From contig QKIY01000002.1 in NCBI GenBank assembly GCA_003250975.1, positions 1 to 64,000 of the forward strand: a stretch of 64,000 nt of DNA. Reading direction: 5' to 3'. This stretch comes from Gammaproteobacteria bacterium (lineage in GTDB: Bacteria > Pseudomonadota > Gammaproteobacteria > Eutrophobiales > Eutrophobiaceae). Shown here piece by piece: positions 1 to 64,000 of the stretch (the stretch's first letter is position 1; each line of letters begins with the position of its first letter). The translations under genes and the position numbers were made by a program. The notes under the pieces were generated by a model, which was given only the letters and a program-made list of their open reading frames with translations, was not told the DNA's origin and ran no database searches.

Positions 1-128
1 GGCGGCAGAAGTCGTTGCATAGTCTGTATTATAAATTACATTATATTAATATTATAATTAATTGAATTAATTATATTTATTTTTATGATCTACCAGGATT
101 ACTGCAAATTTGCCGAGACCATCATGGC

Positions 129-1757
129 TCATGCTGCCTCATGCCTGCCTTTAAAAGTATAAATCGACATGACGGTGTCTCTTGGCGGATGCTTGTTATC
201 CGTTTCTGGATAATCAAGCGAATAATGCAGGCCGCGGCTCTCCTTGCGCTGGATAGCTGACTCAATTATGAGCATGGCAACGGTAGACACATTACGCAAT
301 TCAATCAGATCATCAGTAATACGGAAGTTACCATAATAATCAAGGATCTCCTGCTGTAGTAAACGGATCCTATTCAGCGCCCTTTGCAGCCGTTTGCTGG
401 TTCGGACAATGCCAACATAGTCCCACATAAAACGGCGGATTTCGTCCCAGTTATGAGATACCACAACTTCTTCATCAGAATCTGTGACCTGGCTCTCATC
501 CCACTCGGGAAGGGAGCAGGGCAGGCTAACTTCGTGCAGCTGTTGGCAAATATCCTGATAGGCCGAGTGGGCAAATACCACGCATTCAAGGAGAGAGTTG
601 CTTGCCATCCGGTTGGCGCCGTGCAAGCCGGAGCAACTCGCTTCACCGATGGTATAGAGGCCGGGTAGATTGGTCCGGCCGCGCTTGTCGATGACCACCC
701 CGCCACAGGTATAGTGGGCAGCTGGAACCACCGGCACGGGATCACGGGTAATGTCAAAGCCGAATTTCCTGCATCGTTCGTAGATAGTAGGAAAGTGCTC
801 GATGATAAACTCGCGCGGTTTATGGCTGATATCCAGGTATACAAAATCATCACCCCGTCGTTTCATCTCATGGTCAATAGCGCGGGCTACGATATCTCGT
901 GGCGCCAGTTCACCACGAGGATCGAATTTCTGCATAAATGGCTCGCCGTTTGATAATAAGAGGCGGGCGCCTTCGCCGCGCAGGGCCTCCGAGATCAGAA
1001 ATGACTTGGCATCGGGGTGATAGAGACAGGTTGGATGAAACTGTACAAACTCCATATTGGATATATCGCAACCTGCCCGCCAGGCCATTGCAATCCCGTC
1101 ACCGGTGCAGGTATCGGGATTGCTGGTGTAGAGATAGACCTTACCGGCACCGCCTGTGGCCAGAACAATAAACCGCGCACCGAATACCTGAACACGGCCC
1201 TGCTTCCGATCATAGACATAGGCTCCCAGGCAGCGGTTGGATGCCATGCCGAGTTTCTCAGCTGTAATCAGGTCTATGGCAGAGTGGTGTTCAAAAAGCT
1301 CGATATTTGAATGTTCGCGGACCCTGGATTCAAGTGTGGTTTCGATAGCTCTGCCAGTAGCATCCGATGCATGGAGAATGCGGCGGTGGCTGTGACCCCC
1401 TTCCTGGTTCAGGTGGTATTCAAAATTACCTACGGCATCTCTTGTCTTGGTGAAATTCACGCCGAGATCGATCAGCCACTGAATGCTTTCCCGGCCGTGT
1501 TCTACGACAAAACGGACAATATCCGGTTTGCAGAGACCCGCACCGGACGCAATCGTGTCTTCCACGTGGGAATCAATCGAATCGCAGGTATCCAGCACGG
1601 CAGAGACACCGCCCTGGGCATAGTAAGTCGCCCCTTCGGTCAGGGCGGATTTCGAGAGCACGGCAACCCGGGCATGCTCGGCCAGTTGCAGGGCCAGACT
1701 AAGACCCGATGCGCCGCTTCCTATAATCAAGACGTCATGTTGGTATTGGTGAGCCAT
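129..1757 (-). CDS. nadB: L-aspartate oxidase
   Basis: FAD-binding [48 protein letters not shown] motifs; divergent from rpoE as in many gammaproteobacteria. Confidence 0.95.
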
Positions 1758-1833
1758 CTCACTTAAGATAATATACTTGGTTTCACATGTAAGCTATTGA
1801 TTAAGACAAAATATTAAGGAATTTATCCAGGAA

Positions 1834-1862
1834 GCCGTGCCAGGGCAACTTCAGGGCACGGC
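1834..1862 (+). promoter_or_regulatory. 8-bp perfect hairpin (GCCGTGCC/GGCACGGC) in the rpoE leader
   Basis: Inverted repeat gccgtgcc ... ggcacggc with 13-nt loop, 25 nt upstream of the rpoE ATG. Confidence 0.4.
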
Positions 1863-1887
1863 ATATTAACACAAGGGGCCAGCCCTG

Positions 1888-2463
1888 ATGGGCACTAAGA
1901 TAACAGATCAACAACTGGTAGAACGGGTTCAAAGCGGTGATAAAAAAGCCTTTGATCTGTTGGTGATGAAATACCAGCAACGGATTGTCAACCTTGTCTC
2001 ACGTTTTGTACGGAACCATGCGGATGCCCTAGATGTCACACAGGATGCCTTTATAAAGGCCTACCGTGCGCTGCCCAATTTCAGGGGCGATAGCGCCTTT
2101 TATACCTGGATGTACCGGATCGCCGTCAATACGGCCAAGAATTACCTTGCAGTGCAAAATCGCAGGCCCCCCGACGTGGAGCAAGATATCTCTGAAATTG
2201 AACAAATTGAGGGGGATCATGCTCTAAAGGAGTATGCAACACCGGAACACATGCTGTTGCGTGACGAAATACAGGAAACTGTGATTCAGGCCATAGAAGG
2301 TTTGCCAGAAGACCTGCGGGTTGCTATTACTTTACGCGAGGTGGAAGGCTTGAGCTATGAGGACATTGCTGTTGCCATGGATTGCCCGATTGGCACAGTA
2401 CGTTCACGAATATTTCGGGCCCGGGAGGCCATTGATAAGGAATTAAAACCATTACTGGAATGA
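1888..2463 (+). CDS. rpoE: RNA polymerase sigma factor RpoE/AlgU
   Basis: ECF sigma-70 protein, DALDVTQDAFIKAYRAL and GLSYEDIAVAMDCPIGTVRSRIFRARE. Confidence 0.95.
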   Translation: MGTKITDQQLVERVQSGDKKAFDLLVMKYQQRIVNLVSRFVRNHADALDVTQDAFIKAYRALPNFRGDSAFYTWMYRIAVNTAKNYLAVQNRRPPDVEQDISEIEQIEGDHALKEYATPEHMLLRDEIQETVIQAIEGLPEDLRVAITLREVEGLSYEDIAVAMDCPIGTVRSRIFRAREAIDKELKPLLE

Positions 2464-2473
2464 GTGAATCATC

Positions 2474-3154
2474 ATGAGTGATAAAACACGCGAACTTATA
2501 TCTGCCCTGATGGATGATGAACTGGAATCCGGGTCACAGTTTGTTGTCAATGCCATGACTGACGACGCCGAAAACCGGTCCCTCTGGCAACGTTATCATC
2601 TGATCGGCGAGGCTATGCGCGGCGCTCTGCCCGAACGCATTGACCTGTCATTATCAGACAGGATCAGCGCCGCAATTGAACAGGAAGCGGCGTTTGATGC
2701 GCCAGGGGTCCAGCCTGCCTCGCCCCTCATGAAACCTGTAGTCGGTTTTGCCATCGCGGCCTCGGTGGCTGTGATCGCCATCATCGGTGTAAGGCAGGTG
2801 AGTGAGGTGACAGGGCCCTCGGCAGTACCTGGCCAGACACAAGTGGTCGCCTCCGGTCAACCGGATAATAAACTGCGTAACCAGACGAATAATGTTGTCC
2901 CTCCGGCCATCCCTGCCAATGCACAAACCCTGGCTTCCGGTCAGCCTGAAAACGTCTTGCGTAACCAGACGAATGCGTTTCCCGTAACGACAACCGTCGG
3001 CGTAAGTCCTGATGCCAAAGCCTATTTGCCGCAAGTGGATGCCGAGACTCGTCTGAACCGGTATTTACTGAATTACAATGAATATCGGACCAATACCGGT
3101 GTACAAGGTATGCTGCCTTACGTCAGAATCGTGACTCATGAAGTTGACCAATAA
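2474..3154 (+). CDS. rseA: Anti-sigma E factor RseA/MucA
   Basis: N-terminal ISALMDDEL anti-sigma motif, single TM segment, position after rpoE. Confidence 0.88.
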   Translation: MSDKTRELISALMDDELESGSQFVVNAMTDDAENRSLWQRYHLIGEAMRGALPERIDLSLSDRISAAIEQEAAFDAPGVQPASPLMKPVVGFAIAASVAVIAIIGVRQVSEVTGPSAVPGQTQVVASGQPDNKLRNQTNNVVPPAIPANAQTLASGQPENVLRNQTNAFPVTTTVGVSPDAKAYLPQVDAETRLNRYLLNYNEYRTNTGVQGMLPYVRIVTHEVDQ

Positions 3155-4139
3155 TGTCTGCCATCCAGACCTGTTCTGGTCCTGGGTAATTTCATTCTTT
3201 TTCCTGAGCCTACCTTTCCCAGCCATTGCCGGCGATACATTCGTGGACGCCAGGCATTTGATCAATAGCATGTCACGTGCAAGCAAGGAATTGAATTACG
3301 ATGGCATCTTTGTTTACCGCCGTGGTAATCAGATGGATACCCTGAGGTTGATTCACAAGTATGACGAACGGGGCGAACGTGAACGTATGGTCTCGCTGAC
3401 GGGCGCGGCCAGGGAAGTGATCCGTGATGGAGAATCGGTAACCTGTATCTTTCCTGATAGCCAGGCCGTAATGGTGGAAAGAGGCCATCCAAAGAAATTC
3501 CTGGCTGCCCAGCTTCCCGAACCGATTGAAACCATTGCCGGCTATTATAATTTTTCAATCGCCGGCAGGGACCGCGTGGCTGGCCGACCGGCCTGGATTG
3601 TCAATATCGTGCCCAGGGATGATTACCGCTTTGGTTACCAGTTATGGATAGATGAAGAGACAAATCTCCTGGTGAAATCCGAATTAAAGGACGGTTCGGG
3701 TTGGCCGGTTGAGCAGATTCTGTTTACCCAGCTCACAGTATTACCGGAAATATCCGACGAACTGCTGAAACCTGCCATATCCGGCCAGGATTATACCTGG
3801 TATAACAGTACCGCCGAGACCCAACCTATAACGGAAACAGGGAATGAATGGAGGGTCAACACATTGCCGGATGGCTTCAGTAAGAGCGAGCATGAAAAGC
3901 GCAGCATGTCGGCAGGTAGCGCACCGGTTGAGCACATGGTTTATACTGATGGTCTGGCCATGGTGTCTGTTTTTGTGGAAAAAATTGATCATGAGCCAGG
4001 CCGACTGAAAAAAGCTTCTCGCATTGGTGGCGTAAATACCTATGCTGTATATGCTGATGGTTATCAGGTCACCGCAGTGGGAGAAGTGCCACAGAAGACT
4101 GTTCGATTGATAGCAAGTTCGGTGATCCGGGATAGATAA
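3138..4139 (+). CDS. rseB: Sigma-E regulatory protein RseB/MucB
   Basis: MucB/RseB-like sequence with signal peptide, overlaps rseA end. Confidence 0.9.
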   Translation: MKLTNNVCHPDLFWSWVISFFFLSLPFPAIAGDTFVDARHLINSMSRASKELNYDGIFVYRRGNQMDTLRLIHKYDERGERERMVSLTGAAREVIRDGESVTCIFPDSQAVMVERGHPKKFLAAQLPEPIETIAGYYNFSIAGRDRVAGRPAWIVNIVPRDDYRFGYQLWIDEETNLLVKSELKDGSGWPVEQILFTQLTVLPEISDELLKPAISGQDYTWYNSTAETQPITETGNEWRVNTLPDGFSKSEHEKRSMSAGSAPVEHMVYTDGLAMVSVFVEKIDHEPGRLKKASRIGGVNTYAVYADGYQVTAVGEVPQKTVRLIASSVIRDR

Positions 4140-4236
4140 AAAGTCGAATATTGATCCCATTTTCCATTCTGACAGGCGTCAGTTATCCTGTTTAATCCTG
4201 ATAAAATTATAAATAGTCTGGAGTGATGTAAAACTT

Positions 4237-5682
4237 ATGAAGTACGGTAATGCACTTTTTTTGAATATTAAATATATTTTTCTTCTAGTATTGGTTTTTG
4301 TGTCCACTTCCGCGCTTGCTGTTGTATCGCTTCCCGATTTCACACCCCTGGTTGAAAAGAATTCTGCTGCTGTGGTTAACATCAGCACGACCCTGAAAAA
4401 ATCCGAGCTGGGTGGTGGCCTTGAATACCATATGCCTGATATCCCGGAAGACAGCCCTTTCTACGATTTCTTCAAGAAATTTTTCGGTGACATCCCAGGC
4501 GGTGACGGCGTGCATCCATTCGAAAAACGTTCTTCCCTGGGGTCGGGGTTTATCCTGAGCAGAGATGGTTATGTCATCACCAATAATCATGTCGTTAAAG
4601 ATGCCGATGAGATCGTTGTAACTCTCCAGGATAGGCGCGAATTTGTAGCAGAACTCGTTGGTACAGATGAACGCAGCGACATATCCGTGCTGAAGATAGA
4701 TGGCGAAAATTTGCCTGTGATCAGGATAGGAAATTCCGATAATCTCAAGGTAGGCGAATGGGTTCTGGCGATAGGTTCGCCCTTCGGGTTTGACCACACA
4801 GTTACGGCCGGTATCGTCAGCGCCATAGGCCGTAGTCTGCCAAACGAAAATTATGTTCCGTTTATCCAGACGGACGTCGCTATTAACCCAGGGAATTCAG
4901 GTGGCCCGCTGTTCAACATGGATGGCGAGGTGGTTGGTGTCAATTCACAAATATATAGTCGTACCGGCGGTTTCATGGGACTGTCATTTGCCGTACCCAT
5001 AAATGTTGTCACTAATGTTTATGAACAGTTAAAGGAACAGGGGCATGTCTCCCGCGGCTGGCTGGGCGTGTTAATTCAGGACGTCACGCGGGAACTGGCG
5101 GAATCATTCGGTATGAAACGTCCGCACGGTGCCCTAATTGCCAAGGTCCTGTCTGACGGTCCTGCTGAAAAGGCCGGACTGGAGGTAGGTGATATCGTAG
5201 TTAAATTTAACGGTGAAGAGGTTCGCTATTCATCTGACCTGCCACCTTTGGTGGGCGATAGTAAGGTCGGGGAGCGTGTTCCCGTTGAAATTATCCGCCG
5301 TGGTAAATCCAAGACCCTCTATGTAAAGATTGCAGAATTGCCTGATGAGGAAGAAATAATCATCGCGGATCAGGGCAAGGACAATAAACTTCAATCTAAT
5401 GCCCTGAATATTACGGTAAAGGACCTGAATGCAGAACAGCGCAGTGAACTGGGTATTACCGATCACGGGGTACTTGTCGAAAGCGTAGCCGAGGGCCCCG
5501 GTCAAAAGGCGGGGATCAGACGTGGGGACGTCATTCTCCTGATTGATAACGAAAAGGTTAAAGATGCCAAACATTTTTCCGATATGGTGAAGAAACTCCC
5601 CAAGGACAAATCCATTCCCATACTCCTGCAACGGCGTGGCGGGCCGATATTCATCGCCCTGAAACTGACCGAAAGCAAGTGA
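4237..5682 (+). CDS. mucD: Periplasmic serine protease DegP/MucD family
   Basis: Trypsin-like GNSGGPLFN, NNHVV, two PDZ domains, signal peptide. Confidence 0.92.
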   Translation: MKYGNALFLNIKYIFLLVLVFVSTSALAVVSLPDFTPLVEKNSAAVVNISTTLKKSELGGGLEYHMPDIPEDSPFYDFFKKFFGDIPGGDGVHPFEKRSSLGSGFILSRDGYVITNNHVVKDADEIVVTLQDRREFVAELVGTDERSDISVLKIDGENLPVIRIGNSDNLKVGEWVLAIGSPFGFDHTVTAGIVSAIGRSLPNENYVPFIQTDVAINPGNSGGPLFNMDGEVVGVNSQIYSRTGGFMGLSFAVPINVVTNVYEQLKEQGHVSRGWLGVLIQDVTRELAESFGMKRPHGALIAKVLSDGPAEKAGLEVGDIVVKFNGEEVRYSSDLPPLVGDSKVGERVPVEIIRRGKSKTLYVKIAELPDEEEIIIADQGKDNKLQSNALNITVKDLNAEQRSELGITDHGVLVESVAEGPGQKAGIRRGDVILLIDNEKVKDAKHFSDMVKKLPKDKSIPILLQRRGGPIFIALKLTESK

Positions 5683-5936
5683 CGGCCCGGTTTATTCTAT
5701 ATACTCGTTCGGGCTGCCATTTATGTGACGAGATGATGATGCAACTGTCTGAATTACTGAATCCGGATAGTTTCAGTATCAACCTCATCGACATTGATAG
5801 CGACCCTGAAATACAACGGGAATACGCCCTACGAATCCCGGTCCTAACGGATGCGGACTCCGGCAAAATCATCTGTGAACAACTGCTGGACAGGCGGTCC
5901 ATTCTAAAGCATCTTGAAATTGAGCATCCTCTTTAA
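5679..5936 (+). CDS. Glutaredoxin-like (DUF836) thioredoxin-fold protein
   Basis: LYTRSGCHLCDEM redox motif; overlaps mucD stop (GTGA). Confidence 0.75.
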   Translation: MTARFILYTRSGCHLCDEMMMQLSELLNPDSFSINLIDIDSDPEIQREYALRIPVLTDADSGKIICEQLLDRRSILKHLEIEHPL

Positions 5937-5966
5937 CGGATAAATTCCACCCTTTTGATAGCCCGG

Positions 5967-5996
5967 TTGTTTACCGAGGGCCGGATAAGCTAGAAT
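5967..5996 (+). promoter_or_regulatory. Putative sigma70 promoter upstream of lepA
   Basis: TTGTTT -18 bp- TAGAAT. Confidence 0.4.
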
Positions 5997-6059
5997 CGCG
6001 CGCTATTTAGCCGCTTTTTTCAGGGCAATTTATCCAATACCGGGAAACCATCGGCATTT

Positions 6060-7856
6060 ATGGAAAATATCAGGAATTTTTCGATCATCGCACATATCGA
6101 TCACGGGAAATCCACGCTTGCTGACCGGTTTATCCAGCTCTGTGGTGGGTTGACGGATAGAGAAATGTCGGAACAGGTATTGGACTCCATGGACCTGGAG
6201 AGGGAGCGGGGCATTACCATCAAGGCACAGAGTGTGACCCTGCCGTACAAGGCCAGAAACGGCCAGACTTATAAACTGAATATCATAGATACCCCCGGCC
6301 ATGTTGATTTCAGCTACGAAGTGTCACGCTCACTGGCCGCCTGTGAAGGAGCCTTGCTCGTAGTGGATGCTGCCCAGGGTGTCGAGGCCCAGAGTGTGGC
6401 TAATTGCCTGACAGCAATAAACCTGAATCTGGAGGTTTTGCCCGTACTGAACAAGATCGATTTACCTTCCGCTGATCCGGATAGGGTCACCCAGGAAATC
6501 GAGGAGATTATCGGTATCCCGGCAGATAATACCGTGCGTATCAGTGCCAAGACTGGCCAGGGTGTGGAAGACCTGCTTGAACAGATTGTGCAGGTAATTC
6601 CGCCGCCAAGCGGGGAACCGGAGTCCCCACTGAAGGCCCTGATCGTCGATTCCTGGTTTGATAACTACCTTGGTGTTGTATCACTGGTCAGGGTGGTTGA
6701 CGGGGCACTGGAAGCAGGGAAAAAGATGAGGGTCATGTCGACGCATCGTGACTGGCTGGTCGATGAAGTTGGGATTTTTACACCCAAGCGGAAGAAGTGT
6801 GCCCGCCTCGCAACCGGAGAAGTTGGCTATGTTATAGCCGGGATCAAGAACATTGACGGTGCGCCGGTAGGCGATACCCTGACGCTCACAGAGAGGCCCG
6901 CAGATAAACCCCTGGCTGGTTTCCAGGCAATCCAGCCACGTGTCTTTTCCGGCCTGTACCCCGTGGATTCATCCGATTATGAGGCATTTCGTGAGGCTCT
7001 CGCGAAACTCAGATTGAATGACTCGGCATTGCATTACGAGCCGGAGACTTCACAGGCACTCGGATTCGGATTCCGTTGCGGCTTCCTAGGTATGCTGCAT
7101 ATGGAAATCATCCAGGAGCGGCTTGAACGGGAATATGACCTGAACCTTATTACCACGGCGCCAACCGTGATCTACGAGGTAGAAACTACTGCCGGAGATG
7201 TCCTGCATGTTGATAACCCTTCCAAACTCCCGCCAGCAGACAAGATCAAGGAGATCAGGGAACCAATCATCTATGCCGACATCCTCCTGCCCGCGGATTA
7301 CCTTGGAAACGTGATTGCTCTCTGTATTGAAAAAAGAGGCATTCAAAAAAAAATGCAATACGTGGGCAAGCAGATCTCACTTGGTTTCGAGATGCCATTA
7401 AATGAAGTCGTACTCGATTTTTTTGACCGGCTTAAATCGGCAAGTCGTGGTTATGCTTCCTTTGATTATCACTTCGTTACTTTCAGGCCCGCAAAGCTGG
7501 TCAAGCTTGATATTCTGATTAATGGCGAGCGGATTGATGCCTTATCCTGTATCGTGCATGACAGCCTTGCACAGTCCAGGGGACGGGAACTGGTGGAGAA
7601 AATGAAGGAATTTATACCCAGGCAGATGTATGAGGTTGCCGTGCAGGCTGCTATAGGATCAAAAATACTTGCCCGTCAAACCGTCAAAGCCTTGCGCAAA
7701 AACGTTACAGCAAAGTGTTATGGTGGTGATGTTTCACGCAAACGCAAATTACTTGAAAAACAAAAAGCAGGGAAAAAACGCATGAAGCAATTTGGCTCTG
7801 TTGAATTACCACAGGAAGCCTTTATGGCGATATTACATGTAGGGAAAGATACATGA
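6060..7856 (+). CDS. lepA: Elongation factor 4 (LepA)
   Basis: GTPase motifs [24 protein letters not shown]; LepA C-terminal domain. Confidence 0.97.
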
Positions 7857-8647
7857 ACATAGATTTTGCAACTATCCTCGTCCTTTTGACATTTCTTAGC
7901 GGGATGATCTGGTTGCTTGACAGCCTAGTTTTTTCCAGGAAGAGGCAGGCCGAATCAGCGGAAGGCGCAGAAGTCACGGCCAAGGAACCTTTGATTGTCG
8001 ATTATGCCCGATCTTTTTTCCCAATTTTTCTGATTGTTCTGATATTACGCTCGTTTGTTGCCGAACCCTTCAGAATCCCGTCTGCATCCATGATGCCCAC
8101 CCTGCTGATAGGTGATTTTATCCTGGTTAACAAATATGAATACGGTATCAGATTGCCCGTACTGAATAACAAGGTCATTGACTATAAAACACCACAAAGA
8201 GGTGAAATCATAGTCTTTCGCTACCCCCAGAATCCCAGTATTCCCTATATTAAACGTGTGATCGGTTTACCTGGTGACCATATCGTATACCGTGACAAGG
8301 TTCTCTATATTAACGGGAAGCCGGTGTCCCGGACCCAGGTGGGGCGTTATGATGCGGTTGGTGCAGGTAAAATGATGGATGGCGCGCTTCTGTTTGAAGA
8401 GGGCCTGGGAACAGTGGATCATCCCATCCTGATCGATCCACAGAGCTATTCTTTGAACGTGGATACCATGGTGCCTCCGGGCCAGTATTTTGTCCTGGGA
8501 GATAACCGTGATAACAGCAAGGACAGCCGCTACTGGGGTTTTGTACCCGATCAAAACCTTGTAGGCAGGGCGTTCATGATCTGGATGAACTGGGACAGCC
8601 GAAATGGTGGTATTGACTGGCAAAGAATTGGTACGATACTACAATAA
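7853..8647 (+). CDS. lepB: Signal peptidase I
   Basis: [27 protein letters not shown] motifs. Confidence 0.96.
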
Positions 8648-8680
8648 GGTAATTAAGCGTAATTAATTAAGGAAAAAGTT

Positions 8681-9094
8681 ATGAGAACGATGATGAAAAA
8701 CCAACGTGGAATAACCTTTCTGAGCTGGTGTATTATCTTTGCGGTTTTTGGCTTTTTTGTACTTATTGGTTTGCGTTTGTTCCCCCTATATAACGAGAAG
8801 ATGGGGGTGATTGCTTCCATGAATTCAGTCGCTAGCCGGACTGATGCCGGTAAGTTAACCGCCTATGACGTTCGTAAATACTTCCTGAGAAATACCGACA
8901 TAAACAGTGTTCGAAGATTTAACGATGCTAACGTCAGGGATCATGTCACCATTGAGAAAGCGTCAAGAGCTGGTGAACCAAAGAGTATGCGCGTTCAATA
9001 TGAAGCGAGAAATAAGTTTGTCGCTGATTTAGAGTTTGTTCTCGTATTCGACAGGAGCGTGCCTTTATCAGGTGAGGGAACGGGTGAAAACTGA
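8681..9094 (+). CDS. DUF4845 family membrane protein
   Basis: Position between lepB and rnc; N-terminal TM GITFLSWCIIFAVFGFFVLIG. Confidence 0.75.
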   Translation: MRTMMKNQRGITFLSWCIIFAVFGFFVLIGLRLFPLYNEKMGVIASMNSVASRTDAGKLTAYDVRKYFLRNTDINSVRRFNDANVRDHVTIEKASRAGEPKSMRVQYEARNKFVADLEFVLVFDRSVPLSGEGTGEN

Positions 9095-9764
9095 CCCGAT
9101 AGACAAGCTTGAAAATCTTCTTGGATATCAATTTATAAACCAATCCTACCTGGATGAGGCGCTGACACATCGCAGCCTCGGTCACACTAATTACGAGCGT
9201 TTGGAGTACCTGGGTGATGCCCTTCTGGGATTTATCATTGCCGAGGCACTCTATTCACGCCATCCCGGCGCCAATGAGGGGGAACTGACACGCCTGCGCG
9301 CAAGCCTAGTCAAGGGAGATACCCTCGCCATGCTCGCAAAGCAACTCAATCTGGGCAGCTTTATCAGACTGGGCGGCAGTGAACTCAAGAGCGGCGGGTG
9401 GAGGCGTAATTCCATTCTGGCCAATAGCATGGAAGCCTTGATTGGCGCGATGTATCTTGACGGTGGAATGGATATTTGCCGTGATACCGTCCTGCGAATC
9501 TATGATGAATTACTGAATAAAACGACCCCGGACAAGCTGCTCAAGGACCCCAAGACCCGTCTACAGGAATATCTACAGGCAAGACAGCAACCCTTGCCGG
9601 AATATACGGTTATCAGGGAAGAAGGAGAGGCCCATCAAAAGACTTTTATAGTTCGTTGTACCGTGCCTGATACCGACATTTCGGTACAATCACACGGCCG
9701 TAGCAAACGTGTTGCTGAACAGGCTGCTGCCCAGATTGCCCTTGAAAAACTGAATATCAGTTGA
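9084..9764 (+). CDS. rnc: Ribonuclease III
   Basis: LERLEYLGDALLG signature and dsRBD; likely GTG start at 9084 overlapping the preceding stop (ORF track extends to 9036). Confidence 0.95.
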   Translation: MKTDPIDKLENLLGYQFINQSYLDEALTHRSLGHTNYERLEYLGDALLGFIIAEALYSRHPGANEGELTRLRASLVKGDTLAMLAKQLNLGSFIRLGGSELKSGGWRRNSILANSMEALIGAMYLDGGMDICRDTVLRIYDELLNKTTPDKLLKDPKTRLQEYLQARQQPLPEYTVIREEGEAHQKTFIVRCTVPDTDISVQSHGRSKRVAEQAAAQIALEKLNIS

Positions 9765-10679
9765 TTGTATAATTTACAAAATATGGACCAGTTGCTTGAT
9801 CATTGCGGTTTTGTCGCCATTGTTGGCCGCCCCAATGTCGGTAAATCGACACTCTTGAACCGGCTTGTCGGTCAGAAGATCAGTATTACCTCTCACAAAC
9901 CGCAGACTACGCGATCCCATCTGCTTGGTATCAAATCGGACAGCAGCAGCCAGATACTCTATCTGGATACCCCGGGTCTTCAGAAAAAAACATCGAGCCT
10001 CTTCAATCGTTATATGAACAGGGAAATATTCAATGCCCTGGCCGATGTAAATGTCGTAGTCCATGTAATTGAAGCTTTGCAATGGAACCATAATGACAAG
10101 GTCGTATTTGATCATATAAACAAGCTGAATGTGCCCCTGATACTTGCCATTAACAAGATTGATAAAATCAATGAAAAAGAAGAATTGCTACCTTTTATAA
10201 GCAGTATTGATAAGAAGGATGCATATCGGGAAATTGTACCGCTCTCTGCAAAATCAGGGAAAAATGTGAAGCTACTGGAAGAGCATATTAAAAATCTCCT
10301 GCCGTCTGGGGAGATGATCTATCCCGGTGAACAAATCAGCAATCGCAGTGAACGTTATTTTGCCTCTGAATTCATTCGTGAAAAACTGACGCGATTGCTT
10401 GGTGAAGAATTGCCTTATAATATTTCTGTCACAATAGACAAATTCGAAGATAAGGAAAATATAATAGAAATAAGCGCCACCATATGGGTATCCACGCCAG
10501 GGCAGAAGAAAATTGTTATTGGTAAAGCCGGGAGGATACTCAAAAAAACGGGCTCACAGGCCAGGAAAGACATGGAATCCATGTTTGGAAAAAAAGTGTT
10601 TCTTGAGACATGGGTTAAAATCAAGGATAAATGGACCAGTAATCCTGTGGCTCTCAAGCAGTTTGGCTATGATACATAA
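9765..10679 (+). CDS. era: GTPase Era
   Basis: GRPNVGKSTLLN, DTPG, NKID, KH domain; TTG start at 9765 or ATG at 9783. Confidence 0.95.
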   Translation: MYNLQNMDQLLDHCGFVAIVGRPNVGKSTLLNRLVGQKISITSHKPQTTRSHLLGIKSDSSSQILYLDTPGLQKKTSSLFNRYMNREIFNALADVNVVVHVIEALQWNHNDKVVFDHINKLNVPLILAINKIDKINEKEELLPFISSIDKKDAYREIVPLSAKSGKNVKLLEEHIKNLLPSGEMIYPGEQISNRSERYFASEFIREKLTRLLGEELPYNISVTIDKFEDKENIIEISATIWVSTPGQKKIVIGKAGRILKKTGSQARKDMESMFGKKVFLETWVKIKDKWTSNPVALKQFGYDT

Positions 10680-10696
10680 CGGTCAAAACACTATTC

Positions 10697-11419
10697 ATGA
10701 AAGTCGAATTGAATCCGGCATTTGTCCTGCACCGCAGACTTTACAGGGAAACCAGCCTCCTGCTTGACATATTTTCCCGCGAATATGGACGGGTAAGTCT
10801 CATTGCCAGGGGCGTAAGACAGGCCGGCAACTCCAAATCAGAACTGTTGCAACCCAATCAACCTTTATTGCTGTCATGGAGCGGGAAAAGCGACTTAATG
10901 AATCTTGTCTCTGTAGAGCAGGACGGTATGCCTTATCGGCTAAAAAAGGATAAACTAATTGCCGGATTTTATATTAATGAACTGGTAATGCGGCTGTTGC
11001 ATTCCCACGAGGCCCATGCTGATCTCTTTGACAGTTATAAAAAAACACTTGGCTTGCTTGGCGACGATAGTGTTAATGAGCAGGTTGCCTTGCGAATCTT
11101 TGAGAAAAAACTGATGGAATCTGTGGGATATGGACTTGCAATGGAATATGAAAGCGGTTCAAACCGGGCCATTGAGCCGGATGTAACATATTATTATCAG
11201 GCTGACCGGGGAGCTTCGAGAATGATTCCGGATACCGGTGACTATATTAGAGTGACCGGTCGCGTATTGATTTCACTGGCGAGCGAGGACTTCAGTTCAG
11301 AAGATGAACTGAACAATATAAAAAAACTGATGAGATATGTCCTGAAGAAACATCTTGGTGACAAGCCTTTAGCCAGTCGAGATTTGTATGAATCCTATAT
11401 TCACCAGTCCAGAATTTAA
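10697..11419 (+). CDS. recO: DNA repair protein RecO
   Basis: [34 protein letters not shown]; position after era. Confidence 0.92.
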
Positions 11420-11427
11420 AACCGAAC

Positions 11428-12165
11428 ATGAAAAACAGTCCTGTCTTATTAGGCGTCAATATTGATCATGTCGCAACACTCCGGCAGGCGAGATTGACGT
11501 CTTATCCGGATCCGGTGGAAGCTGCCCTGCAGGCAGAACTTGCCGGGGCAGATTCAATCACGCTACATCTTAGAGAAGACCGCAGGCATATACAGGAACA
11601 GGATGTCTATACACTTAAAGAACGCATGACTACCCCTATGAACCTGGAGATGGCTGTAACTGATGAGATGGTGTCTATAGCCGAGCAGGTGAAGCCTGAA
11701 TATTGTTGCCTTGTTCCCGAAAAGCGGCAGGAATTGACAACCGAAGGCGGCCTTGATGTGGTAGGACAGGTGGACCGGATCACCCGTACCTGCCAGCGAC
11801 TGCACGAATCAGGGGTCAGGGTTTCCCTGTTTATCGATGCCGATGAAAGGCAAATCGAGGCATCTGCCAAAGCCGGTGCAGGGGTTATAGAGATTCATAC
11901 CGGCCATTACGCTGATGCTGATAACCGGACAGAGCAACAAAAAGAGCTTGAAAAAATAATACGTGCCACGAAATCCGCAGTATCACTCGGATTGCAGGTA
12001 AACGCCGGCCATGGACTTAATATTGATAATGTGGCCGACATTGCTGCGATTAACGATATTATTGAACTTAATATTGGCCATAGTATTATAGCCCGTTCTG
12101 TATTTCTCGGGATTGGTGGGGCGGTCAGGGAAATTAAACAAATTATCTTGCAGGCGCGGTTATGA
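11428..12165 (+). CDS. pdxJ: Pyridoxine 5'-phosphate synthase
   Basis: [30 protein letters not shown]. Confidence 0.96.
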
Positions 12166-12539
12166 TTCATGGTATTGGTATAGATATCGTTTCTGTTGAA
12201 CGCATCCAGGAAAATTTAACTCGCTATGGTTCACGATTTTCGGAAAGAATACTCAGCAGCAATGAACTGGAAGAATTCACCGCAAACAATTTTCCCGCTC
12301 GTTTTCTGGCCAAGCGTTTCGCTGCAAAAGAAGCGCTTGCTAAGGCTCTGGGAACAGGTTTCAGGGATGGCATGCACCTTAACCAGATCACCGTCGCACA
12401 TGACAGTGAAGGCAGGCCCCAGTTAAGTTGTGAAGGTAAGATCAGTCAGGTTTTATCCGCAAATAATATTCATCATAGTTACCTGAGCCTTTCAGATGAG
12501 AATGAATATGCCTGCGCCGTAGTTGTGCTGGAATATTAG
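12162..12539 (+). CDS. acpS: Holo-ACP synthase
   Basis: [26 protein letters not shown]. Confidence 0.95.
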
Positions 12540-12580
12540 TCATAACAATAACTATCAGTAATTAACAACCATCATTATCC

Positions 12581-14161
12581 ATGCCGGACCCGTCAAAAGA
12601 AATTTTAAAGCGCCGTACATTCGCCATAATTTCGCATCCTGATGCGGGAAAAACCACGGTGACCGAGCAACTGTTGTTATATGGCGGAGCCATCCAGATG
12701 GCAGGCACGGTCAAGGCACGCAAGTCGTCCCGTCATGCAACATCCGATTGGATGAAGATGGAAAAAGAGCGGGGTATTTCCATTACCAGTTCAGTAATGC
12801 AGTTTATTTACAAGGACAGGGTTATCAACCTGCTTGATACTCCAGGGCACGCTGATTTTTCCGAGGATACTTACCGGACTTTAACAGCAGTTGATTCTGC
12901 CCTGATGGTAATCGATGTAGCGAAGGGCGTTGAAGAGCGTACAAGGAAGCTGATGGATGTGTGCCGGTTACGAAACACGCCGATTATTACTTTTATCAAC
13001 AAGCTTGACAGGGAAGGCAAGGAACCAATCGAACTACTAGACGAAATTGAGAAGGAGCTCGGTATCAGTTGTGTTCCTCTGACCTGGCCGGCAGGTATGG
13101 GTAGCAGGCTGCAGGGTATATATCACATTAAGGAGGGGTATTTCCGAAAATACGACAAATTCGCTGCGGATCATGGCAAGGAAATTATTAATGATTTTCA
13201 GACTGCTAATATAGAGAGCGAAATGAATTCTGTCAGGGACCACTTGATGGAGGAAATTGAGCTGGTGGAGGGAGCAGGTGTTGATTTCAGTAAAACTGAG
13301 TTCCTGGAAGGAAGACAAACACCAGTGTTTTTCGGTTCAGCATTGCAAAATTTCGGGATTGAGGAATTTCTTAATTACCTAGTCCAACATGCACCTTCAC
13401 CGACTCCAAGGGTTGCTATTGAAAGGCTTGTTGATCCCCAGGAAGAGAAGTTTACAGGTTTTGTATTCAAGATACAGGCAAACATGGATCCGGCACACTT
13501 TGACAGAATTGCCTTTCTGAGAATATGTTCGGGCAACTTCAGGCAAGGCATGAAGATACGCCATGTTAGAATCGGTAGGAACATCCAGCCCTCAAATGTC
13601 CTTACCTTTCTGGCAGGGCAACGTGAGCATACAGAGGAAGCCTGGGCAGGGGATATAATCGGCTTACATAATCATGGCACTATCCAGGTAGGCGATTCAT
13701 TTTCACAAGGAGAAAAAATTACTTTTACTGGCATCCCTTTCTTTGCCCCCGAATTATTTAGACGCGTCAGGTTAAAAGATCCGTTAAAGTCGAAAGCATT
13801 ATTAAAAGGTTTGTTGCAATTGGGAGAAGAAGGCGCTACCCAGGTATTCAGGCCGCTATACAGTAATGAGTTGATACTGGGTGCAGTAGGTGTTTTGCAG
13901 TTTGATGTAGTTGCCTGGCGGTTACAGGAAGAATATAGCGTGAAATGCAGTTACGAAAATATCCCTGTTGTCACGGTGCGGTGGATTGAATGCCAGGATC
14001 AAAAGAAGCTAAAGGAATTCCAGGACAAGTGCGCAAATAACCTTGCAATAGATGGCGGAGAGCGCCTGGCTTATCTTGCGCCTTCCATGGTTAACCTTAA
14101 TCTCACCATGGAGAGATGGCCTGAAATCAGGTTCAATGCCACCTGCGAACACTCCCTGTAA
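12581..14161 (+). CDS. prfC: Peptide chain release factor 3
   Basis: [37 protein letters not shown]. Confidence 0.96.
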
Positions 14162-14183
14162 TGCAGACCATGATCTTCTAGGT

Positions 14184-16472
14184 TCAGTCTTCCCCAACCT
14201 TGTCCAGTATGTCGCTTTGCGTGCCTTCCGGGTTTACAACAACGGGTTTTGCTGATTCGGTTTTGCCCTGCTGTTCAGTATCGAGTGGCTGATTCTCGGC
14301 AGGCTTGTCCTGCGCAGGCGAATAATCAATAGATGTTTGGCTACTCTCTGGACGAACTTCAGGGGTCACATTGACAGTTGATGATTCCGCAAGACTGTTT
14401 ACCTGATCCGGTGAGTTGCTATCCTGTTCAGGGCCAGCGGCAATTAAAGCCCGTCCTGACTCATTTTGATTATTACCATTGACCGTTTCATTGGCACTCG
14501 TTGATTTCTGAGACGGATTTTTCTCCTGGGCAGTTTTCTGGCCCTTGTTCCGGGGATTGTTTTCACTACCCCTGTTCCGGCGCCTTCCGCCCCTGCGGCC
14601 ACGTTTTTGTGACTGGTTAGTGGTATCGTCACCGGCGCCGGTATTTTTATTACGATTTCGTGGCCGTCCACCGGCTTTTTGACTCCGGCCGCTCTTGTCG
14701 CGGTCTGACTTGACCTTGGGTCTATTACTGCCGGTTTGACTAGTGTCAATCTCTTCAGGTTTCCCGGTCTGAATTTCCTTTTCCGGAACACCAAACAGGC
14801 TGCCAAACAGGCGACTGATTAGCCCCCGGGTACTAGCGGGCTTGGCAATTGGTGCCGGGCGGTCCGGTATAATCTGCTTGATTGCGGCCTCTTCAATGCG
14901 GCGCTTCTTCTGTTCCTGTATGGATTCGAGAATCGTCTCTTTTTCTTCCGGTTGAATGTGATAACTGGGCCGCGCATATTCCCTGTTGGAAGCCTCCGAA
15001 AGACGCACACGCTGGACAAGATACTGGGGCGTTTCAAGCGCGGGAGAGGGGACCAGAATAATGTCGACATCATGACGGTGTTCGATGTTGCTGATTGCCT
15101 CACGTTTTTCATTCAACAGGAAAGTTGCAGCATCTGTAGGCAGCTGTGCAATGACCTTGGCTGTCAGGTCCTTCATGGCTTCTTCTTCAATTATGCGAAG
15201 CACGGACAATGCCAGCGATTCGGTCCCCCTTATGGTCCCTTGGCCCTGGCAACGCGGGCATAAAATGTGGCTGGACTCACCCAGGGAAGCGCGCAGGCGC
15301 TGCCTTGACATCTCAAGCAGTCCAAAACGGGAGATCTTGCCTATTTGTACCCTGGCGCGATCCATTTTCAGGTTTTCACGCAGGCAGTTTTCAACCTCAC
15401 GCTGGTTCTGATTGTTCATCATGTCAATAAAATCAATCACGATCAGGCCCCCGAGGTCGCGCAGTCGCAACTGGCGGGCAATTTCCTCAGCCGCCTCAAG
15501 GTTGGTGTTAAGCGCGGTTTCCTCTATATCACCGCCGGCCGTTGAACGGGATGAGTTGATATCAATGGTTACCAAAGCTTCAGTGTGATCAAATACCAGG
15601 GCGCCACCGGATGGCAACCTGACTTCCCTGGAAAAGGCGGATTCAATCTGGCTTTCAATCTGATACCGCGTAAACAGGGGATCCGGTTCATCATAAAGTT
15701 TGAGTTTGGACAGATTCCGCGGCATGACCTGTTGCATGAAATCATAGCCACGCTGGTATACATCCTTGTTATCGATCCAGATCTCCGATACGTCTTTTCT
15801 CAAGTAATCTCGTATGGCGCGGATAATGACCTCACTTTCCTGGTAGATCAGGAAAGGGGCAGGGCGCGCTTCAGCTGCCTTGGAAATGGCTTCCCAGAGA
15901 CTCAACAGGTAATCGAGGTCCCATTGTAACTCTTCACTGGATTTCCCGACGCCGGCTGTACGTAGAATGATTCCCATACCCTGAGGAATATCAAGCTGGC
16001 TCATGGTCTCTCTCGCCTCATTGCGATCATTACCTTCAATCTGCCGGGATACGCCTCCGGCACGGGGGTTGTTTGGCATTAGAACCAGGTACCGGCCTGC
16101 CAGGCTAACGAAGGTGGTCAGGGCGGCGCCCTTGTTGCCACGTTCTTCCTTTTCAACCTGGATAATGAATTCCTGGTCCTGCTTGATCACATCCTTGATG
16201 TTGATCCGGCCACCCTTGGGAAGGTTGGGATCGTTCTTGAAGAGTGAGTGGGCTATTTCCTTGAAGGGCAGGAACCCATGACGTTCCGAACCATAATCAA
16301 TAAAGGCAGCTTCAAGGCTGGGTTCTATGCGAACGACACGGCCCTTGTAGATGTTTGATTTCTTCTGCTCCCTGGTGGTTGACTCAATATCCAGATCATA
16401 GAGCTTCTGGCCATCAACCAAAGCAATACGCAACTCCTCCTGTTGAGTTGCGTTGATAAGCATTCTCTTCAT
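14184..16472 (-). CDS. rne: Ribonuclease E/G family
   Basis: [31 protein letters not shown]1 domain, charged low-complexity C-terminal tail. Confidence 0.95.
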
Positions 16473-16889
16473 TGTATTACTGTTCCTTTTCTGCGCTCAT
16501 GACTGCATCATCCTGTCAGTCTCATGTTCAATCTGAAGATTGATAGTAACCGACTGTTTGTGTGCAGGAGCGCGGTGACAGCTCATTCTCTGGGTAGAGC
16601 TATCAATTAAACCCTGTCATTGGCCTGTTGCTTGATATTGCTGACAGCCACAGGCAACTGTTCTGTCTCCACAGGGAACGATCCGGGCATTCTACTGGAG
16701 TGGCGGGATGGGTATCAGCGTGTAATAATCTGCAATGACACCCACGAATGGGCCTGCACCAACTCAGCAGGAGAATCCAGTTAGTTCGTACCTCACCCAA
16801 AGATGAGATTTCTCTACGAATGTCCCCTGAAATCAGGGCGATAATATAACAAGCTTATCAAATTTCGGCAATTGGCAGAAAGATAAAAA

Positions 16890-17837
16890 ATGGGTCGAGA
16901 ACAACAGATCAAATCCTCGGTCGAGCACCTGGTAATTACGGCCGATCAGGCCGGTAGAAGGATTGATAATTATCTTCTGGCCTATCTCAAGGATGTTCCC
17001 AAAACGCGAATATACAGGATGCTGCGCAAGGGAGAAGTTCGTGTTAATCGCTCAAGGGTAAAACAAGATTACAAGTTGATTGAGACGGACGTGGTCCGCA
17101 TCCCACCCATCTTTCATGAACGGGAAATAACGCGGCGTGCTTCTCCTTCTCCCGGCCTGCAGGGCTTGATTTATAACAGTATTCTCTACGAAGACGATAT
17201 GCTGCTGGTCCTCAATAAACCGGCCGGCATGGCCGTTCATTCGGGGACCAATGAGCCGTTTGGGCTTATCGAAATATTGCGTTCCATGAGACCGGTAGAT
17301 GGTTTCCTGGAACTCGTGCACAGGCTTGATAAATCAACCTCGGGTTGCCTACTGATCGCACGCCATCACCGAGTATTACGTAACTTGCATAAGCTATTAA
17401 AAGGGCATCGCATTAAAAAAACCTACCTGGCTCTGTTAAAAGGGAAAATTTCCCGAAATAAATCTGTCTCTCTCTCACTTGCTAAACAAGCATTCCGTTC
17501 GGGCCAGCATCGTGTGCAGGTACACGGTTCAGGCAAGGCTGCTGTTTCACGATTCAAACCCCTGAAACAGTTTGATGGAGCGACCCTGGTACGGGTTGAA
17601 ATCGATACAGGGCGGACCCACCAGATCCGTGTCCATGCTGAGGCCATGGGACACCCTGTTGCAGGGGACGATAAATACGGTGATCGTGAATTCAATAAGA
17701 AGATGAAGCAACTGGGCCTAAAGCGCATGTTTCTGCACGCTGAATCACTCGCGTTCAAGTTACCTGACTACGCGAGACAAATGACCTTCAAGGCCCCGCT
17801 TCCGGAGGATCTGGAAGCGTTTCTGGAAAAATTATAG
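16890..17837 (+). CDS. rluC: 23S rRNA pseudouridine synthase RluC
   Basis: S4 domain; VHRLDKSTSGCLLIAR, GRTHQIRVH. Confidence 0.93.
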   Translation: MGREQQIKSSVEHLVITADQAGRRIDNYLLAYLKDVPKTRIYRMLRKGEVRVNRSRVKQDYKLIETDVVRIPPIFHEREITRRASPSPGLQGLIYNSILYEDDMLLVLNKPAGMAVHSGTNEPFGLIEILRSMRPVDGFLELVHRLDKSTSGCLLIARHHRVLRNLHKLLKGHRIKKTYLALLKGKISRNKSVSLSLAKQAFRSGQHRVQVHGSGKAAVSRFKPLKQFDGATLVRVEIDTGRTHQIRVHAEAMGHPVAGDDKYGDREFNKKMKQLGLKRMFLHAESLAFKLPDYARQMTFKAPLPEDLEAFLEKL

Positions 17838-17852
17838 GCGCAGCGGACATCC

Positions 17853-18518
17853 ATGCGCAGGCTCGAGATCAACTTACTGGTATTTGACTGGGATGGCACG
17901 CTTGCCGATACCGCAGCCTGTATCGTCACGGCCATGCAGACTGCAATCACGGCTTGCGGTTATCCCGCCAGGGATGATCGGGCGATTCGGGATGTCATTG
18001 GCCTCGGCCTGGAGGAGGCTTCGCATACCCTTTACCCCGAACTCGGGGTAGCAGAGAGACTGACGTTAACAGAAACATACCGGCGTATCTATGTCCGGCA
18101 GAACCGTGGTAAAACCAATCTTTTTTCGGGCGTGGACAGGCTGCTGGATAACCTCAATCAACTTGATTACCTCCTTGCGATCGCCACAGGCAAGAGTCGC
18201 AAGGGGCTTGAGCATTCATTGCAGGAAACCGGGCTCGTAGGTCTGTTTCATGCCTCACGGTGTGCGGATGAGACACTTTCAAAACCACATCCTATGATGT
18301 TAAGGGAAATTATGGATGAGTTGTCCGTAGAACCGGAAAACACTCTCATGATTGGTGATAGCCAGCATGATTTACAGATGGCGGGGAATGCCGGTGTGCA
18401 GGCCCTGGCAGTAAGCTACGGCACACAAAGCAAGGCAGATTTGCTAAAATACGACCCGTTGGCCTGCCTGGATAGTCCGGAAGGTATACTTGATTGGCTG
18501 GTCAACGGGATACAATGA
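17853..18518 (+). CDS. HAD-superfamily phosphatase (Gph-like)
   Basis: VFDWDGTLADT, GDSQHDLQMAGNAG. Confidence 0.88.
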   Translation: MRRLEINLLVFDWDGTLADTAACIVTAMQTAITACGYPARDDRAIRDVIGLGLEEASHTLYPELGVAERLTLTETYRRIYVRQNRGKTNLFSGVDRLLDNLNQLDYLLAIATGKSRKGLEHSLQETGLVGLFHASRCADETLSKPHPMMLREIMDELSVEPENTLMIGDSQHDLQMAGNAGVQALAVSYGTQSKADLLKYDPLACLDSPEGILDWLVNGIQ

Positions 18519-18530
18519 GGTAACTAAATA

Positions 18531-19478
18531 ATGGAAACTACATCATCCGCCAGTAATTCAACTCGCATGGATCAGGATATCGTCAATCGCATCGCCCAAG
18601 AGGCCGTGGCCGAACAGAGGCGTGCCCGCCGTTGGGGCATTTTTTTCAAGTTTTTCTTTGCAGCCTATCTGTTGCTCTTTTTAATCATTTACCTGCCAGT
18701 CGACTGGCGTGAAGCCGGGATTACCGGAGAAAAACATTCGGCACTGGTGGATATAGAGGGCGTTATATCGAATGATGCACTTGCGAGTGCGGATTATATA
18801 GTGACAGGTCTGCGTGCTGCGTTTGAAGATTCCAATACAGCCGGTGTAATTCTGCGTATAAACAGTCCTGGAGGTAGCCCCGTACAGGCGGCTTATGTTA
18901 ACAGTGAGATCAAACGACTGAAGGGACTGTACCCTGATATCCCCCTCTATGCTGTGATCTCTGACGTCTGTGCATCAGGTGGCTATTATATTGCAGCCGC
19001 TGCTGACGAAATCTATGCCAATGAGTCCAGTATCGTCGGATCGATCGGCGTGGTGATGTCGAGCTTCGGTTTTGTTGATGCGATGGAAAAACTAGGCATA
19101 GAAAGGCGATTGTTGCATGCTGGAGAAAATAAGGGCTTTCTCGATCCCTTTTCCCCCCTGAAACAGGAGGAAGTGAAACATATCAACAAGCTCCTGATGG
19201 ATGTGCACCAGCAATTTATTACTGTAGTCAAGGAGGGCAGGGGGGAGCGCCTGAAAGAGGATGAAAATATCTTTTCCGGATTAATCTGGACAGGAAAGCA
19301 ATCTCTCGAGCTCGGGCTTGTCGACGGCATGGGCAGCGCAAGCTATGTGGCCCGTGAAGTAATAGGGGCAGAAGACATTGTTGACTATACAAAGCGGGAG
19401 GACTTTCTTGATATCTTTGCCAAGCAGATTGGGACAGCAGTAGCCAGGACCCTGGGCGAAAAATTTCAATTACAGTAA
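18531..19478 (+). CDS. sppA: S49 family signal peptide peptidase SppA
   Basis: INSPGGSPVQAAYV, CASGGYYIAAAAD, GSIGVV. Confidence 0.93.
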   Translation: METTSSASNSTRMDQDIVNRIAQEAVAEQRRARRWGIFFKFFFAAYLLLFLIIYLPVDWREAGITGEKHSALVDIEGVISNDALASADYIVTGLRAAFEDSNTAGVILRINSPGGSPVQAAYVNSEIKRLKGLYPDIPLYAVISDVCASGGYYIAAAADEIYANESSIVGSIGVVMSSFGFVDAMEKLGIERRLLHAGENKGFLDPFSPLKQEEVKHINKLLMDVHQQFITVVKEGRGERLKEDENIFSGLIWTGKQSLELGLVDGMGSASYVAREVIGAEDIVDYTKREDFLDIFAKQIGTAVARTLGEKFQLQ

Positions 19479-19479
19479 G

Positions 19480-20079
19480 TCAGGGAATCTTTATTCCCTG
19501 GGCCCTCAGCATCTCTGACAACCTGATGAGGGGAAGTCCAATGAGCGCCGTTGGGTCAGTACCTTCCATTTTTTCCAGCAGGGCGATACCCAGTCGTTCT
19601 GACCTGAAACTTCCTGCGCATTGGTACGGCCTCTCTATATCAAGGTAGCGGATAATCTCTTCCGGGCTCAGTCTGCGAAAGGTCACCCGAAAGGAAATAC
19701 AATCCGTCCGGGCCACCTCCGTCGCACTGTTGATTACGCACAAGCCGGTGAGGAATTCCACTGTCTGGCCACTAAGCCGGCTTAATTGTGATACTGCAAC
19801 ATCGTGAGTGCCGGGCTTACCCAGGATCTCATTATTTAATACCAGGCATTGATCTGAACCAATGACAATGGCATCCTGGTATTTTTCAGCTATCTTTTCC
19901 GCCTTTTGCCGGGCCAGGCGCTTTACCATATCCTCTGCAGGCTCCCCAGCCTGGGCTGATTCATCTATATCAGGGCTTTCACATATAAACCCCAGGGATA
20001 ATCGTTCCAGCAATTCGCGCCGGTAAGGAGATGAGGAGGCAAGGATCAGCTTAAGATTGTCCGGTCTTATTTTTGTCAT
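19480..20079 (-). CDS. maf: Maf-like nucleotide pyrophosphatase (YceF)
   Basis: LKLILASSSPYRRELLERL, IGSDQ. Confidence 0.93.
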   Translation of the reverse strand: MTKIRPDNLKLILASSSPYRRELLERLSLGFICESPDIDESAQAGEPAEDMVKRLARQKAEKIAEKYQDAIVIGSDQCLVLNNEILGKPGTHDVAVSQLSRLSGQTVEFLTGLCVINSATEVARTDCISFRVTFRRLSPEEIIRYLDIERPYQCAGSFRSERLGIALLEKMEGTDPTALIGLPLIRLSEMLRAQGIKIP

Positions 20080-20157
20080 AGTGACTGAAAAAACTCGCCT
20101 ATGTATATGATTAAATTACTTATAAATTAATAGCTTATATCGATAATCAGCGGTATT

Positions 20158-20727
20158 TTGACAGTCGCCTGCCGCATAGCTAAACTTTGCCGCCTAATGC
20201 AACCTGACTTGCCGCATATTATTGAGCCGACCCGGCTTGCCAGGGCGGGTCAAACACTTGCCGGGCAGTATGCTATAGAAGAAATGTCGCGGCTAGGGGA
20301 AAGGCTCTTTGACAAATCCGGCCTTGCAGATTTCAGGCTGGAATTCGAGCGGGATGAAGAACTGGACATAACCTTCATTACCGGTGAAATTTCAGCAAAA
20401 GTCAGCATGATATGCCAGCGATGTCTTGAACCCATGACACTGGCCTTGAAATGTCCGGTCTATCTCGGTGTGATAAACAATTCGGTAGACTTGTCTATCC
20501 TGCCTGATAGTTGTGAACCGCTCTATGAAGATGATAGCCCGGTTTCATTGCGAGACCTGGTAGAGGATGAGTTGATTCTGGCATTACCCTTGTCAGCAAT
20601 GCACGAAATGGTTGATTGTGAAGCGGGTGGACTACTAAATGAGGTAAACAAGTCAGTTAAAGAGAGTCCGTTCTCGGTCCTCAAGACACTGGTGAAAAAC
20701 CAGACGAATAACAACAGGAGAAGATAA
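20158..20727 (+). CDS. yceD: YceD family 23S rRNA accumulation protein (DUF177)
   Basis: [10 protein letters not shown]; directly upstream of rpmF. Confidence 0.9.
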
Positions 20728-20732
20728 ACATC

Positions 20733-20918
20733 ATGGCCGTTCAAAAATCCAAAAAATCCACTTCACGTCGTGGCATGCGCCGTTCGCATGATTCCCTGGC
20801 TGAACCAAGTCTGTCTATAGAGCAAACTACAGGCGAAGTTCACAGAAGGCATCATATTAGTACAGATGGTTATTATCGTGGCCGCAAGGTTCTCGAAACA
20901 AAAGAAGATATAGACTAG
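20733..20918 (+). CDS. rpmF: 50S ribosomal protein L32
   Basis: [20 protein letters not shown]. Confidence 0.97.
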
Positions 20919-20984
20919 TCAACGCGCACTATTTCCGGTAAATAAGAGCCTTTTAATCCGGCTGTAGCTGCAGCAGAACCTACC

Positions 20985-21998
20985 TTGAAAATTACACTTG
21001 CCCTAGATGCCATGGGAGGAGACCACGGTCCTGAAGAGATCGTGCCTGCTGCTCTGCATGTACTCAAGAAACATGAAAACCTGGAACTGATTCTCGTTGG
21101 TCTTGAGGATCAGGTAAAACCTATTCTGGAAAAACACCATGCCCAGGATCATGAACGAATCAATGTCAGGCACACCTCTCAAGTCGTGGAGATGCATGAA
21201 CTTCCATCCCTTGCATTACGTAATAAGAAAGATTCCTCAATGCGGGTGGCTATCAATCTGGTGAAGGATGGCACGGCAAAAGCCTGTGTCAGCGCAGGCA
21301 ATACCGGTGCTCTGATGGCTACCGCACGATTTGTACTGAAAATGCTGCCGGGTATTGATCGGCCCGCGATCTGTACTACTATGCCCGGCATTCATGGATC
21401 GACCCACCTGCTGGACCTAGGAGCCAATGTCGATTCTTCTTCAGAACAGTTATTCCAGTTTGCAGTCATGGGCTCGGAACTAACCAGCGCCGTCTGTAAT
21501 ATTCCCAGACCCAGCGTCGCACTTCTTAATGTCGGTGCAGAGGAGATCAAGGGTAATGACCGTGTCAAGCAAGCTGCCACATTGTTGAATGAAAGCCATC
21601 TTAACTATATCGGTTTTGTCGAGGGCAATGACATCTATACAGGCAAGGCGGACGTCATCGTTTGTGACGGTTTTGTAGGTAACATCGCTCTCAAGGCTAG
21701 TGAGGGAGTTGCAGCATTACTAATGCATCACGCCAGGTTACAGTTCAAGAGTTCACTCTATGGCAAGTTTGCTGCGCTGGTCAGCATGCCCATATTAAAG
21801 GCCATACGTAAGAAAATTGATCCCCGGCATTATAATGGGGCAAGCCTTCTCGGGCTGCGCGGCATTGTTATCAAGAGTCATGGCAGTGCTGACAGGGTTT
21901 CTTTTGCCCATGCTATTGAAGAGGCTATGTTGGAAGTAGAAAAGAACGTGCCCGCCAGAATCACGACCCAACTTGAAATGCTTTTTCCAGATGGATAG
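20985..21998 (+). CDS. plsX: Phosphate acyltransferase PlsX
   Basis: LALDAMGGDHGPEEIVPAAL; TTG start. Confidence 0.96.
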   Translation: MKITLALDAMGGDHGPEEIVPAALHVLKKHENLELILVGLEDQVKPILEKHHAQDHERINVRHTSQVVEMHELPSLALRNKKDSSMRVAINLVKDGTAKACVSAGNTGALMATARFVLKMLPGIDRPAICTTMPGIHGSTHLLDLGANVDSSSEQLFQFAVMGSELTSAVCNIPRPSVALLNVGAEEIKGNDRVKQAATLLNESHLNYIGFVEGNDIYTGKADVIVCDGFVGNIALKASEGVAALLMHHARLQFKSSLYGKFAALVSMPILKAIRKKIDPRHYNGASLLGLRGIVIKSHGSADRVSFAHAIEEAMLEVEKNVPARITTQLEMLFPDG

Positions 21999-22004
21999 CA
22001 AACG

Positions 22005-22973
22005 GTGATTTATTCAAGAATAACAGGCACCGGAAGTTACTTGCCGGAAAGGGTAATGACCAATGCTGAACTGGAACGCATGGTCGATACCACTGATGAA
22101 TGGATAAAGGCCCGTACCGGTATCAGTGAACGACATATTGCAGCAGAAGGTGAAACTACCTGTGACATGGCCGAACAGGCCGCCAGGCGCGCCATGGAGG
22201 CAGCAAACGTTTCACTTGATCAGATAGATTTGATTATTATCGGCACAACTACCCCGGATGTTATCTTCCCCAGTACGGCATGCCTGTTGCAAAAGAAACT
22301 GGATATTCATGGTTGTCCCGCTTTTGACATCCAGGCAGTCTGCACCGGCTTTATCTATGCCCTGACAATTGCTGAAAAATTTATCCAGACAGGATCAGCG
22401 AAGACGGCGCTAGTAATCGGCGCGGAGACCATGTCACGAATCATCGACTGGACTGATCGAAGCACCTGTGTCCTGTTTGGCGATGGTGCAGGTGCCGTTA
22501 TACTCCAGGCCGGTGACGAGCCCGGCATCCTTTCCTCTCATATCTATGCCGATGGTGAATATGAGGACCTGTTAAATGTTCCTGCGGGGATTTCACACAA
22601 CTCAGAACGATTCAAGGATGGGACCGCATTTGTCGAAATGCAGGGTAACGAAGTATTCAAGGTGGCAGTCAACACGCTGGGGAGGATCGTGGATGAGACT
22701 CTGGCACATAACAAGCTTGGGAAAAAAGACATCGACTGGCTGGTGCCTCACCAAGCCAATACCCGGATTATTTCTGCTACGGCAAAAAAGCTCGATATGC
22801 CGATGAACAAGGTGGTATTAACGGTGGATAAGCATGGCAACACCTCTGCCGCATCAGTTCCCTTGGCGCTTGATACCGCCGTGCGTGATGGACGCATCAA
22901 GCGGGGAGACACCCTGTTACTTGAGGCCTTTGGTGGCGGATTTACCTGGGGTGCGACACTGATTAATTATTAA
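22005..22973 (+). CDS. fabH: Beta-ketoacyl-ACP synthase III
   Basis: [31 protein letters not shown]. Confidence 0.97.
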
Positions 22974-22993
22974 AAAAGTAGAGCAGAAATATC

Positions 22994-23941
22994 ATGTCTT
23001 TTGCATTTGTTTTTCCTGGTCAGGGGTCACAAACAGTCGGAATGTTATCCGAACTGGCCGAAAAATATCCCCAGGTTTTGGCAACCTACCAAAACGCATC
23101 GGAAGTCCTGGGTTTTGACCTCTGGGAAATGACCCGTAACGGACCTGAAGAGGTGCTGAACATGACAGCCAATACCCAGCCGGCCCTGCTGACCGCCGGT
23201 GTTTCCACCTGGCGGCTGTGGCAGGAAGAAGGTGGTCCCTCACCGGCTATTATGGCCGGCCATAGCCTGGGGGAATACACTGCCCTGGTCTGTTCGGGTG
23301 TTATGAAATTTGAAGACGCCGTGTCAGTAGTCGCTGATCGTGGCCGTTATATGCAGGAAGCGGTACCAGAAGGAATGGGCAGCATGGCGGCTATCCTAGG
23401 CATGGATAATGAAAAACTGGATGCGATCTGTGAAGAGATGGCCCAGGGACAGATTGTCTCTGCCGCCAATTTCAATTCCGAGGGTCAAGTTGTAATCGCC
23501 GGTCACAAGGAGGCGGTAAATCGGGTTGTGGAAGCCGCAACCTCTGCCGGCGCCAAACGGTCAGTGGTACTGCCGGTTAGCGTCCCTTCGCATTGTGCCC
23601 TCATGCGGGATGCTGCAGACAGACTTGCTAACCGGCTTGCGTCAATTGAGCTGTCCCTCGGTGATATACCTGTGTTGCATAATGTGGATGTGACCGCAAA
23701 GACAGAACCCGAAGCCATTAAACAGGCCCTGGTGGCACAACTCTATATGCCGGTCCGCTGGGTAGAGATTGTCCAGGCTATGGCTGCACAAGGCGTTCAA
23801 CAGATTATAGAATGCGGTCCCGGCAAGGTCCTTTGTGGTTTGATTAAAAGGATTGACCGGAATCTGGGCGCATTACCCATACTTGATCCCGATACGCTCC
23901 AAAAGACACTGGCAAGTGTAACCGGCGAGGGGAAAAATTGA
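22994..23941 (+). CDS. fabD: Malonyl-CoA:ACP transacylase
   Basis: FVFPGQGSQTVGM, GHSLGEYTALV. Confidence 0.97.
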   Translation: MSFAFVFPGQGSQTVGMLSELAEKYPQVLATYQNASEVLGFDLWEMTRNGPEEVLNMTANTQPALLTAGVSTWRLWQEEGGPSPAIMAGHSLGEYTALVCSGVMKFEDAVSVVADRGRYMQEAVPEGMGSMAAILGMDNEKLDAICEEMAQGQIVSAANFNSEGQVVIAGHKEAVNRVVEAATSAGAKRSVVLPVSVPSHCALMRDAADRLANRLASIELSLGDIPVLHNVDVTAKTEPEAIKQALVAQLYMPVRWVEIVQAMAAQGVQQIIECGPGKVLCGLIKRIDRNLGALPILDPDTLQKTLASVTGEGKN

Positions 23942-24684
23942 TGAAGCTTAAAAATGAAATTGCATTGGTAACTGGTGCAAGCCGCGGGATTGGCAAGGCC
24001 ATCGCTACAGCACTGGGGCATGAAGGGGCATTTGTCATCGGCACGGCCACCAGCGATGCAGGTGTCCAGGCGATAAAAGATCATTTCGCGGCAGAGAATG
24101 TCGAGGGCACCGCCTTTGTATTAAATGTCGCTGATCCAGACTCGGTGGAAACGCTAGGCAAGTCACTTAAATCCGACGAGTTATCTCCGACCATACTGGT
24201 AAATAATGCCGGGATTACTCGTGATAACCTCTTATTGAGAATGAAAGACGACGAATGGGAAGATGTCATAAACACCAACCTGAATTCAGTCTATCGCCTC
24301 ACCAAGCTGTGTCTGCGGGATATGACCAAGGCACGCCATGGCCGCATTATCAATATCACCTCTGTCGTAGGCTGTTTAGGAAATCCGGGGCAGAGTAATT
24401 ACGCCGCGGCAAAGGCCGGAATGATTGGCTTTACCCGTTCACTTGCGAGGGAGATTGGGGCACGCGAAATCACAGTTAATGCCATAGCACCGGGTTTTAT
24501 TGAGACCGATATGACTGATGCCCTGTCAGACGAGCAACAACAGGCCATTCTGGAACAGATCGCACTTAACCGGCTCGGTCATGTGGATGAAATCGCCAAT
24601 ACCGCCGTATTCCTAGCGTCGGCTGGTGCCGCCTATATTACCGGTCAGACAATCCACGTAAACGGCGGCATGTATATGGGATGA
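23941..24684 (+). CDS. fabG: 3-oxoacyl-ACP reductase
   Basis: TGASRGIGKAIA, NNAGITRDNLLLRM, YAAAKAG. Confidence 0.97.
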   Translation: MKLKNEIALVTGASRGIGKAIATALGHEGAFVIGTATSDAGVQAIKDHFAAENVEGTAFVLNVADPDSVETLGKSLKSDELSPTILVNNAGITRDNLLLRMKDDEWEDVINTNLNSVYRLTKLCLRDMTKARHGRIINITSVVGCLGNPGQSNYAAAKAGMIGFTRSLAREIGAREITVNAIAPGFIETDMTDALSDEQQQAILEQIALNRLGHVDEIANTAVFLASAGAAYITGQTIHVNGGMYMG

Positions 24685-24837
24685 TATAATCTATAATTTG
24701 CATCATAAACATAATATAACTAATTGAATTAAAAGTATATCAACAGTTAACTTAACTTCTAAGTTGCAAGATATGTTCATTTCACTTAACTTACACACGC
24801 AATGGGTCAGAGACCACAGAGGGAGGAACTATCCATC

Positions 24838-25074
24838 ATGAGTAGTATTGAAGAACGAGTAAAAAAAATCGTCGTAGAACAACTCGGTGTAAAGGAAGAG
24901 GAGGTCACCAACGAGGCCTCTTTTGTCGATGATCTAGGGGCAGATTCACTGGACACAGTTGAATTGGTCATGGCCTTGGAAGAAGAATTCAAGACAGAAA
25001 TCCCTGATGAGGAAGCAGAAAAAATCACCTCTGTACAGCAGGCAATCGATTACATCAATGCCCATATTGAGTAA
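24838..25074 (+). CDS. acpP: Acyl carrier protein
   Basis: [21 protein letters not shown]; start at [10 protein letters not shown]. Confidence 0.97.
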
Positions 25075-25098
25075 TTTCCTTAGCCGGGATTGTAATCA

Positions 25099-25127
25099 GG
25101 CCGCGTTAAAATAAACGCGGCCTTTTC
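25099..25127 (+). terminator. Rho-independent terminator after acpP
   Basis: GGCCGCGTT aaaata AACGCGGCC TTTT. Confidence 0.8.
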
Positions 25128-25159
25128 GTTTAGACGTTTGAAAAAAGAACAGGATTGCT

Positions 25160-26401
25160 GTGAGTAAAAGACGCGTTGTAGTCACCGGTCTGGGCCTGGT
25201 AACACCCGTTGGTAATGATGTGGCAGAAAGCTGGGCAAATATTAAGGCAGGGAAAAGCGGTATCGCACCAATAACCCATTTTGACACCTCGGCATTCAGT
25301 GTACGTTTCGGAGGATCAGTCCGGAATTTTGATGTTAGCCAGTACGTCTCTCCCAAAGATGCCAAAAAGATGGATCCGTTCATTCATTATGGGCTCGCAG
25401 CCGGCAGTCAAGCCATAAAAGATTCCGGGCTGGATGTAACGGAAGAAAATGCAACCCGTATCGGTGTCGCCATTGGTTCCGGCATTGGTGGTCTGCCAGG
25501 GATTGAAAAGGGGACCCAGACGTTTCTCGAGGGAGGTCCCCGCAAGATATCGCCTTTTTTTGTCCCTAGTAACATTATCAATATGGTATCAGGCAACCTT
25601 TCAATCCAGTATGGGCTGAAAGGTCCCAACTTTGCCATTGTAACGGCCTGTACAACAGGCACACACAATATCGGTGATGCAGCCCGACTGATTGAATATG
25701 GCGATGCTGATGTTATGGTCGCCGGGGGTGCCGAGATGGCCACTTCACCGACCGGCCTCGGCGGGTTCGCCGCAGCCAGGGCCCTTTCGACACGGAATGA
25801 TGAGCCAGAACGCGCCAGCCGTCCCTGGGATCGGGATCGCGACGGATTCGTCCTGAGCGACGGGGCAGGAGTTGTCGTACTGGAGGAATATGAGCATGCA
25901 AAGGCACGCGGGGCACGGATCTACGCCGAGTTGATAGGCTATGGCATGAGCGCCGATGCTTACCATATGACGGCACCATCCGAAGACGGTGATGGTGCAG
26001 CACGCTGCATGCAAAATGCAATCAGGAATGCAAGCCTTAATCCTGAAGATGTGGATTACATCAATGCGCATGGCACATCGACTCCGGCTGGTGATGTGGT
26101 TGAAACCAGGGCCGTCAAACGGGTATTTGGTGATAACAGCAAGAAAGTTGCTATAAGTTCAACCAAATCCATGATCGGTCACCTTCTCGGCGCAGCAGGG
26201 GGAGTTGAGGCAGTCTTCAGTATTCTCGCCATCTATGAACAGGTCGCTCCGCCGACTATCAATCTCGATAACCCGGATCCTGAATGTGATCTTGATTATG
26301 TGCCCAATGAAGCACGCGAAATGAAGATTGATGTGTCCCTGTCCAACTCATTCGGGTTTGGTGGTACCAACGGGACATTAATTTTCAGGAAACTCTCCTG
26401 A
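25160..26401 (+). CDS. fabF: Beta-ketoacyl-ACP synthase II
   Basis: [33 protein letters not shown] start. Confidence 0.97.
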
Positions 26402-26435
26402 CTACGGGTAACTCTCGTCCCAATGGGGCAACTAG

Positions 26436-27257
26436 ATGTTCCTGATCAACGGCCAGCCTGGTGAATCCATCTCCGCAAACAATCGCGGGCTACATTATGG
26501 CGATGGCGCATTTGAAACCATCGCCATCCACAATCAGGCCCCGCTCTGCTGGGAAGATCATTATCTAAGGCTCAATTACGGCTGTGAAAGGCTGGGCATG
26601 GCATGTCCACCTTCAGAATTATTACTTGGTGAAGCCAGCCGATTGTTGACGGACAAGGAACGCTGCGTACTCAAGATCATAGTGACACGGGGTGAAGGCG
26701 GCAGGGGTTACCGTGCCAAGCAGGGAGTTGAACCTTGTCGCATACTGGGCCGGTATCCCTGGCCTGATTATCCTGTTCAATATGCCACTGATGGTGTTCG
26801 TATAAGGATCTGCCGGACGCGCCTGGTCCGCAATCCTGCCCTGGCCGGTATAAAGCATTTGAATCGTCTGGAGCAGGTGATTGCGAGAAATGAATGGCAA
26901 GACGATAGTATTGCGGAAGGATTGATGTTGGACAGCCACGATAAGCTGATCGAAGGCACCATGAGCAACCTCTTTCTTATCAAGGGCCAGAAACTTTTGA
27001 CACCTGAACTCACAGAATGTGGTATTGAAGGCATAATCCGTAAAAATGTACTAAATCTCGCCGGAAATATTGGGCTCGATGCGGTTGTATGTGAAATAAG
27101 CAAGGATGAACTCAATACCGCCGATGAAGTTTTTTTATGTAATAGCATTATCGGTATTTGGCCGGTACGTCATATCGAAAAGCGTGAATTCGCGCCGGGA
27201 ATCTATACTGAAAAGGTACGCCAACAATTGCTGAAAAAGAATATTATTCTGGTATGA
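26436..27257 (+). CDS. pabC: Aminodeoxychorismate lyase
   Basis: Class IV aminotransferase fold: NRGLHYGDGAFETI, EGTMSNLFLIKG. Confidence 0.92.
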   Translation: MFLINGQPGESISANNRGLHYGDGAFETIAIHNQAPLCWEDHYLRLNYGCERLGMACPPSELLLGEASRLLTDKERCVLKIIVTRGEGGRGYRAKQGVEPCRILGRYPWPDYPVQYATDGVRIRICRTRLVRNPALAGIKHLNRLEQVIARNEWQDDSIAEGLMLDSHDKLIEGTMSNLFLIKGQKLLTPELTECGIEGIIRKNVLNLAGNIGLDAVVCEISKDELNTADEVFLCNSIIGIWPVRHIEKREFAPGIYTEKVRQQLLKKNIILV

Positions 27258-28258
27258 AGCAGACAATCCTGTCACTTTTTTATCTCCTCCTCGTTGTTTC
27301 CATGCTTACCGCAATCTGGCTCGGAATGGATATACGGCGTTACCTGAACCAGCCAGTAAGTCTGACTGAAGATACAACCTATACCATTCGGCCCGGTATG
27401 AACCTGTCTGCCATTAGCAGGAATTTGCAGGAAGCGGGCATCATTTCAAAACCGCTTTATTTCACCCTGTCTGGCAGATTGAAAGGTATGGAAAACCGGA
27501 TCAAGGCCGGTGAGTATCTGATACCAGCAGATATTACACCATTACAGTTGCTTGGGTTGTTTGTCGAAGGCAAGGTCAAACAGTATTTATTGACCCTGAT
27601 AGAAGGCTGGACCTTTTCCGAGGTCATGACCGCCATATACAATCATCCTGCCTTGGATAAGACGCTTGCAGATACCAGTACAGAAACAATCATGACGGCC
27701 ATAGGTTCACCAGAACTGTCTCCTGAAGGACAGTTTTACCCAGATACCTACCATTTTCCACGTGGTACTACGGAACTGGCGTTCCTGCAACGTGCTCACC
27801 AGAGATTACAGGATGTCCTGTCACAGGAATGGGAACAGCGTGCAGAAAACCTGCCCTATGCACATGCCTATGATGCATTAATCATGGCATCCCTGATTGA
27901 AAAAGAAACCGGCTTGTCGCAGGAACGCGACAGGATCGCGGGTGTCTTTGTCAGGCGCCTTGAAAAAGGCATGCGCCTGCAGACCGACCCTACTGTGATC
28001 TATGCCATGGGCCAGAGTTTCGACGGTAACATACGACGTAAGGACCTCGATATCGATTCGCCCTATAATACCTATCGCTATACCGGTCTGCCGCCCACTC
28101 CGATTGCGCTGGCAGGACGTGAAGCAATTCATGCAGCCCTTCATCCGAAAGAGGGCAAGGAATTGTATTTTGTTGCCAGGGGGGATGGCAGCCATCATTT
28201 TTCTGAAACCCTTATGGAACATAACAAGGCTGTAAGAAAGTACCAGTTAAGACATTAA
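27254..28258 (+). CDS. mltG: Endolytic transglycosylase MltG
   Basis: ASLIEKETG, QTDPTVIYA, YNTYRYTGLPPTPIA. Confidence 0.95.
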   Translation: MKQTILSLFYLLLVVSMLTAIWLGMDIRRYLNQPVSLTEDTTYTIRPGMNLSAISRNLQEAGIISKPLYFTLSGRLKGMENRIKAGEYLIPADITPLQLLGLFVEGKVKQYLLTLIEGWTFSEVMTAIYNHPALDKTLADTSTETIMTAIGSPELSPEGQFYPDTYHFPRGTTELAFLQRAHQRLQDVLSQEWEQRAENLPYAHAYDALIMASLIEKETGLSQERDRIAGVFVRRLEKGMRLQTDPTVIYAMGQSFDGNIRRKDLDIDSPYNTYRYTGLPPTPIALAGREAIHAALHPKEGKELYFVARGDGSHHFSETLMEHNKAVRKYQLRH

Positions 28259-28260
28259 CG

Positions 28261-28899
28261 ATGATAAATAAAACACAGAAGGGTACGTTTATCACGCTGG
28301 AAGGCATTGAAGGTGCGGGCAAGAGCACCCATATCAGGTATATTCATGAATTACTGTCACAGGCTGGCAAAAAGGTACTGACCACGCGTGAACCCGGCGG
28401 GACAGATCTTGGAGAAAGGATTCGTGATATTTTGTTGATGCAGCATGAACTGAATATCGATGCTGAATCAGAACTTCTATTGATGTTCGCAGCGCGCTCC
28501 CAACACCTGAAACAAGTGATATTACCCGCACTCGCCAACGGAATAATCGTGTTGTGTGATCGCTTTACCGACTCAACTTATGCATACCAGGGCGGTGGCA
28601 GGGGAGTTGTCAGCGAAAAAATAGACCGGCTGGCGAATCTTGTTCATCCTAATTTGAAACCTGACCTGACACTGTTACTTGACCTGCCAGTAGATATTGG
28701 GCTTGAACGTGCAAGTAAAAACGGGGAAGCTGACCGGTTTGAATCAGAGGCAGTTCTATTCTTCGAGTCGGCAAGGCAGGTCTATCTGAATATTGCCATC
28801 GCTGATCCCGGACGGGTAAAAGTGGTAAATGCTATACGGGATATCGATCATATCCAGCAGGAAATAAAATCTATCTTGCAGGAACATAAATTATGCTAG
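28261..28899 (+). CDS. tmk: Thymidylate kinase
   Basis: TLEGIEGAGKSTH, TREPGGT, DRFTDSTYAYQGGGRG. Confidence 0.96.
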   Translation: MINKTQKGTFITLEGIEGAGKSTHIRYIHELLSQAGKKVLTTREPGGTDLGERIRDILLMQHELNIDAESELLLMFAARSQHLKQVILPALANGIIVLCDRFTDSTYAYQGGGRGVVSEKIDRLANLVHPNLKPDLTLLLDLPVDIGLERASKNGEADRFESEAVLFFESARQVYLNIAIADPGRVKVVNAIRDIDHIQQEIKSILQEHKLC

Positions 28900-29894
28900 A
28901 GGTGTTACCCTGGCACCAATCCCAATGGGATCAGATCCAGGCATCAATTGAAAAAAAGCGATTTGCACATGCCTGGTTATTGACAGGACCGGAAGGTATT
29001 GGCCTGGAGCATTTTGCACGGCAGCTTGCGGCCAGCCTCTTATGTCATGCTAAAACAGAAAACCAGCGCCCCTGTGGCCAATGCAGGGCCTGTGAACTAC
29101 TTTCTGTCGGCAATAATCCGGATATCATGTTCGTTGAACCGGAAGATACCGGTAAACAAATCAGGGTAGAACAGATCAGAGATATGATCGATTTTATTCA
29201 TCTCAAAAGCCAGTATGAACACTATAAGATCGCGATCATTTCACCGGCGCATAGTATGAACAGGAGCGCAGCTAATACCCTTTTAAAGACACTTGAGGAA
29301 CCGCCCGGAGATTCGTTGATAATTCTGATCACAGAACGTCCAAGCCTTTTGCCAGTAACTATCCGTAGCCGATGCCAGAGACTGGATTTTCAGCCGGATT
29401 ACTCCAAGAATACACTGGCATGGCTTGCGGAAAACATTCCGGAAGGTACATCGCCGGAATACCTGCTACGTTTTGCCGGTGGTGCACCATTAGCCGCAAT
29501 TGAACTCCCGGAGAATCACCATATCGAGCAACTCAATGACTTGCTAAATGATCTATTACTGATTACCGGGCAACAACGGCCACCTGTTGAGATTGCAGAA
29601 AAATGGAATGAAACCGGTGCCAGGAATGTATTTCAATGGTTATTGTGGCTATTTGGGGATATGCTCCGCTTCAAGGTCAATGCTCCTGCACGGCTTTTTT
29701 ACCCCTCTGATGCATGGGAAACCTTGAAAGGTCTGGCAAATCAATTAGACTTAGACAGGCTAATGCGTTGTTATGATCTATTATTGAACAATTATGGCCT
29801 TGCCCTGGGACAGGTCAGTTACACGGTTCAGGGCTTATTTGAGGACTTTATCATCTTGTGGCAAGAACTTTCAAAGAGCGAGGATAATACATAA
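28893..29894 (+). CDS. holB: DNA polymerase III delta' subunit
   Basis: HAWLLTGPEGIG, CGQCRACELL, NTLLKTLEEPPG. Confidence 0.94.
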   Translation: MLEVLPWHQSQWDQIQASIEKKRFAHAWLLTGPEGIGLEHFARQLAASLLCHAKTENQRPCGQCRACELLSVGNNPDIMFVEPEDTGKQIRVEQIRDMIDFIHLKSQYEHYKIAIISPAHSMNRSAANTLLKTLEEPPGDSLIILITERPSLLPVTIRSRCQRLDFQPDYSKNTLAWLAENIPEGTSPEYLLRFAGGAPLAAIELPENHHIEQLNDLLNDLLLITGQQRPPVEIAEKWNETGARNVFQWLLWLFGDMLRFKVNAPARLFYPSDAWETLKGLANQLDLDRLMRCYDLLLNNYGLALGQVSYTVQGLFEDFIILWQELSKSEDNT

Positions 29895-30253
29895 TGAGTG
29901 TACCTGGTGGCCGTGATCCCCGTGCTGGTATCCTGTCTTTAACCATACGTGACAAAAGCGCCCTTTATGCATCCTATATGCCGTTCATCAAGAATGGAGG
30001 GCTCTTTATTCCAACCAACAAATCCTACAATGTGGGCGATGAAGTCTTCATGTTGCTCTCCTTGATGGACTCCAAGGAAAAAATGCCTATTGCAGGAAAA
30101 GTCGTCTGGGTTACGCCTGTAGGCGCGCAGGGCAACAGGACTGCAGGCATTGGTGTACAATTCAGTGAGCTGGACAAGGGAGCAACCCGAAACAAGATTG
30201 AAAACCAGCTTGCCGGCGCACTCAATTCGGAAAGGCCAACACATACCATGTAA
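29894..30253 (+). CDS. pilZ: PilZ domain protein
   Basis: PilZ fold pattern; conserved position between holB and tatD. Confidence 0.88.
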   Translation: MSVPGGRDPRAGILSLTIRDKSALYASYMPFIKNGGLFIPTNKSYNVGDEVFMLLSLMDSKEKMPIAGKVVWVTPVGAQGNRTAGIGVQFSELDKGATRNKIENQLAGALNSERPTHTM

Positions 30254-30329
30254 TCTACCTGTCCTGGTTTTGTATACCAGGATCAATGTTCTTTAATTCA
30301 CCATAGTTGATTGATACTGGCTGATTTTC

Positions 30330-31100
30330 ATGTTGGTTGATTCCCATTGCCATATCCCGATGATTGAATCGGAGCTTAAGGGGCTATTTGAGCGGGCCAG
30401 TGAACTGGGAGTCAGTCATATGCTTTGCGTGGCCGTGGATCTGGATAGCTATCCGGAAATCCTGGAACTGGCAAAAAATTATAAGCATGTCTTTGCCTCA
30501 GTTGGAGTACATCCCAATGAAAAAGTAAACCATGAACCGACTGTAGAGGAACTCGTGGCGCTGGCAGAGGAACCCGAGGTTGTGGCAATCGGGGAAACCG
30601 GCCTGGATTATTACCGCTCCACCGGCAACCTGGAATGGCAACGTGACCGTTTCAGAATACATATCCGGGCGGCGAAAGAAATCAGGAAACCGCTTATCAT
30701 ACATAGCCGTGAGGCAAAAACAGATTTAATTCAAATCATGGAGGAAGAAAGGGCCAGGGACGTCGGCGGGGTCATGCATTGCTTCGTCGATGACTGGGAA
30801 ACTGCGCAACAGGCCATGACTATGAATTTTTATATCTCATTTTCAGGCATCGTTACCTTCAAGAATGCCAGGGAGGTGCAGGATGTTGCACGCAAAGTGC
30901 CGTTGGATAGGCTGCTGGTAGAGACGGATTCCCCCTATCTCGCACCCGTCCCGTACCGTGGCAAGATGAACCAGCCAGCCTACGTCCACTATGTGGCAAA
31001 ATACCTCTCTGAACTCCGCGGTGAATCCTATGATGAAATTGCAAAGGCAACTACAGACAATTTCTTCAGGTTATTTTCAAGCGCAATAAAAACTGATTAA
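30330..31100 (+). CDS. tatD: TatD family hydrolase
   Basis: VDSHCHIP, IGETGLDYYR, LLVETDSPYLAP. Confidence 0.94.
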   Translation: MLVDSHCHIPMIESELKGLFERASELGVSHMLCVAVDLDSYPEILELAKNYKHVFASVGVHPNEKVNHEPTVEELVALAEEPEVVAIGETGLDYYRSTGNLEWQRDRFRIHIRAAKEIRKPLIIHSREAKTDLIQIMEEERARDVGGVMHCFVDDWETAQQAMTMNFYISFSGIVTFKNAREVQDVARKVPLDRLLVETDSPYLAPVPYRGKMNQPAYVHYVAKYLSELRGESYDEIAKATTDNFFRLFSSAIKTD

Positions 31101-31101
31101 G

Positions 31102-32241
31102 TCAGATTATTGAAAATAATATTTCAAGTGAATCCATGATTTTGTCCCGGCCAGTGTAAAAGTGAGGGGAGAAACGTATCCCGCCAAATCGCTGGGCACA
31201 CACGACGTTCTTTGACAGCAGTGCCCTGTGTATGTCCGCCGGATCTTTCTTATCAATTTTGAATGTCACAATGCCCGCGTACCGGTTCGCAGCCCGGGGT
31301 GTGACCAGTTCAATCCGGGGGTGTTGTTCAAGCTCATTCATCAAGGCCGTGACATTATCACTGATATATTTTTCTATCGTAACCATTCCAATCTCTTCAA
31401 ACAGGGACAGGCTGGCAGATAGCGCGTGGATCCCAAGCATATTGGAGCTGCCGCATTCAAACCGGCGGGAGGAGGGTGCGATTTCCCAATTCTTCTTATC
31501 ATAATCACCTACATCCCTGACCATGTGCCAGCCATATTCGTGCAGAATCAAACAATCTCTCATCTTGGCATTGCAATAGAACAAGGCAATACCTTCCGGA
31601 CCCAGCATCCACTTATGTGCGTCTGCCATTGCGAAATCTGCATGGATAGCTTGCACATCAAATGGTTGGGCCCCGATAGTCTGGATGGCATCAACACAAA
31701 ACAGAATCCCGCGCTTACGCGTAAATTCACCCAGTCGGATAAGATCCATGCGCAGGCCACTGCCATATTGAACTGAACTGATAGTCAAGAGTCGCGTATT
31801 TTTATCGCAGGCGTCCATCAGGGCCTTTTCCGGATCAGATTTGCCCTGGATATCCACCGCCCTGAATTCAACGCCTTTATCGCCCTGAGCCTGCCAGGGA
31901 ATGCTGTTTGATGGAAACTCCTGGTTACTGGTGACGATATTGTCACCCGGATGCCAGTCCAGACCGCTGGCAACGACAGAAAGCGCTTCGGAGGTATTTT
32001 TTAGTAAAGCAATATCATCTGAAGAAGGTGCGTTAATAAGACATTTGATCTGTTCTCTAAGCCCTGATTCTTTTTTGACCCAATCGGGATAATGGCTCGC
32101 TCCATATGTACAATTTTCTATAGCAAATTGTTGGACTGCATCACTGGTTCGCCTGGGCCAGGGTGCCACAGCGGCGTGATTGAGATAGATCAGGTCCTTC
32201 TGTAGTGGAAATTCATCTTTAATCAGGTTTTCAATCATCAT
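31102..32241 (-). CDS. Class V aminotransferase / cysteine desulfurase-like PLP enzyme
   Basis: YLNHAAVAPWPRRTSDA, DAHKWMLGPEGIALFY PLP-lysine motif. Confidence 0.85.
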   Translation of the reverse strand: MMIENLIKDEFPLQKDLIYLNHAAVAPWPRRTSDAVQQFAIENCTYGASHYPDWVKKESGLREQIKCLINAPSSDDIALLKNTSEALSVVASGLDWHPGDNIVTSNQEFPSNSIPWQAQGDKGVEFRAVDIQGKSDPEKALMDACDKNTRLLTISSVQYGSGLRMDLIRLGEFTRKRGILFCVDAIQTIGAQPFDVQAIHADFAMADAHKWMLGPEGIALFYCNAKMRDCLILHEYGWHMVRDVGDYDKKNWEIAPSSRRFECGSSNMLGIHALSASLSLFEEIGMVTIEKYISDNVTALMNELEQHPRIELVTPRAANRYAGIVTFKIDKKDPADIHRALLSKNVVCAQRFGGIRFSPHFYTGRDKIMDSLEILFSII

Positions 32242-32346
32242 AAAAGCCAGTATATCGGCTTGTGAGGCCAGATAAAGTATTTGTTCCTGATATTATCTTA
32301 TCAGGATAATTATATATATATCAGTATGTTATAGTGCATTTTATTT

Positions 32347-32386
32347 TTGTAAGCAACCTGTAAGTAAGCTGTAAACACTTTGTAGC
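32347..32386 (+). promoter_or_regulatory. Pho-box-like array upstream of PLD gene: four 7-mers at 11-bp period
   Basis: TTGTAAG-caac-CTGTAAG-taag-CTGTAAA-cact-TTGTAGC at 32347, 32358, 32369, 32380. Confidence 0.8.
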
Positions 32387-32409
32387 TGTCTGCCTCGAAT
32401 TTCTCTCCC

Positions 32410-32415
32410 TAGACT
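32410..32415 (+). promoter_or_regulatory. Candidate -10 element TAGACT for the PLD gene
   Basis: TAGACT 63 bp after start of first repeat; same spacing as in the tatT promoter. Confidence 0.5.
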
Positions 32416-32500
32416 TTCCCGTTAAAGACGCAGCATTTCTGAACCCGAAAAATTAAAGCTGCTAATTGAAAACATATTTATTAAAAACTGGAAAAAAATT

Positions 32501-34132
32501 ATGTTGAATTTACTTAACGGATGGTGCGCTAGACCAGCAACAGTTTTAAAGTTATTGGCTATCGTATTTATCTTTTCCCTGTCCGGGTGCAGTGCACATG
32601 CGAGTCGTCCCTGGCTGGAAAGGGCCCAGAGCACTGAGGTTGCTATGGGTATTCACAACTCACCTCACCAAGTCGCACTCCTCTCAAATGGCCGTGTCGC
32701 GCTCAGATATCGATTGGATCTGATCAACGCGGCACGGCACTCTGTTCGTATCCAAACATTCATCCTCGGAGATGATCCTGTCGCGCGATTGATTATCAAT
32801 TCACTCGAGCGTGCCGCACAGAGAGGAATACATGTACAGTTGCTAGTGGATGCAATTCCACTTGGCGAGAGCGCAGCGCAATTGTTGGCCCGTGCCTCGC
32901 TTAATGAACATTTTGAGGTCCGCCTGTATAACCCCGTTCCGGACATGGACCTGAGCCGTATGAACCAGCGCATGCACAACAAGGTTATGGTAGTTGATGA
33001 ACGCATAGCCTTGACCGGAGGACGCAACTTGGCTGATGAATACTACGATGCTGATGAAAATCTCAATTTTCTCGATCTTGATATCGCTATCAAGGGTGCT
33101 GCAGTAGATGATATGAAGGCAAGCTTTGATGATTATTGGCTGCATGGCGATGAGCTTGATATTGACGTTGGCAATGAAATCATCATTACACCATATGAGA
33201 GATCCAGAATTATCGAGGCACTTAATGCCTCACTTGACCAGGAAGAAATGAAACTTGAATGGTTCAAGGTTAATAAAGTGGCCTTCTGGGCTGATCCGCC
33301 TGGTAAGCCGGATCCAAAACGCGATCCAAGAAGTTTTACCCTGCGCCTTGCCTCACTTGTTGCCACCGCTCAGGATGAACTGGTAATACAGACGCCGTAC
33401 TTCGTCTTGTCGAATAATGCCCAGCTTTTATTTAGTGATCTACGCCGACGTAATGTTCGTGTATCACTTTCAACAAACTCACTGGCGTCTACAGACAGTT
33501 GGTTGACCTATGCTCATGCATTACGGCAAAGGAGGCTCGTTTTAAATGATCTGGAAATTCAGGTTCGCGAGATACGTCCATATCCGGAAGCATTGCCTGA
33601 TTATGTGCCTGGCTGGCTTAATAATACTGGCATTACGAATATATATAGTGAGAAGCCACCACGGCTTTGTTTACACAATAAAGCGCTTGTTCAGGATGAT
33701 CGAATAGCAATGGTAGGTAGCTATAATCTCGACCCACGCTCAGCAAATTATAATACAGAGGTAGGAATCGTGATTTGGGATGAGCAATTCGCCAATGCAT
33801 TACGCAATATGATAGAAAGGCAGATGAGTCCAGGTAACATCTGGGTTGTTGCACGTAAGTCTCGTGCACTCCCGCTAGATTTTATTTATGATTTTTTTGA
33901 ACAAATTAACGCTGTTGCCCAGGATACGACCACATTGGATATCTGGCCACTTCGCTATAGCTCACTTTACGAACCAGAATCAGACGGGGAGACAGTATCA
34001 CCCAATGATCCGAATTTTTATATCGAACATCGTGATGTAGGGCTGTTCCCTGATGTTCCACCTGCCAGCAAAAAGATCATTCTCGTGGAACTAACACGCA
34101 TGTTTACTGGCGCTGCAAAACCTCTTCTTTGA
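32501..34132 (+). CDS. Phospholipase D / cardiolipin synthase family lipoprotein
   Basis: Lipobox FSLSGC; two HKD motifs MHNKVMVVDERIALTGGRN and LHNKALVQDDRIAMVGSYNLDPRS. Confidence 0.88.
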   Translation: MLNLLNGWCARPATVLKLLAIVFIFSLSGCSAHASRPWLERAQSTEVAMGIHNSPHQVALLSNGRVALRYRLDLINAARHSVRIQTFILGDDPVARLIINSLERAAQRGIHVQLLVDAIPLGESAAQLLARASLNEHFEVRLYNPVPDMDLSRMNQRMHNKVMVVDERIALTGGRNLADEYYDADENLNFLDLDIAIKGAAVDDMKASFDDYWLHGDELDIDVGNEIIITPYERSRIIEALNASLDQEEMKLEWFKVNKVAFWADPPGKPDPKRDPRSFTLRLASLVATAQDELVIQTPYFVLSNNAQLLFSDLRRRNVRVSLSTNSLASTDSWLTYAHALRQRRLVLNDLEIQVREIRPYPEALPDYVPGWLNNTGITNIYSEKPPRLCLHNKALVQDDRIAMVGSYNLDPRSANYNTEVGIVIWDEQFANALRNMIERQMSPGNIWVVARKSRALPLDFIYDFFEQINAVAQDTTTLDIWPLRYSSLYEPESDGETVSPNDPNFYIEHRDVGLFPDVPPASKKIILVELTRMFTGAAKPLL

Positions 34133-34252
34133 TTTATTCCTGACTTAAAACTCCCTGCTGATTTCAACAATGCCGGAGTCAATACGCCGGCTTCTCAATA
34201 CATATAAAAAATGCGATTGCAAAAAGACAATTTAATCTATCGTAATTGTATT

Positions 34253-34292
34253 TTGTAAGTAATTTGTAAGGTGATTGTAAGCGATCAGTAGC
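34253..34292 (+). promoter_or_regulatory. Pho-box-like array upstream of tatT operon: four 7-mers at 11-bp period
   Basis: TTGTAAG-taat-TTGTAAG-gtga-TTGTAAG-cgat-CAGTAGC at 34253, 34264, 34275, 34286. Confidence 0.8.
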
Positions 34293-34315
34293 TATCCGGG
34301 TTCACATCAGTCACA

Positions 34316-34321
34316 TAGACT
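34316..34321 (+). promoter_or_regulatory. Candidate -10 element TAGACT for the tatT operon
   Basis: TAGACT 63 bp after start of first repeat, as in the PLD promoter. Confidence 0.5.
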
Positions 34322-34394
34322 TATAGAGCAAAGATACGGTGAACAGACGACAAATGAAATTTATTTTTATTAAGAAAATATAGGGGGATGAAAC

Positions 34395-35336
34395 GTGAAC
34401 AAGGGAATTACCATTTACATAAGCAATTCAACGCATGTCATCCTGTTGCTTACCATGTTTATTCTGATATCTGCTTCTGGCTGCTCAATCAAACGTATTG
34501 CCATCAATTCCGTTGCTGATTCTCTGGCGGGTAACAGCACCGTTTACGCGGCAGACAATGATATACAACTTGTGGCAGAAGCTACACCTTTTGCACTTAA
34601 AACGATCGAATCATTACTTGCAAGTGTACCAGACCATAAAGGACTTCTTCTCTCAGCTGCTAAAGGGTTTACGCAGTATGCATATGCCTATGTCCAGCTT
34701 CCTGCTGATGAATTGGAACAGGAAGATCTTATTATGGCAAATGCAGAACGTGAAAGGGCATTAAAGCTCTATTTGAGAGCTCGTGATTATGGTTTGCACG
34801 GACTTTCAACTGATCATCCTGGCTTTACTGCTAACCTGCGCCAGGATCCTGTATCAACACTTTCAGAAACAGGTAGCGATGATGTTGCCTTGCTTTACTG
34901 GACAGCAGCTGCCTGGGGGGCTGCGATTTCACTTGGAAAAGACAATCCTTATCTTCTTGCCGACATACCATCGATGGAGGCATTAATGACGCGCGCACTT
35001 GAAATTGATGAAAAATTTGAACACGGCGCTATTCATGTATTTTTTATTAGCTATGAAATGAGCAGAAGAACAATTTCTGACGGTGCCGGTGACCGCGCGC
35101 AGCAACATTTCAAAAGAGCCGTAGAGTTGTCGCAAGGACTCCAGGCATCTCCTTATGTAGCGATGGCAGAATCATTTTATATACCCATGCAGGACAGGGA
35201 CAGTTTTTCTGAATCACTGGAGATTGCGCTGGCAATTAATGTTGATGAGCACAAGGAATGGCGTCTTGCCAACCTGATTATGCAAAGGCGTGCACGCATC
35301 ATGTTATCAAGAATTGACGAATTTTTTATTGAATGA
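34395..35336 (+). CDS. TRAP transporter TatT component family lipoprotein
   Basis: Lipobox ISASGC; TatT-like helical repeats (LLSAAKGFTQYAYAYVQ, DVALLYWTAAAWGAAISLGKDNP); followed by DctP. Confidence 0.88.
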   Translation: MNKGITIYISNSTHVILLLTMFILISASGCSIKRIAINSVADSLAGNSTVYAADNDIQLVAEATPFALKTIESLLASVPDHKGLLLSAAKGFTQYAYAYVQLPADELEQEDLIMANAERERALKLYLRARDYGLHGLSTDHPGFTANLRQDPVSTLSETGSDDVALLYWTAAAWGAAISLGKDNPYLLADIPSMEALMTRALEIDEKFEHGAIHVFFISYEMSRRTISDGAGDRAQQHFKRAVELSQGLQASPYVAMAESFYIPMQDRDSFSESLEIALAINVDEHKEWRLANLIMQRRARIMLSRIDEFFIE

Positions 35337-35350
35337 TGGGGGAGTTGGAA

Positions 35351-36373
35351 ATGAATCTAAACAAGGATTTTTTTTATTTAAGTGTTATTGCCCTGGTATT
35401 TTCCGGAATTATTCAACCAGTTTGGGCAGAAGGGAAATCCATGACATTAAAAGTCGCCACGCGCATGCCAAAAGGAAACATATACTACCGAACTTTGCAA
35501 GATGTCGGTTCGGCATGGCGTGATGCCCAGGGAAATGATTCAAAATACATTATTTATCCTGATGGAACGCAGGGCAGTGAACAGGACACAGTAAGGAGAA
35601 TGCGTATCGGGCAACTTGATGTTGCCATGTTGTCAGTTGTAGGACTCAAGGAAATCGACGAATCCGTGTCTGCGCTCCAGCTTATGCCGCTGGTTTTCCG
35701 TTCGTGGGATGAATTTGATTATGTTCATAAACACTTAAGGCCTGAACTCGAACGCAAATTACTCGAAAAGGGTTTTGTCGTACTGTACTGGGGGGAGGGT
35801 GGCTGGGTCCAATTTTTCTCTACAGAACCCAGACTAACCCCGGATGATTTCAAGACGGCCCGTATATTTACCTGGGCTGGAACGCCATCGCAAGTTGACT
35901 TGATGAAATCGCTTGGATATCAACCGGTCGTGCTTGGCCTTTCTGATATTTTGGCTTCATTACAGACGGGCATGATAGATACCGTACCCGCTTCACCCTT
36001 ATGGGCTCTTGCTTTCCAGTTCTATGGTACCACGAATCATATGTTACGCATGAATTATGCACCGATTGTTGGCGCGACCATTATTACAAAAAGAACCTGG
36101 GACAAAATGACACCTGAAGCACGTGAAGCAATGCGCATTGCTTCACATGAAGCTGAAAAAAAACTGCGGTCCAACAGGGATGTCCAGGATGAAGTAAGCA
36201 TCATGGCAATGCAGGAAAACGGGCTTGTCGTACATGAAATATCTCCGGAAGTAGAACAGGAATGGATGACCATGATCCAGAGAGTTTGGCCGCTCGTACG
36301 TGGAAATATTGTTCCTGCAGAGATGTTCGATAGGGTTCAGAACCTGCTTGCTGAATACCGTATTCAACATTAA
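35351..36373 (+). CDS. TRAP transporter solute-binding protein (DctP/TatP-type)
   Basis: Signal peptide; DctP-like LKVATRMPKGNIYYR...YPDGTQGSEQDTVRRMRIGQLDVAMLS; start at 35351 has a better RBS than 35333. Confidence 0.9.
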   Translation: MNLNKDFFYLSVIALVFSGIIQPVWAEGKSMTLKVATRMPKGNIYYRTLQDVGSAWRDAQGNDSKYIIYPDGTQGSEQDTVRRMRIGQLDVAMLSVVGLKEIDESVSALQLMPLVFRSWDEFDYVHKHLRPELERKLLEKGFVVLYWGEGGWVQFFSTEPRLTPDDFKTARIFTWAGTPSQVDLMKSLGYQPVVLGLSDILASLQTGMIDTVPASPLWALAFQFYGTTNHMLRMNYAPIVGATIITKRTWDKMTPEAREAMRIASHEAEKKLRSNRDVQDEVSIMAMQENGLVVHEISPEVEQEWMTMIQRVWPLVRGNIVPAEMFDRVQNLLAEYRIQH

Positions 36374-36408
36374 TTAAATGCCCTGATTAAAAAGGAATCG
36401 GTAAGAAC

Positions 36409-38220
36409 ATGAATGACACGCTGGAAAACAATCCCTTGAAGTTGATGCCTGGTAATGAGGGTCGCCTACTTAAAAGGTTTTTTGTCAGGTCAATAGAAAA
36501 ATTATCCTGTCTTGACGCATTACAGGGAATATATGAAAAGTTGCCCGCATCCGACAAACCCGGGGTTTTCCTGGAACAATTGGTAGACCAGATGAATATC
36601 AGCTATGAAACGGGAGGAACAGAAAGAAATATACCTAGGAACGGTAGAACAATTGTCATTGCGAATCATCCTTTTGGTGCTGCTGACGGATTAATCATGG
36701 CGCATTTACTAACGAAACTCCGTCCAGATTTGAAAATACTCGCAAATGAAGTATTACAGCGCATAGAGGGAATACGCAGTCTGATATTTCCGGTTGACGT
36801 TTTTAACAATGACATTTCCCTCAACCAGACTTCCATGCGTGGTGCTATTCGCTGGCTGGAACGGGGCGGCCTGCTACTTGTATTTCCTTCCGGTGTGGTC
36901 AGTCATTTCCGACCAGGCAAATGGAAGATTAATGACCCTGATTGGCATGAAACGGTGGCACGTATCGCCTTAAGGACATGTACACCAGTTGTACCCGTTT
37001 ACATTCATGGGCATAACAGCCTGGCATTTCAGCTCCTGGGTATGATTCATCCCCTGTTAAGGACATTCATGCTCCCACGGGAATTTTTGAAACAAACAGG
37101 TAAAGAGATGCATTTATCCATCGGCAAGTGTATCCCCGTTAACACGCTGCGTCGTGTGGGAGACTATCATGGCATTACTAATTTTCTAAGATTCTGCACC
37201 TATACACTTGAAGGCATCATTCCCAGGGAAGTGGGCCTGCAGAAAGAGTTAAAACAAGTAAAAGAAAATTATTGCAACAGGAAAAGGACCAGTAAAGAAC
37301 TGCACAGCGTTGAAATCAAACATCTTCCGCGTCAGCAGTGCCTGGTACAGGTGGGAAACCTGCAGGTCTATTATGCGCTGGCCAACCAGATCCCCTGGAC
37401 ATTACAGGAAATAGGGCGCATGCGTGAAATTACCTTCAGAGAGATAGGGGAGGGAACGGGTAAGGATGTAGATCTTTCACTTTATGACAGTTATTACTAC
37501 CACCTGTTCATATGGAATAATGAAAAGAAAGAAATTATTGGAGCATACCGCCTGGGCCTAGTCGATGAAATCCTTAAAAAATATGGCATCAATGGTCTGT
37601 ATACTTATTCTCTGTTCAATTACAGACGAAATCTGTTGAAGCAAATCAATCCTGCAATTGAACTGGGCCGATCTTTTATACGAAAAGAGTACCAGCAAAG
37701 TTTCCTGGCATTAAATCTGCTGTGGCAAGGAATCGGAGTATTTGTTGCAGGTCTGAAAAAGTATTCGGTTCTCTTTGGCCCGGTAAGTATCAGTGATAAA
37801 TATGATCATTTGTCCAGAAAGTTCATGATTGATTGCCTGCAGCTTAACCTTACAGAGGATCAGTTATCAGGTTCTGTAAAACCAAGAAACCCATTTCGCA
37901 GCGAAGGGAAACAATTCTGGAGTGCCTCTGAATTAAGGATGTTCAGTGACATCAACCTGGTCTCTAACGTCGTATCGCAAATTGAGAAAGACAACAAGGG
38001 ACTGCCTGTATTATTTCGGCAATACATAAAACTGGGAGGGAAATTTCTTTGCTTTAACGTTGACGATAATTTCAGTGATGTTGTCGATGGCCTGATCATG
38101 GTTGATCTGACACGTACTGATCGCAGGATGCTTGATAAATATATGGGACAGGAAAAGGCAGCAATGTTCATAGAATACCACGAGAATAAGGACGAATTTT
38201 TCAACTTTAGATTGCTATGA
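36409..38220 (+). CDS. Bifunctional acyltransferase, OlsF-like (ornithine lipid synthesis): N-terminal PlsC-type plus C-terminal OlsB-type GNAT
   Basis: N-terminal VIANHPFGAADGLI and FPSGVVSHF; C-terminal REITFREIGEGTGKDVDLSLYDSYYYHLFIWN...GAYRLG...ELGRSFIRKEYQ typical of OlsB/hemolysin-type N-acyltransferases; about 600 aa. Confidence 0.8.
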   Translation: MNDTLENNPLKLMPGNEGRLLKRFFVRSIEKLSCLDALQGIYEKLPASDKPGVFLEQLVDQMNISYETGGTERNIPRNGRTIVIANHPFGAADGLIMAHLLTKLRPDLKILANEVLQRIEGIRSLIFPVDVFNNDISLNQTSMRGAIRWLERGGLLLVFPSGVVSHFRPGKWKINDPDWHETVARIALRTCTPVVPVYIHGHNSLAFQLLGMIHPLLRTFMLPREFLKQTGKEMHLSIGKCIPVNTLRRVGDYHGITNFLRFCTYTLEGIIPREVGLQKELKQVKENYCNRKRTSKELHSVEIKHLPRQQCLVQVGNLQVYYALANQIPWTLQEIGRMREITFREIGEGTGKDVDLSLYDSYYYHLFIWNNEKKEIIGAYRLGLVDEILKKYGINGLYTYSLFNYRRNLLKQINPAIELGRSFIRKEYQQSFLALNLLWQGIGVFVAGLKKYSVLFGPVSISDKYDHLSRKFMIDCLQLNLTEDQLSGSVKPRNPFRSEGKQFWSASELRMFSDINLVSNVVSQIEKDNKGLPVLFRQYIKLGGKFLCFNVDDNFSDVVDGLIMVDLTRTDRRMLDKYMGQEKAAMFIEYHENKDEFFNFRLL

Positions 38221-40079
38221 ATATATACACTGAAATATTCAGGACGGATGGCAACAACAAGATGACTTGGTCACTTTCCACATTCAAGTCATTGTTGATA
38301 TCTTTTGAAGATCTTGTGCTTGCCTTTGCACTTTCATTAATGGTCGTACTCCCGATTGTTGAGATATTTTTGAGAGCAATATTCAATATTGGAATAGACA
38401 ATGTTAACGGCATCATACTGCATTTGACACTTGTTGTAGGCACTCTGGGTGCCGCAATTGCTGCACGGGAAGATAAATTACTTGCATTTGCCGGTGCAAA
38501 ATTATTAAGAGGGAAGACTGCCTATATAACCAACCTGTTTTCAACGACAGTATCTATATCAGTATGTGCGGTGCTTCTATACGGCAGTATTACATACATG
38601 CAATTCGAAAGGACAGGCGGCGTTGAACTTGCTTATGGATTACCTGTTTGGGCGGTCTTAATTGTATTTCCTGTAGCATTTATATTAATCGCGTACAGGC
38701 TCTTGAAAAGATCAACAACCGATCCGGTTATAATAGCAGGTTCTCTACTTGTCAGTTTAGCAATCATAGCTTTTATATATTATATGCCTTTTACAACCCC
38801 GGTATTACGCATCTTGTCAGTTACGCTGCTGATAATTGCAGCAATATTCGGGCAGCCAGTATTTGTCATTGTTGGTGGCGCGGCAATGGTTTTAATCTGG
38901 ACTGAAGGTATCCCTATTGCTTCCATCACACTTGACCATTACAGCTTGGTTTCAAATCCATCGTTGCCTGCAATACCCCTGTTTACATTGACTGGCTATT
39001 TGCTGGCAGAAAGCAGGGCGCCTCAACGCCTGGTAAAATTATTCGATTCATTGTTCGGCCAGATTAATGGCGGCCCTGCAATTGCTACTGTTCTGGCATG
39101 CACTTTCTTCACATGTTTTACCGGCGCTTCAGGTGTAACCATACTTGCACTGGGAGGCCTGGTAATACCTTTGCTGATCAATGCAGGGTATTCAGGAAAA
39201 TCAGCACTTGGGTTATTAACTGGTGGCGGATCTGCAGGTGTTTTATTGCTGCCGGCATTACCATTGATACTTTATGCAATTCTTGCGCAGATCCCTATTA
39301 AAGAAATGTTTCTGGGGGGAATTCTGCCGGCCCTGTTAATCCTTCTTATTGCTGCAGCATGGGGTATAAGCAGGCAGCCTAAAACAAGACAGGCAGAGTC
39401 GCGCACATTTGACAAAAAACGGATATTTGACGCGGCATGGAATGCAAAATGGGAATTATTTATACCAGTAGTGTTAATTTCCGGAATGTTCAGTGGTTTA
39501 ATGACGCCACTCGAAGCTGCCGCAATAACAGCATTTTATACCTGCATAATAGAGGTTTTCATCTACAAGGACCTGTCATTAAGGGCCGATGTGCCACGGG
39601 CATTGGTCAAATGCGGTTTGCTTATTGGTGGAATTCTACTGATTCTGGGTGTCGCGCTCGGATTGACCAATTATATGGTCGATGCCCAGATCCCTGATAT
39701 TGCAGTTGAGTGGGTGCAGCATGCGATTAAATCTCCATGGCTGTTTCTTCTCGTCCTCAACTGTTTTCTCCTGATTGTCGGTTTTTTTATAGACATTTTT
39801 TCAGCAATAGTTGTACTTACCCCGTTAATCATACCAATGGGCCTGGCATTCGGGATCCATCCTGTACACCTTGGCATCGTTTTTCTTGCCAATCTTGAAC
39901 TGGGTTACCTGACACCACCAGTGGGCATGAACCTTTTCTTTTCATCTGCGAGGTTTGAAAAACCACTGCTTGAAGTCTGTATGTCTGTCATCCCCCTGTT
40001 TCTTTTCCTTGCGGTTGGTGTGCTGGTTATCACGTTTGTACCCTGGTTAAGTACTTATCTGCCAGGATTGATTAAATAA
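38217..40079 (+). CDS. Fused TRAP transporter DctQM permease
   Basis: N-terminal 4-TM DctQ-like region plus DctM (FTCFTGASGVTILALGGLVIPLL; LTPPVGMNLFFSSARF); ATG overlaps olsF stop (ATGA). Confidence 0.92.
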   Translation: MNIYTEIFRTDGNNKMTWSLSTFKSLLISFEDLVLAFALSLMVVLPIVEIFLRAIFNIGIDNVNGIILHLTLVVGTLGAAIAAREDKLLAFAGAKLLRGKTAYITNLFSTTVSISVCAVLLYGSITYMQFERTGGVELAYGLPVWAVLIVFPVAFILIAYRLLKRSTTDPVIIAGSLLVSLAIIAFIYYMPFTTPVLRILSVTLLIIAAIFGQPVFVIVGGAAMVLIWTEGIPIASITLDHYSLVSNPSLPAIPLFTLTGYLLAESRAPQRLVKLFDSLFGQINGGPAIATVLACTFFTCFTGASGVTILALGGLVIPLLINAGYSGKSALGLLTGGGSAGVLLLPALPLILYAILAQIPIKEMFLGGILPALLILLIAAAWGISRQPKTRQAESRTFDKKRIFDAAWNAKWELFIPVVLISGMFSGLMTPLEAAAITAFYTCIIEVFIYKDLSLRADVPRALVKCGLLIGGILLILGVALGLTNYMVDAQIPDIAVEWVQHAIKSPWLFLLVLNCFLLIVGFFIDIFSAIVVLTPLIIPMGLAFGIHPVHLGIVFLANLELGYLTPPVGMNLFFSSARFEKPLLEVCMSVIPLFLFLAVGVLVITFVPWLSTYLPGLIK

Positions 40080-40136
40080 TCATTTGGTAATCAAGCAAGG
40101 CTGAGCCGTAAGCTGTCAAAGTATCCGTTAACGCTA

Positions 40137-40643
40137 TTAATCTGCTGATTCTGTTTCGACACCGATTTTAACCAGCTGCGCCTGTAAGTTTTCCATGTCC
40201 AGTTTTTCCGGTGGCAGGGCAGTCAGAATCCTGATGCTGTGTTCCAATTTACAATAGGCCTTCAGGAAACTGTTACGGGCCTCATTTTCATCCCTGTAGG
40301 TCTTGTCCGGGTCTTCGACACCCCAATGTACCATTATCGGCCGGCCGGGCCAGACAGGGCAGGTTTCTCCAGCCGCGTTGTCACAAACGGTAATAATAAT
40401 ATCCATTTCAGGCGCACCAGCGGTAAACTCATCCCAACTTTTGCTGCGCAAATGGGATATATCATGACCGTATTCACGGAGGATAGTCTGTGCCATCGGG
40501 TGCACCTTGCCCCTGGGGTGGCTTCCGGCGCTAAAGGCCTTGAACCTCCCGGAGCCCCAGTATTGCAATAAGGCTTCGGCCATAATGCTACGGGCTGAGT
40601 TACCTGTACAAAGAAACAGCACATTAAGGGGTTTATCACGCAT
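40137..40643 (-). CDS. arsC: Arsenate reductase, low-MW phosphatase type
   Basis: VLFLCTGNSARSIMAEALL; ITVCDNAAGETCPVWPG. Confidence 0.92.
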   Translation of the reverse strand: MRDKPLNVLFLCTGNSARSIMAEALLQYWGSGRFKAFSAGSHPRGKVHPMAQTILREYGHDISHLRSKSWDEFTAGAPEMDIIITVCDNAAGETCPVWPGRPIMVHWGVEDPDKTYRDENEARNSFLKAYCKLEHSIRILTALPPEKLDMENLQAQLVKIGVETESAD

Positions 40644-40715
40644 TTAAGAATTTAGACTCGCCGTACAAGGCAAGGATATTATCAAATATATATTCCCGTG
40701 GATGTTCCCAATAAA

Positions 40716-40739
40716 AAAAGGCCGTTTTCACGGCCTTTT
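40716..40739 (-). terminator. Intrinsic terminator, strongest on minus strand
   Basis: AAAAGGCCGT tttc ACGGCCTTTT; minus strand continues as a 7-T tract. Confidence 0.7.
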
Positions 40740-41026
40740 GGTCACGGAATGTGTCTCTCTCCCCGCACCATTTGATGTCAATGGGGTAATCATGGCAATA
40801 ACCATCTGATTTCGCGTCACTCAGGGAAGTTATTTTGTTTATACCCGGATGGAGGACGAGGTAAGTGGTCCTTGATTGCTATATTTATATGCCATGCCTG
40901 GCTCAATTACTTCGCATAATATATATTATGTTAAATAGATTATCTGTGAGCACAGACACGGATATAGCTTAATATATATGCTTAAATAGTTTTAATAAGT
41001 CGCTGTATTCAATACACTCCTAATTC

Positions 41027-43306
41027 ATGACGAAACTAATAATAAATCTAATTAAAAAACTGCTCGCCCTGGTTTTTATACTCATACTATGTCTGTCATT
41101 GGTCCTGGCGATCATCATCAGCACGGTCGATATAAACCAGTACAGGGAGCAGATAATCCAGACTGTTGAAAAACAGACAGGCCGTCATTTCAAAATTGAT
41201 GGCGAGTTGAAACTCGCTTATTCATTTATCCCGACCCTGTTAATTGAGAAAGCCAGTTTCGGTAATCCGGAATGGGCTTCTTCCCGTGATATGGTCAAAA
41301 TCAAGCGCCTTGAAATTGAAATGGCGTTGATGCCATTGCTGGACAAGCATGTCAGTATCAACCGAATAGTCTTGGATTCACCGGAGATTTTCCTGGAAAC
41401 CAATAAACAGGGAAAAAGAAGTTGGATCTTAGATACCAAAAAACCGGAACAAGGAAAAAAAGAGCAGCCTACCGCTGAAAAAAAATCAAAAAATATGCCG
41501 GCAACCTTGCCTGCGACACTCAATATCAGTGAGGTTCAAATAAGCAATGGCCTTCTGAATCACAGGGATGCTGCAAGCAAGTCATCTCAAAAGATCGTAA
41601 TTAAAAATTTTAAAGCGGTATCTGATGGCATGAAGGAGCCTATGGACATATCCCTTAATGCCAGTGTCAACTCTATACCGATAGTAATTGCAGGGAATAC
41701 CGGTTCATTGACAAGCCTTACGGCAAACGAAGAATATGCAGTGAATATCGAAGGCCTGTTGGGCAAAGCGAAAATCAGTATTTCAGGCAAGGTGAAACGG
41801 CCCCTGCAACTGCAGGGCATTAAGGCCAGAGTGCAGACAGATCTTAAGTCCCTTTCCAGTCTTGACATGATTGCAAAGAAACCCCTACCCAACGTGGGAC
41901 CTGTGCACCTAACGGCTGACGTCGCAAGGGACAAGAAGATCCTTTATTTTGAAAAATTACAGGGCGAGCTGGCCAAAATAAAGATCTCTGCCAAAGGAAA
42001 GATTAAGGAACCTTACAAATTGAAGGGGGTGGAACTGCAAACAAGCCTGGAAGCGGATTCTCTGACTGACCTTACCAGGCCGTTCAAGCTGAAAAAAATA
42101 CCCCCTACCGGACCTGTTCAGGCTTCTGCACTTGTTTCTGATACAAAAAACGGCATCAAATTTTCAAAATTTAACATGCAAGTCGATAAGAGTGACCTGC
42201 GTGGTACTGTACAAATAAGCATGGAAAAGCGCCCTGCCCTTTATGCAACGATCAATGCAAACAATATAGACCTTGCCCCGTTCCTGTCAAAAGAAAAAAC
42301 AGGTAAAAAAGGGGGGAAACTGTTTTCTAGCAAACCCCTGGCCCTTGCCTGGTTGAACAAGCTGGACGCCAAGCTTGAAGTAAATGCCAGAAAGTTCAAA
42401 ACCAGAAAAAATACTCTGGATAATCTTGCACTCAAACTGACAATAGAAAATGGGCGCCTCACGACCACATCCCTCAAAGCCGTGCTGGCAGAAGGATCTC
42501 TCAGCGGTAATATTATCGTCGATGCAAGCAAGCCACAGAAAATCTGGGTAAACACCCTGATTAATATTTACCAATTGTTACCTGAAAAGCTGTCCAATCT
42601 GAAAGGTGAGATAACGGGTGGGCGCACAGACATATTTATACGCGCGAAAGGAAATGGTAAGAGTGTCGCAGAGATAATGGCAAACCTGGATGGGCAATTG
42701 CTGGTCAAGGTAGGTAAAGGCAACATCAGATCAGAAAAATTCAACATCCTTGACTCGGAAATTATATCGTCGGCACTGAATGCACTGCTACCCTTGCCTT
42801 CTGACAAATCAGGCCGTCAAATGATATGTGCCGTAACAAAGCTGGATATTAAAGATGGTCTTGCCGTTTCTGATCAGGGTATAGCATTATCTACAACCCG
42901 GATGGACGTGGTGGGTAGCGGAGTTATTAACCTGAAAGAAGAGACATTAAATATAGGAATAAAACCCAGGGCAAAGGAAGGATTGGGTATCAGTGCAGGC
43001 AGTCTGGCCGATCTTGTGAGAATAACCGGACCAATCTCTGATCCTAAGATCACACCGGATACGCTTGAAGCATTCAAGAAAGGACTCTCAGTTGGCGCCG
43101 CCTTTATGACTGGTGGCCTTTCATTGCTTGCACAGGGTCTCTTTGATTTGGCAACAACTGATTATGATCCCTGTGGCACGGCACTTGCCAGTGGATCTGA
43201 CAGGACAGAGAGAGAGAACAAATTACCTGATACTGTAGTTAAGCCATCGGCACCTTCCGGAGGCCAACAGGAATCAACGGATGACAGAATTCGCAGCCAT
43301 TTTTAG
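41027..43306 (+). CDS. AsmA family protein
   Basis: N-terminal TM then VDINQYREQIIQTVEKQTGRHFKIDGELKLAYSFIPTLLIEKASFGNPEWA. Confidence 0.92.
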   Translation: MTKLIINLIKKLLALVFILILCLSLVLAIIISTVDINQYREQIIQTVEKQTGRHFKIDGELKLAYSFIPTLLIEKASFGNPEWASSRDMVKIKRLEIEMALMPLLDKHVSINRIVLDSPEIFLETNKQGKRSWILDTKKPEQGKKEQPTAEKKSKNMPATLPATLNISEVQISNGLLNHRDAASKSSQKIVIKNFKAVSDGMKEPMDISLNASVNSIPIVIAGNTGSLTSLTANEEYAVNIEGLLGKAKISISGKVKRPLQLQGIKARVQTDLKSLSSLDMIAKKPLPNVGPVHLTADVARDKKILYFEKLQGELAKIKISAKGKIKEPYKLKGVELQTSLEADSLTDLTRPFKLKKIPPTGPVQASALVSDTKNGIKFSKFNMQVDKSDLRGTVQISMEKRPALYATINANNIDLAPFLSKEKTGKKGGKLFSSKPLALAWLNKLDAKLEVNARKFKTRKNTLDNLALKLTIENGRLTTTSLKAVLAEGSLSGNIIVDASKPQKIWVNTLINIYQLLPEKLSNLKGEITGGRTDIFIRAKGNGKSVAEIMANLDGQLLVKVGKGNIRSEKFNILDSEIISSALNALLPLPSDKSGRQMICAVTKLDIKDGLAVSDQGIALSTTRMDVVGSGVINLKEETLNIGIKPRAKEGLGISAGSLADLVRITGPISDPKITPDTLEAFKKGLSVGAAFMTGGLSLLAQGLFDLATTDYDPCGTALASGSDRTERENKLPDTVVKPSAPSGGQQESTDDRIRSHF

Positions 43307-43611
43307 AAAATCCTGTTTGACAAACGTCACGAGATAATACACCAAGATTCCTCCCAGTATTCCTGGCATAGCTTCGTAAATCATATTATGTCAGCCAAGT
43401 GTGCGCCAGATAATCACAATCAACATTCCGCTCAGCATCATCAATATAATAGTCATTTGGTCCGGGCGTTTTCCCAGAGCATAAATAATCAACAAGGGCA
43501 CAAAACTCGCCCCAAGTCCGGACCACGAAAACATGACAATATCAAAAACACTGTCACTGCGCTGTATAACATGAAACCGGAACGTATTGTTGAAATAATA
43601 TGTTTAGAAAA
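43274..43611 (-). pseudogene. Truncated remnant of a PutP-like sodium:solute symporter C-terminus
   Basis: Minus-strand reading SDSVFDIVMFSWSGLGASFVPLLIIYALGKRPDQMTIILMMLSGMLIVIIWRTLG*HNMIYEAMPGILGGILVYYLV; in-frame stop at 43391-43393 and upstream stop near 43611. Confidence 0.7.
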
Positions 43612-43774
43612 GTGCCAATGATTCAGTAATGCTGGCAACAGCAATACTTATATATCATCTACACTTAATTGATAGATATATACAATAATAGCTTTTAAAT
43701 GGCCTTAATGACAAATATGCAAAGTATTATGCCTTTATAATTTACTTCACGAGCACTTAAAAACATATATACAT

Positions 43775-44995
43775 ATGAACAGCCCTGCCACTCTCAAGCG
43801 CGTTCTGACATTACCTCTGGTGATATTTTACGGCCTCGGCAACATACTGGGTGCTGGTATTTATGTCCTGATAGGAAAAGTCGCCGGTTACAGTAGTTAT
43901 TATTCACCCCTTGCCTTCCTGCTGGCCTCACTTGTCGCTGCATTAAGTGCATTATCCTATGCAGAACTTTCTTCCCGTTATCCTGTTAGTGCGGGTGAAG
44001 CAGTTTATCTGCAAAAGGCCTTTAATTTCCCTCCCTTATCCCTGTTCATTGGCCTTTTAATAGTATTTGCAGGTTGTGTCTCATCAGGCGCCATTGCTCG
44101 CGGGTTTGCCGGTTACACGAGGGTCTTTCTGGATCTGCCTGACAGCCTGATTCTGATTATCCTGCTTTCGGTGTTGGGTGCCATTGCCTGCTGGGGCATC
44201 CGGATCTCGGTCGGTATTGCCAGCCTCATTACTATTATTGAAATCGTAGGGCTTTTTATCATTATTGGCGTTACCTCACCTGATTTGTCTACAGTCAATG
44301 AGAAAATTAAAGCATTGCCATCATTCGACCCTATTGCTTTACAGGGTATCTTCCTGGGGGCCTTTCTGGCGTTTTATGCCTATATTGGTTTTGAGGACAT
44401 GGTAAATATTGCAGAAGAAGTTAAGGACGCCAGCCGAACCATGCCCTTCGCGATCCTGATCGCATTGATACTGGCTACATTGCTTTACAGTCTTGTTACC
44501 TTTATGTCCATTCTTTCCGTATCACCGGAGACATTAAATGAATCAGAGGCGCCACTGGCACTGGTCTACGAGGTGGCCACGGGCAAGAAACCGGTTTTGA
44601 TTACACTGATCAGCCTGTTTGCCGTGATTAACGGCGCATTGATACAAATCATTATGGCCTCGAGGATCCTCTACGGCAGCAGCAAACAAGGGTGGTTGCC
44701 GCAATTTTTGGGCAAGGTCAATACAGTTACCCATACGCCGATAAACTCCACCCTCCTCTGCGCAGCTTCTGTTCTGGCTTTCGCACTCTGGTTACCTGTG
44801 GAAACCCTGGCAAGGACGACCAGTTATCTTATCCTGATCATATTTACCCTGGTTAATCTCTCTCTTGCGGTTATCAAGTTGCGCGGGACGCCGGCTGAAG
44901 GAATTTTCACCGTCCCCTTGTGGATACCTGTTTCCGGAACATTGGTATCAGCCGCATTTGTGATCATCCAGATTGCCATATCTGTTGGCCGGTAG
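43775..44995 (+). CDS. APC family amino acid permease
   Basis: YGLGNILGAGIYVLIGKVAG, about 12 TM segments. Confidence 0.9.
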   Translation: MNSPATLKRVLTLPLVIFYGLGNILGAGIYVLIGKVAGYSSYYSPLAFLLASLVAALSALSYAELSSRYPVSAGEAVYLQKAFNFPPLSLFIGLLIVFAGCVSSGAIARGFAGYTRVFLDLPDSLILIILLSVLGAIACWGIRISVGIASLITIIEIVGLFIIIGVTSPDLSTVNEKIKALPSFDPIALQGIFLGAFLAFYAYIGFEDMVNIAEEVKDASRTMPFAILIALILATLLYSLVTFMSILSVSPETLNESEAPLALVYEVATGKKPVLITLISLFAVINGALIQIIMASRILYGSSKQGWLPQFLGKVNTVTHTPINSTLLCAASVLAFALWLPVETLARTTSYLILIIFTLVNLSLAVIKLRGTPAEGIFTVPLWIPVSGTLVSAAFVIIQIAISVGR

Positions 44996-45170
44996 CTTTT
45001 TGATTACCCGTGATGTTACTATCGCGCTATATCCATCCGCCTAAATACAGAAAATGACCGAACACAAAAACCCGAACATTTTCCGGATCATCTTCAGCAA
45101 ACCAGATTCATTTTACTCCGCCGGGAAACCATCCCCTTCCTCTTTTTCCTGATGTCTGAACTTTATTTAC

Positions 45171-45884
45171 ATGCAAAACATACCCGAATTAAATCCGGAT
45201 GATTATTCCGCCATCGTCTTTTTTACCGGTGCAGGCATGTCTGCCGAATCCGGGATCCCGACCTATCGTGGCGCCGGTGGGATCTGGCATGAATACCGTT
45301 GGGAAGAATACGCCTGCCAGGATGCTTTTGATGTTGATCCTGAAAAGGTGCTCGATTTTCATGAACTGAGACGGCCTAAGGTTCTCGAATGCAACCCTCA
45401 TATCGGACATGAAATAATTACCAGGATACAGCGCAAGCACCCGAGTTGCTGGATCGTCACACAAAATATAGACGGCATGCATCAACGTTCGGGGAGCAGA
45501 AACGTCGTTGAGCTACACGGCAGTTTATGGCGTATGCGATGCAGCCAGCACGGTATATCAGAGGATCCTAGTGTACGGTATCAAACGCGGCGTTGTAGTA
45601 TCTGTGGCAACTGGTTGCGGCCTGATATCACGTGGTTTAATGATATGTTGGATGCAGTAGTTATGGAGAAAGCGCATAATTTAATAAACAACGCCCAATT
45701 GTTTATTACCATCGGTACTTCCGGTGTCGTTTACCCTGCGGCCATGTTCCCTCGTCTCGCCAGTGACGCCGGCGCCAAGTGTGTATACATCAACACGGAG
45801 ACACCGGGAGACGAATCTTTGTATGATATCGTGGCACTGGGAAAAGCCAGTGAAGTATTAAACGGTATGTTTCCCCTCGCTTGA
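45171..45884 (+). CDS. Sir2 family NAD-dependent deacylase
   Basis: FFTGAGMSAESGIPTYRG, TQNIDGMHQRSG, ELHGSL, GTSGVVYPAA. Confidence 0.93.
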   Translation: MQNIPELNPDDYSAIVFFTGAGMSAESGIPTYRGAGGIWHEYRWEEYACQDAFDVDPEKVLDFHELRRPKVLECNPHIGHEIITRIQRKHPSCWIVTQNIDGMHQRSGSRNVVELHGSLWRMRCSQHGISEDPSVRYQTRRCSICGNWLRPDITWFNDMLDAVVMEKAHNLINNAQLFITIGTSGVVYPAAMFPRLASDAGAKCVYINTETPGDESLYDIVALGKASEVLNGMFPLA

Positions 45885-45890
45885 TGTTGG

Positions 45891-46757
45891 TTAACTTTCC
45901 ATCTGCCCGAAGCGGCCGCTGTTGAAATCGTCGATGGCCTGCGTTACCTCTTCCTGAGTGTTCATCACAAACGGGCCGTAACCGGCGATGGGCTCATCGA
46001 TCGGTTCACCACTCAGGAGCAACAGTATGGCATCGGTGTTTGCCTCGATCGTGAGGTTCTGATCGGGCCGGTCAAGCACAACAAATTGCGCCTCGCGTGC
46101 GATCGCGCTGCCATTCACCTGGACTGTGCCATGCAGAACGACCAGCGTTACGTTCCATCCCTCGGGCAGTGCTAATTCGCTGGTGCTCCCCTGCGCCAGA
46201 CGCATATCCCAGACGTGCATGGGCGTAAAGGTCAGGGCCGGACCTTTATTGCCGGCAAATTTCCCTGCGATCACGCGTACCGTGCCGGCATTTCCGGGCA
46301 GAGACACGCTCGGAATATCCTTGTCGAGAATGGGCTGATAGCTCGGCGGGGCCATTTTGTCCTTTGCCGGCAGGTTGACCCAGAGCTGCACCATCTCCAG
46401 CGTGCCACCGGTCTTTGTAAATACCGGGGAGTGAAATTCTTCATGCAATATTCCCGAACCAGCCGTCATCCATTGCACATCGCCGGGACCTATCACGCCG
46501 CCCTCCCCGGTCGAATCCTTATGAGCTACTTCGCCTTTATAAACTATGGTGACGGTCTCGAATCCGCGGTGCGGGTGCGGGCCGACGCCGCGGGGCTTAT
46601 CACCAGGTGTAAAATCGAACGGCCCTGCATAGTCAAACAGCAGGAACGGGCTGACCTGCTGGCCATGGCTACTATAGGAAAAAAGAGTACGTACCGGGAA
46701 GCCGTTACCCACCCAGTGGCGCCGGGGTTCTTCAAAGATACCGAGGACATTTTTCAT
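45891..46757 (-). CDS. Pirin family protein
   Basis: GVGPHPHRGFETVTIVYKGEVAHKDS, GPGDVQWMTAGSGILHEEFH. Confidence 0.94.
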   Translation of the reverse strand: MKNVLGIFEEPRRHWVGNGFPVRTLFSYSSHGQQVSPFLLFDYAGPFDFTPGDKPRGVGPHPHRGFETVTIVYKGEVAHKDSTGEGGVIGPGDVQWMTAGSGILHEEFHSPVFTKTGGTLEMVQLWVNLPAKDKMAPPSYQPILDKDIPSVSLPGNAGTVRVIAGKFAGNKGPALTFTPMHVWDMRLAQGSTSELALPEGWNVTLVVLHGTVQVNGSAIAREAQFVVLDRPDQNLTIEANTDAILLLLSGEPIDEPIAGYGPFVMNTQEEVTQAIDDFNSGRFGQMES

Positions 46758-46838
46758 TTTGAATTCCAGAAAATCAAAAACAATTTATCGAATGGCCCTG
46801 ATTATACCTCTGAGACACAAAAAACAGGCAAAGACTAT

Positions 46839-47033
46839 CTATTGCAAAAAATACACGTATTGCTGATAGATCAGCGTGACAAAACAGACCATCCAGAGTA
46901 AACCGATCACGGCCTTCATCGATACCGGCTCGTTATCCGAATCATAGTACCAGACTTTCGGTGACGCCTTTTTCCACAGGTAACCGAAGATGATCAGACC
47001 GGCAATACAACCGGCCGTGATAATATCAAACAT
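46839..47033 (-). CDS. Small membrane protein, unknown function
   Basis: Two hydrophobic segments; ORF overlaps the upstream ORF end by 8 bp. Confidence 0.6.
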   Translation of the reverse strand: MFDIITAGCIAGLIIFGYLWKKASPKVWYYDSDNEPVSMKAVIGLLWMVCFVTLIYQQYVYFLQ

Positions 47034-47583
47034 GACTGAAATCCACCGGTGCCGAGGCGAGTTTCTCGCACCATTTGATCTGGCGCCTGTGTGGCGACCA
47101 GTTGATCAGCAATGTCGAGCAGGCTTCCCAGAGTGACACCCAGGCCGCGACTGTCAGCCCTTCTGCAAATACGCGGCTGAGCGCAGAGGCGTGATTAATG
47201 TGATCGTTGACCCAGACCGAGACGGCCATAATGCTGAAGCCGATGAGAAGAAAGATCATGAAACGCCGGATCAGTTTTTTGAGCTCCAGTACCTCAAGGC
47301 CTTTCAAGTAAATGAAGTAATTATGGATGCTGGTCCGCACTCGTTCCTTTTGATTGTTATTAATGGGTTCTGCAAACCTGAACTGCATCTGTATTTCCTC
47401 GTCACCGACCTCGCGCATACTGTCTACTAGGTAATCGACGAGGTCCTGGTCCAGTTCCTTGCGCATATATGGAGCGTGACGGTCAAAGTCGTTAAAGAGA
47501 TATTCAACCTTGTCCGCGGTTATGTCGATGATGACTCTGCCTTCCGTGGTGCGCGCATAGCGCTCAAGAATTTCATTTATCAT
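47026..47583 (-). CDS. Unknown protein with two TM segments
   Basis: Clean ORF; TM segments FMIFLLIGFSIMAVSVWV and LTVAAWVSLWEACSTLLI. Confidence 0.7.
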   Translation of the reverse strand: MINEILERYARTTEGRVIIDITADKVEYLFNDFDRHAPYMRKELDQDLVDYLVDSMREVGDEEIQMQFRFAEPINNNQKERVRTSIHNYFIYLKGLEVLELKKLIRRFMIFLLIGFSIMAVSVWVNDHINHASALSRVFAEGLTVAAWVSLWEACSTLLINWSPHRRQIKWCEKLASAPVDFSHV

Positions 47584-47593
47584 ACACTCTGCA

Positions 47594-49468
47594 TCATAAA
47601 TAAACGTTACAACAATGTTCGCCCTCTACGGGTTCCTTGCCGGTATGCAATATCTCTCCAGTCACCGGGTTGGGACGAAATACCGTGCAGCTCTTCAAAC
47701 CAAGCTGATACGCCATTTCATAGACCGAGTTGAATGCGGCGAAATCATAATCCACCGGGATATTGATTGTCTTGGAGATACTATTGTCCACGTGTGCCTG
47801 CACGGCAGCCTGCATCCGCAGATGAACTTCCGGTTCCAGTTCATGGGCGCAGACGAAGGTCCTTGCCAGAGGTTCCCCTTTTCCCAATTGCTGCCATAAG
47901 CGCCAGGCATAATCCTCGAGTTGATACGGTTTGCGTATGCCGTCTTCCAGGATATATCGCTGGTGTTCGAAGGCGAAGACCGGCTCAATGCCGCTGGAGA
48001 GGTTACCGGCCAGCAGGCTGATGGTGCCGGTAGGGGCGATCGCCGTCAGGTGACTGTTGCGTATGCCGTGTTGTTTGATAGCGTGAGTAATGTCGGCAGG
48101 CAAGGCTTGTATGAACTCGCCCTCGAGGTGTTTATTGCTGTCTAACAGCGGAAAGCTCCCCTTTTCCTGCGCCAGCTTTATGGAGGCACGGTATGCCGCC
48201 TGGTTGATTGTCTGCATGATGCTGGCGGTGAGCTCACAGGCATCCTCATTGCCATACCTCAGACCCAGCATAATCAGGGTATCGGCGAGACCGGTGATCC
48301 CCAGACCAATACGGCGCGTATTTCTCGCCTGCCGTTGCTGCGCCGGCAATGGAAATCGAGAGACATCTATCACGTTGTCCAGCATACGCACTGCCAGCGG
48401 GACGATATTCCTGATCCCTGCCAAGTCAAGGCTGGCATTGGTTGTAAAGGGATCATTTACAAAGCGCGTCAGGTTAATCGAACCCAGGTCACAGGCGCCG
48501 TAGGCTGGCAACGGGATCTCGCCACAGGGATTCGTCGCGCTGATGTTCTCCCGGTACCACAGGTTATTCAGCCGGTTAATCCGATCGATAAACAACACGC
48601 CTGGTTCGGCGGAATGATAACTGGCGCGGATGATCTGTTCCCATAACGAACGTGCACTGACTCTACGGAACACCCGGCAGGGAGTGGCCCTGCGGTAACC
48701 GGACCATTGACGCTTGACGATCTCCCGCCTCTGCTTGTCTTCGTTTTGATTCAAGCCACGTTCAGGGAATACCAGCGGCCAGTCCTGGTCCCATTGAACC
48801 GCTTCCATGAATTCATCCGTGACCAGTACTGAAATGTTGAAGTTGCGTAATTCATGACGGTCACGCTTGCTATTAATAAACTTCTCGATATCGGGATGAT
48901 CGCAGCGTAACGTTGCCATCATGGCACCGCGCCTCGGTCCAGAAGAAACCAGGGTTCTGCACATAGAATCCCATATCCGCATAAACGAAACCGGACCGGA
49001 GGCCATCCGGTTGACCTGACGGGCCTGTGTCCCGTAGGGCCGCAGCGTTGAAAAATCATAACCCACACCGCCACCCTGCTGCATGGTCAGGGCGCCTTCC
49101 TTCAAGCCATTGAAGATTCCGTCGATGGAATCATCGATGTTGCCCATTACAAAACAGTTAAAGAGTGTCACCTTGCGGTCCGTTCCGGCGCCAGCCATGA
49201 TGCGACCGCCGGGAATGAACCTGAAACCCTTCAGCGTGTTGTAAAAGCGGCGTTGCCATAGTTTGGGATCGGATTCTACGCTGGCAAGGGCCGACGCGAC
49301 CCGCCGCCAGGTATCAACAATGCTTTTGTCTCCTGTGCCATCAGCATCTTTATAACGGTACTTTGTATCCCAGATATAATCGGAGATGTCATCGGGGCTG
49401 AATTGTTCGGCATCTTTGCCCATAGTCAAAGTATAGGTATGCCCTGATGGAAAACAATCAGCCGGCAA
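47594..49468 (-). CDS. nrdJ: Adenosylcobalamin-dependent (class II) ribonucleotide reductase
   Basis: LFNCFVMGNIDDSIDGIFNGLKEGALTMQQGGGVGYDFSTLRPYG; NPCGEIPLPAYGACDLGSINL. Confidence 0.88.
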   Translation of the reverse strand: MPADCFPSGHTYTLTMGKDAEQFSPDDISDYIWDTKYRYKDADGTGDKSIVDTWRRVASALASVESDPKLWQRRFYNTLKGFRFIPGGRIMAGAGTDRKVTLFNCFVMGNIDDSIDGIFNGLKEGALTMQQGGGVGYDFSTLRPYGTQARQVNRMASGPVSFMRIWDSMCRTLVSSGPRRGAMMATLRCDHPDIEKFINSKRDRHELRNFNISVLVTDEFMEAVQWDQDWPLVFPERGLNQNEDKQRREIVKRQWSGYRRATPCRVFRRVSARSLWEQIIRASYHSAEPGVLFIDRINRLNNLWYRENISATNPCGEIPLPAYGACDLGSINLTRFVNDPFTTNASLDLAGIRNIVPLAVRMLDNVIDVSRFPLPAQQRQARNTRRIGLGITGLADTLIMLGLRYGNEDACELTASIMQTINQAAYRASIKLAQEKGSFPLLDSNKHLEGEFIQALPADITHAIKQHGIRNSHLTAIAPTGTISLLAGNLSSGIEPVFAFEHQRYILEDGIRKPYQLEDYAWRLWQQLGKGEPLARTFVCAHELEPEVHLRMQAAVQAHVDNSISKTINIPVDYDFAAFNSVYEMAYQLGLKSCTVFRPNPVTGEILHTGKEPVEGEHCCNVYL

Positions 49469-49494
49469 GAGGAGCCATGATGAGAAACTGGCAA

Positions 49495-49926
49495 TCAGAA
49501 GCTCTTGAGATACTGCTGGATCTCTTTTACATCCTTGGTCACGATATCCTTGTCTACTTCTCTGATCACGAGTTTCGACAGCGTATCAGGCAGGTTTTCC
49601 CGTAACAGGCCAAGAAAAGCCGGAGGTGCGATCAACACCACTTGATCGAACTCATTCCTTCTATCTTCCAGATAGCCGGCAATCTGTTTCGCAAAATTAA
49701 TCGCCAACTGTTTCTTCACATCAGTTTTCTGCTCCTTTGCATGGCGCGTAGACCCCGTACTGTCAAAGGTGCGGCCTGGACGATCGCTGGTCAAGTCCCG
49801 TTCATGCAGGCGGCCTTCAGGGTTTTCAAGGCCGGGCATTTCCTCCAGGGGCTTACTTGTACTCTCCTGCATGAAAAACCTGGCCTGGCTTTGCGCAGCA
49901 ACAACACACACGAGTGACATGGACAA
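49495..49926 (-). CDS. Host attachment protein (AtsE/baeRF-like) family
   Basis: VVAAQSQARFF; HERDLTSDRPGRTFDSTGSTRHA; FDQVVLIAPPAFLGLLRENL. Confidence 0.82.
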   Translation of the reverse strand: MSMSLVCVVAAQSQARFFMQESTSKPLEEMPGLENPEGRLHERDLTSDRPGRTFDSTGSTRHAKEQKTDVKKQLAINFAKQIAGYLEDRRNEFDQVVLIAPPAFLGLLRENLPDTLSKLVIREVDKDIVTKDVKEIQQYLKSF

Positions 49927-49974
49927 CTCCTTACTGATTAAATATTTCAGGGTATTCCGAAAAAAATAATTCTA

Positions 49975-49988
49975 TAGATCTATATCAA
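49975..49988. promoter_or_regulatory. FNR/Anr-like site
   Basis: TAGAT-CTAT-ATCAA (9/10 to TTGAT-N4-ATCAA) upstream of 49926 (-). Confidence 0.4.
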
Positions 49989-50045
49989 CACCAAACAGAA
50001 GCTTTGTAAACACCGATATTGTAAGTTTGTGCTCTCTATTAAATG

Positions 50046-50357
50046 TTATTTCATCTTTCGAGGCGCATTCTTGCGTGGTTTTCCGAAGAGCGCTCTTAGT
50101 TCATCCTTGGCATCTTCCAACCGGGCACGCTGTACATCAGGCAACTGCTTTCCGGCACGGTTGATATAAAAGGAAAGCATTGACATGGCTGAGCGGAATG
50201 GCGTCGCCTTGCGGCGTCTACTTTTTTCCGCGGAGCGTTTCAATGAACGAGCGATCTCTCGAGGGTCTTCAAGCGCAAATACACCGGCGTCCAGATCTAG
50301 CGCATTACTGGTCTCTGTTACCTCTTGCGACCATTTTTTCCCCCTGTCAGTTGCCAT
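50046..50357 (-). CDS. DUF3175 family protein
   Basis: KWSQEVTETSNALDLDAGVFALEDPREIARSLKRSAEKSRRRKATPFRSAMSMLSFYINRAG. Confidence 0.8.
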   Translation of the reverse strand: MATDRGKKWSQEVTETSNALDLDAGVFALEDPREIARSLKRSAEKSRRRKATPFRSAMSMLSFYINRAGKQLPDVQRARLEDAKDELRALFGKPRKNAPRKMK

Positions 50358-50485
50358 ATACCGGGTTTGATTATTTTCTTATACTGACTAAGGTCCTTAA
50401 CTTTTAATTATCGCCCTCTGTTTTTCCAAATCACAAATGTTTCCTTGTCGTATATGTTCCAGAGATTTTCTCTGCTCAATATTAT

Positions 50486-50956
50486 TTATTCAGCGTAGGA
50501 TTTACAGATCCGAACGACCATGGGCTGCAAGATATCCTGAAAGTCCTTCATTGACATCTGTATTAGTTCGGTATGGTTGCCTGCATTGAATGTGATTTTG
50601 TTGTTTTTAGTCATACCTTCCTCAAGATAGACATCCATATCGAAAAGATTACCGAAAGGCGGCATGGCACCCACCTCGCAATCCGAAAAACGCTCCTTGA
50701 ATTCATTTTCGTTTGCCAACTCGGCTTTTTTTGCCTGGCTAGCCGTTGCCAGCAATTCCGTATCGAGTTTCTCCGATGCCGGCAATACCGCCATGACCAG
50801 TTTTCCATCTAGATTTACAATCACAGTCTTGGCAAACTCATTCCCGTGAATATGCGCCGCTTCGGCAACTTCCTGCGCCGTGATTGCTGGTGAATGACGC
50901 ATGGTAAGATAACGAATATTATGGTTGTCCAGAAAATCACATAGCGTTTTCAGCAT
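50486..50956 (-). CDS. YbaK/EbsC-type aminoacyl-tRNA deacylase
   Basis: YbaK fold; GNEFAKTVIVNLDGKLVMAVLPASEKLD, VGAMPPFG. Confidence 0.85.
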   Translation of the reverse strand: MLKTLCDFLDNHNIRYLTMRHSPAITAQEVAEAAHIHGNEFAKTVIVNLDGKLVMAVLPASEKLDTELLATASQAKKAELANENEFKERFSDCEVGAMPPFGNLFDMDVYLEEGMTKNNKITFNAGNHTELIQMSMKDFQDILQPMVVRICKSYAE

Positions 50957-51048
50957 ACTGATTCTCCCTTCCTATTTCCTGTTATTTTAAAATAGAAATT
51001 TAGTGAATTTCCCTTTTATAAACATACACATTTTTTTCATTACTTATA

Positions 51049-51062
51049 TTGATTTAGATCAG
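51049..51062 (+). promoter_or_regulatory. FNR/Anr-like site upstream of the PCMT fusion gene
   Basis: TTGAT-TTAG-ATCAG with TAGTCT centred 32 bp downstream. Confidence 0.5.
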
Positions 51063-51151
51063 GCTTCCCTTGCTTATTTTCGGATAGTCTAAAGACCTTG
51101 TATCTATTTGATTTCAATAATTATTAATTGTCGAATCAGAGGCAATGGTAA

Positions 51152-53146
51152 ATGGAAAAATTGATTAAATATGACAAGGCCGCATTTATCAATCTATTGA
51201 AAAGCCGTGGTATCCGTGATGACGCAGTACTGAAGGCAATGGCTACCGTACCACGGGAAAAATTCGTGGGCGTCCATTTACTTGAATTTGCCTATGATGA
51301 CTCACCACTGCCCATTGAAGAAGGTCAGACCATATCTCAGCCCTACATTGTGGCGCTCATGGCTGAGGCCCTGCAACTGGAACCGAATGACCGTGTACTG
51401 GAGATCGGTACCGGGTCAGGTTATGCGGCCGCCGTGCTCTCAAAAGTCGCACGGGAAGTGTATACCATCGAACGGCACCAGAGCCTTGCCCTCCAGGCCG
51501 AAACCCGTCTGAAACAATTAAAATATGACAATGTGCATGTGTTATGCGGTGACGGGACACTCGGCTGGCCCGAACACGCACCATATGAAGGAATTGTCGT
51601 AGCCGCAGGCGGACCGGAAGCACCCCGTTCCCTGATCGAACAACTAGCGATCGGTGGCAGGCTGGTCATCCCAACAGGCCCCTCCACACGGGAACAGACT
51701 CTGTTGCGCATCACCCGCATCAACCATGAAGAAGTGGAAATAGAGGAACTCGGTGCCGTCCGCTTCGTGCCCCTGATAGGCGAAGAAGGCTGGGAAGAAA
51801 TGGAAGAGGAGATCAGGCCCAGGCTGAAGAAGATACCTATTACAAAACCGCAACCGGTCTCGGAACTGATTGAAAAGGCAGCACTTCATATCCCGTCGAT
51901 TGAATCAGTTGATCTATCCAGCCTGATGAAACGTATCGGTGATGCGCGAATCGTCCTGTTGGGTGAGGCATCACATGGTACAGCGGAGTTTTACCAGATG
52001 CGTGCGCGAATTACACAGGAGTTGATACAGCACAAAGGATTCAGATTCGTTGCGGTCGAGGCGGACTGGCCGGATGCAGCCCAGATCGATCACTTTGTCC
52101 GTGATACACGGCTCGAACCAACACAGGAAACAACGTTCTCCCGGTTTCCCACCTGGATGTGGGCCAATGTGCAGGTGCTCGAGTTCGTAAAGTGGCTACG
52201 CCATTATAATGAGCGTTTCAAAAACACAGACAATAGGGTGGGATTCTACGGTCTGGACCTGTATAGCCTCTACTCCTCCATTAATTCAGTGATCAACTAC
52301 CTTGAGGGCATCGATGCAGAGACCGCGGCGATTGCCCGCCGCCGTTACGGTTGCCTGACGCCCTGGGAAGCAGACCCGGCTACCTATGGCGCCGTCGCCA
52401 TGACCGGCAAGCACAAGAGTTGCGAAGAAGAGGTCGTGGCCATGCTGAATGAATTGATGAAGAAACGGCTGACCTATGCAGAACAGGACGGCCGCCGGTT
52501 CCTCGATGCGGTCTCCAACGCCCGGCTGGTGAAAAATGCGGAACAGTATTATCGCATCATGTACATGGGATCGCGCGAGTCCTGGAATTTCCGTGATAAC
52601 CACATGTTTGAAACTCTCACAAGTCTTTTGGATTTTCACGGACCGGAGGCCAGGGCGGTAGTATGGGAACATAATTCGCACATCGGCGATGCTGCGGCCA
52701 CTGACATGGGCGCGAGGGGTGAGATCAATGTTGGGCATCTCTGCCGTAAAAAATTCGGCGATTCGGCTTACCTTATTGGCTTCGGCACGCACACGGGAAC
52801 TGTTGCCGCCGCTTCCGACTGGGGTGCACCAATGGAGATCAAGACAGTACGTCCATCACACCCGGACAGTTATGAACGGCTCTGTCATGAATCCGGCCTC
52901 AATGCCTTTATGCTGCCACTGCAGGACCGCAGGCATCGGGTAGTAAAGGAACTTTCGCGGCCGCGGCTGGAACGCGCCATCGGCGTGATATACCGTCCCG
53001 AGACAGAACTGCAAAGTCACTACTTCAACGCCTCCCTGCCCCGCCAGTTTGATGAATATATCTGGTTTGACGAGACACGAGCCGTCGATGCCCTGGGACC
53101 GGAAGCAGGGATTGGCATGCCGGAAACTTTTCCGTTCGGACTATAG
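51152..53146 (+). CDS. Fusion: protein-L-isoaspartate O-methyltransferase plus erythromycin esterase-like domain
   Basis: N-terminal PCMT (TISQPYIVALMAEALQL, VLEIGTGSGYAAAVLSKV); C-terminal GEASHGTAEFYQMRARITQELI, VAVEADWPD, VVWEHNSHIGDA. Confidence 0.92.
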   Translation: MEKLIKYDKAAFINLLKSRGIRDDAVLKAMATVPREKFVGVHLLEFAYDDSPLPIEEGQTISQPYIVALMAEALQLEPNDRVLEIGTGSGYAAAVLSKVAREVYTIERHQSLALQAETRLKQLKYDNVHVLCGDGTLGWPEHAPYEGIVVAAGGPEAPRSLIEQLAIGGRLVIPTGPSTREQTLLRITRINHEEVEIEELGAVRFVPLIGEEGWEEMEEEIRPRLKKIPITKPQPVSELIEKAALHIPSIESVDLSSLMKRIGDARIVLLGEASHGTAEFYQMRARITQELIQHKGFRFVAVEADWPDAAQIDHFVRDTRLEPTQETTFSRFPTWMWANVQVLEFVKWLRHYNERFKNTDNRVGFYGLDLYSLYSSINSVINYLEGIDAETAAIARRRYGCLTPWEADPATYGAVAMTGKHKSCEEEVVAMLNELMKKRLTYAEQDGRRFLDAVSNARLVKNAEQYYRIMYMGSRESWNFRDNHMFETLTSLLDFHGPEARAVVWEHNSHIGDAAATDMGARGEINVGHLCRKKFGDSAYLIGFGTHTGTVAAASDWGAPMEIKTVRPSHPDSYERLCHESGLNAFMLPLQDRRHRVVKELSRPRLERAIGVIYRPETELQSHYFNASLPRQFDEYIWFDETRAVDALGPEAGIGMPETFPFGL

Positions 53147-53182
53147 GCCAGGATTGGGATATTCCTGATAAAAAAACATAAC

Positions 53183-54112
53183 TTGATTACCATGCCGCTG
53201 GAAGAGATCGACTACGTAAAAAGAAAACTCCAGTGGATGGAAGACAATGGGATCTGGCCCAATGGCATGCGTTATCTCTGGACGGATGCCTTCGGTGTCG
53301 TTCTTTATGTTTCACTCTATGAGCACACCGGTGACATCTCCTGGTTAAGCAAGGCAGAAGACCTGGTTAACGATGTCTATCGCGTACTTGGCCGACAAAA
53401 AGGACTACGTATCGGTGAAGAGGCCGACCGGGACGGCCAGTATTATCACTATCTCGCCATGTGGCTCTATGCCCTGACCATTCTCGGAAAGCTAAGACCC
53501 GCCTACAAGGATGAGGCCATTAACCTAGTCAGGCAGATCCATTCCCGGTTTGTAATCCCGGACATGGGTGTGATCTGGAAGATGGAAGAAGACCTGTCCG
53601 GCCCCTACCCCGGTTACGGCCTCGGTGCCATGGACGCCTACGACGGCTATGTGGCCTACAAGTTGCTGGATGCGGGAGAACTTGCTGCTGAGATCGAGGA
53701 AATGGAACAGTTGATCGCGGGCAGCTATGAAAGGCTCATGATCGACCAGGACCTGGGCCTGGGCATGATGTTGTGGTTGTGCCACTTTTTTCCCGATGAG
53801 CAATGGGCCAAGGTGCAAAAGAACAGGAGTTTTTTGCACCTTGGCCGCCTCTGGGTCGATATGCCGGGTTATTTCTGCCGGCAGACCGGCTGGAGGGAAA
53901 TGAGATTTGCCTTTACCAATTACGGTATTTCACTTGGCCTGCAGGCATGGAAGCAATGGCTTGACCGAGTAAACAAACTCAATTTGTATTTCGATGATTA
54001 CAAGTCGGGCGATGAATACGATACCAATGCAATTACCCATGTCATGGCTTGTACTTCACATTTTCCCGGCCTGTTCATACAAAGCAAGTCTTCCATTGAT
54101 GAAGGGTCTTGA
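53183..54112 (+). CDS. Hypothetical alpha/alpha-barrel-like protein
   Basis: 309-aa ORF rich in helical repeats, 36 bp after the PCMT fusion; no family named with confidence. Confidence 0.7.
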   Translation: MITMPLEEIDYVKRKLQWMEDNGIWPNGMRYLWTDAFGVVLYVSLYEHTGDISWLSKAEDLVNDVYRVLGRQKGLRIGEEADRDGQYYHYLAMWLYALTILGKLRPAYKDEAINLVRQIHSRFVIPDMGVIWKMEEDLSGPYPGYGLGAMDAYDGYVAYKLLDAGELAAEIEEMEQLIAGSYERLMIDQDLGLGMMLWLCHFFPDEQWAKVQKNRSFLHLGRLWVDMPGYFCRQTGWREMRFAFTNYGISLGLQAWKQWLDRVNKLNLYFDDYKSGDEYDTNAITHVMACTSHFPGLFIQSKSSIDEGS

Positions 54113-54137
54113 ACAACATGATGCCCTAAACTTCATC

Positions 54138-54332
54138 TTACCTGTTGCGGAAATAACTGCGTAATAACCAGCCGAGCACAAAGCCCACTAGTAAAAGCAA
54201 TATGATCAGCATCGCGCGGGAAACGCTGAATTGCCATATCAGGAAATGCACATCGACGATTGCCAGGTTCTGGCTGATAAAGATCAGGGACATGATAGCC
54301 AGGATAAGCATAAAGGTTACTTTCAGATTCAT
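54138..54332 (-). CDS. LapA-domain (DUF1049) membrane protein
   Basis: Two TM segments, MSLIFISQNLAIVDVHFLIWQFSVSRAMLIILLLLVGFVLGWLL. Confidence 0.8.
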   Translation of the reverse strand: MNLKVTFMLILAIMSLIFISQNLAIVDVHFLIWQFSVSRAMLIILLLLVGFVLGWLLRSYFRNR

Positions 54333-54371
54333 AATTGCCTCATCATGTAATGATTTTTAGCGGGAAATATT

Positions 54372-55571
54372 TTATTCGGTTCTCAAGGCTTCCAGCGGCT
54401 GCATACCAGCAGCACGTAATGCCGGTACAATCCCGGTCAATAAACCGATTAATACCGCCAGTACCAACGCCACACTGACATACACCCAGGCAATCTCCAC
54501 GGGCAAGCCCGGTACAAACAATTTCAGTATCCAGACCAGGAGCATTGCCGCCCCTGCCCCGAGTATCCCGCCTATTACGCTCAACACGATTGCTTCACTG
54601 AGAAACACGTGCAGTATATGACCGCGTTCTGCCCCCAGGGCGCGAAGCAGACCAATCTCCGACGTTCTTTCCGTGACGGAGATAGTCATGATTGTAAGTA
54701 TACCCACCGCACCCACCAGCAGGGAGATACCGCCTATCGCAGCAACGCCGAGGGTCAGGATATCCAGGATAGAACCAAGCGCATCAAGCATCTTGTCCTG
54801 GGTAATGATCGTAAAGTCTTCACTTCCATGGCGGGCAACCAGGATCCGGCGGATATTTTCCGACAGGCGCTCTACGGACGTGCCGGCCTCGTAAAGGACA
54901 TCGATCTCCATCAAGCCTTCACGGTTAAACATTTCCAGTGCCTTGTCTATCGGTATGTAAATTGTGTCATCCAGATCGAAACCCAGTACCTGCCCCTTGG
55001 GCGCCATGGTGCCGATGATCCTGTAACGATCACCTCCTACGCGTACACGCTGACCGAGGGGATTGGTGGTGCGAAACAATTCGTCCCTCATTTTTGATCC
55101 CAGTACTGCATAGGAACGGGATGCCCGTAGGCTGTCTTCAGGCAAGAATCGCCCGGTGGCGACCGGCATCTTCCAGACCTCGGGTACAAACGAATTTACA
55201 CCCAACACAATGGTGCGCCGTGCGCGCGATCCAAACTCGACGCTGGCATTACCCTGTACTACGGGCACGGCTGTAACTACATTGTCTAACCTCCTAAGGG
55301 CCTCCAGATCATCCAGCGATAATGGTCTTACAGTGCTGATTGTTGCCCCGGATATTCCGAAAGTCTCAGTCTTGCCCGGAACAACCGCAACCAGGTTAGT
55401 ACCGAACTGGGTGAATTCATTCAGCACATAGACACGTATACCTTCACCGATAGAAGTCAGCAGAACTACTGATCCTATCCCGACAAGTATGCCCAGTATT
55501 GTTAATGCGGAACGCAGCTTGTAAGCCAGGACCGCACCGAGTGAGAATCGAACCAGATCGATCAGGCGCAT
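54372..55571 (-). CDS. MacB-like ABC transporter permease
   Basis: KLRSALTILGILVGIGSVVLLTSIGEGI; FtsX-type C-terminal TMs; start at M65 of listed ORF. Confidence 0.9.
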   Translation of the reverse strand: MRLIDLVRFSLGAVLAYKLRSALTILGILVGIGSVVLLTSIGEGIRVYVLNEFTQFGTNLVAVVPGKTETFGISGATISTVRPLSLDDLEALRRLDNVVTAVPVVQGNASVEFGSRARRTIVLGVNSFVPEVWKMPVATGRFLPEDSLRASRSYAVLGSKMRDELFRTTNPLGQRVRVGGDRYRIIGTMAPKGQVLGFDLDDTIYIPIDKALEMFNREGLMEIDVLYEAGTSVERLSENIRRILVARHGSEDFTIITQDKMLDALGSILDILTLGVAAIGGISLLVGAVGILTIMTISVTERTSEIGLLRALGAERGHILHVFLSEAIVLSVIGGILGAGAAMLLVWILKLFVPGLPVEIAWVYVSVALVLAVLIGLLTGIVPALRAAGMQPLEALRTE

Positions 55572-55575
55572 AACA

Positions 55576-56781
55576 TTACCGTTTTGCCAATGCCTGAACC
55601 GGATCGAGCCGTGCAGCTCTGTTTGCCGGCATGACACCAAAGAGGACGCCAGTCGATATCGCGATCCCGCATGCGGATACAACGGCCCATAACGGTACAC
55701 CAATGGGGAATGTAGGGTAAACACGTTGCATGAGCTCGGCCGCACCAAGACCCAGTAATACACCGAAAAAGGAGCCGGACAGTGAAAGCAACAGGGCTTC
55801 GCTGATAAACAGTTTCATTATTTCGCGGTTGGGTGCGCCGATGGCCTTGAGCAATCCGATCTCGGTGCGACGCTGGGCAATTGAAACCAGCATGACGTTC
55901 ATTATCAATATGCCGGCAACGGCAAGGCTGATCGCTGCGATCCCACCAATACCAAATGTCAATGCCCTGAGTATCTTGTCGAAGGTGGCTATTATGCTGT
56001 CCTGGGTAATAATGGTGACATCATCCTCACCTTCATGCCTGTCCCTGATAATACTGCGTATATTTTCTGTCGCTGCATCAATCCTGGATGAGGCCTTTGC
56101 CTCAACGAGGACACGGAATAGCGCAGGAGAATCGAACAATACCTGGGCCGAAGCAACGGGAATTATTACGATATCGTCCATATCGACACCAATTGACACA
56201 CCGGTAGATTTAATGACCCCTATCACACGGAAACGGCGGTCGCCGATGCGCAGCCACTCGCCCAAAGATTGCTCGGGCCCGAAGAGTTCCTTGCGAATCT
56301 TCTCGCCAATAACACAGACCGGAATTGCCTGATGGGGATCGGCTTGTGGCAGAAACCGTCCCTGAGCTATATCAAGATGGCGAACTTCCTTCATTGAGGC
56401 CGTTGTGCCGAGGATATTCACCTCTCTTTCTCTCTCACGCCATGCAACTGGCGCCGAACCAACGGTAATCGGTGCAATTCGGTTTACATTGGCTGAACGC
56501 AATAGTGCTAGTGCATCATCTATCGTCAGGTCTCGCGGGGTCTCACCGAGGAGCGGCGGTGGGCCTCCCGTGGTTTCCGACCGGCCGGGCAAAACGATCA
56601 AAAGATTAGTACCCAAGGCGGCAAATTCACCGGTTATGTAACGGCGGGCGCTGTCTCCCAGGGCGATCAGTAATTCGACTGAACTGACACCAATGGCTAT
56701 ACCAATCAGGATCAGCACCGTACGTACGCGATGAGATATAACCGCTTTGAATGCAAATACCAGATTATCCCTGCTATTCAT
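55576..56781 (-). CDS. MacB-like ABC transporter permease
   Basis: FAFKAVISHRVRTVLILIGIAIGVSSVELLIALGDSAR; QRRTEIGLLKAIGA. Confidence 0.9.
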   Translation of the reverse strand: MNSRDNLVFAFKAVISHRVRTVLILIGIAIGVSSVELLIALGDSARRYITGEFAALGTNLLIVLPGRSETTGGPPPLLGETPRDLTIDDALALLRSANVNRIAPITVGSAPVAWREREREVNILGTTASMKEVRHLDIAQGRFLPQADPHQAIPVCVIGEKIRKELFGPEQSLGEWLRIGDRRFRVIGVIKSTGVSIGVDMDDIVIIPVASAQVLFDSPALFRVLVEAKASSRIDAATENIRSIIRDRHEGEDDVTIITQDSIIATFDKILRALTFGIGGIAAISLAVAGILIMNVMLVSIAQRRTEIGLLKAIGAPNREIMKLFISEALLLSLSGSFFGVLLGLGAAELMQRVYPTFPIGVPLWAVVSACGIAISTGVLFGVMPANRAARLDPVQALAKR

Positions 56782-57460
56782 GATCCCCACCGTGAATGTC
56801 TGCGATAATCCGGCCATCGACAAGTCTCAACTGGCGTTTTGCACGCCTGCCAATATCGGCATCATGCGTGACTATAATCAAAGTGACTTTTTCTGCATTG
56901 AGTTTTTCAAGCATGTCAATGACCTGGTTGCCTGTCGCCTGATCAAGGTTGCCCGTTGGTTCATCAGCAAGGATTACGGAGGGTTGCAGGATCGTTGCCC
57001 GCGCGATGGCAACCCTCTGGCGTTCACCACCGGATAATTGGTCCGGCCGGTGATCTGCACGTCCTTCCAGGCCAAAAGTTACAAGCGCTGAGCGCACCCT
57101 GTCTTGTCTTTCCGCTGCCGCCATGCCTGAGAGTACCAGAGGGATTTCTACGTTTTCTGTTGCAGTAAGGCGGGGAATAAGGTGGAAAAACTGGAATACG
57201 AAACCGATGTGTTCCCGCCTTATCTTCGCCAGTTTTTCATCCGGCAGGCCCGTTACATCCTGTTCATCAAGTGTATAGTTGCCACGCGTGGGCCTGTCCA
57301 GCAGGGCAATAACGTTTAACAAGGTTGATTTACCGGAACCGGAAGGACCCATGATTGAAACATATTCACCTTGCCGGATATCGATGTCGATATCCGCCAG
57401 TGCATGGACTGTCTGCCTGCCAAGGAGAAAATCCCTGCCAATTCCCCGCAGACTAATCAT
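56774..57460 (-). CDS. ABC transporter ATP-binding protein (MacB/LolD type)
   Basis: [37 protein letters not shown]. Confidence 0.95.
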
Positions 57461-58626
57461 TGACTGGTGCCGGGTCCCGAAGTTGTCTCGGGTTGCGCCC
57501 TGGCGCCAGCCTGTACACCTTCCCTGCCTACCGAAAGTACTATCTTGTCGCCCACGTTCAAACCTGACAACACCTCGGTGTAATTCCAGTTGGCGATCCC
57601 CGGTTCAAACTGGCGTTCCGAAAGATAATCTGTCTTATTGTCATACTGATAAACACGGTAGCCCTCCAGGACCGCCTCGGTAGGAATACGGATCACATCT
57701 TCCTTTACATCCAGAAATATCTCTATGTCAGCACTGTATCCAGGTAGCAGACCTTGCAGATCCTCAGCATCGGTCAGTTCAACCTCAACCTCAACGGTGC
57801 GCGCCTGTTTTTCTATATCCAGTACATAAGGCGCTATACGTCGCACGGTCCCGTTACAGCGCCGCTTTGGAAAGGCATCAAGCCGCACACAGGCATGCAT
57901 CCCTGTGTTAATTGGCGGGGCATCAACTTCATCAATTGGGGCAGTGATATACAGACAACTGGCATCTATCAGGTCAATAGCGGGCAGTGTCGGTATACCG
58001 GGTGGTGAGGGAGTGACATATTCACCTAGTTCCGCATTGACTTCTGCGACCACTCCGGCAAATGGCGCCTTGATAATTGTCCGATCAAGTGCGGCTTGCG
58101 TAACTGCAATACGGGAATCGCTTACCTTGCTCTGGGCGCTTGCACCGGTACACGCCGCTTCCGTTGCCTCGAATTCAGTCTTTGCCCTGTCTACTTCTTC
58201 TTCGGAGATAAGATTATTCTTCAACAAACGGCGCACTCTTTTCAATTCACGTTCCGCACCGTCAGCAATATGGCATGCTTCCTCAACACGGGCCTCGGCG
58301 GCAACTTTCTCGGCCTCGGCAAGCTTGAGTTGTGCCTTTAGGTCCTCATTCCATAATTCGAGCAGTACCTGGCCCCGTTCCACTCTGTCTCCCTCCTTCA
58401 CGGGCAGGCGTGATACTTCACCGCCAATAGCAGGGGCAACCATAGACCGGCGGCAGGCCTTGACTGTGCCTACCCGCGTATTGGACACGGTCTTTTCAAC
58501 CCGACCACGTTCCACCGTATAAAGCGTAACAACGACCGGTTTTGTCCGTGTTGCGTACCAGAAAAGAGAACCCGCGGCAGCCAGTATCACTGCACCCCAG
58601 AAGAAACGGACTATGTATTTATTCAT
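57457..58626 (-). CDS. HlyD/MacA-type periplasmic adaptor
   Basis: Signal anchor, LPVKEGDRVERGQVLLELW, coiled coil, DRTIIKAPFAGVVAEV. Confidence 0.9.
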   Translation of the reverse strand: MNKYIVRFFWGAVILAAAGSLFWYATRTKPVVVTLYTVERGRVEKTVSNTRVGTVKACRRSMVAPAIGGEVSRLPVKEGDRVERGQVLLELWNEDLKAQLKLAEAEKVAAEARVEEACHIADGAERELKRVRRLLKNNLISEEEVDRAKTEFEATEAACTGASAQSKVSDSRIAVTQAALDRTIIKAPFAGVVAEVNAELGEYVTPSPPGIPTLPAIDLIDASCLYITAPIDEVDAPPINTGMHACVRLDAFPKRRCNGTVRRIAPYVLDIEKQARTVEVEVELTDAEDLQGLLPGYSADIEIFLDVKEDVIRIPTEAVLEGYRVYQYDNKTDYLSERQFEPGIANWNYTEVLSGLNVGDKIVLSVGREGVQAGARAQPETTSGPGTSQ

Positions 58627-58901
58627 GCGTGTTTTTTTTATTTGTATATTGAATGTAAATACCCGCATCTGCTTGTTTTGTTAACCGGCAAGTAATGCAA
58701 CAGCAACCTCTCACAGTGCAGGTATGAATATTATAATACAACTTTGCATACCTCTCTAAGGAAGGACCATCTTCCCTGCTTGTCCTTCTGGTAGTGGATA
58801 CACAAACAGGTGCGATCAGGGACCGTGGACAACTCCGGCAGGAATAAAAATACACAACCACCTCTCGGCCAAATTAGCCGGTCAGTGTTTTGAAGAATAA
58901 C

Positions 58902-58926
58902 CATGTGCACGCAAAGCGTGCACATG
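58902..58926. repeat. Perfect 11-bp inverted repeat with AAA loop downstream of hsp20
   Basis: CATGTGCACGC AAA GCGTGCACATG. Confidence 0.7.
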
Positions 58927-58931
58927 ATGCT

Positions 58932-59384
58932 TCACGATTTAATTGTTACCTTTTGTGATTTTGACTTGGCGGTTTTGGGAATTTTGATCTCAAGGACACC
59001 GTTTTTGGCTTCCGCACTGATCTTGCTTGTGTCCGCATTGTCCGGAAGGCTAAAACGACGGTAGAAACTACCATGCATGCGTTCTATGCGCTTGTAGCCT
59101 TCACGTTCTTCCTTGCTTTCTGACTTGCGTTCACCCTTTATAGTAAGCGCTCCATCCTCAACATTTACATCAATGTCCTTCGTATCCACACCCGGGAGAT
59201 CAGCCAAGAAGACATAATTGTCCTTATCCTCCTTGATATCAACCGATGGTCTCCACTGGCTTGTAGCAATATCGCTTTCTTCCTCCAAGAACGAGGGAAA
59301 CAGGCCAGGTTCCGCCAGTTTGTTCAACTGTTCACGCAAATATCCGATAACATTTGTTGTTGGATCATAACGTGTTAACGCCAT
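58932..59384 (-). CDS. Hsp20/alpha-crystallin small heat shock protein
   Basis: WRPSVDIKEDKDNYVFLADLPGVDTKDIDVNVEDGALTIKGER, NGVLEIKIPK. Confidence 0.95.
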   Translation of the reverse strand: MALTRYDPTTNVIGYLREQLNKLAEPGLFPSFLEEESDIATSQWRPSVDIKEDKDNYVFLADLPGVDTKDIDVNVEDGALTIKGERKSESKEEREGYKRIERMHGSFYRRFSLPDNADTSKISAEAKNGVLEIKIPKTAKSKSQKVTIKS

Positions 59385-59439
59385 ATATATTCCTCCAGAA
59401 TACAAATGTAATTGCTAAGTAGTGGTTATTCAGGCCTTT

Positions 59440-59640
59440 TTACTCAAGTAAGAAGGTGATCTTTGCATTGATACGGTAGTTGGCAATTTTGTCGCCGTTC
59501 ACAGTAGCCTCAAAGTTATCAATGTAAATAGATTTTACATTTTTAAGTGTGGCTGCCGCCTGCTTGACCGCATTTTTTGACGCATCCTCCCAGCTCTTGT
59601 CTGATTCGGCCAGTATTTCAATGACTTTTAACATCGACAT
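59440..59640 (-). CDS. Dodecin
   Basis: MLKVIEILAESDKSWEDASKNAVKQAAATLKNVKSIYIDNFEATV...YRINAKITFLLE; start trimmed to 59640/59634. Confidence 0.92.
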   Translation of the reverse strand: MSMLKVIEILAESDKSWEDASKNAVKQAAATLKNVKSIYIDNFEATVNGDKIANYRINAKITFLLE

Positions 59641-59767
59641 AATTACTTTCCTCCTGTCTGGAATGACTGGATTGCATGCCGGCAAAACTGGATCAACCCG
59701 TGTGTATGGAACGGTGATGATCGGGCATGTCTTTGATATAACTATAAGAATTGACACTGAAATTATG

Positions 59768-59781
59768 CTGATCTGGATCAA
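59768..59781. promoter_or_regulatory. FNR/Anr-like site between divergent dodecin and CBS genes
   Basis: CTGAT-CTGG-ATCAA; TATAGT (minus) centred 31 bp to the left and TAAGAA (plus) 31 bp to the right. Confidence 0.55.
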
Positions 59782-59851
59782 TGAAATTTTATTAATCCAT
59801 GTTAAGAATTCTTCTGTTGCTATATCAAGCTGTTAGCCAGGAGATAAAACA

Positions 59852-60304
59852 TTGAACATTGGCAAATATTGCACACGAAACGTAATAACGACTGATTTGG
59901 ACAGTAGCGTGATTGAAGCGGCCAAGCTAATGCGCAAATATCATGTTGGATCTTTAGTCGTTGTCTCAAGGGACGCTGACGGATTAAGGCCGATTGGAAT
60001 ACTTACCGATCGTGATATTGTCATTGAGGTCCTTGCGGAGGAAGTAACGATGGAATCTGTCACCGTAGAGGACATCATGACCCGTTCGCCTATTGTAGCC
60101 CGGGAAGATGACGATATTTTTATGACAATGGAAACAATGCGCGTTAAGGGGGTACGGCGCCTTCCGGTCACGGATTCACTCGGAATACTGGTCGGTATTC
60201 TGACCACGGACGATCTGTTGGGCGTGATTTATGAGGAAATGGGCAACATCGTATCGCTATTTTCACGGGAACAACTGCAGGAATACAGGAAGCATACTGG
60301 CTGA
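59852..60304 (+). CDS. CBS-domain pair protein
   Basis: Two CBS motifs GSLVVVSRDADGLRPIGILTDRDIV and RRLPVTDSLGILVGILTTDDLL; TTG start. Confidence 0.92.
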   Translation: MNIGKYCTRNVITTDLDSSVIEAAKLMRKYHVGSLVVVSRDADGLRPIGILTDRDIVIEVLAEEVTMESVTVEDIMTRSPIVAREDDDIFMTMETMRVKGVRRLPVTDSLGILVGILTTDDLLGVIYEEMGNIVSLFSREQLQEYRKHTG

Positions 60305-60353
60305 TTTACGTCCGACAGGTAATTTGCCCTTTTGGTAAGGGTGAAAGGTAGTG

Positions 60354-61979
60354 TTATACCTTTTTTACAGAATTAACTACTTTTATTCCGGTTAATTGCA
60401 TTATTCTTTCCAGCGCCTGATTCAGGTTTTTTTTCTCAATGGCAAGTGGCTCATTCACAGTGACTGTAAAAGCGTTCTCCCCCTTCCCTAATGGTTCAAA
60501 ATTTTTTATCTGGTATTCAAGTACATCAAGCCCCGCCTCCGAGGCATCATTACCGCTTTTTTTCCGCTCCTTGACGCGCTTGCGTAATACATCTTCCTGA
60601 GCTCGAAAATCAAGGATCAAAAAAGGAACATTGAGCATTTCTGCCAGGCGCTGGAATTGCGAACGCGTATCTTTTTCAAGAAACGTGGCATCGACTATGG
60701 CCGGGTAACCGGCCTCAATTATAATTCTTGCCAGTCCTTCCAGACGGTTATAGGTCGCTTGTGTACTCGCCCTGGAATAAATGTTTGACTGGAGGCCGGA
60801 ATTACTTTTTGCATCTGCATCCAGTCCATGCAACCGCTTGCGCTCGACATCGGAGCGAACACGGATTGCTCCAATACTCTCCAGTAACTGTTGTGACCAT
60901 GTTGACTTGCCACTGCCAGACAATCCATGGGTAATAAACAAGGCGGGTCTTGCAGGTTGAATGTAGCATCCGGCAAGTTCAAGATAATGGCGGGCGCGTC
61001 TGGATTCCTTCCGCCTGTCCAGCGTCCCCAGATCACCCTGTGTCATGCGGATACAGGCTATCTTGCATCTCACAAGTGCCCTGTAGACACGGTAAAACTG
61101 CAACAATCGCAGCCCTTCATAATCTCCCCTTATTCCAAGGTAGTCATTCAACAACCGGTAAGCCAGTGTAGACCAATCACGGGCGTCGAGGTCCATGACC
61201 AGAAATGCGATTTCACTTATTACATCTATCCAACGCAGTTTCTCTGAAAACTCGATACAGTCAAAAACCACCGGTTTATTCCTGTAGAGGGCGATATTAC
61301 CCAAGTGCAGATCACCGTGACACTCCCTAATAAAGCCGGTATCCCTGCGTTCTATGAAACGAGGCGTGTTATCATCCAGCGCGGCCAGGGTCCATTGCTC
61401 CAATCGATTGAGACATGCGGTGAAATCCCCTGCCTGTTTTGCCGGCCTGATAGCCGCGAAATTTGCAAGGGTGGCCTCCCTGATATCCGCCGGTGTTCCA
61501 AAAGGGCCACCCTTTGGTGCAATGGCGGCGGTTTCATGAAAATTTGCAATCTGCTGCGCCAGGTCATCAATATGAACGGGCATCAGGCGACCGCTTTCCA
61601 GCAGGTGATCAAATTCAACACCCTTGGGAAACTGGATCATTTTAACGGAATATTCGATAGGCTCACCTGTGCCTGCCATGACAGGGTGATCTTCCGGCTC
61701 CGTAATGGCGATAACCCCGAGGTAGATTTCCGGTGCGAAGCGCCGGTTAAGTCGCACTTCTTCCTCGCAGTAGAATTTCCTTTTATCCAGCGTGCTGAAA
61801 TCCAGAAAACCTAGGTCCAGAGGTTTTTTGAACTTGTATGCATAGCGGCCAGTGAGTAATACATACGAGATATGGGTTTCAACCAATTCGATATGATCAA
61901 CGGGATGGTCGAATTCAGTATGTTCCTGAATTGCCTGGATTAGATGATAAAGTCGGCTAGCACCGGCGTCACCGGTCAT
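60354..61979 (-). CDS. Bifunctional aminoglycoside phosphotransferase-like / AAA ATP-binding (zeta-toxin-like kinase) protein
   Basis: N-terminal APH fold (ECHGDLHLGNIALYRNKPVVFDCIEF); C-terminal P-loop THGLSGSGKSTWSQQLLE. Confidence 0.88.
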   Translation of the reverse strand: MTGDAGASRLYHLIQAIQEHTEFDHPVDHIELVETHISYVLLTGRYAYKFKKPLDLGFLDFSTLDKRKFYCEEEVRLNRRFAPEIYLGVIAITEPEDHPVMAGTGEPIEYSVKMIQFPKGVEFDHLLESGRLMPVHIDDLAQQIANFHETAAIAPKGGPFGTPADIREATLANFAAIRPAKQAGDFTACLNRLEQWTLAALDDNTPRFIERRDTGFIRECHGDLHLGNIALYRNKPVVFDCIEFSEKLRWIDVISEIAFLVMDLDARDWSTLAYRLLNDYLGIRGDYEGLRLLQFYRVYRALVRCKIACIRMTQGDLGTLDRRKESRRARHYLELAGCYIQPARPALFITHGLSGSGKSTWSQQLLESIGAIRVRSDVERKRLHGLDADAKSNSGLQSNIYSRASTQATYNRLEGLARIIIEAGYPAIVDATFLEKDTRSQFQRLAEMLNVPFLILDFRAQEDVLRKRVKERKKSGNDASEAGLDVLEYQIKNFEPLGKGENAFTVTVNEPLAIEKKNLNQALERIMQLTGIKVVNSVKKV

Positions 61980-62369
61980 TTAATCTTCTTCGCAACTGAT
62001 ACCATAAGATGCCAGCCCTTCAGCCAGGTAATCAGCAACCTGGGGATGGGCAATTACATATTCAGCGGTAGCGGACGTCGCATTTTCCTCGGCGTATTCC
62101 ACCGCCTCGTTCCATTCATCGAGTGTATAGTCACCTCGTCCCAGCCACATCAAGGCCACCAGTTGATGTTGCTGATCAGGTTCCATATCAAGCACTATCG
62201 ACTTGAATTCACGGAAAGTGGAATCATCGACATGTGATGCAAGCATCTGCCGTCCCCAGTCGTCACTAGGGTTACCCGGCTCTTCAGGAATTACAACTTC
62301 TTCCTGGGCATGGAATTCCTTAGCAAGCACAATTAGCCGGCAAATAGTTTCACTGTTGACGTCCAGCAT
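61980..62369 (-). CDS. DUF3775-like protein
   Basis: VIPEEPGNPSDDWGRQML, DQQHQLVALMWLGRGDY; adjacent to next gene with no gap. Confidence 0.7.
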   Translation of the reverse strand: MLDVNSETICRLIVLAKEFHAQEEVVIPEEPGNPSDDWGRQMLASHVDDSTFREFKSIVLDMEPDQQHQLVALMWLGRGDYTLDEWNEAVEYAEENATSATAEYVIAHPQVADYLAEGLASYGISCEED

Positions 62370-62479
62370 GGCTATGGCTCCTATATATATACTTTTAAAC
62401 CGTACCCTGGAGATTAAACTATCATAATTATGCTATTAACTATTATGTCTGCTCTCGACCCAAAAATCACGAGATTCAG

Positions 62480-62493
62480 ATGATCTGGATCAA
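62480..62493 (+). promoter_or_regulatory. FNR/Anr-like site upstream of archease
   Basis: ATGAT-CTGG-ATCAA (9/10), 55 bp before archease ATG. Confidence 0.45.
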
Positions 62494-62547
62494 TAACTCG
62501 TTAATTCTGATGAAATTTACTATTACAGTACTAATGCATGGCCCGAT

Positions 62548-62979
62548 ATGAAAACAAATGACGAATGCCGCTGGGAACATTTCTCTCATGAGGCAGACAT
62601 GGGAATCAGAGGATATGGCAATACCCTGGAGGAGGCATTTTCACAAGCGGCGCTGGCCATGACAGCGGTGATCTGCGAGCTAAACACTGTAATACCATTG
62701 ATTCCTCGGAAAATTGAATGTGAGGCACCTGACCCGGAATTACTTTTCGTCGATTGGTTAAATGCATTGGTTTATGAAATGGCCGTGAGCAAGATGCTAT
62801 TCAGCCGGTTCGATATAAAGATTAATAAATCAACCCTTAGGGCGACTGCCTGGGGTGAACCTGTTGATCAGGCACGGCACCAGGCTGCAGTTGAAGTAAA
62901 AGGTGCAACCTATACCGAATTGAAGGTTAACCGGGAACATGACGGCGCCTGGATCGCCCAGTGTGTCATTGATGTTTAA
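62548..62979 (+). CDS. Archease
   Basis: [43 protein letters not shown]. Confidence 0.9.
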
Positions 62980-63007
62980 AATCGACTAATGTTTGAATGA
63001 CTGAAAT

Positions 63008-64000
63008 ATGGATACCACGCGATTGACCCGGCTAACTGATTACTCCTGGCAGATTGATCCAGAGGGGGGGATGCGTGTGCCAGCGATAATTTATGCAGAT
63101 CAGCAATTGATAGAGCAAATGGACGACAAAGTTTATGAACAGGTCACCAATGTCGCCAAATTGCCGGGGATTGTAAGCGCATCTTATGCAATGCCTGATG
63201 CGCACTGGGGATACGGATTCCCTATCGGTGGTGTCGCGGCCTTTGATCCCAATGATGACGGTATTGTTTCTGCCGGCGGGGTCGGCTTTGATATTTCATG
63301 CGGGGTCAGGGACCTGCATACAGGACTGACACGGGCGGACATCGAACCCGTCAAGATTAATCTCGCCAATTCCCTGTTACGCGATATTCCTGCAGGCGTT
63401 GGTAGCACCGGTCATATTCACCTGGACAAGACCGGAATGGACGCCATGCTCGAAGGTGGCGCTGAATGGGCCGTCAAATCAGGATATGGAATGGCAGAGG
63501 ACCTGGATCGCATTGAGGAACATGGGCGTGTCAGCGACGCCATGCCTGACGAGGTTTCTGATCATGCCAAAAAACGTCAGCGTAACGAAATGGGCACCCT
63601 GGGATCAGGGAATCATTATCTTGAGATCCAGGAAGTTATTGAAGTTTATGATCACGAAACCGCCCGGATATTCGGAATAACCACGGGAGATATTATCATC
63701 AGCATCCATTGCGGTTCACGTGGACTGGGCCACCAGATCGGCACCGAATTCCTGAAACGTATGGTGATATCTGCAGCGAATTATGGCATTAAACTCCCTG
63801 ATCGGGAGCTGGCCTGTGCACCCCTGACATCCCCGCTAGGCAAAAGTTACCTGGGTGCCATGCGTGCAGCGATAAATTGCGCATTGGCAAACCGGCAGAT
63901 CATCACCCATATCACGCGCAATGTTTTCCACCATTTCTTTCCGCAAATACACCTGGACCTGCTCTTTGATGTGTCCCATAACACCTGCAAACTTGAACCC
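63008..64000 (+). CDS. rtcB: RNA-splicing ligase RtcB (truncated by window end)
   Basis: Own translation from ATG 63008: AMPDAHWGYGFPIGGVAAFDP, GGVGFDISCGVR, GTLGSGNHYLEIQ, IHCGSRGLGHQ; open to window end. Confidence 0.92.
   Translation, partial: MDTTRLTRLTDYSWQIDPEGGMRVPAIIYADQQLIEQMDDKVYEQVTNVAKLPGIVSASYAMPDAHWGYGFPIGGVAAFDPNDDGIVSAGGVGFDISCGVRDLHTGLTRADIEPVKINLANSLLRDIPAGVGSTGHIHLDKTGMDAMLEGGAEWAVKSGYGMAEDLDRIEEHGRVSDAMPDEVSDHAKKRQRNEMGTLGSGNHYLEIQEVIEVYDHETARIFGITTGDIIISIHCGSRGLGHQIGTEFLKRMVISAANYGIKLPDRELACAPLTSPLGKSYLGAMRAAINCALANRQIITHITRNVFHHFFPQIHLDLLFDVSHNTCKLEP

Follow-up and report, generated by a model that had tools for sequence, protein, structure and literature searches.

What regulates the four 11-bp direct repeats in front of the tatT operon, and can the hexamer TAGACT, which starts 23 bp beyond the last of them, be the -10 element of a promoter? 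The earlier note on this DNA described the region (34253-34321) as Pho-like, matched in layout to the promoter of a phospholipase D (PLD) gene, and remarked that the gap was long for a Pho promoter. The window, a stretch of 64,000 nucleotides of gammaproteobacterial DNA, was therefore examined together with the rest of the 2.3-Mb genome (G000) and with related and unrelated genomes. Coordinates are collected in the table below.

Table. Positions of operators, predicted promoter elements and genes (window coordinates unless a contig is named).
Feature	Position	Strand	Description
tatT-operon operator	34253..34292	+	four heptamers with 4-bp spacers
tatT heptamers	34253-34259, 34264-34270, 34275-34281, 34286-34292	+	TTGTAAG, TTGTAAG, TTGTAAG, CAGTAGC (degenerate)
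tatT predicted -10	34316..34321	+	TAGACT, 30 bp past start of last heptamer
tatT transcription start, inferred, approximate	34328	+	~7 nt past -10, from -10 position alone
PLD-gene operator	32347..32386	+	11-bp period, four units
PLD heptamers	32347, 32358, 32369, 32380	+	TTGTAAG, CTGTAAG, CTGTAAA, TTGTAGC
PLD predicted -10	32410..32415	+	TAGACT, +30 from last unit
PLD gene	32501..34132	+	phospholipase D/cardiolipin-synthase-like lipoprotein, two PLD domains; PF13091 1.3e-35, PF00614
tatT	34395..35336	+	TRAP transporter T-component, TPR lipoprotein, GTG start; PF16811 1.2e-82
dctP	35333..36373	+	dctP-type solute-binding protein; PF03480 2e-33; NF037995 above cut-off
olsF-like	36409..38220	+	OlsF-like bifunctional acyltransferase (PlsC-type and GNAT domains); PF19576, PF13444
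dctQM	38217..40079	+	fused DctQ-DctM TRAP permease; PF04290, PF06808
Third array	C9:1743		outside window
Fourth array	C30:40912		outside window
Large STAND/SARP protein	G000:C30:176723-180088		1122 aa, outside window; sole such protein in genome
Own Pho promoters (pstS, phoB)	L152 (G000:C35) ~8326-8385 and 10470-10519	-	read from sequence

Operator arrays and their distance to a predicted -10 element

The sequence confirmed exactly the repeat starts and the TAGACT position reported for tatT, and the PLD promoter had the identical layout: four units, TAGACT, and distances to it of 63 bp from the first repeat and 30 bp from the last. A downstream stretch said to be partly common to both promoters (TAGACTT....G..AAAGA) was not conserved, ACTT(t) alone being weakly kept, and a conserved -35 element was not present in the tatT promoter. 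Within the window, three in-phase YTGTAR units were confined to the tatT and PLD arrays, which gave three overlapping matches; 200 Markov-1 simulated windows contained such triplets at a mean of 0.0. Across the whole genome, the pattern YTGTMAN5YTGTMAN5YTGTMA occurred without mismatch at four places, versus about 0.01 expected. Four units are present at PLD and tatT, three at the C9 and C30 arrays. In all four arrays, the start of the last unit is followed at exactly 30 bp by TA(G/A)ACT; aligned on the last heptamer, the four read TAGACT, TAGACT, TAAACT and TAGACT. Hence, the distance that is fixed is the one from the last unit; that from the first repeat, which had also been taken as fixed, is 63 bp with four units and 52 bp with three. 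A relaxed genome search (two units plus -10) returned the four known sites as strong members and no more. Its two-mismatch matches were not above the reversed control, and the genes next to TGTMA matches with two mismatches elsewhere (L012-L017) look unrelated.

The same distance was found in relatives. A congener (G001) has TACACT (tatT), TAGACT (PLD) and TAGACT (OMP) at +30, and a member of another genus of the family (G014) has TATATT at +30 of its tatT array. TANNNT thus lies exactly at +30 in 8/8 sites from three genomes, while at any other offset it occurs in fewer than three of the eight. The repeats, whose loss in relatives keeping the genes would have spoken against the promoter, are retained in both close relatives with close tatT orthologs: G001 keeps all four tatT units, including the odd last CAGTAGC, which reads CTGTAGG in G014, and the PLD operator of G001 retains its four units. 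The 23-bp gap between last unit and -10 is unrelated in sequence between orthologs but constant in length; since the sequence has diverged, the length is what is kept. Because the +30 spacing is constant across genomes despite this divergence, TAGACT is very probably the -10 element of the tatT and PLD promoters. A fifth heptamer nearer to the -10, which would restore a distance of 17-19 bp, was looked for and none was conserved. The earlier note had offered two ways out of the long gap, that TAGACT is not the -10 or that the activation geometry differs. The former is made improbable by TANNNT at +30 in all eight sites, and the concern is resolved in favor of a predicted geometry that differs. 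If the -10 spans -12 to -7, the center of the last two 11-bp repeats would fall at about -42, a class-II position. The conserved architecture also supports the co-regulation of PLD and tatT that had been proposed from their matched spacing.

The gene at 36409-38220 aligned over its full length with NF052615 (orn_lipid_OlsF) at 401 bits, below the 620-bit cut-off of this NCBIfam equivalog, and on this score merits the name OlsF-like only. The two arrays outside the window head an outer membrane (OM) barrel with a lipoprotein, and a lipoprotein pair. Sites in Betaproteobacteria (see below) head tatT and, among others, genes for lipoprotein-like proteins and a histidine kinase, and no recognised phosphate gene lies downstream of any of the own or betaproteobacterial sites. 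The probable theme is a small envelope/lipid regulon comprising PLD, tatT-dctP-olsF-like-dctQM, the OM barrel with its lipoprotein, and the lipoprotein pair. TatT-type TRAP transporters would in this way be tied to an OlsF-like acyltransferase and PLD through common regulation. For TatT-family proteins lipid handling has been proposed, and the ligands of TatT-TRAP systems are suspected to include lipids (PMC10942540).

Two features were observed in the surroundings of the arrays. A low-molecular-weight phosphatase/ArsC-like gene (window 40137-40643, minus strand) is convergent with the TRAP operon, in the same order in G001. A partial second copy of the 5S rRNA 3' end (L007, ~1395-1450 of G000:C9) is found directly ahead of the C9 array, on the downstream side of the rRNA operon.

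A candidate regulator and its association with the arrays

The genome encodes a single large STAND/SARP protein, of 1122 aa, with the domain order AAA-TPR_MalT-Trans_reg_C-BTAD. An AAA/NACHT-like N-terminus with GPPGSGKTT is followed by the TPR_MalT region, PF00486 (896-953) and PF03704 (1007-1118). The protein thus has the OmpR-type winged helix followed by BTAD that marks the SARP family, and the nucleotide-binding and TPR domains of a large SARP, in an order unlike that of AfsR. Profile comparison matched its C-terminus to AfsR (8hvr, 1.9e-7) and EmbR (2fez, 1.2e-5). The AlphaFold model (pLDDT 86) matched AfsR/EmbR in Foldseek with E ~1e-8 and TM 0.71-0.73. The MalT model NF003420 scored 186 bits, below its cut-off. 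We consider it likely that this protein is the activator of the four promoters, to which it is predicted to bind. In the own genome, two findings count against the assignment: its gene is unlinked to all four sites, and no array was found in the flanks of the gene.

Orthologs of tatT were taken from named genomes. Looser 11-bp arrays, (C/T)(G/T)GTAA(G/C), were present near tatT in the Betaproteobacteria L062, L061, L050 and L087, and L051 has a partial one. The 1122-aa protein has homologs encoded in the tatT neighborhood: in L051 the homolog immediately precedes tatT, and in L062 and L087 it is no more than a few kb away. No array was found at the tatT orthologs of Planctomycetes, Verrucomicrobia and Acidobacteria, nor at those of most betas without a nearby regulator. 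A strict pattern (GTAASN6GTAASN6GTAAS) was then counted in 62 genomes, a set that was selected via tatT and carries shared ancestry; it was present in 7/15 genomes encoding a full-length homolog, as against 1/47 lacking one (Fisher p = 9e-5; p = 0.001 without the query genus). The reversed control pattern gave one match.

When 369 genomes of the class were drawn independently, ten other motif genomes emerged, three of which (G429, G037, G040) carry perfect 11-bp tandems that look like simple repeats and were set aside as such. A homolog was present in 5/10 motif genomes versus 8/35 others; this presence/absence signal is weak, and the case in the second set therefore rests on adjacency. The array is about 0.2 kb (G047), 1.1 kb (G163) and 0.17 kb (G254) from the homologous regulator, and in G239 and G079, too, an array adjoins the regulator. 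Chance would give about 0.001 arrays in all flanks examined, a figure that overstates the case, some genomes having been picked for holding the motif. When 33 regulators were placed in a tree, 11 of the 12 members of one clade (support 99/98) came from motif genomes, and the motif label was more clustered than in all 500 shuffles. The clade member without motif, G286, is a fragmentary congener of G163. Conversely, G014 and G254 are motif genomes with a regulator outside the clade; the tatT promoter is present in G014, and the one homolog found in this 83%-complete bin groups with G002. As G079 and G286 illustrate, the co-occurrence of regulator and tatT motif is not strict. Because the heptamer form matches that of PimR (see below) and the arrays are linked to SARP regulators, the reading of the tatT and PLD arrays as a predicted SARP-type operator is strongly supported.

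Large SARP/STAND regulators are represented by very many paralogs in each of two Burkholderiales-type genomes, G083 and G090 (those of L075 and L083), with 25 and 16 matches. These genomes lack the GTAAS array, and the paralogs may use other heptamers.

Alternative regulators and the resemblance to Pho boxes

Binding to 11-bp direct repeats is also known of OmpR-type regulators, and another two-component regulator of this family could drive the promoters, either the CopR/HprR-like L028 or the sortase-system PdsR L029. Both are retained in G001, with 95.7% and 80% identity, respectively. However, the upstream regions of L028 and L029 contain no array, neither was found in the promoter-bearing G014 (83% completeness), and the motif elsewhere is unlinked to them, while SARP regulators are physically linked to it in several lineages. 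We therefore regard this explanation as unlikely. The CopR-like regulator (L028/L040) and its kinase adjoin a tRNA gene, and the regulator is ~96% identical between G000 and G001, against 66-70% for other shared proteins that were compared; the pair probably reflects recent horizontal transfer. The proteobacterial dedicated-sortase response regulator (L029/L043/L046; TIGR03787) lies beside an OmpA-like gene in G000, G001 and G025.

A second explanation is that PhoB binds the four repeats and that phosphate starvation induces PLD and the tatT operon. Such a role would fit ornithine-lipid synthesis of the OlsF type combined with phospholipid turnover. PhoBR and pst are encoded in the genome, and OlsF VC0489 of V. 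cholerae is under PhoB control (PMC12186959). Pho boxes are likewise 11-bp direct repeats, of 7 conserved and 4 variable bp, bound by an OmpR-type winged helix (PMC4415409), and this repeat form is present at tatT. The own phoB promoter itself carries TTGTAATCAAACTGTAAC. As read from the sequence, with starts unmapped, it consists of TTGTAAT/CTGTAAC, a box of TGTAA type, with TTAAAT at a distance of 17 bp from the last unit; the own pstS promoter has TTGTCTT/CTGTCAC/GTTTCAT/GTGTCAT, an array with a TGTCA-type core, followed by CACACT, again at 17 bp. This distance is E. coli-like, whereas that at tatT is 30 bp, and the genome thus holds two predicted promoter classes, of 17 bp and 30 bp. Moreover, G001 (98% complete) retains three 30-bp promoters, yet PhoB was not found among its three Trans_reg_C proteins. 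Nor does a phosphate gene follow any of the other arrays found. Regulation by PhoB is very improbable, and PhoB was rejected on the promoter geometry and on the lack of a PhoB hit in G001. With the motif tracking the SARP/STAND clade, the label "Pho-like" is not supported in the PhoB sense. The resemblance comes from the winged helix of OmpR/PhoB type, common to both families, which gives 11-bp direct repeats. As a caution, 11-bp TGTAA repeats should not be called Pho boxes until the distance to the -10 has been checked.

That the constant 30 bp is a relic of a recently duplicated promoter cassette, with no functional constraint behind it, is barely credible: PLD adjoins tatT and shares TAGACTTTCCCGT with L008, but across the four own sites and their orthologs the heptamer spacers and the 23-bp gap vary in sequence and not in length, and the number of units changes (3 or 4) without a change in the last-unit distance.

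Proposed mechanism and comparison with known systems

On the preferred reading, that of a SARP-type operator served by the 1122-aa protein, region 34253-34321 would be an activator-dependent sigma-70-type promoter whose operator consists of four heptamers of the form YTGTAAG. By analogy with AfsR and MalT, a signal would be sensed by the MalT-like TPR part of the protein, leading to an ATP-state oligomer. The oligomer may occupy the heptamers in a head-to-tail arrangement, with each heptamer taking up one protomer, and bring in RNA polymerase at a promoter that is weak, having the -10 TAGACT and no -35. The last heptamer would then occupy about -42 to -36 and permit a contact with sigma region 4 as in class-II activators. 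PLD, tatT-dctP-olsF-like-dctQM and the genes behind the two arrays outside the window would be co-activated, and gene content suggests that the signal is envelope or lipid status.

To our knowledge, SARPs have been studied almost only as activators of Streptomyces antibiotic clusters, and our literature search on SARP regulators found no characterised proteobacterial large SARP. We lean towards the view that the arrays belong to an undescribed system of Beta- and Gammaproteobacteria, in which a STAND ATPase with a C-terminal SARP domain switches on an envelope/lipid-trafficking regulon through arrays fixed at 30 bp ahead of the -10. The analysis provides a proteobacterial SARP clade with a concrete regulon and with predictions for its binding site and promoter geometry.

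The candidate shares with MalT an N-terminal ATPase, a TPR sensor and a C-terminal DNA-binding domain, which is a LuxR-type HTH in MalT and Trans_reg_C plus BTAD in the candidate. AfsR, the best structural match of its C-terminus, is likewise of the large SARP type and has nucleotide-binding and TPR domains, in the reverse order (PMC10936776). The afs box of Streptomyces coelicolor also has 11-bp direct repeats, a weak -10 and a poor -35; it is centered at -29.5, with 8 bp separating the last repeat from the -10 (PMC10936776), as opposed to an inferred center at about -42 and 23 bp here. PimR, a SARP-LAL of Streptomyces natalensis, joins a SARP domain to a large ATP-binding part (LAL), and its operator comprises three heptamer direct repeats, CGGCAAG, with 4-nt spacers and does not overlap the -35 (PMC5930380). 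This consensus is close to CGGTAAG of the betaproteobacterial sites and to YTGTAAG here. The SARP domain is N-terminal in PimR but C-terminal in the candidate, and PimR serves an actinobacterial antibiotic cluster, whereas the present arrays head envelope and TRAP genes. At least two heptameric direct repeats with a period of 11 bp, one helical turn, characterise SARP operators and were found at all sites, which have three or four units each; the Streptomyces rule that the 3' repeat lies 8 bp from the -10 does not apply, the distance being 23 bp at 8/8 sites. A class-II-like geometry is not described for SARPs in the literature examined. Because the SARP form is present but the 8-bp rule fails, we classify the predicted operator as a variant of the SARP operator, not as a standard SARP promoter.
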